Part shown: positions 1 to 64,000 of the stretch, in pieces
Position numbering within the stretch: position 1 is the first letter of the stretch
How the letters are laid out: each line of letters opens with the position of its first letter
Assembly: GCF_900496995.4 (NCBI RefSeq)
Contig: NC_044012.1
Coordinates: forward strand, 26,363,606-26,427,605
Length of the DNA stretch: 64,000 nucleotides
DNA from: Aquila chrysaetos chrysaetos
Lineage: Eukaryota > Chordata > Aves > Accipitriformes > Accipitridae
Direction: 5' to 3'
Made by a program: the position numbers and the translations under genes
Notes under the pieces: generated by a model
Database searches by the model: none
Seen by the model: only the letters and a program-made list of their open reading frames with translations
Told to the model about the DNA's origin: nothing

Positions 1-3000
1 GGGGGGGGAGGAAGGGCTCCTGCATCTCCAGGTGGACACTTGGCAGACACCCATTGCCCCTGTCGCCATTCCCAAGACTCTGCCTGGGCCGCGTCCCGGT
101 TCTCCCAACATCCCCACGCCATAACTGGGACCAGCTGGCATCACCGGTGGGACCGGTGCCAGTGGGTGGGGTGGACGCTGGATCTGGCCCTCTCTGTTCT
201 TCACCAAACCGACCGTTTTTCTCCCCAGAGATCTCGCAAAAGCCACAACCAGGCAGGATCAGCTGGTAATGGAAACCAGCCGCTCCCCACCCCCCCCAAC
301 TCCGACTCTCCGGCTTCTCCCCTTTGGAGAAATATCCTCTTTCTCCCTGGCCGCCCTGGGGACAGCTCCAATTTATCTCTCTTCCGAGCCCTCGGGTTGG
401 CGGGGTGGGGTACAAAGGGGGCCCTGGTACCCTGAGAGAGCCAGGGCGGCAAATCTGGATGTGAGCGGGGGTCTATGGGGCTGCCAGCTGCGTGCACACA
501 CATCCCCCCCCCGCCGCAGTCTCCAGCCACGCTGTGCCCAGTGGGGACCTGGAGGGGGCCCACTGGGGACCTGGGGGTCCCCATCTTGCTCCATAGGTGC
601 TGCCCCACAGTGATGGGGGGGGGGTCTGGGGAGGTGAGGGGGAAAGGGCTGGATGTGCCCCCTCCCTGGTGCATGGCCACCCCATGCCGAGACTTGGCGG
701 CCGGCACTGGGCGTTGGATCGCGGCTGCTCCTTAAACAAAAGCAAATTCCTCCTGCTGCTGCTGCTGGGGGAGCGGGACCGGGGCGGGACGGGGGCGGGA
801 CGGGGGGGGGGGGGCAGGATGGAGGAACCACAAATGACCCCAAAACCTTGCGGGATGCTCTGGGCTGTGCCGCCCCCCGCCCTGGGACCGTGTGGGTGGT
901 TTCGGGTGCCCCCCGGCGCCTCTAATCCGGCACTAATCCTTCCCGGTGGCCCCCGGCTCACCCTACTGCCCCCCCCCCCCCGGGGGGGGGGGGCTGGGGA
1001 GGGGGCCCAGGCTGGCCCCTCGCCTTTCATCTGTCGGAGACAAAGCGGGGCCCCGGCCCCCCCGCCCCGCTTTGTGCTGTGGGTAATGAATGCCCGACCC
1101 CGGAGTAGGGGGGGGGGGCGGCCCTGGCGCCTCGCTCCGGCATTTTTAATGGATTTTCTGGAAGCGAAGGCTCGGCCGGGTGCGGGTGAGCAGGGTGGGA
1201 GATGTGGCCCCTTTGGGGTCCCCAGGGTTATATCTTATTCCCCCCCTGGGCCCTAGCCTCCCCGCTGGAGCCATTGGGAGGGTGCAGGGGGGCTTCGAGC
1301 CACCCAAAGTGGCGGGGGCGGGGACACACGCTGGCTCTTGTCCCCACCATGGTGAATACCTGCCCGGGGCGGGTGGGGGGGGACAGGACTTGTTGGGCAG
1401 GTTTGGGGGGAAATATACCCCTCCGCTGGGCTGGGTGCTGGGGGGAGGCTCCTGGCTTTGGGGGGAGAGGGGGCTTAGCTGGGCTGGAGGAGTAAACCCC
1501 CCCCCCCCAGCCCCACGGTGCTAAGGGGCTGAAACGGCTCCAGCCAAGCTGTGCCCCCCGCCTGGCCTGACCCCTAACGCTGCTGCAAGTGGGGGCCGAG
1601 CTACTGTGTGTGTGCCATCCCATGTGTGTGTCGTCCTCCCCCCCGGGGCTGGGGTCCCCCCCTCCACCACCCCCAGCATCCTCCAGGCCGGCTGCTCCCT
1701 GAGTCGGTGCCTACCCTGGATGGTGTCAGGGGGGTGGTCCAGGCTGGCTGCCAGACCTCCCAGCAAAGGCCCCCCCCCGCCAGTACCCGCTTGTTATGGG
1801 GTCTGGCTAACGAACCGGGGAGGTGCCAGGCTTGGGGGGTCTTCAACCCTCAGCCCCCCCCCCCCTCCAGTCCCAGGAAAGGGGGCTTCTGTGTGGGTCA
1901 CCAGTTCTGCAGCTGTGTGGCCTCGGCGATGCTGGTGCTGTGCCGAGGGGCTCGGGTTGGGGGCACGGTGCTGGTGCCAGGGCACAGCCAGGGCATCACG
2001 CAGGGCGCGTTGGTGAATCACCGAGGCCGCGTGCCCAGACGGGCTCCAGCACACGGCGGTGGCCTGGCCATGCCCAGAGCCGGCGGCATGGGCAGAGACC
2101 GGCCAAGGGTCCCGCGGGTGTGGGTCCCCGTCCGTGGGGATGCGGTGCCTCACGAGGGGACCCTCATTTGGGGGGTGTCCCCATCTGATGTGGGGCGACG
2201 CACCCGACCCCACAGGCGTCCCCGCGGCTCGGGGCAGCTGGGGACGCTGATGCCGCAACCGGGCAAGCTGGGTGGCTCCCCAAAACCGCCGTCAGCTCTG
2301 GGAGGGGACAGCCAGCCCTTTTTTGGGGGGGGGGGGGTGACTGTCACCTCCCGTGAGGGTTCACACCTCCCCCCCGCCCCGCCCCCAGCTCACTCAGCTG
2401 GCAGGGCACTCCGCTGTCCTCCAGGCTGGGAGCCATGGGGCAGGGGGGCTGGGGAGGGAGCCCCCTGCTCCGCTCCCCCACGGCTGGCAGCCGGCCAGCA
2501 TTGTTCTCGGCCTCCTCCTCCTCCTCTCCTCTCCCCCCCTTCCAGCCCCATCTGGCGCCAGACGCTTTCCTGGGCTCCAGCAGGGAGCAGGGGGTCCAGC
2601 TGCAGCTCCCCGCCACCCCCAGCTGGGGGTCCCCATGGGCCAGGGGCTGCAGGGTTTCACCTCCATCCTATTATGGGGCAGGGGGGCTCAGCAGGCAGCT
2701 GCATGTGGAGGGGGATGTGGGGTGTTTTATGGGGTGCAGCTTGGCCGCCCAGTGCTTTTTAGGGGGGGATCCCCCCACCCCTGCTTGGTAGCCTGGCTCT
2801 GCCCCATAGCACAGCCTGGAGCCCCCCAACTTGTGTGCCCTCCCATGGAATGAGTGCAGGGCTGAAAAAGGGGGCCTGAGGTTGTTGGGGGGGGGGGGAA
2901 GGGGGGCATCTGCCTCCTTTGTGAGGGACTCCAGAGATGCTGAGATGATGTGAAGGGTCCAGGGAGAGTAATAAGGGGGTGAGGGGTGTCTGGGGGTGAT

Positions 3001-3300
3001 GGAAGGGGGCAGGGTGAGGGGGGGCAGGGATGGCAAGATGAGGTGAGGGGAGGGTCCACAGCCAGGGCTCCAGCTCACCTGGAGCAGGAAGCGAAGGGGG
3101 AAAAACCCAGGCCGGGAGGGCAGGACCTGGCTCCCGGCCTCGGCCAAGCCCCACAGGTCACCTCCCTGTTATACAAAGTTGGGGAAACTGAGGCACACCC
3201 AGCAGATCAAAGCGGGGAGCAGGAGTCACCACCCGCACCCCGCCAGCCACTCCGTAGGGAGCATGGCCCCGCTGCAGGAACATGCAGCCACTCCGACTTG
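1..3300. other. GC-rich intergenic DNA, no gene recognised
   Basis: This stretch is very GC-rich, with many G or C homopolymers, including a C-run followed directly by a G-run near 970-992. Open frames exist on both strands, but they are compositional: they overlap each other, have no recognisable domain, and show no exon-like conservation pattern that I can identify. A MIR-like core (GGGGAAACTGAGGCA) lies at about 3181-3196. In human, CRABP2 lies next to NES on this side; I looked for a CRABP-like first exon here and saw none. Confidence 0.6.
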
Positions 3301-3308
3301 GGATTTGC

Positions 3309-3315
3309 TTTTAAT
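3309..3315 (-). terminator. Possible poly(A) signal of the DNAJA-like gene
   Basis: On the minus strand the sequence reads ATTAAA, a common variant poly(A) signal. It lies about 830 bp past the stop codon of the DNAJA-like gene, followed by a C-rich then A-rich tract on the plus strand. No canonical minus-strand AATAAA was seen between the stop and this point. Assignment as the 3' end is an inference. Confidence 0.35.
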
Positions 3316-4138
3316 GCCATGTACAAAGTGTCCCCCCCCCCCCAAAAAAAAAAGAAAAGAAAAAAAGAAAAATTTTTAAAATTCTTTCAAAAATAAATTA
3401 AAGGGACAGGTCCCCCCCCCAACCCCCTTTTGTTCTGTGCAAAGAGAAAAGAGAAATCCCCTCCGCTCCCCAGGCCTGACCCAGGCTCCAGCAAGGAAAG
3501 AAATGGGCAAAGCAAGGGATCTCGGGGGGGGGGCAGGCAGCAGCACCCCACGGTGTGGGGCCGGACGGCGCTGTGGGGCAGGGGCAGGGACCCCAGTGAG
3601 GGACAGCGGCTGAGCCAGGCAGTTCCCATCCTGCCCCAGTTGGTTCCTGTGGGGGCTTTGCCCCACAAGATCAGATGGGGAAACTGAGGCAGATGGCGAG
3701 GCCCCCGTCCTCCTCCTCAGTCCAGGGCTGAGCTGTCCCGGTGGAAGATGTACCCGTTGGGCTGCCGACAGCTGGATCCGGCCACCGAGCCCACGGCCAG
3801 CGGCTCCTGCATCGACAGGGAGATGGAGCCGGACAGAGGATCTGGCTCCCTCTCACCGGCAGGTCAAAGAGGGGCTTCGTCCCTGGCCTCTTCCCTTGGC
3901 GGAAGGGCGTGGGGGGGGTCCCCCAAACCAGGGCAGCCCCGTGCCTGGCTCCCCGGGGGGGGCAAGGGAGGTTAAGTGCTGTCAGAAAGGTGACCTATGT
4001 ACATCCCTGAACGTGACGGCTCTCCGAGCCCCCTTCCCCACTGAGCGGCCCCAGCCCTGTCCCACGATCCCATGGGACAAGTCCAGCTGCCACCCGTGGG
4101 GGGGGGTTCCGGCCCCCACCTCCCCCCTCTGCCCCCAG

Positions 4139-6648
4139 CTACGAGGTCTGGCACTGGACATGTTGGCGCACGCCATCCTCGAAGTCATCTTCGTGGTAGG
4201 CTTCGCCGGTGTAGGGCCGTCGGCCTGGCCCATTGTGGGATATGTAGTCGCTGAGCTCTACCTCCTCTGTGTCCTCGGTGGCCATCACCTCCTCCTGGGG
4301 CGGGAAGAAGGCCTGGAGCTGGCGCAGGCGGTCAGTGGGGAGCCAGCCTGGCTCTGGGAACTTCACCTGTGACCGGAGAGGGGAGATGGAAGCACAGGAT
4401 GGACACACAGGGACTGCGGCAATGGGGGACACTGGCTCCTGCCTGGCTCTGGCTCCTCACCTGGAACTGCAGGATGAGTTTTCCCTTCTGGAAGGGGCTC
4501 CTGTAGACAGGCATCCCCTCGTTAGGGACACACTTCAGGTCTCCAGGTCGGATAACATCACCTGAGACAGAGATTAGTGTCACCTCACTGTGCCTGGCAG
4601 CTCCTGGCACCCCCCCTTCTCCTTGCAGGGGGTATCACATAGCCCCCCACCCCATCCCACCCCACCTGGCTGGGAGGAGATGAGCAGGGTCCGGTTGTCC
4701 AGGGTGCGGATGACTTGTCGGCAGCCGCACAGGGCATCTGCCAGGCTGATCTCCCTCTTGACGATGAGGTCGTCACCGCTACGTCGGAAAACAGGGTGTT
4801 CCTTCTGATCCAGGACGATAATGATGTCCCCAGGCTCCAGGCCGGGAACCTGGTCCCCTTCCTCATGGAAGGTGATCTTCTGCCCGTCCTTCATGCCTGC
4901 GGGGTGCGCAGGGAGAGCTCAGGGTATGGGGGCCATTTTGGGGGTGACCTCGCTCCCCAACATGACCCCGTCTCACCTTTATCCAGGTGAACGCTGAGGA
5001 TCTTCTTCTCCCGCACGACCTTGCGGCCGTTGCAGGTGAGGCAGCAGTCCCGAGGCCGGATCCACTCGCCCTGGCCCTGGCACTGGGAACACACTGTCTG
5101 GATCTGCTGGATCATGCTGGGCCCCAGCTGGTGGATGCGAACCTCCATGCCTGAGCCGTGACACTTGGGGCACCTTCTCTGGGCACCCTCCCGCACCCCG
5201 CAGCCTGCGGCGAGGGGAGGCAGAGGGGTCAGCAGCTAGGCTGCGGTGCTGGGAAGGATCCCTGGGCACCCTGCAGCCCGGCCCCTCTGGCACTCACCTC
5301 CACATTTCCTGCAGATGATGTTCTTCTGCAGAGACAGCTTGCGTGTGGTGCCGTTGTAGAGATCCTCCAGCGACACCGAGAGCTGGTGCACCACCGTCTT
5401 CCCTGGATGGACGGAGGGGAGAGGCCAGATCAGCACCTGGCTGCACGTAACCCCCCAAGCCACGACCAGATGGATGCCGGATGCCGTGGCTCGGCACCAC
5501 CGGTTCTCCACGGGGAGCGGTGGCTGACAGCTTCCCTCCAGAGCCAGTCCCGCTTCATCCTCAGGGACGGCGGCAAGGACAGGAACAACTTTAAGCCAAG
5601 CTTGGTGCAAGGGCTCAGAAGAGCCTCTAGCAGGGATTTCCTTGCGTCTCCAAGCCCAGATCCTGCCAGCTGCCCCGGGGCAGCCCTGTGTCCCCAGTGT
5701 GGGTCGAGTATGGCTCCCACCCCAAGGCCCTCCACCACCCGGCCACCCTCCAGCTGCTTATTGCCTCAACCTGGCTGGAGAGGCTCTACCTGGAGTTGCC
5801 GAGACGCTCCCCTTGGCCTCCTAATTGCCTTGCTATTAAATCGCACCACTTCAGCAATAAACACCGTGGCAAGTCACCCTCTCGCTGTGACCCAGGCCAA
5901 AAGCATCCATACAGTCACCAGAGCAGCCCTGCACACCCTGCGTCTTGCTGCAGCCTCCCCCGGGGCTCACGGGGAGCCGAGGGCAGCGCTAGGCTGACTC
6001 AACCCCAGCCCTGGGGACAGCGGGGGAAAGCTGGGACAGGGACAGGGAAGGGCCCTTTGAAGAGGGGTAGATGGAGAAAGTAATGAGGATGACGAGGAGC
6101 CGCGTCAGGCTGTGCACTGCAGGGAGGGAGGTGGCCCGTGGGCCACCAACTGGATCCCGATGCCCACCATGCCGTGCCTGGGTGTCAGTCCCCTCCCAGC
6201 ACCCAGGGTCCCAGCGAGTCCTTTGCCCCCGGTACCTCGCCTGTCTGCCCTGCCACGCATCCGCACTCCCCCGCCGAAGAAGAGGTCGAAGATGTCCATG
6301 GGGGAGCCGAATCCGCCGCTCCCTCCTCGGCTCCCCAGGCCACCCTCCTTCATGGCCCGCTCCCCGCCGCGGTCGTAGAGCGCCCGTTTGTGGGCATCCG
6401 ACAGCACCTCATAGGCTTGGGAGATCTGCTTGAACTGAGGAAAAGGGGGAAAAGCGGGTGAGATTAGGGGGAAGTGAGCTGGGTGGAGTTCGGTGGGGGG
6501 GGGGGGCTGCACCTACCCGCTCGCCCTCACTGGGGTTCTTGTCAGGGTGGTAGCGCAGTGCCAAGCGCCGGTACGCCCGCTTGATCTCATCCAGGCTGGC
6601 TCCCGGCCGCACGCCCAGCAGGTCGTAGTATCCTGTCTCCTTCACCAT
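4139..6648 (-). CDS. DNAJA4-like: Class A DnaJ/HSP40 co-chaperone, DNAJA1/DNAJA4 group
   Basis: Seven coding exons on the minus strand: 6517-6648, 6236-6434, 5298-5402, 4977-5204, 4666-4896, 4461-4561 and 4139-4366. All junctions are GT-AG and in phase, giving 1224 nt and 407 aa (human DNAJA1 and DNAJA4 are 397 aa). The J domain occupies residues 1-67, with the HPD motif at 34-36 that stimulates Hsp70 ATPase. A Gly/Phe-rich linker with [13 protein letters not shown] follows. Next come four CxxCxG zinc-binding repeats (CRKCGG, CPKCHG, CSQCQG, CLTCNG), then the C-terminal substrate-binding domains. The protein ends in CQTS, a CaaX farnesylation box like that of DNAJA1 (DNAJA4 ends CQTA). It should act as a cytosolic or ER-surface partner of Hsp70. 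The start is the ATG before [12 protein letters not shown], the conserved family N-terminus. Orthology is uncertain: it resembles both DNAJA1 and DNAJA4 and is probably a third ohnologue. Confidence 0.93.
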
Positions 6649-6999
6649 CTTCCTTGCTGCTGACGTGCTGCAAGAGGAGAGAGCTGTGAGACCCGGCCTG
6701 GGACCCCTCCCCATCCCATGACACCTTTTCCTGGCCCACGACCCACACCCATGGGACTCACCAAGGGCTTTTATCCCTATTCTCCTCCCTGCACCCAGCT
6801 CACACAGCCCTGCCTCAGTTTCCCCACAGCAGCAGCATCCCATGGGATGGCAGAGGCTCGTCTGTACCGCAACCCAGCTGCTCTCCCCCAGCACCGGGCA
6901 ATGTGCCGAGAGCCGATAAGCCCCAGACAGGGTGTGGACGTGTTTATCTTGCGACACGGGTTGGGGGGAACATGGGGAAGTACCCATCTTCCTGCTCCC

Positions 7000-8150
7000 T
7001 GGCCCCCGGCAGGAGATAAATAAGTGGGCCCTCCTGAGAAACGCCACTGGATCGGCCCCCCCTGGGGCTGGCAGCCCTCCCCGGGGCCAGGACTGGCTCC
7101 GTCCCGTGGGGACCCGGCTCGGGCCGCTCCCCAGCTCCAAACCGGGGACTTCGGGGCTGGCGTCCCCTCCCGCCCGGGCACCTCCGAGCCCCCGCTCCCC
7201 GGGGGGGTATATGGGGCGGTCGCTGGGCCGGAGGGGGGGGGGCGGTGTGTGTGTCCACGGGCGATGTGACATCCCGGTCCCCAGGACGTGACAGCGAGGG
7301 GCGGCCGTGGGGACAGCCAGCACCCCCCACGGGGCACCCCACAGCGCGGGGGGCGGGACACACGGGACACCCCAAAGCCGGTCTCCGTAGGGCAGGACCC
7401 CGCCATGGCGGGGGAACTGGGGGGTGGATCACCCCCAAAGCACCGGACACCCCCCAAAGAGCCGCCGCCCCGGCTGGGTCAGAGCTCACAGGCCCCGGCA
7501 CCCCGGAACCGGGCCCGGCCGCCGACTCCTTGGGGTCTCCCAGGACCGGGCCGGTCCCTGCCGCCGAGGGGGAGGTAGGGAGGGAGATGTCAGGCCCCGG
7601 GGGGTGGAGAACCAGGGGGGTCCCGGGGGGGGGGCCGGGGCCGCCCCCCACTCACCGCCACCGCCGCCGCTCCGCTACCCGTCTCCGAACTCTCTGGAAG
7701 CCGGGGACACGCCCCCCGCGCTCCCCATTGGCTGGGAACGGCGCAGCGGGGACCGCCCCCTCCACCCTTCACGCCGCGTTCATTGGCCGCGACTCTATGA
7801 GCCCCCCGCCCACCACCTCGCCCCCTTCCCACGGCACCGACTCTCATTGGTTGTTGGCGTTTCCGGGCCGGTTCGGGAGGTGGAGCGCTTTGTCGGGTTT
7901 CGATTGGTTGCGATATCTGCCGGGTCCGCCTCCCATGCCGACACCTACTCTTTCATTGGCTAGAACCGGGTGGCCAATCGGGGGAAAGAGTGGGAATTCC
8001 GAACGCCGCGGCTGTCCTGCAGGGGGCGGCGTGGTGCGCGGCGGGCCCGATCCCGCCCCCGCGGGGGCCCGATCCAGCGGGGCAGGAGTCCGGGGCGGGG
8101 GTGTAGACTGGGCGGGGGTGGGGGGTGTCTGCCCTCTCGTGCCTGGTGCC
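7000..8150. promoter_or_regulatory. CpG island promoter with a five-box CCAAT array
   Basis: This is a dense CpG region upstream of the DNAJA-like gene. ATTGG occurs on the plus strand at 7727, 7782, 7846, 7903 and 7955, so all five are CCAAT in the orientation of the gene. One opposite CCAAT lies at 7973. The spacing is about 52-64 bp, typical of NF-Y-driven housekeeping or stress promoters. I did not find a convincing heat-shock element (alternating GAA/TTC every 5 bp), although the gene is an HSP40. Confidence 0.7.
7657..7725 (-). other. Probable non-coding first exon of the DNAJA-like gene
   Basis: On the minus strand a GCGG|GTGAGT-type donor lies near 7652-7656, and the next acceptor is CTTGCAG just before 6667, 19 nt upstream of the start codon. 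A short 5'UTR exon spliced to the first coding exon is therefore likely, lying immediately downstream of the CCAAT cluster. The transcription start is inferred, not seen. Confidence 0.5.
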
Positions 8151-9349
8151 CCACAAAGGGGAGAGGCTTTTGGGGGTGGTGCTGGGCCTGCCTGGCAGTG
8201 CCTCCAGCCTGGAGCCTTTCTGGGGAGGTGTTGGTTGTGTCCCCCCCCCCTCCCCAAATAGGATTTGGGGGAGGGCTGCCAACAGCAGGGAGGGGTTGGG
8301 GGGGGACGTCCACCGTGTTTGGAGGTGCTGGGAGCTGCCAGAAGCAGGCAGGGACCACCGTGCCGTGGGTGCTGCCCTCCTGGGCTTGGATGCTTTTGGG
8401 GAGTTTGGGGGGGAGGCACTGCTGGTTATCACCCCCCCCGCCCAGGGCCAGGCCTGCTCTGCCCTGTGGGCTGAGGTGTTTCTTGGCCGTGCGGGTGGGC
8501 TTGGATGGGGAGTGGAGGGGAACCAGGAGGGCTGGGGTCTGTCCCTAGGGGCAAGGACCCTCTGGCTCCCCTCGTCCACCTGCAGCAGGGAGCAAGCGAT
8601 GGGGGGGCAGGCAGGGCCTTTCCTTCCCGCTTCCCCCATTGCCAGGGCTGGCTCAGGGAAAAGGCATTTCCGCGCCCCCCCCCCCCCCCCCCCCCAGGCC
8701 TGGTGCCAGGCTGGAGCAGGGCCTGCTGGCTGGTGGCTCCCCCCCGCCCCGCTGTCCTCCCCCAGGCACCAGCCCTCCCCGGGGGTGACAGTGATGTCCT
8801 CCCTTGGTGGCCTTGGGTTCAATCCTGCCTCGGGGAGCTGGGCTGGCCCCCAGGGTCCAGCTGGGGGTCCCTGGGGGGGGGGCCCATGATCAGAAAGGAA
8901 TAAAACCCTGGGAGGAAGAGGAGGAGGAAGGCACTGGGGTGATGCTGCCAGGGTTGCAGTGGATTTGGGATGCACGGGGTGCCCTCCCCCTCGATGGCCA
9001 CCCCGCTGCCGTCCTTCAAGCCAGCTCTGGTGTCAGCCTCCGAAATCACTGGCCATGTTTGGGCAAGCAGCTGGGCCCCTCTCTGGCTCCTGTGGGGCAG
9101 CCCCGGCCCCCCAGCACCATGCTGGGGGGTTGCAGCAGCACCCTGAGCCTGGAGGCGATAAATCTCCCCTCCTCCCCCCTCCAGAAACCCAACCCCGCCG
9201 GGCAGTTGTCGCCCCACTGGGGTTTCAGTGACCCCCATCCCACCTGCCCGGGGTGGGGGGGGGGGGTGTTGGAATTTGGTCCAAATTCCTGCCAGAAGTT
9301 GCTGCCGTCAGCTGATTGACAGTGAGGGGCTGGGAGCAGGGTCCGACAT

Positions 9350-9460
9350 GGGGTCCCCAAACTGGGAATGGAGTCCCCAAATTGGGAACCGGGTCTCCAG
9401 AATAGGCATGCCATCCCCAAACCGGGCACGGGGTCCCCAGACTGGGCAGGGGGTCCCCGG
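9350..9460. repeat. 20-bp minisatellite
   Basis: About 5.5 degenerate copies of a 20-bp unit of the form GGGGTCCCCAAACTGGGAAT. Confidence 0.8.
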
Positions 9461-10394
9461 CCATGTTGGGGATGCTGTTTGGGGCAAAGAGTGCTGGAGC
9501 CAAGGGACCTTCCTGCCCCTTCCCAGGGCCGGATCCAGCATCAGCTGCTTGCAGTGACTCAGGGCTGGCCATGGTCACATCCTGTCCCCAATGGTGTGAC
9601 CCTTGCCTGGCACCGTGCCCCAAATCTCCAGTGGGCACCAGGTCTGGATCCAAGGGGGCTCAGCCCTATTTGTCCATGGCAGGTTTGGCCCCGGGGGTTC
9701 GGATCTGACCCCAGCAATCCTGGGGTGGGGGACAGTCCTGTTTTTCCCAGTGCCACCTGCATACTGGGGACCAGCTGTGCCGTGAGGAAGGAGCTGCTTT
9801 GTCGGCGTTTCCTCCGTCTGCCGTGTCCGGGGGTGAGTCACCTCCTGTGCCCGCTGCTCCCCATCCCAGGTGCCCCATGGCTTGCATGGGGTGGGTGCAG
9901 CTGGGTGCCCCAGGGTTGTGGGGTGCCCTGGGTGGGGGGGCTTCCCCTCTCCCCATCGTTGGCTCAGCCTCTTTCCACTTGTGGCTAGCCTGTGGCAGGC
10001 TGGATGGGAAGGGAAACTGAGGCACGGTGCTGGCAGGCACGTGTCAGGTGGCGGCTGGGCTACTTCCCATGCCACAGCCCTTTTCCTGTACTGCTCCTAC
10101 CCCACGCCCCTGCTTAATGACAGTCGGCCGACTGCAGGCTGCGTGCCGCATCCTGTGCCATGTTTACGGGTGTTGGGGCCGTCCACGATGCTGCTGGGGC
10201 TGTGTTTACTGGGGCTGGGAAGGAGGAAGGGGCTCTTGGAGTGCTGGTTGGTGGTGGGTGGGTGCGTGTGTGCCACGTTTCCCCTGTCTTCCCCCAGCCA
10301 TTTTGGTGCAAAGGAGCGTTTTGGGGAGGTAACGGCATGGGGATGGGGGTCAGTTCTGTGGTGGGCTGGGACTGTGGGAGCTGGGGGGGACAAG

Positions 10395-10616
10395 GGGAGC
10401 ATTGCCCCAGGAATGAGGGTGCATCACCCCGGGGTGAGTGCGTCATCCCAGGGACGGGTGAGCATTGTCTCAAGGGGGGATTCGTTACCCCAGAGATGGG
10501 GGAGCATAGCCCGGGGTGGGGTGAATCGCTCTGGGGATGGGGGACCATCGCCCCAGGGACCCCATCAGCCTCCCTGATGCTGACGGACGGCCGCAGGCGC
10601 ACATTCCCGGCGGGGC
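10395..10616. repeat. Minisatellite block A with a duplicated 3' flank
   Basis: About eight degenerate 21-22 bp units built around GGGGATGGGGGAGCATCACC-like sequence. The array is followed by TGCTGACGGACGGCC at 10578-10592, which is also found after block B (13192-13462). The two blocks are clearly related. Confidence 0.8.
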
Positions 10617-11104
10617 TCCCACCGCGGGGCTTGGCCATAGGCATCTGCACCACCCCGATTTGGCAGCAGCTGTCACAGCACTGGGGTCGGTGCTGCCGGG
10701 GGGGTCATGACCCAGCAGCTGGGCGAGCCCCTGAAACCAGGGCAGAGCTTATTATAGCTGGCGGGAGCTATTTCTGGGGGGTGTCTGACCTGGGTGAAGG
10801 GCGGGCGAGGGGGTGGGTGAGCCACCCCCCCCAAACCCGGCACGTCTCTGGGGGTGTCGTGGGAAGGGACGGTGCTGTCTGGGGATGCCGATGCTTCGCT
10901 GGGGGGACACCCGCTGCCCACATCCCTGCCCTGGTCTTGCATGGGGGACAGGCCCGCCTCTCCCGTGGGGGTTTTTGTGTCCCCATTGATTGCCCCCACC
11001 ATGTATCCCTGTACCCCGGTGGCCCCAGCGTGGCTCCTGCTTGCCTGCATTTAGCTTCCCCAAGGGCTCATTTTGGGGAGGGGGAGCGGGGACTGCCCGT
11101 GCCC

Positions 11105-11140
11105 CTCCAGCTGTATTTTTAGTCCTTTCCTTATAAGGTT
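11105..11140. promoter_or_regulatory. Candidate E-box / MEF2-like / CArG cluster
   Basis: Within about 30 bp there is CAGCTG (E-box), TATTTTTAG (MEF2-like) and a perfect CArG box CCTTATAAGG at 11129-11138. Such clusters are typical of muscle enhancers, and nestin is expressed in developing muscle. The link to NES, whose 3' end is about 2.5 kb away, is inference. Confidence 0.4.
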
Positions 11141-11699
11141 CCCATGATTTTTGGGAGCTGTGAGCGGAATGAAGTCATCGCTGAGGTCATCCTGCCTCCC
11201 CCCCCTCCCCATCCTGGCGCGGGCTCACCCCACAGGGAGTTTTTGTGTGGGCTCCATTGAAATCCCCCTCTCGCCCAGCCTTAAAGGAAACAAAACTCTT
11301 AGCTGGCTGGCGGGGGGCCAGGCTGCAGGGGGTCCGGGGGGCTCTTAAAGCACCAACCCAGACAGCCCCACGCAGCTCCCCCCATGACTGTGGCCCCCAG
11401 GACCCCCTGCAACCCGCCTGTCCTTTTGCACGCGTGTGTGCACCAACACAGTGCTTCCGTCCGAGCATGCAAGCTGGTTGGCACCTCCACTTCTCTTTCC
11501 GGCCCCTGAAAGTGGCGTGGTCCCTAAAATCAGATTGCATGTGCTTGGCTGGCGGGGTGGAACCCGTGGGTGCTGCCCAAGGGGCCCAGCAGCCTCCAGG
11601 TCAGTCCGGTGGCTTTTGGTCTGGGGGGGGGGTGTAGCCGGTGGGGGTCCGAGCTGCAGCCCTACGCTGGGGATGGGAATGGGGAGACCCAGGCACACA

Positions 11700-11892
11700 C
11701 AGTCCCATTAAGCACACTTGGTCCAGCTGGGGACATGCTCGGTCCCATCGGGGACACACACAGTCCTATCGGGGACATGCTCGGTCCCACTGGGGACACG
11801 CTTGGTCCCATCGGTGTCATACTTGGTGCCGTAGGGGCACGCTCGGTCCCACTGGGGACACCTCAGTCCTGTCGGGGACACACTAGGTCCCG
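11700..11892. repeat. 21-bp minisatellite
   Basis: About nine copies of a 21-bp unit of the form GGGGACATGCTCGGTCCCAT plus one base, with point differences between copies. Confidence 0.85.
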
Positions 11893-13191
11893 CTGATGCA
11901 CACTTGCTTGTGCATTTCTTGCAGCCTGCAGACGAGCATCGCCAGGGCTTTGCTCTCCAGGCTGCAGCTCCTGGGGTTTGCAAAGTACCCAGCAGTCATC
12001 CCCACCCCACCGGGTGACCCCCAGCCCTCGGCAGCCTCATCCCATCCTCCTCAGGGCAAGGAAGGGGCTCCCCCTCCCCCCCGCCATCTGTCCCCCCTCA
12101 TCGCTTTGTCAGCACTGGCTGGAATGTGGATTAATTTCGGGAGGAATGTCACCCCCCGCCTTGCGAGGCTCCTTGCCTGCCGTCATCTCCTCCGCAGCAT
12201 CCTGCCACCACCCTCCTCGCCAGGGGACCCCAGCGTCTGGGGAGCCCTGCTTTCGGGGGACCACTCGGGGGGACACTGGGGGTCTTGGGGGCGGTGTTAC
12301 TGGAGCTGCCATCAGCCGCCAACGGGCTGATGCTGCCCAGGCCTCACTGGAGGGGTGCGTTCGGGCCAAGGGCTGATTGAACGCAGGCTCAGTGCCTGAT
12401 TAAACTAATCAGAGGTTTTTTTTTTTTTTTTTTATTACGGTGTTTGGATCCGTTGGAGTTTAGCCTTAAAAGGAAACCGTCGCCTTTGGGCAGGGGAGGG
12501 GGCCGGGGGCTTCGCATGGAGGAAGGCAGATAAATGTCGGGTCCTTATCGGTCCCTGGCTCCGAGCATCCCCAGGCGCTGGCACAGGGATGACTGGGCTA
12601 AATCTGGTGCGTGGGCGAGCAGCAGGGCCAGCCAGGCAGGCAGCCCGTCCCCGAGCACTCAAGGAGCGATGCTGAGCTCACCCGTGGGTGCAAGGCTGTC
12701 AGTCCCCAGGGATGCCATGGCTCCCCCGGGTCCCCTCGTCCCCTTGCCCAGGGTGACTCAGCCCTTTGCCTGGCATAAATGAGCCCATTCTCTGGCCGGA
12801 GGCTAATTTATGCGGCTCTTCCCTCGCCATCCCCACGCCCAGCCACACAACGGGGAGATTGACACACACCCCCCCCCAGCTCCTCATAGCCCCCCCCCGA
12901 AGCCCAGTACCCTTTGGGAGAAGGGACAAAGCCACGTCTGCCGGGGTGACGGGGTCCTCGCTGTGATGCTCGGGGTACCCAGCAGCTCCCCGGGCTGGGC
13001 AGCCGCACACTGCCCCACGGGCAGCTTGCCCTATCCAGGCAGGAATAGCAGCTGGTTTTGCTGGCTCATCACTGAAGGCACTGGCATGAGGATGGGAGGC
13101 TGGCATCCCATCCCAGTCATGCTGGCCAGCTCAGGCGGAGGTTGGGGAAATGCCTGGCCAGCAGCGAGCCCTGAGTGGCATCTGTGGGGCT

Positions 13192-13462
13192 CTGGGGATG
13201 GGGGAGCATCACCCCAGGGGGGTACATCACCCTGGGGATGGGGGATCATCACCCTGGGGATGGGGGATCATCACCTTGGGGATTGGGGAGCATTGTGCCG
13301 GGGGGGGGGGGGGGGGGGGGGGGGGGCGGGGAACATTGCCCTGGGGATGGAGCAGCATTGCCGCAGGGGGGTGCATTGCCCCAGGGATGGGTGAGCATTG
13401 CCCTGGGGACCCTGTCCCCAACCCGTGCTGACGGACGGCCCTAGGCACACTTTCCTGGTGGA
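13192..13462. repeat. Minisatellite block B with a long G run
   Basis: Units of about 23 bp (GGGGATGGGGGATCATCACC-like), interrupted by a run of about 28 G near 13299-13327. The flank TGCTGACGGACGGCC at 13426-13440 is shared with block A. The block lies just beyond the NES poly(A) signal. Confidence 0.8.
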
Positions 13463-13620
13463 AAGCGGTCTGAAAGTGCAACCTCCCCAAGCCGTGCCCT
13501 TCCCTGCCCCCCCAGGCCTGCCCCGGGGCTGCTGCCCCCTCCCCTCCCATCCCGCCAGAGCCACCTGGCCACAGGAATGAGGAGAGCCAGGCTGCAGTGG
13601 GTCCGAGCGAGAGGACAAGG

Positions 13621-13626
13621 CTTTAT
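13621..13626 (-). terminator. NES: NES poly(A) signal
   Basis: TTTATT on the plus strand is a canonical AATAAA on the minus strand, about 475 bp after the nestin stop codon. It is the first canonical signal after the stop. Confidence 0.75.
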
Positions 13627-14101
13627 TAAATTAACATCAAGGCAGCGAATACATCCAGCGTGGGTCAGCCCCGCGAGCATCGGGGGGTTGGGGCTGGGGA
13701 CCCCAGGGTGCCCTCACCCCAAGTTGCTGGGCCCTGGGGTGCAGTATGTGGGGGTCCCCAGCCTCCAGCTGGGCTTCCTGGGGTGGATGCACTGGGGGGA
13801 TTGAAGGGGGGAGATCACAGGGAAGGGGGAAACGGGGTTTAAATTAAATACAGCCATGGCAACCCACTCAGAGGGGGCACAAAATGAGGCTGGGCTCCCG
13901 GAGCAAGCATGCGAATTTGGAGGGCTAGGGAGGGGAATTGAGCTTGGTGGTTCTTCACTCTGAAAAGGGGTGCAAAAAATCCACACAAACGTGTTAAAAA
14001 TCATAAGAAGATGGAGAAGCGTTAGGTGGGTGGGTGGGCGAAGTGAGGGTGCTGGGTTTTGGCAGGGAGGGGGCTACCAGAGGGGTCCCCCACTGCCACC
14101 G

Positions 14102-17100
14102 TCACTCGTCCGCCAAGGACCAGGGCTCCTGCTCGGCTCTCAGCCGGCACGCCGGTGGCTGGTCGGGTGTGAGGCACAGGACGTTGTCCCCCAAAGTGGA
14201 CGGTACTGGGATGGTGTCAGCTCCGCTGTGCTTGCTATGCGGGGTGGCATCGGCCAGCTTGGCGGCAGTGGCATCTCCAGGAGCAGGGGGCTGTGGTGGC
14301 ATCACTGCAGTGGGGTCTGCAGTCTCTGTGGGGAACTCCTGTGCCGGTGGCATGCTGGCGATGCCATTCAGCATCTCCTCTGTGAATTCGGCCAGGTCCT
14401 CCAGGCTGGCCTCCCGGTGCAGCCCATTCTCGGCCCGAACCGGACCCTCCATCCCCGGTGCCACATCTGCCGGTGCCTCCTGCACCGTCGGCTCCTCCTC
14501 GCTGGACAAGACGGGTGAGGATTCTTCCCCGGCATCCCGGGGGAGCTCAGTCCCACCAGGATCCCGCTGCCCACCCTCAGCCGCCCTCACCCCCATCACC
14601 AGCTCCTGGTTGAACTCCAGGGCTTGCTCGACTATTTCCAAAATATCTGAGTCTTTCATGATGTCCACCGGCACTTTTGCAGAGAGATCAGCTGCACCTG
14701 GGCTTTCTTCAATAATCTCTGGAAAACCTCCCTGCTCTGGTGCGGAGCCCAGCCGAGGTGGATTGGCCTTGGGAGGCTCCTTGTCCCCGGCCGGGGGAAG
14801 GCTGTCACCATCCCATGCTTCCTCCTCCATAAATGGTTGCTCATCCGATGTCTGCTCCGCTTGGTCAGGCAGTGGAGAAACTGGCATTGCGTGAGCCTGG
14901 AGCCCTGCCGGAGGGATGGGCTCGGCTGCATCATGGTGAGCCATGCTGGGCTCATCCTCCTCCTCCTCCTCCTCCTGCCCCACCAGCCCCAGGTTGCAGC
15001 CTGGGAGCGTTTCAGCTCTGCCAGCATTGCTCTCCAGCTCCACCGTGCCATTGAGCTCCCCATCTGATTCAGCAGCCAAACCCTCCGAGAGCCCTGGTTC
15101 CTCACGCGTGCCAGAGCCTGTGGAACCCTGGGCTGGCTCATCACTGCCTCCTGCTAACAGCCCCATGTCCCCAGGCGAGCCAAGATCTGCTTCAGGCACA
15201 GCTGGGCCTTCCTCCAGCTTGGCAGTAAAACCCCCAGCATCGTCCTCATCCTCATCCTTTGGCATCTCAGGTTCTTCTATGGGCATCTTCATGTCTTCAT
15301 CTGCTTCACCAATAAATGCCTCAAAGTGCCCTTCGTCCTCTGGCACCAGAGACGCTTCTCCAAGAGCTTCCAGATCATCTTTGCCTGCTTCGGTTGCTTC
15401 AACTTTAATTTCTTCAAAGTCCTCGGAGATCTCAGGTTCCTCTGAGCTGGACACCTCTTGGTTGGGAGCAGAGACAATGAAATAGCCTTCCTCCTCCTCG
15501 GCACCCTCTGCCACAGGGGCTACCTCCATCCCTGCCTCCTCTTCGCAGCTCTCTGGCATGGTGGGAGTTGGTGGCTTGTGCCTCCCTTCCAGCCATCCTT
15601 CATCCTCTGGAGCTATTTCAGATGCAGAGGCTGTCTCTGTGGTCTCCTCAATCTCTGGTGGGTTTTGGCTGGATGCAACCATAGCCAGCATCTCTCCTTC
15701 ATAGAGGTGCAAGGGTGTGCTGTCCGGCAGTGTGTCCTCCAGCTCCACGCTCCTGCCTGTCCCCAGTGCCTGCTCCAGCTCTCCCAATTGCCCGCCATCC
15801 TCCTCCGCCGACTCACCAGTCTCCGCGCCATCACCTGGTGCCTGCTGAAGTGCCATAGGGCCAGTGCTGCTGCTTTCTGGCTGTCCCAGCTCTGAGCTGA
15901 TCTCATCGTCAGCATCTTCATCCTGCACCTCCCATGGCTCCTCCGGAGCCTCGGCCGGCTCCTGGCTGTCCCCTTGCCCAGGGACATCTGCAGGTGCCTG
16001 GGCAGGTTGCCCTGCAGTGCCCTCCTGCTCATCCCTTGCCAGCTCCGGGCCTGGCTCAGCCTCCAGCGGTGGCTGCTGCTGGCTCATACCCTGGCTCTCG
16101 GCATCTTCATCATCTTCCTGGGTTTCCTCCAGCTCTGCCGGTAACATGCTGTCTGTCTCCTCACTTTCCAGCCCTCCTGCGCTTGTCGGGCTGTCATCTA
16201 CCCATGCTGGCTTTTCTGTCCCCAGAGCCCCCTCTGTGTCCTCTGCTGTCACCTCCCAGTCCTCTGGATGGGCCTTTTGGCCACTGCCATCATCACCCCT
16301 GCCCCAGGGCTGCTCTCCTGGCTCCGGCTCTGGCTCCAGCTCCGGCTCCAGCTCCTCCTGCTCCCGCACCTCTTCTGCAAAGCTATTTTCCTGCAGGTCC
16401 CCAGGCTCCTCCCGGGCTCCGCTCTCCTGCCCCAGGGTTTCAGGTCCCACAGCCTCTCCTGCCCGGGGGTCTTCTCCTCCCAGAGCCTCCCCGCCAGCCT
16501 CTCCCTTTTCTCCCTCACCATCTTTTGCTCTGCCTGGGTCCTCCCCTCCCACGGCATCTTCTTCAGCCCCCAGTGAAGCCTCTTCTGCTGGGATGGCCTC
16601 ATGGATGCTTGAGGGCTCCTGCTCTGGGCATGCCTCCTGCCTGCTTTCCTCCTCTGCAGTGAGATCTGTCTCATACACGGGCATTTCCTGATGCTCAAAC
16701 TTTTCCTGGTCTCCATCAACAAGGTCCTCTTCCAGGTGACTTTCCATGGGCAAAATTGGGTGGCTTTCCACGAGGACAGCATGAGCAGCTTTGACTTCCC
16801 TTTGCGGGGACTTCCCTCCTTGCGCATCTATTCCTTTGACCTGGAAATCACCGTCCTCCCCGCAGGGGCTGTGGGGTCCCCTCTCCCCCTTGTCCTCCGA
16901 GGGGTGCGATGCCTCTGTGCTTGGGGCCTCTGCCTCATCCTCCCCTCGCTCTGGCTCTTCCCAGCTGCTCCCCATCTGGCCAGGGCCACTTGCATCCTCT
17001 TCCTGGGTCACCGCTTCTGGTTCCCTTGGGCTCAGCACAGTGGGCATCTCCTCCTCCCACGGTCCCATCTCTTCCCGGCTCGCTGCGGCACTTAGGGAAG

Positions 17101-20100
17101 AAGCCGTGCCACAGGGATGCAGTCCTGGTGGGGATGCAGCTCTGTCCCACAGGGCACTGGTCTCCACACCCAGCCCCTGGAGCACGGCTTCCCCAGCCCT
17201 CTCCTCTGCTTCGGGGGATTCACTATCCCTGGCACCCTCGGTGGGGTCTTGCCTTTCCCCGGCCCCCTCTGCAACAGCCCCTCCACAAGCCTCTATGGGT
17301 GGAACGGGGCTAGAGACACGGGCATCCTGGGGCGCCCACACAGCGCTGAGCATGGGTTCTTCTTTGGGCTGAGCATCATCTTGCATTTCCTTGAGAGCAT
17401 CCTCCAGCGCCTCGCTGACCAGCTGGGCTGGGTACTGCAGGCTGCGGGCAGGCGCTGTTCCCGGGGGCTCGATGCTGGCATCGTGGGCCTCCGCCACAGC
17501 TCCAGGTGGAGGATGCTCCTTCCCTTGGCTCATCTCACCACCGTCTCCCCCTGGCCAGGCAGGACCCTCTCCCCCCGGGCTCCCCGGCTCTGGTGGCACG
17601 GGGCTGGCGGGCTCTGGGGAGAGAGGATGGGCAGCTTTGCCGGGCTGCGAGGAGCTTGGCACGGGGCAGCCAGAGGTGCCTGGCTCTCTGGCCGTGCCGG
17701 CAGCCTGCAGTGCTGTGGCATGGAGGACTGAGCTGATTTTCTGGAGCTCCCTGGCACCAGGGCTCTGGCTTTTGGGTGTCAGGGTGTCACTTTGGGCTTT
17801 TGCTGGCTGCCCCCTCCCCTCTGCCCTGGGGAAGACGGAGGGGCTGGCACGGTGGTCCCGGGGCAGCAGCCGCCTGGCCTCGGTGCTCACCGGTGCCAGC
17901 TTGCCACCGCTGCTCACCTCCAGCTTGAGATCTGCAAAGAGCGAGGGGGAGCGCAATGAGCGTGCTGAAAACCTGCTCGTGTGGCTCCCCCATCCCTCCT
18001 TTGCTGCCTGGGTGCCTCTTGCTGCCCGCTGTCCCCTGTCCTATTTTTAAACAGCCCCTTCACGGAAAGTGGGAAATTCCTCCCTCGAGTGCAGCCGATG
18101 CCGATGCTCCCAGGGGATTTGGCATCATGCAGGGACAGTAATGCTCTGCCCCGCTGCAGCCGCAGTCATCTCCTGCTGCTGGGGGGGAGTGTGCAGTTGA
18201 CGGGCTTTCCTTGTTATTTTTTGGGAGGAAAAAGTAAATTGCTCAGCTTGTTACAACAGCCTGCAGTCCCACTGGGCATGTGGATCTGCTCCTGCCCTCC
18301 CCATGCGGGGCAGGAATGAAAAAAAGAGGCAAAGAAGCAGATAAGCCCTTATCTGCACCACGGCGGCTGCAAGCCCCGTGCCAGGAGCCCCCCGGCCGCT
18401 GTTCGCACCTTCCTATCTCGGCTGAGCAACCGCTGCCAGGAAAATGCTTGTGTCTATATTCAGCCTCATCCCCTCATCCCCCCCAACTCCCCCCGGGGTG
18501 ACGCGGCAGCGGTTCCGGGGCTGGTGCCGGTGCTCCCTTACCTCGCAAGCCATTGGCCATCTTGTATTCCCCAGCTGGCATTTGCAAGCGGGTGCTCTCT
18601 GCTTCCAGCAGTGTCCTGCAAGGAGAGGAGTGGGGTGGGTGCTACTGGGTGGGTGCTGCGGCGTGGGGGTGTGTGTGACTGCACCACAGTGAGAGCTGAG
18701 CTGCTCCCTGTGCACTCCAGCACACCCCACTCAGCTACGGCAGCTGCTTTGCAGGTAAACTGAGGCACAAAGGGGTTATGGATGGTTTTGCTTGGCGGAA
18801 GTACTGGGGTTGGGGGGGGGGTCAGAGCAACCCCCCTTGCTCCTATCTCCCCTCCCATCCCCCCATCCCCAGGATTAGTGTCCATGCTGGGTGACATCAT
18901 GGTCTGCCGGGGAGGCCCCTCGGCTCAGCCAGGGACAGTTCCTATTCTCATGCTAATTGTCCCCCCAGTCCCCTGGCAGCCTGCCTTTGTCTGGGGCCAT
19001 CTGGAAAGGCTGGAAGAGGGGCGCGGGCCTGCCCCTACGCAAGACCCCCCTTATGCCCAAGACCTCCCTTGTACCCGAGACTCCTCCTGTGCCTGAGACC
19101 CTCCCCGTGCCCACTACGGCGCAGGGTTTGGCGCCAGCACCCTGCACATGGGTATGTTGGGGGGAAGCGGCTGGTCCCCAGCCCTGTCCCCATCGGGGAC
19201 CTCACCTGTAGGTTGCCACTTCCAGGCTGAGGGACATCTTGAGGTGCATGAGCTGCTGCCTGTCCTCCAGCACTTGGGCGATCTGCACCCGCAGGGTCTG
19301 CTTCTCCTGCTCCAGGGCCTCCATCGCCAGCTGCAGGCAGCATGGGGGGGGGGGGGGGGTCAGGGACACCTCAGCCCTGCTTGAACCCTGCCTGAACCCT
19401 GCCAGATGTGGGACCACGTGGGTGGCTCTCGTTTCCACCCAGCACCCTTCGGGATGCTGCAGGGAGAGGGGTCCTGGGTGCTCGATTTTAGCACAGGGAG
19501 GGGGGGCTGAGGATGGGGAGGGAGGGGGGTGAGGAGAGGAGCAGGGCTGAAAAGTGAGGGGGAGACAGCTGCCAGAAGTGGGAGGAAAGACCGGGGGGAT
19601 TCAGGATTGCAAGACACCAGTGTGGGAAAGAAGCATCTTTTGGGTGAGCGACCGAGGCGGTGGCACCCTCTGCTCCATGGCACCCATGCCGTCCCCAGAC
19701 CTGAAACAAAGAGGGACCCTTTCCCGGGCAGTGTCCACGCTGCCCCTGGCATTTCCAGCCCCGTTCCACGGCCACCCCCCCCCCCCCCTCCCCCCCGCCG
19801 CCACCTCCCTCTGCTGAATTACTTTTGCAGCTGTTGGGTTGCAACTGCAGGGTTGCAGCTGCAGCAAAGTCGGTCAGAGTTTATCCTCCCCACAACGCCC
19901 CCGCTGCCTGTACCCCACTGCCTGCACCCAGCACTGGGGGGGGGGAGGGCAGTGGGCAGGGGGTGCTGTTCCTCTGAGACCCTGGCTCTGGAGGCCAGCA
20001 GGACGTGGAGCAGCAGCCCCAGGCAGGGTGGTGGGGGAGGACCCAGTGTCTGGGTGCTGGTCCCTTGCAGTGGGGGGCTCCCGGGTCCCTGTTGTGGTGG

Positions 20101-21163
20101 GGACAAGGATGTCCCTGAGCTGCTCTGCTCTTCTTCTACCACCACCCCCAAGCTTCCTGTCCATCTGTAACTTACCCAGGGCCACCATCCATCCCTGCCC
20201 TGGGGTTTGCTCCCTCCATCTTGCCTCCTCCTATCCATCTCCCCTGTCCCTTTGCAGGGGGTGGGTGCCCTGAGCATCCCCCCAGGCACCCACAGCACAC
20301 CGTTCTCCTCCTCCCTAGGGGACTGGCGCTTCCCCACCACCTTCACCCACCTGGAACTTCTCTGCCTCCCCACGCTGTTCCTGCCACTGCCGGGCCAGGC
20401 TCTCCTCCAGCATCTCCTTCCGTGCTTTGAGCCCCGCCAGGTCCTTCTCCAGGTGCTGCAGCTGCAGCTGGCTCTGCTGGTTGTCCTCCACTGCTTTCCA
20501 GAGGTTCTCCTTGGCTTGGCAGAGGGAAGTCTCCAGCTGCGACACCTCTGTCTTGTAGGTCTCCACCGCCCCTTTCCAGATTTCTGAGAGCCTCTTGGAG
20601 TAGTCCTCCACTTCCACTGGCTGGAAAGCCACCGGTGCACAGCGGAAGCTCTCCAGGCTCTGCGAGAAGCTTGCGATCTCCTGGTCTAGCCCCGCTTTCT
20701 CCTCCTCGTGCACCTCCAGCAAGGCTTCCACCTCCTTCTCCAGCTGCACGGCTCTCTCCTTCAGCCAGATCTGCGCTCTCCTCTCCTCCTCCAGCTCCTT
20801 CCTGCTCAAGGACAGCTGCTTCTTGGCTTCTTCTCGGGCTGCCTGCTCCTTCTGGCACCTGCTTTTCACCTGCTGAACCTCCTCATAGAGGTTGTCCCTG
20901 GCCAGCTCAGCTGTGCACTTCTCCCTGAAGGCATGATCCAGCGCATCCCGCAGGGCTCGCAGCTCCTCCTCATACTTTGCCCGCCACGAGTCCCCAGCTG
21001 GGCTACCCTTGGCACTCTGGATTTCGGCTCGCAGCACCTCGTTTTCTTCCTCCAGGAATTTCACGCGGGCCAGGTACGCCTCCAGCCGCTTGTTGAGGTC
21101 CCACATCTGCAGCGACTCCTCACCAAGGGCTCTCGCCCCCACAAAACTTTCCGTGCTTAGCAT
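14102..21163 (-). CDS. NES: Nestin, class IV/VI intermediate filament protein
   Basis: Four minus-strand exons: 20351-21163, 19206-19330, 18542-18615 and 14102-17931. The CDS is 4842 nt (1613 aa; human 1621). Exon sizes of 125 and 74 nt for exons 2 and 3 and the single giant tail exon are the nestin pattern. A short head leads into coil 1A (GEESLQMWDLNKRLEAYLAR). The alpha-helical rod extends to about residue 325 and ends in the filament termination motif VATYRTLLEAESTRLQ. The tail of about 1280 residues is strongly acidic (Glu-rich) with no other fold, and contains DTLPDSTPL, which is also present in the human tail. Nestin co-polymerises with vimentin-type filaments in neural progenitors and developing muscle. 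The start chosen is the first ATG in frame; it gives 13 residues before GEESLQMW, longer than the human head. Gene direction is opposite to BCAN (head-to-head). Confidence 0.96.
18940..18962 (-). promoter_or_regulatory. NES: SOX+POU composite site in NES intron 2
   Basis: Read on the minus strand, intron 2 (18616-19205) contains ACAATTAGCATGAGAAT: a SOX-type ACAAT overlapping a POU-type ATTAGCATGAG. The mammalian neural-progenitor enhancer of nestin sits in intron 2 and depends on adjacent SOX2 and class III POU (Brn-type) sites with very similar sequence, as I recall it. Position, spacing and sequence agree, so this is probably the conserved enhancer core. Confidence 0.75.
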
Positions 21164-21174
21164 CGGCGCTGCCA

Positions 21175-21222
21175 GAGGATGCCGGAGAGGATGCCGGAGA
21201 GGATGCCGGAGAGGATGCCGGG
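21175..21222. repeat. 12-bp tandem repeat in the NES 5'UTR
   Basis: Four perfect or near-perfect copies of GAGGATGCCGGA end about 12 bp upstream of the nestin start codon, so the array lies in the presumed 5' leader. Confidence 0.85.
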
Positions 21223-21299
21223 GCTCTGGAGGAGAGGGAAGGCAGGGAGGGAAGCGAGTGGCTGGGAGTGGAGGGGAGCGCAGCTATTCATACTCCACG

Positions 21300-24200
21300 C
21301 CAGTCGAGTGGGAGGCCCCTGAGACCCAGGCGAGCAGCGGGGCTTAACTCTTCCGCAGCCAGGCCAGCTCCAGCCCATGTGGGCTCGATGCCAGCTGCGG
21401 GAGGGCTGAGCCCTGCTCCAGCAACCACCACCGTGATTTCCCAGCCCTTGGGAAGGGCAAGGTGTTTCTTTGCACTTTGGGAGGGTGGCTTGAGGGGTTG
21501 GATCTCCCCCCCCCACCTCCCCGGGATGGCTTGGCTGGGAAAATCCTCCCCACAAAGCCTGAAAGCCATGCCGGGGTGCTGGAGGGCTGCTGTGGGGCTC
21601 GGCATGGAGGCTGGGAGATGTCCAAGGGTGGGTTGGCAGATGCCGGTCTTTGAGGCAGCAGGCATCCCTCTGTGGAGGCTCGCCAGCCCCATGCTGCTCT
21701 GGAACCTGGGCCCAAGGGCACCCAAATGGAGCCCGTTGAGGGTCTCACAGTCCCGGGGACGGGATGGCTGCACCGGGGACACCGGTGCTGCTCGGTGGCC
21801 AGGGCAGTTTTGGGCTCGGCACAAGTGACAGCTGAGCCGGTGCTCTGGATCCAGTCATACGGGCATCCCTTTACACATGGAAAACCTCCTCAGGGTGGGT
21901 GGCAGGGGGCATAGGGCATTATCCTGGCCACCCCCCCTTGGGGTGCTGCATCCAGCTGTGTCCAGCTGCAATCTTCTTTCTTTCCAGATGTGCGTGGCAG
22001 GAGGCGCCAAGCGGAGCTGGGAGCCCAACGGGGACTCACGGCTGCGGCTGGCTGCCGGTTTCGCCGGCAGCCTCTGAAACTTGGCAAGCGCCGACTCAAC
22101 ATTTGGTTTCATTCACAGCTTTCACCCATACGTCCGAGCCGTCACGGTGGGGTTATGAATTGCTTTGTGGGAAGTGTTTGGGGATTATTATTTTTTATTT
22201 TCTCTTTCTTTCCCCCAAGCTGATTTATTGGGGGGGGGGGGCAGCGGGCTGGCAAGGGGAGGAGGTTTAAAAATTCAAACTCGGGAGGTTTCTGTGAACA
22301 AAAGAGGCAGGAAAACATCATTTGGGGAGAGACTTGTTGCCAGCTTTCCCTCCTGGTCCTCCCTCTCCTGGAGAGACGGCGGTTTTCCCACGGGAGGGTC
22401 CTTGCTCTGTTCTGGCCAGGACAAGGAGGAAAAGAGTAAATGTCCCCTCCCAAGCTGTCCCACTGGGCAGGCTCCAGGCAAGCTCCTCTGGACAGACAAG
22501 CAACAGTCCCCTCTGCTGGCAAAGGCCACCCAGAGCCACCCAGATCTGTCCCCAGGCTCCTTCCAGCCTTGCACCATCCAGGAGCTCGTGGGGCCCCCAA
22601 GCCCCCACATCTGGGAGCAGCAATAACAGGGGTCCCAGCCCCCTCTTCGCGTGGCAGGGAGTGGGTTTTCCCCTGGGTGCTGCTGCGTCCGTCTCAAGTG
22701 CCTGGCGGGTGGGGAGGGGGGAATGCCCTGGCTTGGGGGTCCCCAAAGGCATCGGCTTCCAGGCTCATCTCCGGCCAGACATCCTGTCTGGCTCCCTGGC
22801 CCCGGCTCTGGTTTGCCTCTCGCAGCCAGGATTGAAATGCCATTAAGCAGCACAGGGAGCGCTGAGGTCAGGTAATTCATCTCCAGGTCCCCAGAGCTCT
22901 GGGCAGCAGGGTGATGGAGCCTTGCCATGTGCCTTCATCCTCCTCTTCCTCTTTGTTTCCATAGCACATCTGCTCCAGAGCCAGCTGTCCCCACTGCCTG
23001 GCTGCTCTGCTTTTTCACCACCTCCCAGCTTTCTTCTCCCTTTGGATGCCCATGGGGTGGCTGGGTGTCCCAGGGCTGGCACCCAATATTGGTGTCTGCC
23101 GCAAGGCGGCCCTCAGTGCCTGCAGCTATGCCGGGAAATGCCCAGGGAGGGAGAGTTTCCTTCCTCCCTGGCCTCTCTCCCTTCTTCCTCCTCATGCCTT
23201 TGCTTTGGCTTTCCTCACTGTGCCTCGTCTCCTCTCCCTCAGCCAGCACCAGGGCTTGGTGGGACAGCCCAAATCCTGCAGTCCAGGGAGGACTCGGGAT
23301 CCCCAGGGATGTAGAGGGGTCCCAGCACTTCCCTGCCTGGGGGAAGCTGGGGACAGAGCTGGAGGGGGGGGGCACCCCGCAGTGGGGATGCCTGTGTATC
23401 CCTTCATTCTGCGGGGTCCTCAGGTTTGGGAGTCACTTGGGATAGGTACATCCATGTCCCTGGGGGATGCTTGGGGTCAGGAGCCTCTCAGGATGGGGAT
23501 GTCCATGTCCCTGGGGGATGCTCGGGGTCAGGATCCACCTGGGGTGGGGACATCCATGTCCCTGAGGGATGCTTGGGGTCAGGAGCCTCTCAGGATGGGG
23601 ATGTCCATGTCCCTGGGGGATGCTCAGGGTCAGGATCCCCTGAGATGGGGATATCTGTGCCCCCCCAGTCCCCGTCGTCATTTGGCAGCAGCAGAGGCTT
23701 GTGGGGATGGCAGGTTTGAGGGTGCCGCAGCCCTGCAGCCCCCAGTGGTGCGTGACACCCCAGGGTGGGGGCCCAGCGGGGTGCTGGCGAGACTGGCACA
23801 GGGTGCGCGGCAGGCACTGCTACGTGACTTCGAGCAGGGCTGGAGGGGGAAGGAGGAGGAGGAGAAGGAGGAGGAAGCACAGCTGGGCATCGGGGCCCTT
23901 CCAGCCTGGATGCAGCTGGGGACCGCCTGTGGCTGGGTGCTGTGGTTGCTGGATGGGGTCACTGTGGGGCTGGACCCCTTCTCATGCCCTTGGCTGCTGG
24001 GGCTGGCCCTGGCGCAATGGGAAGGGCTGGGAGGTCCCTGACATCTCAGGGGCTGCAGGCAGGGATGGGGATTCTCTGATGTCTAATAAGGGTTGTGCCG
24101 TGCTGCTGCCGTGCTCGTCTCCCTGCTCCCCTGCCCCTTCCAGGAGCTGGATGTCCCAAGGGCTTTGCCCCATGGATGCCGCTGTCCAGGAGGGACCAAG

Positions 24201-25480
24201 AGCTGCCCTGGGAAGGGGCAGGCAGAGCGGCAGCCCTGGAAGATTTGCTCTGAGCCAGCAAGGAAACCCCAGCCAGGCTGGGAACATTTGTTCCCAATTA
24301 GGATGGAGGACACTCCTTGCTGAGCAGGCACTCTGCATTTCCCCCAGCCCTGAGCCTTTTGCCACAAAAGTGCTGGGTGCAGGATGTGACCTCATGGGTT
24401 GGGTATGGAGGGGGCAGAGACTGGGGCAGCCCATGGATTTCACCCCTGCCCGTCCTGGTGTCCGTCACGGTGTCTGTCCCAGCGTCCATCCCAGTGTCTG
24501 TCCCAGTGTCCATCCCGGCCCCGCACCGTGATGTGGCTGCCTCCAGGGCAGAGCGTTGCGTCGTGCATCACCCACTGCACTGTACTGCTAACAAGACCAT
24601 CTCCACCGCCTGTAATTATTTCCCAGGGCGACGAATGATTAATTCTGCTCAGGAGCTGTGGCTTTCTGCAAACTCACCCGTGCAATTATCTGGCAGGCTC
24701 CATGCCAGCCCCCCTGGGCAGAGGATGCTCCACGCCAGAGAAAGTTTGAGTGAGATCTGGTTAAAAAAAGCCCTGACACTGGCTCATGGGTTCTGCCATG
24801 CTCCCGTGGGGCTGGGCTCTGCAAAGGAGGGTCCCCAGCTGCACCCTGGATCCCACTGGGTGCCCAGGGCACCAAGGTCCCAACATGTCCCTCCAGGAGC
24901 AATCTGCAAACCATCAAATGTAAAGATACATTCATTATCCTTGGTCCCCATGACATGGATGCAGGTAGGTAAACTGAGGCACAGCACATGCTCTCTGTGG
25001 GACCAAGCTCGGCTGTGAGTGCCATGCTGGGACGTTGGGTCTGGCTGCTCCCATCACCTTTTTGGGGCTGGCGAAGCCCCTGGGTCCCTCCAGCCCCCGG
25101 ACAGTGCCTCCACCCACATGGGGACCTGCTGTGGCCTCACCAGCAAAGGGGGTTTTGCATGACAAAGCGTCTGCTGGCTACCGGGACACCTACCGGTGGC
25201 CTCCTCTCCATCCAGCTGAAGCTGCCAAATATTAGAAATAACCATCCAAAGGGCATTCCCGTGCCGTGGTGGGGGGCCATGGCGGGTGGACCCCCTTCTC
25301 CAGCTGGGTCTGGGAGAGCCAGGTCTGGCTGCTCTTCCACTTCTGCTGCATTGGGTTAAATAACGTGCCTGGGTTGAGCATCCTCCTCTCCCCGCGCGCG
25401 CTCGGCGTCTCGTGCTGGGTTTGCCAGCTGCCAGGAAGGAGGGAAGGGGAGGGACGAAGCGCCTGCCAACACGGTAATAA
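21300..25480. other. Intergenic DNA between the NES and BCAN 5' ends
   Basis: No coding gene is recognised. The interval contains a 51-bp minisatellite (23440-23655), a MIR-like core (24964-24985) and a homeodomain-site-rich island around 24550-24720 (TAATTATT, GATTAATTC, CAATTATC). It separates two divergently transcribed nervous-system genes and so may hold shared regulatory DNA. Confidence 0.55.
23440..23655. repeat. 51-bp minisatellite
   Basis: About four copies of a 51-bp unit; ATGTCCCTGGGGGATGC recurs at 23454, 23505, 23556 and 23607, exactly 51 bp apart. Confidence 0.9.
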
Positions 25481-25499
25481 TTTTTTTTTTTTCCTTAAT

Positions 25500-25795
25500 T
25501 AGGGGAAGGAATAAATATAAAAGGAGGAGGGAAAGGGGAAGGAAAAAAAAAAAAAGAGACGAGGACACAGACACACACAGAAGACTCCTCTTTTCTCGGT
25601 GCCTGCACTTATGCCTGGTGGAGCTCGTTCCCAGCCGTCCTGCCAACCTGCTGCTGACCGCTGCCTGCACTGCCCCGGAGAAGCCGCAGCTCAGCCCCGC
25701 ACCGGGGCCCTCGGGAAGGGGAGCCCCCCCCAGCGCTGCCGTTCCCCCCACCACGAAAAAGGGCCGCCGCGGGGTTGCCACCGCGCACCGAGCAA
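25500..25795 (+). promoter_or_regulatory. BCAN: Candidate BCAN promoter and non-coding first exon
   Basis: A good TATA box (TATAAAAGG, 25516-25524) is followed about 30 bp later by an A-rich then CA-rich leader. A plausible donor, GAGCAAG|GTGGGA, lies near 25794. The next acceptor in the right place is TCCTTGCAG just before 31077, eight bases before the brevican ATG. Mammalian BCAN has a non-coding first exon separated by a multi-kb intron, which fits. No transcript evidence is available. Confidence 0.45.
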
Positions 25796-28700
25796 GGTGG
25801 GATGCGGGGAAAGCATTGGGCTTGGCCGACGGTCAACCACGGGGTGATGCATGGTCCGACCGGGCAGCTGCCTGCTGCCGTACTGCGCTATTAATTTCAA
25901 TATCTCATTTCACCTCTGCGCTGGTGGAAAGAGGAGAGCTGATCCAGTGTGGGGATGCCGAGAGCTTTCCCTGTGCTTTTCCCCATGGGATGCAGGCACA
26001 GGGGGGACAAGGCATCATCCTGCCCTGCAGCAGAGAATGCTCAAAGCTGGTGGTCCCCATGGTCCCGCTTTGGAGAGGTTTGTCCTTGTCACCGACCCCC
26101 CCAGGAGGACAGCATCGCTCTGCAAGTTCTTTTTTTTAGTGGATCAGCTTGTACCAGTGCTGGCTCTGCAGCACTGGAGGCAGAGCAGGGGCTGAAGGGG
26201 GGGTTCTTGGAAAAAGGACTTTGGTGCTGCCTGGCTGCCACAGCCTGGAGCCCAGCCTGTCCTGCTGCCCAGCCGGCACTGGGGATAAGGGGGATTTTTG
26301 GGGCTCTTTCAGCAGCTGCTCGCATGGGACTCTTGTTTTGGGAGAGCTGCTGGGGGTCCAGCATGGGTCTGGGGTGTCCCATCATTGGGGAGCCCTCCCC
26401 ATCTGTCCTGCAGAACCTCTGGACAGGTCCTTGTCCCAAGGATGCTGCAGTCAGGGTAGCAGTGGAAAGGGAAACTGAGGCATGGAGCTGGCCAGGGGCT
26501 TGCACAGAGATCCAGGGGTCCAGCTCCCCTCTCTCCTGCCTGGTTGCATTGCTGCTCTCCATGGGGACGTTTTCAGGGGCAAGCTGCCTTGTCCCAGAGG
26601 GGCTAGGGTAGAGCCCAGGGTTTGGGGTGGCTGCAGGGTACCACTGGCTCTCCCCATCCTCCCCCGGCTTTCTCACCTCCATCCCCAGGCTCTGCCAAGT
26701 GTCCCAGTGTTGGGGACGGGAGGGGCTGGAGGAAAATAGAAACATTTTGCGGGATTTTCATGGCTTTTCTCCAGCAAGCAGCCCTAGCGTGAACCCCAGG
26801 TCCCTTGTGGGGTGCCCCTGGCTGGGGCAGTTTGCTGCAATCCCCTTCCCCTCTCACAGCCAGAGCATTTCATCCCTGGGATGAAGGGGCTGCCCTTGAG
26901 CATCCCCTCCGGGAACCGCTTTTGGCCGAAGCCTCCCTCATCATGCTGACTTCTCCCATCTCAATCCAACCCAGAACCTGTTGCTCTTCCTTTTGGTTGC
27001 TGGAGGGGTGGGAAAAACTCCCTCTGCCCCAGCCTGGAGCCTTTTCCAGCTGCTGGACATGTGCATGGCAGTGTGAGGGTGATCAGGATGCTTTAGGGCT
27101 GCTCTTTGGGGAATGGGTTTAGACTGGGGAAACTGGGAGACCAGGTGATCTTGTGCTGGGAGCAAGGAGCTGCAAGTCTGCTGGTGAGCGTGCAGAGGGG
27201 CTGGGGAGTCCCGGCTTAGCGGGATGCATCTGAGCAGCAGTGCCGAAATCTGGGACCCCCCCATCCTCCATCCCACACTTCTCCTGTCCCACCTCGTGCC
27301 TCAGTTTCCCCACCAGAGCCCCACAGCCAGGAAAGGCAGGGATGGGTGTGCAAACCTTCACGTGTGCATGCGACATGCTCACCCAGCCTCACACATCCCT
27401 GTGGGTTCCTATAGGGTCTGCTCTCACCCCCACCCCTCCGTGCGGGACTGTATCTCCCCAGGGACCCTCACTGGGCTCCCCTGGTCCCCCTGCTATGGGT
27501 GGGGCACATCCCTGCATCCCAGCCCTGCAACAAGGAGCCCCTTTCTCCCTGCTGGAATAGGGGGGTCTGAGCGGTTCTGGCAGCCAGAGGGACCCCCCAT
27601 TCTCCCCAGCTGCTTCCGGCCTTTTAAGCTCTGCCAGCCGCTGCTGCCAAGAGATTGCCAGGTGCTTCCCACTGCATCCCCTGTGCAGAGTGCGGCCCTC
27701 CCACCCCAGCCTCCTCTCAGGGGAGCCAGTGTGTCCCCCGGCACTGCCCTGCTCCGGGGACCCCCACCAAGCACGGCTGCACCCCATGCACATCCAGTGA
27801 TGGGGATGGATCCTGGATGAAGGGCCAGTTTGAAGCAAGGAGGGGGAAACTGATACGGAGGCAGCCACGTGTGTGCCGGGATGGATGTGTGTGTGGATGG
27901 GGACATCAGTGTGGCCGGCTGGCTGGGGTGGCAGTGGGGTGTCCGAAGCTCTTTGCCGGTGGGGATGGGGCTGCCCGCTTGTGCCTGGAGCGGGGCCAGA
28001 CTCTGCCCATGGCTGCTGACTCATTCTGCAGCTGAGCATCCCTGGAAAGCCAGCACTCCGCTGCCTGCCCTCCCCCCGGCTCGCTGCAGGCTGGCAGGGC
28101 ACCTTGTGAGCCTGGATGAGTAACTGTCACATGGAGGGAACAAGGGGGCCATGGAAGAGAAAGACCCTCTCTGGAGATGGGAAGGAATCCGGCCCTCAGC
28201 CATCCCCTCACAGCATCTCCTGCCTTTCACCCTGGACCGGGTGCTGTAGTTCCAAATTGCACTGGCCCCGTGTTCAAGGAGCCACCTCTGAAAGTGGGGC
28301 CGAGCTCAGGGGAGAATGAAAGATTGCTCCTGTCCCAAAATAGACTTCAGCTCCATTTTCCACCTGGTTTCCCACAGAAATGGAGGTTAGCCAGCCCCAC
28401 CACTTGCATGCGTGCCTATGTCTCGGTCCGTCCCCAGCGGCTCCTGAGCTCCAAGGTCTCGGAGACGATTGAGCCCCTCGAGCCGCTGCCATCCCTCCCT
28501 CTCTGAGCTTTTTGGCTGCCTTTCCCTAGTCCTGCTCCCAGCTTTTCTCTCCCGACATGTGGGCTGAAAAATTTTCCATTTGTGGCAAATATGAAAAAAA
28601 ACCCACCCAAAAATCCAACCCCAAACCCCAAATGTGATGTCTGAAAGTTTCTTCCAGGCCCTTGGGGCATTGCCCATGGGCAGGGTGAAACTAGGTTTAA

Positions 28701-29174
28701 CCCTCTCCACATCCCATTCCCGGTGCCGGCACCCTGGTCCCAGCCAGGGAGGTGCGTGGGAGGGGAGCAGACACCCACTCACCCCAGCTTGCCCTGTTCC
28801 TGCAGAGTTTTATCACTTGAATTTCCTCCCTGGGGCTTCATGGCCGCTGCTGCCGGCCACTGCTCACGCCACCTCGGCGCCTTGGGAACGAGAAGAAAAG
28901 GCACCCGCGACAAAAGCCTTCCTTGCTTGGCCGCCCGGGGGGACAGCAGCCAGCCCTCGCGCTGGAGCCTGGCCATGGCCGCTGAGCAGGAGGGTTTTGT
29001 CCCTCGCTCCAGAGCTGTGGGGCTGAATTCAAATGATCTGACCGGAGCACAGAAAGCCCCCAGCTTGGCTCTGGCACCACCAGCCGGGTCCTGGGCAATT
29101 GGGTTTTGGCTGCCCGTGCCGAGCTCCTGCTGGGAAGGGGGGGTGGTTTGTGGTCTGCACATGATAGTCAACGT

Positions 29175-29635
29175 CCACGGTGCTTGGTGCTAGGGGCTGT
29201 ATGTCCCTGGTGCATGGTGCCAGGGGCTGTACATGCATGGTCTGTGGTGCCAGGGGCTGTACATGCATGGTGCTTGCTGCCAGGGGCTGTATGTCCCTGG
29301 TGCATGGTGCCAGAGGCTGTACATCCATGGTGCCAGAGGCTGTACATTGATGGTGCTAGAGGCTGTATGTCCATGGTGCATGGTGCCAGGGGCTGTACGT
29401 CCATGGTGTGTGGTACCAGGGGCTCTGTGTCCATGGTGTGAGGTGCTATGGGCTGTATGTCTGCGGTGCATGGTGCTACAGGCTGTACATCCATTGTCCA
29501 TGGTGGTAGGGGCTGTATGTCCACCCTGCTTGGTGCTACAGGCTGTACATTCATGGTGCATGGTACCAGGGGCTGCATGTCCATTGAGCTTGGTGCCAGG
29601 GGCTGTGCGTGCATGGTGTGTGGTGCCGGGTCTGT
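29175..29635. repeat. 30-bp minisatellite, about 15 copies
   Basis: The unit is of the form CAGGGGCTGTATGTCCCTGG followed by TGCATGGTGC. It repeats with exact 30-bp spacing, apart from one partial copy near 29320-29355. It is the largest tandem array in the window. Confidence 0.92.
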
Positions 29636-30439
29636 ATTCACACCCTCACCCTGCTGCATTGGTCCCATGGGTAAACTCAGATAGCACTGTTCGCAGAGGG
29701 ATGCAGGTGATGAGGACAGCCTCCCGTCAGGCTGGCCCTGGCAGCTGGCAACCTGGCCCAGAGAGTGCTGTGGAGGTGCCAAATCCGCTTCTGTGGCTGC
29801 TGAAATCAATGCAGCACAAAGAGTTCATAAATTAAAAAGCTGCTCTGAGTCTCAGGGCTGCTATGCTCCTGTCCTGGGGAACCCCATGGTGCATCCACGG
29901 TACGGGGCGGGGGGGGGGGCGGGGAGCTGAGGAAACCCCCAGCCCCCTGAGGAGCCTCTGCAGAGGGGTGAGGGGCTACTGGGGCTGTGCTCCCCTACAC
30001 CATGCAGGGGCATCTCCCCGCATCCCCAGCATCGGCCTCCTCTCCAGATGGCTGCAAGAGGCCGTGGGTAGCCAGAGCCCCTCCACGACGTGCCCGGCGT
30101 CCCCAGCGGTCTCCTGTGCTTTTCCCCGGGGAGGGTTGGGGGCCAGTGATGGCAGTGCTAGCCACTGGGCTCTCCTTTCAGCCACCGATCCCCAGCCTGC
30201 AGGGGAGAGCCCTTTGTGCCAGGCGGCCTTGAGAGAGGCCTGGGACATAATGGCTGCTTTGGTCGGCCCCGGTTTTCCCAGCCTGCGCGTGGGGAACCTC
30301 CGGCGTGAGCTGAATGCCAAAGAGAAGCTCTCCTGCTCCTTCCCTCCCCCTCCACCCTGTGCTTTGTGTGCCCTCGGCTGTGTCCCCCCCACTCCCCGGC
30401 AGCTCACTGACCTCAACCCCCACCGCACAACCCACCCCC

Positions 30440-30547
30440 CCTCCTGCAGTGCACACGTGCATGAGCGCATGCACATGCATGTGCGCACCCGCACGTGTGC
30501 ATGCTGCGACACGCGTGCAGAAGCACAAGCGCACACGTGCATGCCTT
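30440..30547. repeat. Alternating purine-pyrimidine (GCAC/GTGC-rich) tract
   Basis: About 105 bp are dominated by GCACACGTGCATG-type alternation on both strands. This composition can adopt Z-DNA. It is flanked by ordinary GC-rich DNA. Confidence 0.7.
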
Positions 30548-31084
30548 GCTTGCACACTCGCCTCCCTGGCCGGGGATTGCTACCTCTTTCCTGCTCAACA
30601 CCAGCTATTAAAAAAAACCCTTCTGAGGTTTTTCACTGCGGCGCCTGTGAACACACAGCCCCAGCTCTGGCATCGTCTCCCTGCACGCCAAGGCCAGGGT
30701 TTGGGCTCAGATTTTCCATGCCATTGGGGCCAGGTTGGGCTTTGCTGTCCCCAGGGGACCCGGCTCCCTGGGAAGGCTGGTGGGGCTGGATGGGACCCAG
30801 TGGCACCCAGCCAATGGTCCCAGTTGCTCGTGCTGTCTCCTTCCTCCTGTTAAACAGGGCACGTTTCCTTCTTTTCACCATCCAAGGTCCAGATTACCCC
30901 GTGGCCGTGCTGGTGCTGGCCTCTCCCTCTGTGCCCTGATGCCGCATGCATCATCCCATCCCCACACACATGGGCTGGGGTCTCTCCGTGACTCTCCCCC
31001 TCGTGCAGGGAAGGGATATTTTTTATGCTTCTTTGGATTTTAAGCACAGCCGGTGTTTTTTCCTTCCTCCTTGCAGGGCAGAGG

Positions 31085-41864
<10,780 letters not shown>

Positions 41865-42358
41865 GGGAGCCACCACCTCCCCAGGCCCTGGAGCCGGCGC
41901 GGATGGGGACGTCACCGGGACACCAGCACAGATCCTGGCATGGCATGACACCTTACTGTTGGGTGTCTGCCTCCTTGTTTGTTTTATATCTGTACAAAGA
42001 AATCCTAATAACTAAAGATCCCCTCAAAAGGAACCGACAGTGACCCAAAATGTAGCACAAAGGGTGTTTTGTTCCTGGAGTCACAACAGAGTCGAAATCA
42101 AAGGGGGACCGCAGGCAGGTGATGGCACTGATGTGCCAGCATCACCTCCGGCTGCTTTCTCCCACTTCTGGCCCAAGGATCCTCATCCTGAGACACGCTG
42201 ATGGGGCATGACACAGGGACATCCAAGCTGTGCTGCAGCTCAGCACCCGTTCCGGGGTGCAGGGGGGCTTTTGCACTTCCCAGGAAAGGCAGAAGCTACT
42301 GCCTCGGGCTCGGAGTGGGTACGTGTCGCCCAAACCCCCTCTCTGTGCTTCTGTGGGT

Positions 42359-42364
42359 ATTAAA
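42359..42364 (+). terminator. BCAN: Possible BCAN poly(A) signal (secreted form)
   Basis: ATTAAA about 495 bp after the stop codon. No canonical AATAAA was seen nearer, so the assignment is tentative. Confidence 0.4.
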
Positions 42365-42954
42365 ACCAGTAAACCGATGGCACGGAGCAGTGGCCTGGTC
42401 ATTTGGGGCAGCGCTGGCACAGAGGTGGGAAAGGGAGAGCTGCACAGCCCCAGAATGGGGAGCGTGGCAGCACCCACCAGCATTGTGAAGCTGGAGAGCC
42501 CCTGGCACAGCCTGAGCACAGCAACATCCCCAGGGACCACAGAAACAGGGAGGCACAGCCCAAAGTGCCCCTGCATCCCAGTGGCATTGGGGACCGGTCA
42601 GGGATCAGGCTGGGATGCTGCTCCCGGCAAACACATGTGACTTGGAGGGCACATTGTAGGTGCCAGGGGATACTGGCATCTCCCCACACTGTTTTTCCCC
42701 CAGCACCGTGCCAGCTCTGGTGCTTTTTATAGCTCTCCCTGACTGTCGAACAGCAAAACTCAGAAACCCCTGGTGTGCGGTGCCAGGAACACTGATAACC
42801 CCTGGCAGAGGGCGGCTGGGGGGGGGCCTGCACTGGCTGCCCCCCTGCTTGAGACGGAAAGTCTTTGTCAAATTCCCCTCATCGAGAGGCCAGACAGTCC
42901 CAGGGGGCAGAGGCCAGGCAAAAGCGTGGCTTTGCTGTGCAGCTTTACCATCGC

Positions 42955-42960
42955 TTTATT
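42955..42960 (-). terminator. HAPLN2: HAPLN2 poly(A) signal
   Basis: TTTATT on the plus strand is AATAAA on the minus strand, 442 bp past the HAPLN2 stop codon. The 3' ends of BCAN and HAPLN2 are therefore about 0.6 kb apart. Confidence 0.75.
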
Positions 42961-43401
42961 AATTGAGAAGGCGAAACTCCATTAGTCACGCTCGTTAATG
43001 CCCAGCCCTCCAGTGCGCTTGCACCAGCCAGAGTCCTTGTGGCTGCGGGGAGCAAGGATGGGCCAAGGGACACACTGGGGTTGGGGAAGGGGGGGCCTGT
43101 GCTGCTGGCTGGGGGGGCTGGATTAGACCCCCTTCCTGGCCCAGCAACGGGTCTGGCTTCTCCAGCAAGCCCCGAACACCCAACAAGCCCCAAAGCAGGC
43201 TGGGGCGTGGGGAGTAGCTTCATCAGAGGATGCACCGAGCACCCAAACCCAGCTCTATCGCTCCATCAGAGGATGCACGAACCACTCGAAATCACTGGGA
43301 GACCCCCCCTAATACCCCACCTCAAGCTCTCCACCCGGGTGACAGGGGCCGGCATCCTACCATGGTACCCTTCGCTCAGCCCACCTCTCCTTCTGGCTTT
43401 T

Positions 43402-45174
<1,773 letters not shown>

Positions 45175-45189
45175 CCTTAGAGCTGGGGG

Positions 45190-47900
45190 CAGGGCGGTGC
45201 CTGGGGGGGGGCGCAGGGGTCAGGGACGTGCAGTGGGATGTACCCCGATGGCTGGGGGCATCTGCAGTGCTTGCTGCTGGGTATGCCATGGGGCCGATGG
45301 ATGGCCCTGGTCAGCTGGGGTCTCACTGACATTTACTGTGCGAAGGGGACGTCCCCTCGCAAGACATTGAGCCAACAGAATATGCCAACCCTCCTCCTCA
45401 GTGCCACACACCTCTTACCGTCCCCAGCTGCGTCCTTTGGGGAGCTGCCGGTCCCATCCAACGCTTCCAGCGTGCGTCCTGCCCCGGTGCCCGCTGCGTC
45501 CTGTCTCCGTCACGGCTTCCCCATCGCAGGGTCGAGGGCTCCGGAAGGGTCAAATCTGTGTCACAGTGCTGCCAGGAAGAGGGGACACAGGGACATGGGA
45601 GGTGGCGAGTGGGTGCTCCCAGCCAGCCCCTTCCCTGTCACCGTCCCGGGGCGGGCAGCGTCCCGGCAGCCCCACTGCCCCGCGGTGCCTTGGCGCCTGC
45701 TCCCATGGTGCGCAGGAGTGGCGAGAGCTGGCCGTGCCCTCGCTCTCTGCCCTGTTGCCGTCTCTTCCTGCTTTCTTCTCTTTTTTTTGCCCCCCTCAAC
45801 ACCTCCCCGAGGAACACACAGGGAGGAGGAAGCACAATTTCCCATTGTGAGCGTCTTTCTCTTTATTGTTCTGCTCGGCAAAACACAGCGTGCCCAGCTA
45901 ACAAACATCCCTTTATTTGCAGGCCACAGCATTGGGGAATTCAGGGAAGATGCCAGCACCGCACAGGGCTCCGGCAGCCCCTTGGACCAGCAAGGCCTCC
46001 CCTTGTCATTGGCCCCCAGTGCTGGGATGGTGCTCGCCGCTCCCGCAGACATCAGGACAATGGTTAATTTTATGCCCCCTCCACCTCAAGTCTCCAATGC
46101 GGGGATGCTGTTCCCATCCTTTGGGGCTCCTGTGGGTTGTGCAAGGGGGGTCTTGTATCCCACCGGCCTTATCCCACCCTGTGAAAAGACATCGGAAAGG
46201 CTTCCCCATCGTCACCTTGGGGCCGGGATGCTGCCAGGAGCAAAACAGGGCCACACAATGGGGCTGTGTTCTGGGCTCCCTTATCTTCTCCCTCCCCCAG
46301 GGTCCATCTCCAAGGGTGGAGGAAGCTTTTCTCAAAGGAAACACAAGACAAGCAGCATCTGTCCCCAGCACCAAGGGACACAGTGATCCTGGCTTCACCG
46401 TGGCACGCACGGCACAGAAAACAAACCTCCCTGGGGGGAAGCAGCACCAGGGCACATGCTGTCTCCCCGGCCCCTTGCCCCCAGCCTGCTCCCCACGGCT
46501 CCCAGCCCCTGTTCAAATTTGGCTGCTTGTACAGAGGGGTTAATGCAATAACCTGCCCTAACACTGATGCCAGCAGGCTGGACTGGAAGCCTGCGAGGCT
46601 CTCCCAGCTCAAACTGGTCAGTGCTTTGGCTCATTTTAATGAGCAAAATGTGGCCAGAACTTTGCTCCCCCCCAGCAGAGAAACGCTAAACCACAGCAGC
46701 ACTGCACGCTCCTCTCCTGCATCTCCCCACAGTTATTTTGTGGGTCCATGGCTGTTCAGACAGCACCTGTGATCTCCCTCCATCACACTTCCCATGCCCA
46801 CGGCTGCAAAAGTGGATCCTGATCCCCTCCAGCAATGCCCGTCCCTGGGCAGCAGCTCAGGGCTCCTTGGCTGGAGGATGCTGTTTCCCAGCTCTGTGGT
46901 ACCACAAACAAGCTGAGCTGTTTCTTGCATTTTTCCCAAGTGAAGGCAACAGCTACACCCCTCGGCTCTCACAAAACCACAGCCTGAACCAGGACACTTG
47001 CTGGGGCCTCCAAATGTGACTCATTCCCGTTCCCCATCCTGTTGGCGTCAGGGCATGACCCCAGCCTGATGCTGCTTATCTGAGATCATAATTTGGCCCG
47101 GCGCTTTGGAAAGGAGTTACCCGAGTCACTTCCCAAACACACACTGTGTTTTACTTCTCGGCTCCTTTTCTCTTCCTCTCCCTTTTTGGGATTTGTACCC
47201 GCTCTCGGTGCATTACAAACACCTCTCTGCAAAAGCAGAAGCAGCCAAAGTAAAGCAAAGGAAACCTTCACGTTCCAGCTCCTGGCACGGGTTGCTAACA
47301 GCAGCCTCTGACACCGCTCCTCGCCCTTATTTTTCAAGGCTCAGCTTCTCCTCCTCCCCACACAGCGCCACAGGTAAGCTCTTCACCAAAGCCCCCCGAA
47401 ACCATCATTTTTCCTACTGACCAGGGAGTTTAAACCTGGCTTTGCTGAGCTCGCTGGAGCCCAGCACCTCTGCAGTGGGTCAGTCCCACCATGCTTGCTG
47501 CACCACCCTCCATCTCCTCTGTCTGACCCAATCCCCCAAAACCACCATTTTCCTCCCATGCTGCGCCTCCAGAAAGGGTGAAACCTTGGATGTCCCCCAG
47601 CCGTGGTTCCCCCCACACCCCAAATCCCACCCCCACCCTCTTGCACCCAGCTGAGATGGATGCTGACATCAAAAGCCCCGTGTGCTTCCCCGGCACAGTG
47701 GCCTGAGCCGCCTGATGTGGCAAAACCAGGTGCCAAGGTGTGCCAGCCCAGGGTTTCTGTGTTAACAGTGCCGTCCTGCTCCTGGCCGGTTCTTCCACCT
47801 GTGGGAAGCACCGAGTCGAGGGCAGGACCTGGCAGCCGCCCTGGCAGGCGGAGTTTGCAGCCCCAGCGCGTCTTTCTTCGTGTGTCCCCGGTTTCAGGGG
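45190..47900. other. Head-to-head interval between HAPLN2 and RHBG
   Basis: No coding gene is recognised. The two flanking genes diverge from it, so it should hold the RHBG promoter and the HAPLN2 promoter with its non-coding first exon. I see no convincing TATA box in a decisive position. Confidence 0.5.
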
Positions 47901-47920
47901 GTTTGCCTGCCCCCGGCAAC

Positions 47921-50900
47921 ATGCCTGAGTACACCACTGCCTCGAGGTTCCGGCTCTCCGGTCTGTGCTTCCTCCTCCAAATCATTACCATCATCATCTT
48001 CGCTGTCTTTGTCCGGTACAGCCCAGAGAGCAGCCCCGGCTTCTGCTCCCAGCAACTGAACTGCAGCTGGAGAAACCAGGACGCGGGTTTTCAGCACCCC
48101 CGTGAGTACCCCCACCCCGGGTGGGTACAGGGAGCGGCATTACCTCATCCGTCCCCAGGCGCTCTTGAGGGGGTGGCACAGGATGTCACCATGCTTGGTC
48201 CAGGCTGCAGATCTGTCACACTGTCTAGCTCTGGATCAGACTCCAGAGTAAAACAGAGAAGGGGGAACATCAAGCCGCAGGGTTGGGGTACCGGTGCATG
48301 CCACCAAGGAGGGGTCGGTGGGTGGACAGGAGACGTGCTGCAAGGATTTCCCACATTCTTGGACAAAGCCAGGCCCAAAACAGGAATATTTGTGTCTAGG
48401 GCATGCGTTTCGGCAGCTGGAGTGTGGAGGGGATCACTCGGTGCAGTGATTAACCTGGGATTGTCCTCCCATCGCCGGGGGGGAGCATGGCAGCTGCTCC
48501 TGGCACTTTGGGGTCTGCAAAACTTCCCACCAACCTGTCGGGTTTTGCAGTGCCAAGGGATTTGCACCAAGCCCCTTTCACAGAGGACTTGGGTCCCTCG
48601 GTGCTGCCACAGCTTCCTATGTGGGCCTGCGGGCCTGCCCCGCTGGCAGCATACTCCTGCACGCCGGGCATCGCTGCGAAACTCATCCTGGGCTGGGGGA
48701 TGAGGGACTGACCCTGGCTTTTCTGAGGCAAAGACAAGGCAGGTGATTGGAAAGGAGCCTCCGGAGTACCCTGGCCAAGGGAGGGGAGCTGAGCCGAGCA
48801 GAACTACCCATCAGGGAGCAGGCAGCAGGCAGGTTCTCCTGGTTTTGCCTGTGCATGTAACCCCACCCAGTGCAGGCAGTGACTCACGGCTTTGGCACAC
48901 GGGGAGGGACGGGACACAGCTCTCGGCACGGCTGAGGGGTGCAAAGCGCATTTAGCCCAAGTGAGAATCTGGTCCCCCCTCCTCTGGTTTGCCACCAAAC
49001 GGTACCAGACTGGTCCCATTTTTCTGTTCACCCTTCCGGTCCTCTTGTCCCATGAAGTGGGACATGATGTTTTCAGGGACAGCAGAGAGGTCCCGGGGTG
49101 TGGCTGACATCTCAGACCCACCTTCGTGCTGGTGTAATGGATGTAGATGGCTCTTGGCCACCCCAAGAGGTTTCTGGGCTGCAGGCTGAACCACATGCAT
49201 GTACCGAAGTATCTGCACAGGGTGGTTGCAAACGGGGAGACCAGGAGCTACTGCAAAGGGTGGCGGGGGCCACATCAGGCAGGGACAGCTTTACCTGTCA
49301 CTAGCACAAGCACAAGCGGTTGCTCATGCTCTCTGCTGGAGATCTCCAAGGGAGATCCACCACAGTTCCAGAGACACGTAGGTGGAGCAATGCTGATTTA
49401 TATCAGTTGAAGCCTTCAGCTCCCCAAAACCTCTTAAAGCAGGGGGTGTCTGAGCCCCCTCAGGGGGACCAGCAGGCAGGAGGGTGGCTGCCTGTCCTTG
49501 ACACCTCCAGACCCATCCTTCTCTCCCTCTTCCTCCAGGTTTCCGGGATGTCCACCTCCAAGCTCTCCTTGGCTTTGGGCTCCTGGTGGCCTTCCTCAGC
49601 CGCTATAGGCCAGGCAGTGTGGCCATCAGCATCCTCATCATGGCCTTCGCCATCCAGTGGGCCGTACTGATCCAGGGTTTTTTACACTTCTTCCTGAATG
49701 GCAAAATTTACGTGGGAGCTCAGAGGTAAGGCAGGAGGGAGCTGCTGCTGCCTGGCCTTGATTATCCCAGGTCCAGCCCTGGCACACTGGCTCCCTCCTC
49801 TGTAAAACTCACAGCTCTGCTTTGGAGGAGGATGATGAGGGCAAGTAGGACCAGACTTCTGGGTTATTTGAGTACCACACTAGTAAGGGCCATGTAAGTA
49901 CTGCCAACAAGTTACAGCCAGGCATTTAGGGGGGCACGCTGCCCCCCCCCCCCCCCCCCCGCCTCAAGCCCAGCTGTTCCTTTGTCACCAACATTGCAAG
50001 GCTTGGGCTGCCCATTCAGCTTGCAGGAGCGGTGGGATACAAGGTCTGGGCTGCAGGCTCAGCTCTCGTCTCCCCAAAACCCTGCTCTCCCCAGCTCCTG
50101 TCCTCCAGCCCCACACCTTCCCTCTCCTTCCCAGCATGGTCAGTGCCGACTTCTGCACCGCAGCCATTCTGATCTCCACCGGAGCTGTTCTGGGCAGGGT
50201 AAACCCTGTCCAGATGCTGCTGCTGACCCTGATGGGAGTCATCCTCTTCAGTCTCAATGAATACATCCTGCTCAGTCTCATGGGGGTGAGTCACCAATCG
50301 GGGAGGGGCCCACCAGAAAGGGGGTGACTATGGGTTTCAGCTCCTCATGTCAATTTGTTTGTAGAGACAAATCCCATATCCTCCTTTCCTGTACCGTGTT
50401 TTTCTGTACTCACCAGGTAAGAGACAGCAGGGGCTCCTTGACTGTCCACACCTTTGGTGCTTATTTCGGCTTGATGGTTTCACGGATCTTGCACCAGCCC
50501 CATATGGACAAGTGCAAAAAGCAGCAGGACACGGGGAACCAGCCAGATGTCTTTGCTGTGGTTGGTACGGAGCTTGAGCTCTACAACACTGGAGTCATAG
50601 ACATGGTGGTGGAAGGACCATCACCAACATTAGGACAGTGTGGCTGTGGCTTTGTCCAGCAAAGTCCCGCAAACCATCAAGGACAGAGGTCTTGTACCTC
50701 CTTGGGGACCTGTCCTGGGGCTGTACCACCCTCTCCAGGAAAAAGCTTTTCCTCATATCCAACCTGAACCTCCCACACTGCAAGCTGTGGCCACTTGCAT
50801 CTCTTGGCACTAGCAAGAAGTTTCTTTCCCATGAGGGATCAACCCCAACATCAAAACCTACCTGTTCCCCTTCCCCGCAGGAACCATCTACCTGTGGATC

Positions 50901-52771
50901 TTCTGGCCCAGCTTCACCTCAGCCACCACGGTCCGTGAAAATGCTGAGCCCTGGGCAGTGCTCAACACCTACTTCTCGCTGGCGGCGAGCACACTGGCCA
51001 CCTTGGTCCTCTCGCCTGTCCTCCACGAGGAGGGCACACTGCGGATGGTAGGTCCTCTCCTGGGACAAACCCATGTCCTATCGTACAGGTACAGTGAGCA
51101 TAAATACACCTGGGGCAAGAGGGGATGCCCATTAGTCTTTCTTCGGTTCATTAAGACCCAGTTTGATCCCCGAGGAAGTCCAAATCCCCCCAGCCCCATG
51201 CTGTTATCCTCCACGGAGCCAATTCCCCTGACCATGTCCTGCTCCATCAGGTTCAGATCCAGGATGCCACCTTGGCTGGTGCGGCCATGATGGGTATGGC
51301 TGGGGAGATGCTGGTCACCCCCTTCGGGGCCCTCATCGCGGGGTTTCTGGCCGGCCTGATCCCCCCACTTGGCTTCAGATTCCTCACGGTGAGTTGCCTT
51401 GGGACAGCCGAGGACACTGGTCCCAGGTCAGGGGACCACCTGCCTTTGGGGGAGGCTGCATTGCCAACCTGCAGCTCCCAAATCTGCAAACACCGAGCCG
51501 CAGCGCAGCCTCCCTGGGCTAGCATCCCCCATCCGAACCCCGGCTTTTCCTTAAACGCTCTCCCCAGCCTGTCCTGTGCTCCAGGCTGAAAACCCAGGAC
51601 ACATGTGGGGTTCACAATGTCCACGGGCTGCCGGGGATCCTGGGCGCCTTGCTGGGGACGCTGCTGACAGCACTGGCCACTGCAGATGCTTACGGTGGCA
51701 GGTGAGAAGAGCCAGAATCAGGGGTGCCAGTGACTCCATGCACCAAGCTGGGGCCGCCATGACCCCTAAAATCGGGGATGCTCCATGCACCCTCTGTTAC
51801 AGTGCCCGCTTATAGCACATTGCCCAGAGCCATGAGCAGAGCCCTCCGTTTCCCTGCCTGGGAGAACAAGCTCCCCCCAAAAACACATCCCTGCTCTGGC
51901 TTGCAGGCTGGAGTTCATCTTCCCGCTGGTGGCCCAGGGCAGCTGGACAGCCACTGACCAGGTGCTCTGCCAGCTCTGCGGCCTGCCCATCACCCTGCTC
52001 CTCGCCACGCTCGGAGGCAGCCTCACAGGTGAGTTTTGCCTCCGGTGAGACGGGACAGAGGGTGTGAGGAGCAGGGGGAATTGGGGAAAAGCCAGGAAGA
52101 GCCCCAAAACGGATCCTCCCCATCAGCCGGGGCGGGTGCTCGGCACTGCGCAAACCCCCTCGGGGCCGGAGCCGGGGTCGGAGCTAGGGCTGCTCCCGGG
52201 GTTGGAGCTGCCCCCGGGGCCTGGGCTGGGACCGGAGCTGCTGCCCCCGGGGCCTGGGCTGGGACCGGAGCTGCTGCCCCCGGGGCCGGGGCTCGGAGCA
52301 GCCCAGCCCAGCGCTGCCGCTAGATGTCAGGGGAAGCCCGGCGAGAGCAGCCGGGCTGGCCCGGCGGCCCCGTTCTCAGACGCCCTCCCCCGGTTTTGGG
52401 CATCCTCAGGAGCCGTCCTGAAAATGAAAGGGTTGAGGTCTCCCCCGGACACGCGATACCTGGAAAACACGGTCCTCTGGGAGGTAAAGCTGGGCGTTTG
52501 CTGGTAAAAAAAAGGGTTTACGGGGCTCAGGCAGCAGCAGGGGTTGGATGCTTCCCCCCGGCTGCTGATACCCTCCCTCCTCCTGCAGCAGCGTTTAGGG
52601 TGGCAGACAGCTTCATTAAAGCCCCCCAGGTCCCCCCCATCCAGTCCTGATTTGCTCCAAGCAGGCCCCAGTTCTGCCCCTCTCTGTGTCTCTGCGTTGG
52701 CGCAGGTGGCTGAGGAAGGATGCGACTGCAGGGAAAGCAGAAAGGAGCCGGGCACCAGCACCTTGGTCTAA
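47921..52771 (+). CDS. RHBG: Rh family B glycoprotein, ammonia/ammonium channel
   Basis: Ten exons: 47921-48101, 49539-49725, 50135-50285, 50417-50564, 50881-51047, 51251-51388, 51568-51701, 51907-52028, 52410-52483 and 52706-52771. The CDS is 1368 nt (455 aa; human 458). It is a twelve-span Amt/Rh channel. Family marks: FAVFVRY at the end of TM1, an N-glycosylation site NCSW in the first extracellular loop, VHTFGAYFG with pore His184, and [10 protein letters not shown] with pore His343 (human RhCG His185/His344). Segments [24 protein letters not shown] and ADAYGG match RHBG better than RHAG, RHCG or RHCE. The tail is short and divergent: the human ankyrin-binding FLD before SPPD is GLR here (417-419). 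It probably passes NH3/NH4+ across epithelial basolateral membranes, as in mammals. Overall more diverged than the neighbouring genes. Confidence 0.92.
50600..50820 (-). mobile_element. CR1 LINE fragment filling RHBG intron 4
   Basis: The segment reads CTCATATCCAACCTGAACCT with a flanking CCTTGGGGACCTG/CCACCCTCTCCAGGAAAAAG pattern, which is the reverse complement of the CR1 3' region. Only the 3' part is present, as usual for 5'-truncated CR1. It occupies most of the 316-bp intron (50565-50880). CR1 is the dominant bird LINE. Confidence 0.7.
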
Positions 52772-53049
52772 TGACCCTGATCCCCCGGTGAGGTCCTGCA
52801 CCACCAGCCTCAACCCTCTGCTGGCATCACCAGTGTTGGGAAGCTTCTGGTAGCCTGAATTTCCCAGCAACCTGCTCCAGAGACAGCCAGGCTTGTCCCC
52901 ATGTGGGAGCCAGTTCCTGGTCCCAAAGGTTTTGGGAGCAGGTCGAGTGCCCACGGGCCTTTGGAGGGTGAAGAGATGCTGCAGTGATATGGGTGCTTGC
53001 TGTGGGAGTGACCCAGCTTGCTCCAGGGACACCTCTGGGTGTCCAGACT

Positions 53050-53105
53050 TGGCTCAGCCACTTCCCCGCTCTGCTCTGTGCCTCAATTTCCCCATCTACT
53101 GCTTT
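53050..53105 (-). mobile_element. MIR-type SINE core remnant
   Basis: On the plus strand it reads TCAGCCACTTCCCCGCTCTG followed by TGTGCCTCAATTTCCCCATCTA, the reverse complement of a MIR core. Confidence 0.55.
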
Positions 53106-53207
53106 CTGAAGAGAAGGTGGCAATGAGGAGGGCTGTGTCAGGGAAGGGGCGTACCAGGGTCCACAGAAAGCAGCAATGACTTTCTATGGACAATTTTGCA
53201 CACAACA

Positions 53208-53213
53208 ATTAAA
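53208..53213 (+). terminator. RHBG: Possible RHBG poly(A) signal
   Basis: ATTAAA about 440 bp after the RHBG stop codon; tentative. Confidence 0.35.
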
Positions 53214-54065
53214 ACACGTAGATCCTTTGTAGCTTCAGGATTTGCCAATGAGTTCACACAGCACCCGCCCAGCTTTGCTGGCTGGGTTTCCTTCAGGTTT
53301 CTTTTCAGGGAGGAAAGCAAAGCCCCCAGGACCCCCCTGTACCCTAAAGACTGATGCCCATGGGGTGGGTTTCATGGGTTGCTCCATCCCTGTTGCCATC
53401 TGCGCTGCCCACCCCCCCCAGCAGGGTACCCTACTGGAGCCTTAGCCACCAGAGCATGCGATAGCCCAGAGCAGCCACCACCCAGGGGCAAGTCCAGGGT
53501 GACACCAGGGTCCCCAGCACAGGGGCGACCCCTGCCTTCCCCTTACCACTCATCACCTTGCACCGGGGCCAAGAAAAAGCCCCCCCTCCTCAAAACAGGA
53601 AAGTGCCCCCCAACACTCAGCCCCTTTGGGAGATGGATGCTCCCCTGGCAATTGCAGCCCCCAGGTCCCCCTGCTTTCCAGGGCCCCCAGCAGCACCCAG
53701 CACCCCATCTCCACATGCCCCCCGCAGAGAGGCTCTCACCCTGCCTGCCTGCTCCAGGTGCGGGCAGCAGCCCCCAAACCTCCTGCCTGGGAGCAGGTTC
53801 CAGCACCCCGGGAAAGTGGCAGCTCAAGTGAAGCCAAGGGGGGGTCCTGCAGCACCTGGAGCAGGGGCACAGCCCCAAAGGGCTCCCGGAGGCGCAATGG
53901 CGGCCGTGCCGGAGGTCCCCGGTGGGGTGGGAGGAGGCCTGGGAGGGACCCACCTCCCATGAGCCCAGGGGCGGCTGCCAGACTCTTTCACACCTCCAGT
54001 GCCAGACTCTGGCGCTCACCATGTGGGGTTCCCGTGGGTGCAGGTGTCCCCAGCTGCCAGCACCA

Positions 54066-54096
54066 TCCCCCCCCCCCCCCGGGGGGGGGGGGGAGC
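54066..54096. repeat. Perfect C-run/G-run palindrome
   Basis: A run of about 14 C passes directly into a run of about 13 G, so each strand can fold on itself or form a G-quadruplex / i-motif. A similar C/G palindrome occurs near 970-992. Confidence 0.8.
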
Positions 54097-55039
54097 CACA
54101 GCCCTATTCCATGCAGAAGGGACAGGGGGGTCAGGGCCAATGCAGCGAGGTTTGGGGTAAGCGGTTTGCTACCCAACCAAAGTGGCCACATTTGGGACCA
54201 TCTTATTTTAATACCTGCTGCTGTTGAAATGCATAGATTTTTTTTAAATAATGGCATCAAAGATGCAAAAAAAATACTAAAAATAATTTGGTTGCAGGCT
54301 GACCATAAAACATCACTTTTAAACAGGATTCTCCATCCTTTCTAAAAGGAATGAAATCAAATTAGAGAAAATTTTGAGTCTGAAGCATTGCTCCACAACA
54401 GAAATTCCAAACTTCTCGCTTTGATATAACTCAGTCCATCACTTTAACTTCTCCAGTTTCAGTAGTTCCTTACAGAAAACCTGGTGAAATCAACATTTGC
54501 TAAATGCTTCGGTGCTGCTGAATTTCCATGACAAAACACAGGGAGGTGAGCCACACGGCTCAGTTCCTGCTGCCACCGCAGGTGCTGGGGAGGGCTTCTG
54601 CTGACCTTCTCCGTACAGATACCCCAGCCCCACTCCACGCTCAGGACATAAGGAAGGACATGTCCCGCATGCCCACGTCCCCTTGGCACGCACCACTCTT
54701 CAGTGCCGCGTCACAGAGGAGGGAATACAAGAAGGAGAAGCGGCACGAAGGCTGATGCCCCAGCAAGGGGGTGTCAGGCTCCAGTCATCACCTCAGTCTG
54801 GGGTGCAGGGCTCACCCCCAGCCCCGTGACACCCCCTCCCACCTCACCTCCTTCCCAGCTTTCTCCTCCTCTTTCCCAGGCAGCCCCTTTCCCCTTTTTG
54901 ATCTCTTCACAGCACGTTTCAAAAGCAACCCACTGTGACTGGAAGAAAAGCCCCTCCAGTGAGATCATTGCGAGACCCCCAGACGTAGGGGTCGGGTGTG
55001 AAATGGACCTCCCTCCTCCTCCCCTCGCCCGGCCCCCCT

Positions 55040-55345
55040 GGCCCCTCTGAAAGGCTGTTATGTTTTGTAATCGGATTAGGGGAGCCCTGTGCCCTCCCCG
55101 TTCCCATTTACCAGTGTGACCAGCTTGCGCACCGCCACTCTCCCTGCAGATTGTTTAAGCGAGCCGGGCGCGAGCAGACAGCTCGCCCGTACAGTGGTGA
55201 GGGTAGGTTCGGACGGCGAGAGCCTGAAAGGTTTAGTCATCGAACAAATTGCTTCTCTGTAGGGGCCGTTTTCTTCCCAAGTTGAACATAATGATGGCAG
55301 TTTGGCGAACAGATGGTGCAGCTAAGCAGATAATCCCGCTGGCCT
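55040..55345. promoter_or_regulatory. Candidate neural enhancer (OTX and E-box sites)
   Basis: Contains GTAATCGGATTAGG (paired bicoid/OTX-type sites), ACAGATGGTGC (a CAGATG neurogenic E-box) and GATAATCCC (another OTX-type site), in a compact island of mixed composition. The function is inferred from motifs only. Confidence 0.35.
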
Positions 55346-56214
55346 CACTAGCTTGGGGAGAGGCAGCGCTGGTTCTGCCCGCAGCTCTGGGGGCTCGTCC
55401 TGGGACAGGCGGGTCGTAGCGGTGGCTGGGTGATGATAACACCCCAGTGGGGCATGAGGAGCTTGGGCGAGCACCCAACCTTCACACCTCTTCTGCTTCG
55501 AGGGTGGTTTGGGTGCCAGACCACTCGTGCCTCAGTTTCCCCAGTCCTGCAGGGAGCTCTCTGCTCCATCACTTTTCAAAGCAGGGCTCACCCTCAGATC
55601 ACAGCCTAACACGGGGAGATGTGCTGAGAGACAGCACGCCTTTCCCTGCAAAGGAGCAAAGGATGGCTGAGAAAAGCTCATTTTATTCTTATTTTCCCGT
55701 TTTGCCTCTCCCTCCAAAAATATTCAAGATGTGGAAAGAGCTGGAGAAGAAATTCTGCCAGCTCACAGGGGTTGGGTGGATGGTGTACCTGTGTCAGGCT
55801 CAGGGATGGTAGGACCTGCCTGCTAAATAAGTCTTTATTTAAAATACATCAGCAGGAAAAGCCCAAGGCCTCGCCGACACGATGCAGGCAGGGGAGGGCA
55901 CGGACACATCTGTGTGGAGCAAGCCTTGCCCATGCTACAATGGCTTCAGGGACCCCTTCCCCACACTGCGGGGCTCTTGCAGCCTGCAGCACACACTCCA
56001 GACGCACCACACCACATCCCTGCTTTCAGGGGGTTCATTTAATTCATGTTCCCCCCACTGCCACCAGCCTTGTCCCCTGAGAGCCCTGACTTTGACAGCT
56101 CCCTTGCCCTTTCCTGTGGCAGCCCAGCTGCCCAGAGACCTGCCTAAATCACCTCTTGCTAATGCAAGAGCTCGATCAGCTGCTCAAAGGGTGTTTTACA
56201 AGGAAAAGCAATAA

Positions 56215-56320
56215 CAACATCTATCTGTTACAGCTGGGGAAACTAAGGCACACAAAGACGTGCCCGAGAGTCCATTGGAATTAGAGGCAGGACAAAGCCC
56301 AGGCTCCCTGAGCTCCTGGC
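56215..56320 (+). mobile_element. MIR-type SINE remnant
   Basis: ACAGCTGGGGAAACTAAGGC followed by ACACAAAG and, further on, AGGACAAAGCCCAGGCTCC has the order of the MIR core and its 3' part. Old and degenerate. Confidence 0.6.
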
Positions 56321-57359
56321 ATACATGTCCTTACACATCCGCAGCCCCCACCACCTCCCCACCCCCAGGAACAGCTGATGCCGTGTGCTGTTTGATAGAA
56401 AGCCAGCTAATCATCTTTCCCACCTTCGTTAGAGTGTGAATCGTTATCCGAGCGACACCTGTAAAGCTCCTTGTCAGACGAGGCTGATGCACATGTCTAA
56501 TAATGGGCACCATATGGGAGAGGGAAGGCTCAGGAAAGGAGCAGGGACCCTACCATCCCTGTGCCAAACAAAGAGCAGCTCCCGATGGCTTCCCATCACA
56601 GCAGAGCATCACCAGCACCGGGCCATTTGAAAGACTGGCAGCACTGTGCCACAGCAAGGGAAGAGCCCAGGCAGCACCGGTGGTGGAAGAAGAGCCACTG
56701 CTTGGGGTACTAAACATCTTGATAACACCCCGAGCAGCCCCTGCCCTTTGGAAAAGGACCTAGCAAAAGGAAACCACAGCTTGAGCATACAGGTTAAAGG
56801 CAGGAGAGCCATCGAGCCCTGCTCCCTGCAGCCTGCCCAAAGGCTGGGACCAGGCACCCCAAATCCACCGAGGCACATCCCACCGTGCCTTGGAGCATCC
56901 TCTCACTGCCAGCCTAGCAGAGGCAACCCGTGGGTGCAGACAAAGCCTCCCGGGACCCACGGGTTATATGATGACAGGGAGGACACGGTGTGAATTAGAG
57001 ATGGGTCCCTGCGTTGGGGCTGATCCACAGTCCCCTAGACCCTCCCTGACCCCAAATTTGGGGGGCAGAGCTCAGCCCCTCTGCCAACCCACCCCTCCAA
57101 TGAAAGCCCCCACCACCTTCAACCCACTGCAATTACAAAGCCCCATTTTCAGGCCCCCATTCATCTCCAGCAGCGTAATGAGCCTCTGGGCACCATCAGT
57201 GGGGGCAAAGCAATTAAAATCGCTGGCATGGCAGCCGCGTGGGTGGCTCTGTCATCCACTGCTGCCAGCGCCCGATTCGGGGTGAGTGGGCAATGCCAGG
57301 CCGGGCAGCGCCTCAAAGCGCCACGTCTCCCCACGGGCGAACAATCGGCTCGTTCTTCG

Positions 57360-57640
57360 CCGGGTTAAAAGAATAATAAAGTAAAATAAAGAGGGAATAA
57401 AAGGCCCCAGTAAAACTGGGAGTCAAGTTTATTTACAAACTGAATATGAAGTGAAGGGCCTGGAACAAAGGTGTTATGTAAGGGACAGTCACTAAGGGGC
57501 TCTTTACCCACGCTAATTGCCACTTGCTCCGCGATATCCATTTATCTTGCAGCTGAAATGGCCTCCTCAGGCTTGCAGGTTCAAGCACTGCTTGTTTGCA
57601 ATGCTGCCTGGCACAATTAGCGTGCAGGAGCAGCGGCCAA
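57360..57640. promoter_or_regulatory. Candidate enhancer (homeodomain-rich island)
   Basis: Two inverted homeodomain words, GCTAATTGCC near 57513 and CAATTAGCG near 57614, plus TTTATTTAC and GAACAAAGG (SOX-like). They lie in an AT-balanced island between GC-rich stretches. Confidence 0.3.
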
Positions 57641-58179
57641 TGCAGTCCCACTGCCCAAACCCACCAGGAAGCCTCACACCTCCCCAAAAAGCGGGATCAT
57701 GCCTAGAGTGGGTGGATGTGCCGACGGGCACGTGGCTTGGTGGGGAGAGATGCTTCCCTGCGTGGGGCTTCGGTGTCAGTTGTGTAACAGGGAGGGACAA
57801 TGGGTCTCAGTTCTGCTGGAGAAGACCTCCAGGTCCCTGCATCAACCCTACCCGAGCAGTGACGAGCAGCTAACCACCACGGGATGCCCATGGGAGTGAC
57901 TGCAAGAGTGATAGCTAATGGCTGCAAAAGGAGAACGAGATCTGGAGAGGATGAATTAATCTGTTGCTCGCGATGATGTTTCCAAGTGGTCTGGCTGGAA
58001 ACTGCCCTCAGATGCAAAAGACCAAAGGGCAGAGACTAGTAATAAAGAAAAAAAAAAAACAACACAGGGAGAAGCAGCTGCCACGATCGCTGCTGCATCC
58101 TGCAGAACGTGGCCTTTCTGCTCTCATCCCTGCTCTCACCCTCGGCACATCCAGCAGTGCGAAGACCGTGGAGGGACTG

Positions 58180-58470
58180 TTAGCTCTACTCCGGCTGATC
58201 CGGCGGGAAAGGGAGGAAGAGGAGGTGGCAGCATCCCTGGGAGCTGAGAGGTCAATTTTATTGACAAACTGCCTCTTGAATGGAGCGTGGGGAACAATGC
58301 CGGCCCTCAGCCCGGGTCAATTGGGACTGTGTAAAGCAAGGGGCCGGCACCAGCAGCCCCGGGAAAGCCCTCCAGGCGAGTGGCCTTTACCACCGTGTTT
58401 GCATAACCCCTGACCCCTCCTTTTGGGGTTTAATTGAAATCCCAGCTTGATGACAAATTGGCATGACCAG
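58180..58470. promoter_or_regulatory. Candidate enhancer (SOX, POU, homeodomain)
   Basis: AACAATG (58293-58299), TTTGCATAA (58398-58406), CTTGATGACAAATTGG and TTTAATTGAAAT occur within 300 bp. Confidence 0.3.
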
Positions 58471-60939
58471 CGGGCCAGAGGGTGGGAGGGCGAGTGTGGA
58501 AGCAATGCTGGGAAGCCCTCTCCCTGCTCTGGCAGAGACCGACCTGCTGCCCGCCATGGGCAGGCTGCCCCTTCCTGTCCTGTCCTGGGCCACCTGCAAA
58601 GTGGTTTACACCCAAGTCGAGTGTTTTAATCACAACCTGCTCCTTCCTTTCTTCCCACGATGGGCTTTGGACAGGCAACTGTCCAGCTCCCCAAGAAGCT
58701 CTGGCTCAATGAGGGCAGGAGCAGGCAGGCACTGCCTGTGGATGTGCAAGGCTCCTTCAGAAATGCTCATTTGGGCTGAAGTCTCCTTGGACTGAGATGC
58801 TCTGATGCTTCCTTAACCACAGAGCTCGTTAGCCCAGGGCAGAGGCATTTGCAGTTTGCACCATGGCAAACCCCCACCACGCAGACTCCTCTCCTCTCCC
58901 TGTCCAAAGGGAAGGGTCACAGCCCTTCACCAGTCTTTTGTCTTTAAGTAAAGACTGCTTTTTTGGAGCCAGTAGTAGAAATGAGCTTCTGAAAAACAAA
59001 TATAACTAAAGCCCCAAAGCAGTTCCCACAGACTGGGGATCAAAAACTGACGTTGCAGCAAATGGGGCTGAAGTTGTCCCATTTCAGAAGTTCCTGGGAG
59101 AGAGGTGAGAAATGACAGATGCACCCTTGTGATCACAGAAATCTCATTTTCTGCAGAAACCAGACTAAAAACAAAGAGAAAAAGCCCCAAATCAGCTGCC
59201 TCAAAATCCCCATCCCTTTTATAGAGCATTAGCAGCATCCCAGCTGCTCCATGCAGTACATCAGTGATGCAGAGTTGCACTAGATGAAGGTACCACTGCA
59301 CCTGAGATGGATGTCAAGGTGGGTGTTACTGTTGGCTAAAGGGACTCTGCGGAACTACAGCATAATCCTCCAAAGCACTAATATTTTTCCCTTCACTTTT
59401 ACCCCTGTCCCAGCATACTGTAATCATCAGATGCTGAGATTAGACTGCAGAGTTTTCCTGCCCACAGGTAGATATTTAACATTTTACGTTCCATAGATCA
59501 TCCAAGATGAATCCCAGATGCTCTTTAAAGGGGATGGAGTAACATCTGGTCCCATGTGTAACTGAGCCCCAAAGTGCAAAGAGCACAAGTGGGGCTTGAA
59601 CAAATTCCAGTCTAAACCCACGCAATTTCCACGTGCAGGCAAGAGCCTGTGCGTCACCAAGGCTCCTGCCCATAGTTTTGCCAGCCCTGCCCTTGCAGCC
59701 CATCCTACTGGATTTTGCCACGTCTGGTGAAGCATCCCACACTTTGGAGAATCAATCACATTTTTACAGTACCAAAAGGAGACTTTCACTCTGTAGCGGA
59801 TGTCTGTACATCCAACTTGCACTAAATCACCTTAAAAATGGAGTGGCCCCACTTTGAGGCAAAACCCCAAAATATCCCCATTGCTGCCTGCTTTACTGTC
59901 TGTACCTCGTTTGCAAATCATTTACAGGGATTTTTACACATCCTAAAATACTTTTAACTACAGGTTTCATGTCTGTCATCTGTCACTGATTAATGCATTT
60001 CATTGCTATTATTGTCATTATTACTATTAAACATGCATCCATCCAATTCATAAATCAAACATCCTGTCGACTAGGACAGAGCCAGCAATAACCAGGTTCA
60101 TTTTCAGGAGGTGCAGCCACTGGAGATGATGAGATTTGTAAGAGCAACCCCTTGCCCCCTCCATTAGTAGATCTCAAACTGGTTTGCAAAAGAGAACTAG
60201 ATCGCCAGTTTGCAGAAGGAGAGGTATGAGGTGGGAGGTAACTTGCCTCCAGTGATTCCGATAAACCAGGGGCACTGGTGGGGACTGGACTATCTGATCC
60301 CTTCAGCCTCCTGCCTCCCCGTGCAATGTTGGAGTTTGCTATGTTTCAAAGGAGAGAAACAGACTGCAATTTTACATTGCTTAACCTCCTTACCTCTCAC
60401 CTCACACACCCTTGTGAATAAATCCAGGATGATTTCATCCCCTGCAGTTTCTCTCCCCACCTCCCAGGACAACCAGCTCCTTACGCTCTGCTGGCTGTCA
60501 CTTAGCCACCTTCCTGCATACCCTGCGGGTCACTATTCCTCCAAACAACCTTCGGTTTCCACCAGTTGAGGTTCTTAGGGTCTTCTTGCACAAAACCATT
60601 TAAGGCATTTCAGGCAGGGCTTGAAAAGGCTCCTGCTTCCTCTGGGGGGCATTATCATGACAACCGGCTTTAATTCAGTGCAGATCCAGGCTCCCAGCTG
60701 GATCCTCAGCCACGCCAAGTCCCCCTGACACACTTCGGCTGGCACAGAGAGGCCAAAGGAGCGCGCAGGTCCCAAGATCGCGGGGAACTGGCCTAGCCCC
60801 ATTTCCCAGTCCTCGCCCTCATATATATTCCCTTCCAGTCGCCCCGTGCTTTTCTCTGCATGTTCTTCTTTTGCAAGAGCTGCCCTCCTCTTCCCCACTC
60901 CCACTGGGCGCTTCCCCCCTCCCCACAGTCCTCCTCTGT

Positions 60940-61260
60940 CCCCAGCATCCCCCTTTCTCTTGGCTCTCTATAAACAAAGCGCCTCAGTGTCTGGGGGAAG
61001 AAAAGTTGCATTATGCAAATGGGAAAAAGCGAACAGGAGATTTCTCACTCCGAGAACCCCCATTCCGGGCCTGCACCTCGGTTTCCATGGCATGTCCAAA
61101 GCCTGCTGGAGGCTGGTTTGCATACGGATGAGAGAGGAGATGAAATCAGCACGAAAGCCCATCGCTGACAGAACACCATTGTTTAGCCTGTCTGATTTGG
61201 AGGCTAATGAAACGCCATTAAAAAAAGAACGAAAGAAGAAAAAAAACCCACCGCTTTCAT
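60940..61260. promoter_or_regulatory. Candidate enhancer (perfect octamer with SOX sites)
   Basis: Contains AACAAAG (60973-60979), the perfect POU octamer ATGCAAAT (61013-61020), GGTTTGCATAC (near 61116) and CATTGTT (61177-61183), then GGCTAATGAAACGCCATTA. This is the strongest of the downstream islands by motif content. Confidence 0.4.
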
Positions 61261-64000
61261 CCTGGCTTTGGTCAGTGATGGGGAGGGGGGGTTAAATATG
61301 ATGATGGAAGATCATCTGCACAATTGGGCTTGGGGTGAAGGTATTCTGGCACCAGGGAAGGAAATTCCCAGGATGCACTGCCCCTGCAAGCCAGAACGAT
61401 GCCGACAGGAGATGGTGCTATGGGCAGAGTGCTGGGCTGAGAAAGGCTGTGAAAGAGCCAGCAAAATCAGTCCTGCTCCTCTTGAGTAGATACAGCAGCA
61501 CCCAGCATAAAAATACCCCGATCCACCGATGTTCAACAGCAGCTGTGAACCCGTCCGTCCCACAGCTCATCTCAGGGAGGGTATTGACCCACTCAGAAAC
61601 ACACCATGTCTGGGAAAGACACTGGACGGGGCATGTGGGCTGGGATCAGGCTCTCTTGGTAACAGGCTTTCCAAGTGGAATGAATTAAAAACTGTGAAAC
61701 CAAGGGCTGGAGCAGGAAGGGGATCAGTGAGCAAGCGTGGTGCAATAGCCCTCCTTCACCATGCAAGCTGCAACCATGCTGGCAGAGAAGGAAGAGCCAT
61801 GTGCATCTCAAAGGACAACACAAAATATAGAGAAAAACAGCTAATGGGTGCCCCATCTCCCCCACCCCTAACATCCTCCTTGGGCTATTCCTGATGTATC
61901 TCTGAAAGGGCTCTAAGGAGGTGGGATAGATGGAGCAGGAGCATGGCCACCAGCTCTCCGCCCCAGGTAGCTCTCCTCCCCTCGCCCTTGCAATGGCCAC
62001 CCAGTCCCTTTTCCCCTGCCCTGCTGCCAGCGGCACATTGTCTCCAGTGTGTGATTCGAGAACAGCATGATTGGCCTTGAAAGGGCTGATTTGCTTTCCC
62101 CAGCCCATTGAAACGCTGGAGAGCAAAGCCTGTTCCCTCCAGGCGCTCGGAAACCTGGCACCCTTTCCACTTTGCTTCCCCATGCCCCTCAGCCCAGGGG
62201 CTCCTGCTGAGATTTTGCTGTCAACAGAGTTTTGTTCCCTTTCTAGGGCGGTGCAGAAGGGACACAAGGACCTTGAAAATGGCAGCTTCTTTGACACTGC
62301 TATTCTCCTTCGACCGCCCTGCCTGAATAAACAGCTCACAAAAATGGAGTTTACTGTATTTCCTCCTCAGGGGGAAAACACTGCATCTTGGTCCTAATTA
62401 ATTTACCTAATTAACATTATCTTCATTGGGTCTGTATGCAAAGACCTCTTTCTGTACTGGCCGGGATAGAGGAAAAAACAGGAATAAAATATATTCAGTC
62501 ATCTCTCAGCCCCGACTGTAAAAGGGACATCACAGAAAGAAGTGCACCGCTCCGATCAGTTCAGCCTCAGAGAAAGCTGCTGCGGGAGAATTGCATCTGC
62601 CTCAACCTCCTCTCTTTTGCAAACAGAGCACAGGATGGGGCCATATTACTGCACACCAGCCTCTTGATGCTGTGCTGGAGGTGCAGTGCATGTCCTCAGG
62701 GAATTAACTGTTGGGATGGGCGTGCCTGGGGATACTCGGGAGGATGAAGCTTACAGCAGGAGGGAGACCAATGGATAGATACTGTGAATGGGCGAGCCAG
62801 GAAGATGCCCATGAGCAGGCTAAAATTCAAGCCGCTGGGCTGACCCCTCCACTGGACTTAACCAGCAAGCTCTGTGCCAGTTTATACCTGCCATGGAGCC
62901 TGCCCTGTGTTTAGACCCTGAATTTTCCTGGGCCTTGCCCAGGTCCTGGGCGGTCACTGCCGACGAGGCAGAGGGCCCTGTGAACTGTCCACTTTCACTG
63001 CTCCTGCCTAGCAAAGCCCTGCTCTGCTATTTTGTTCTTTTCCCTGCCAGATGCCAGCTCTCTTCAGCCTCTTTCTTCTCCCCATGCTTTGCTTTGCCGC
63101 ATAGTTCCGGAAATCAGAAACAAAAGGAGAGGAAAGAAAATAGGCTGGATGGGGGGGGGGGGGGGGGGGGGAGGAGGGGGAGTTTCCCTTCCGTTAAGCT
63201 TTTTGCAGCTCTCCCTGCCTCCCAGTATGAGACACTATATGGCATCTCACATGACGAACGCTTGCACCCACGTGCACGGGCACGTGATGAGATGCCCAGC
63301 TATGCCAGGCTGCAGGATGGAGGTGAAAGGAAGAGGCTGGGTTTGCAGCCCGACCCTTTTGGCCGGAGAAACAGGAGGATGCAGAAGAGAGAAGCTCCTC
63401 TCTGCTCCTAACCTGCAGGCCAAAGCCGTCTACACTGCCAAAACACACACGTTGGAGGAAAAGCATTCCCAGGCTGTGCGCTTGCAGGCTTTTGTGGCTT
63501 AGTTTATGCAGTAAGATCTGTGCTTTCAGGGCAGGACATGGACTCAGTGCCACTGTTGTTATAGGGGCTCCTTATAGATCAGATACCGGCACCCAAAACT
63601 TCTTAAGCACTGTGAATTGCAGAGTCTGAGCGGCGCATCTCTGCCTCCACATCTTCCCATCATCCCCCCTTCAAATGAGGCTGTCAGCACGGGTTTAGGT
63701 GTCCACATCATCAGAATCATTTGATTTACAGACATTTTTATTTTATAAAGGGAAATCCTCCAGCCGAGGCTTCATAACCACTAGCTGAAATGGCCAGCAA
63801 TCATCCTAGAATTTGTTTGCCTTACCAAAATGAAGTCCCAGCTTGGTGTGCGTTTCCATTTGGAAATGTCAGCTCCACACAGCAGCCCGCTCCAAGGACG
63901 CTGCCTTTCCCACCGCCCCTGATTTACAACGGCACTGAATTTTAACGATGCAATAAGCAGCTCTGGTCCTCAGGAGCCCCGTAGGGATTCTGCGCACCAG

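What the first reader, a model, noticed from the sequence alone, without database searches (positions are those of the whole stretch)
4139..8000. Additional vertebrate DNAJA gene next to nestin, probably lost in mammals
A complete 407-aa class A DnaJ lies beside NES. Human has DNAJA1 on 9p, DNAJA2 on 16q, DNAJA3 on 16p and DNAJA4 on 15q25, and none at 1q22-23 that I know of. DNAJA4 on 15q25 sits beside CRABP1, and the same arm carries ACAN-HAPLN3, RHCG, MIR9-3, MEF2A and SYNM. Those are ohnologues of BCAN-HAPLN2, RHBG, MIR9-1, MEF2D and (as intermediate filament) NES around this locus. The simplest reading is that this gene is the DNAJA4 ohnologue of the 1q22 paralogon, kept in birds. Intact J domain, zinc repeats and CaaX box argue that it is functional.
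Basis: partly seen in the sequence, partly recalled or inferred. Interest (0 to 1): 0.8.

Follow-up and report, generated by a model that had tools for sequence, protein, structure and literature searches.

The report
Overlooked DNAJA chaperone gene beside nestin
Between the CRABP2 and nestin genes of this bird lies an intact third copy of the DNAJA1/DNAJA4 chaperone gene, apparently left over from the early vertebrate genome duplications, kept by coelacanth, amphibians, reptiles and birds and not found in mammals.

Summary
The gene is real: minus strand, seven coding exons (4139-6648), 407 aa with J, zinc and C-terminal domains and a CQTS end. In an ML tree it joins a third clade (100/100) with alligator, turtles, tuatara, squamates, frogs, newt, caecilians and coelacanth, sister to jawed-vertebrate DNAJA4, sharks included; DNAJA1 lies outside. 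AU tests against rival placements are only marginal (p 0.013-0.064). Synteny in the bird's own genome supports it: the gene sits about 5.7 kb from CRABP2, beside NES, BCAN and HAPLN2, 160 kb from a MEF2; DNAJA4 sits 35 kb from CRABP1 and shares a contig with ACAN/HAPLN3/MEF2; a DNAJA1 shares a contig with VCAN/HAPLN1/MEF2; none was found on the fourth paralogon contig. Databases list it as 'DNAJA1-like', and Xenopus 'dnaja4.2' belongs to the clade. Absence from mammals rests on two protein searches. It most likely works as an ordinary class A Hsp70 co-chaperone; activity and expression were not tested.

The parts
7656..7700 (-). 5' non-coding exon (donor after 7656; upstream limit not determined, 7700 is a guess)
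   Evidence: donor GTGAGTG; spliced to 6667 it matches the N-terminal read-through of the Accipiter model P0004 (sequence, compared by eye)
6517..6667 (-). exon 2: 19 nt of 5'UTR, then ATG at 6648; most of the J domain with HPD
   Evidence: Pfam DnaJ residues 7-65
6236..6434 (-). coding exon: end of J domain and G/F-rich linker
5298..5402 (-). coding exon: start of C-terminal domain I and first zinc repeat
4977..5204 (-). coding exon: zinc repeats (CxxCxGxG)
   Evidence: Pfam DnaJ_CXXCXGXG residues 141-207; G000:C9:26368625-26368810
4666..4896 (-). coding exon: C-terminal domains
   Evidence: Pfam DnaJ_C residues 115-336
4461..4561 (-). coding exon: C-terminal domain
4139..4366 (-). last coding exon: acidic tail, CQTS (CaaX-type) end and stop
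7727..7978 (-). promoter region with six CCAAT boxes in 252 bp (59 in the whole 64 kb, both strands)
14102..18040 (-). long ORF of NES (nestin) tail, syntenic neighbour; rod start near 21097
   Evidence: 93% to Haliaeetus albicilla nestin over 97% of the query
31922..33666 (+). BCAN link-module exons, syntenic anchor (name by position)
   Evidence: Xlink hits C9:26395527-26397271
43414..44230 (-). HAPLN2 link-module exons, syntenic anchor (name by position)
   Evidence: Xlink hits C9:26407019-26407835

Best explanation
This is a third DNAJA1/DNAJA4-type gene of jawed vertebrates, the ohnologue of DNAJA4 that belongs to the CRABP2-NES-BCAN-HAPLN2-MEF2D block. It was made by the early vertebrate genome duplications and is kept in coelacanth, amphibians and sauropsids. 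It was lost, or at least is not found, in mammals, ray-finned fishes, cartilaginous fishes and lungfish. It most likely works as a cytosolic, prenylated class A Hsp70 co-chaperone. The HPD loop of the J domain triggers Hsp70 ATP hydrolysis, the zinc region and the C-terminal domains bind unfolded client, the protein dimerises, and the CQTS end is farnesylated so that part of the pool sits on membranes. Shown here: gene structure, domains, clade, neighbours. Inferred from the known biology of DNAJA1/DNAJA2: chaperone activity, dimerisation, prenylation. Inferred from tree and synteny: timing at 2R, loss in mammals.
For: Intact 7-exon gene and domains. Third clade 100/100 with Latimeria, Amphibia and Sauropsida; sister to DNAJA4 including sharks and ray-fins (A4 98/92; both together 100/95) in a 59-row tree. 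The same grouping in a 50-row tree without nine rows (100/98, 98/92, 100/100). Seven coding exons at the same places as DNAJA4 of this genome. Paralogon inside this one genome: convergent pairs of link-module genes on four contigs, C5, C9, C12 and C37 (22 of 32 Xlink matches; the other 10 are on six other contigs and form no such pair), and MEF2-type MADS boxes on the same four (4 of 6 matches; 2 weak ones on C13). DNAJA4 is on C5, this gene on C9, a DNAJA1 on C37; no DnaJ zinc domain was found on C12. CRABP1 is 35 kb from DNAJA4, CRABP2 about 5.7 kb from this gene. Constraint: 96% identity to ostrich over 299 aa, while the nestin tail next door is 48% to ostrich. Motifs in 49 rows (window and 48 of the 49 clade proteins): HPD in 46, four zinc-repeat matches in 45, Cys at position -4 in 46.
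Against: AU tests are weak. On the full set the rival groupings give p 0.045, 0.051, 0.048 and 0.064; they fall to 0.013, 0.019, 0.035 and 0.037 only after I dropped nine rows. No member was found in sharks, ray-fins or lungfish, so a 2R date needs several independent losses. The clade evolves faster (mean depth 0.85 in 11 sauropsid rows against 0.46 and 0.28 for amniote A4 and A1). On C5 and C37 the DNAJA gene is 9-16 Mb from the lectican and MEF2 genes, so there the link is only a shared contig of 77-88 Mb. A second DNAJA1-type copy lies on C29, on which no lectican, HAPLN or MEF2 match was found. CRABP and DNAJA are on the same strand on C5 but convergent on C9. Some listed bird models are less alike: 82% (Pyrgilauda, 385 aa), 88% (Regulus, 380 aa), 70% (Pelecanus, 330 aa); all are shorter than 407 aa. 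No expression or biochemical evidence.
Confidence: 0.87

Rival explanations
1. A later duplicate: the gene arose from DNAJA4 by a segmental duplication in the lobe-finned fish lineage, after the split from ray-fins, and was inserted beside CRABP2/NES.
For: All named members found are coelacanth or tetrapod (49 of 146 retrieved proteins, one of them unnamed). With tetrapod DNAJA4 held as sister the AU p is 0.051 on the full set.
Against: DNAJA4 of sharks, ray-fins and tetrapods form one clade without it (98/92). AU p 0.045 (with sarcopterygian A4) on the full set, 0.013 and 0.019 (sarcopterygian, tetrapod) without nine rows. Landing by chance next to the CRABP paralogue of DNAJA4's own neighbour, on a lectican/MEF2 contig, would be a remarkable coincidence.
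Confidence: 0.09
2. A recent duplicate, retrocopy or tandem copy of DNAJA1 or DNAJA4 in birds.
For: Databases name it 'DNAJA1-like'; this genome does hold an extra DNAJA1-type copy elsewhere, on C29.
Against: Six coding introns at DNAJA4 positions; clade shared with turtles, squamates, amphibians and coelacanth; DNAJA1 and DNAJA4 are separate loci in this genome.
Confidence: 0.01
3. A decaying or silent gene: intact by chance, not expressed.
For: Faster evolution than its paralogues; no expression data available here; some bird models are shortened.
Against: 94-97% identity of the three bird models that cover the whole query at 416-462 aa, and 96% to ostrich over 299 aa, while the neighbouring nestin tail falls to 48%. 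CpG-rich start with six CCAAT boxes. No dN/dS was computed.
Confidence: 0.03

Closest known systems
DNAJA4 (human 15q25, recalled; here G000:C5:41536024-41541351)
   Same: Seven coding exons at the same places, class A domains, near a CRABP gene, on a lectican/HAPLN/MEF2 contig; sister clade
   Different: About 63-65% identical to reptile, bird and mammal DNAJA4 in the listing. Eight signature positions shared by at least 90% of the clade rows and at most 5% of A1/A4 rows: R28, S134, K159, R195, C280, Q282, P311, F353 in window numbering. CQTS rather than CQTA end (human DNAJA4 end recalled). Nearly twice as much change since the common ancestor
DNAJA1 (here G000:C37:16.09M, with a second copy on C29)
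   Same: Class A architecture, CQTS-type end (human DNAJA1 end recalled); on another contig of the same paralogon
   Different: Outside the A4 + new-gene clade (100/95); on the contig of a different link-module pair, not beside CRABP2/NES
Xenopus dnaja4.2 (X. laevis 'member 4, gene 2', P0070; X. tropicalis P0036)
   Same: Falls inside the new clade: an ortholog that already has a name
   Different: The name suggests a second frog dnaja4; the tree says an ancient separate gene shared with birds
DNAJA2 (PDB 7zhs)
   Same: Same domains; best solved-structure match by sequence (4.1e-117)
   Different: A more distant class A protein; the locus at C9:15.0M is taken as DNAJA2 by elimination

Membership tests
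Class A (type I) J-domain protein | J domain with HPD | tested here: met
   Pfam DnaJ 3.1e-25; HPD in the window protein and in 46 of 49 rows; the other 3 (P0005, P0009, P0016) are partial or shortened models
Class A (type I) J-domain protein | four CxxCxGxG-type zinc repeats | tested here: met
   Pfam DnaJ_CXXCXGXG 2.1e-12; four pattern matches in the window protein and in 45 of 49 rows, three in the other 4
Class A (type I) J-domain protein | C-terminal substrate-binding domains | tested here: met
   Pfam DnaJ_C 1e-39
Class A (type I) J-domain protein | stimulates Hsp70 ATPase, refolds client | not testable with these tools
   needs purified protein
Cytosolic DNAJA1/4 group | prenylatable C-terminal Cys at position -4 | tested here: met
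   CQTS in window; Cys at -4 in 46 of 49 rows, the others having truncated or alternative ends; prenylation itself not tested
Ohnologue of DNAJA4 | separate clade, sister to gnathostome DNAJA4 | tested here: met
   100/100 and 100/98, sister support 100/95 and 100/100; AU tests marginal, p 0.013-0.064
Ohnologue of DNAJA4 | lies in a paralogous block with several shared gene families | tested here: met
   CRABP, lectican, HAPLN, MEF2 and DNAJA on both C5 and C9; C37 carries a link-module pair, MEF2 and DNAJA1. On C5 and C37 the distances to lectican and MEF2 are 9-16 Mb
Ohnologue of DNAJA4 | duplication before the crown of jawed vertebrates, with members or remnants on the shark or ray-fin side | tested here: inconclusive
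   the tree dates the split before sharks, but no shark or ray-fin member was found among 146 proteins
Gene lost in mammals | no mammalian ortholog and no gene between NES and CRABP2 | tested here: inconclusive
   9 of 9 retrieved proteins labelled mammalian fall outside the clade; no mammalian genome searched; NES-CRABP2 adjacency in human is recalled

The most novel reading that the evidence does not exclude
The ancestral jawed vertebrate had three cytosolic DNAJA1-type co-chaperones. The third, retained through coelacanth, amphibian and sauropsid evolution under constraint but at nearly twice the rate of DNAJA4, has acquired its own clients through changes in the zinc region (R195) and the client-binding C-terminal domain (C280, Q282). 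Mammals did without it, so chaperone networks worked out in mouse and human lack one arm that birds, reptiles and frogs use.
Probability: 0.3. Interest if true: 0.6.

Novelty: new member of a known kind. Interest (0 to 1): 0.45.

Why it matters
It corrects the vertebrate class A chaperone set. A published copy-number table gives Dnaja4 as human 1, chicken 1, frog 2 (PMC4277396, Table 2, passage seen). A frog gene named as a second dnaja4 turns out here to be shared with birds, reptiles and coelacanth. Database names (DNAJA1-like, DNAJA4-like, dnaja4.2) hide one ortholog group, so expression or functional results may be filed under the wrong gene. It also gives a three-of-four retention in the lectican/MEF2 paralogon, and a natural case of apparent loss of a core co-chaperone in mammals that can be tested by knock-out in chicken cells or Xenopus.

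Tried and rejected
Rejected: recent duplicate or retrocopy (introns, deep clade); avian DNAJA1 or DNAJA4 itself (both are elsewhere in the genome); nestin mis-identified as synemin (one search names nestin). Motif search for CRABP inside the window gave nothing; the gene lies just outside it.

Led nowhere: planned own-genome searches for mir-9, IQGAP, lipocalin and the window protein did not complete. The alternative C-terminal tail seen in the Accipiter model was not resolved. No structure was predicted. Literature, listings only unless a passage is named: DNAJA4 with ohnolog, 0 papers; Hsp40 evolution terms, 20 papers; dnaja4.2, 1 paper, an Alzheimer transcript study; ohnologs lost in mammals, 28 papers, 20 listed; HAPLN/aggrecan/brevican/MEF2/paralogon, 3 papers; DNAJA1-like and similar names, 10 papers, none on this gene by title; DNAJA4, Xenopus, chicken, synteny, J-domain (any 4), 3 papers; DNAJA, CRABP2, nestin, brevican, chromosome 25 (any 3), 4 papers; DNAJA4, amphibian, paralog, lost in mammals, sauropsid (any 3), 227 papers, 10 listed, none of those 10 holding DNAJA4.

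Rows dropped: the first quick tree used the window and 62 proteins; the 59-row tree uses the window and 58 of 146 retrieved proteins, chosen by hand for taxon spread; the 50-row tree drops six frogs, hagfish, tuatara and dipper, mainly because the frog branches are long, and it gave the better AU values. N-terminal extensions before MVKET were trimmed in the trees. The motif counts leave out P0073, a clade member recognised only later.
Full report
OBSERVATION. The minus strand of 4139-7700 carries a complete gene. Seven coding exons with GT-AG introns give 407 aa; Pfam finds the three class A DnaJ domains. A non-coding first exon with its donor after 7656 fits an acceptor at 6667. In the Accipiter nisus protein model P0004 the reading frame runs from that exon into the known start, which fits this splice (sequence, compared by eye). 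A TTTAAT (minus-strand ATTAAA) lies at 3310, a possible end of the 3'UTR.

RELATIVES. Two database searches listed 120 proteins each, 146 distinct. In a tree of all 146 plus the window, 49 join the window in one clade. These are birds, alligator, turtles, tuatara, squamates, frogs, newt, caecilians and the coelacanth; one of the 49 (P0124) has no name. Nine proteins labelled mammalian fall outside, as do those labelled ray-finned fish, shark, skate, chimaera and lungfish. Each search scored only the roughly 8000 candidates sharing most words and listed the best 120. The full-length clade members sit at the top of the list, with DNAJA1/A4 proteins after them, so a well-preserved mammalian member should have appeared; a divergent or unannotated one could have been missed.

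TREE. Careful ML tree, 59 rows, amphioxus as outgroup: new clade 100/100, DNAJA4 98/92, the two together 100/95, DNAJA1 100/97; hagfish joins DNAJA1 weakly (92/53). Without nine rows, six of them frogs: 100/98, 98/92, 100/100, 100/98. AU p-values for rival groupings were: with sarcopterygian DNAJA4 0.045 then 0.013; with tetrapod DNAJA4 0.051 then 0.019; with DNAJA1 0.048 then 0.035; outside A1+A4 0.064 then 0.037. I read these as moderate support, not proof. The clade is the fastest of the three. Long-branch pull would be expected to move it towards the outgroup, not towards DNAJA4, so it does not easily explain the sister relation.

PARALOGON IN ONE GENOME. The window lies at G000:C9:26363606-26427605 of a 1.23 Gb genome. 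Its nestin tail is 93% identical to Haliaeetus albicilla, so it is probably an accipitrid. Of 32 link-module matches, 22 fall in convergent (+ then -) groups on C37, C5, C12 and C9; the other 10 are on C2, C3, C6, C16, C17 and C20 and form no such pair. MEF2-type MADS boxes are on the same four contigs, one each, plus two weak pieces on C13. By similarity to named proteins, DNAJA4 is on C5, DNAJA1 on C37 (and a second copy on C29) and this gene on C9; the loci at C9:15.0M and C25 are taken as DNAJA2 and DNAJA3 by elimination; no DnaJ zinc domain was found on C12. Which lectican is which (VCAN, ACAN, NCAN, BCAN) is assigned from recalled human and chicken locations. To the left of the window lie CRABP2, ISG20L2 and HDGF, found by recalled motifs. 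A CRABP with 83% and 78% identity in exons 1 and 2, taken as CRABP1, lies 35 kb from DNAJA4. The two DNAJA genes share all coding-intron positions. On C9 CRABP2, this gene, NES, BCAN, HAPLN2 and MEF2 lie within about 170 kb. On C5 and C37 the DNAJA gene is 9-16 Mb from lectican and MEF2. The shared CRABP neighbour is therefore the tightest evidence; the rest is contig sharing that fits a fourfold ohnologous block.

SYNTENY IN OTHER SPECIES. An ostrich model (P0193) fuses nestin with residues 109-407 of this gene at 96% identity. Cinclus cinclus nestin and DNAJA are both listed on a 4,099,612-base contig, and Emydura macquarii nestin and DNAJA both on a 6,022,122-base contig. The gene therefore appears to lie by nestin in a palaeognath, and on the nestin contig in a passerine and a turtle. 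Coelacanth, frog and squamate locations were not tested.

CONSTRAINT AND FUNCTION. The window protein is 96% identical to ostrich over 299 aa, while the nestin tail next door is 48%. Three bird models that cover the query at 416-462 aa are 94-97% identical; three shorter ones are 88%, 82% and 70%. HPD, zinc repeats and the -4 cysteine are kept in 46, 45 and 46 of 49 rows (most exceptions are truncated models, but four rows show only three zinc-repeat matches). I therefore infer an ordinary Hsp70 co-chaperone. Eight signature residues separate the clade from DNAJA1 and DNAJA4; client differences are possible but untested.

LITERATURE. PMC4277396 (passages seen) counts Dnaja4 as human 1, chicken 1, frog 2. 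The frog surplus fits this clade, though which genes were counted was not seen. PMC2075511 (passages seen) compares genes around nestin in human, mouse, rat, chicken (chromosome 25) and X. tropicalis; 'DnaJ' and 'heat shock' do not occur in its main text. PMC9858487 (passages seen) finds amphibian 'DNAJA4' as a relatively separate clade, possibly the same mix-up; that is my inference. PMC3898273 (passages seen) gives HAPLN2 next to BCAN in dog. No paper naming this gene as a separate ortholog group came up in the listings.

VERDICT. Finding and interpretation hold, with a wider distribution than claimed and with mammalian loss still an inference. It is a new member of a known kind, already in databases under misleading names.

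Noticed in passing
window 7727-7978: Six CCAAT boxes within 252 bp just upstream of the first exon, spaced mostly 52-64 bp, against 59 in the whole 64 kb; a dense NF-Y-type promoter.
   Followed up: partly
window 3721-3840 (-): A short open frame ending SSCRQPNGYIFHRDSSALD in the presumed 3'UTR resembles the alternative C-terminus of the Accipiter nisus model P0004, which lacks the CaaX end; possible alternative last exon or a prediction artefact.
   Followed up: partly
G000:C29:3538447-3541632 (L003): A second DNAJA1-type copy with open exons and collinear introns, about 66% identical at DNA level to the C37 copy over 2.3 kb; may be the W-linked partner of a Z-linked DNAJA1 (sex linkage is inferred).
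   Followed up: partly
G000:C9: One 45 Mb contig carries both the presumed DNAJA2 gene (15.0 Mb) and the nestin region (26.4 Mb), which in chicken lie on different chromosomes (recalled); fits the fused chromosomes of accipitrid birds.
   Followed up: no
G000:C5, C9, C12, C37: All four link-module pairs are convergent here, whereas in dog BCAN's promoter and first exons follow the downstream end of HAPLN2, i.e. tandem (PMC3898273 passage); the mammalian arrangement may be derived.
   Followed up: no
G000:C5:52962573-52968247 (-): The minus-strand link-module matches beside the presumed ACAN fall in two groups about 4 kb apart, as if HAPLN3 were doubled or a second link-module gene lay there.
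   Followed up: no
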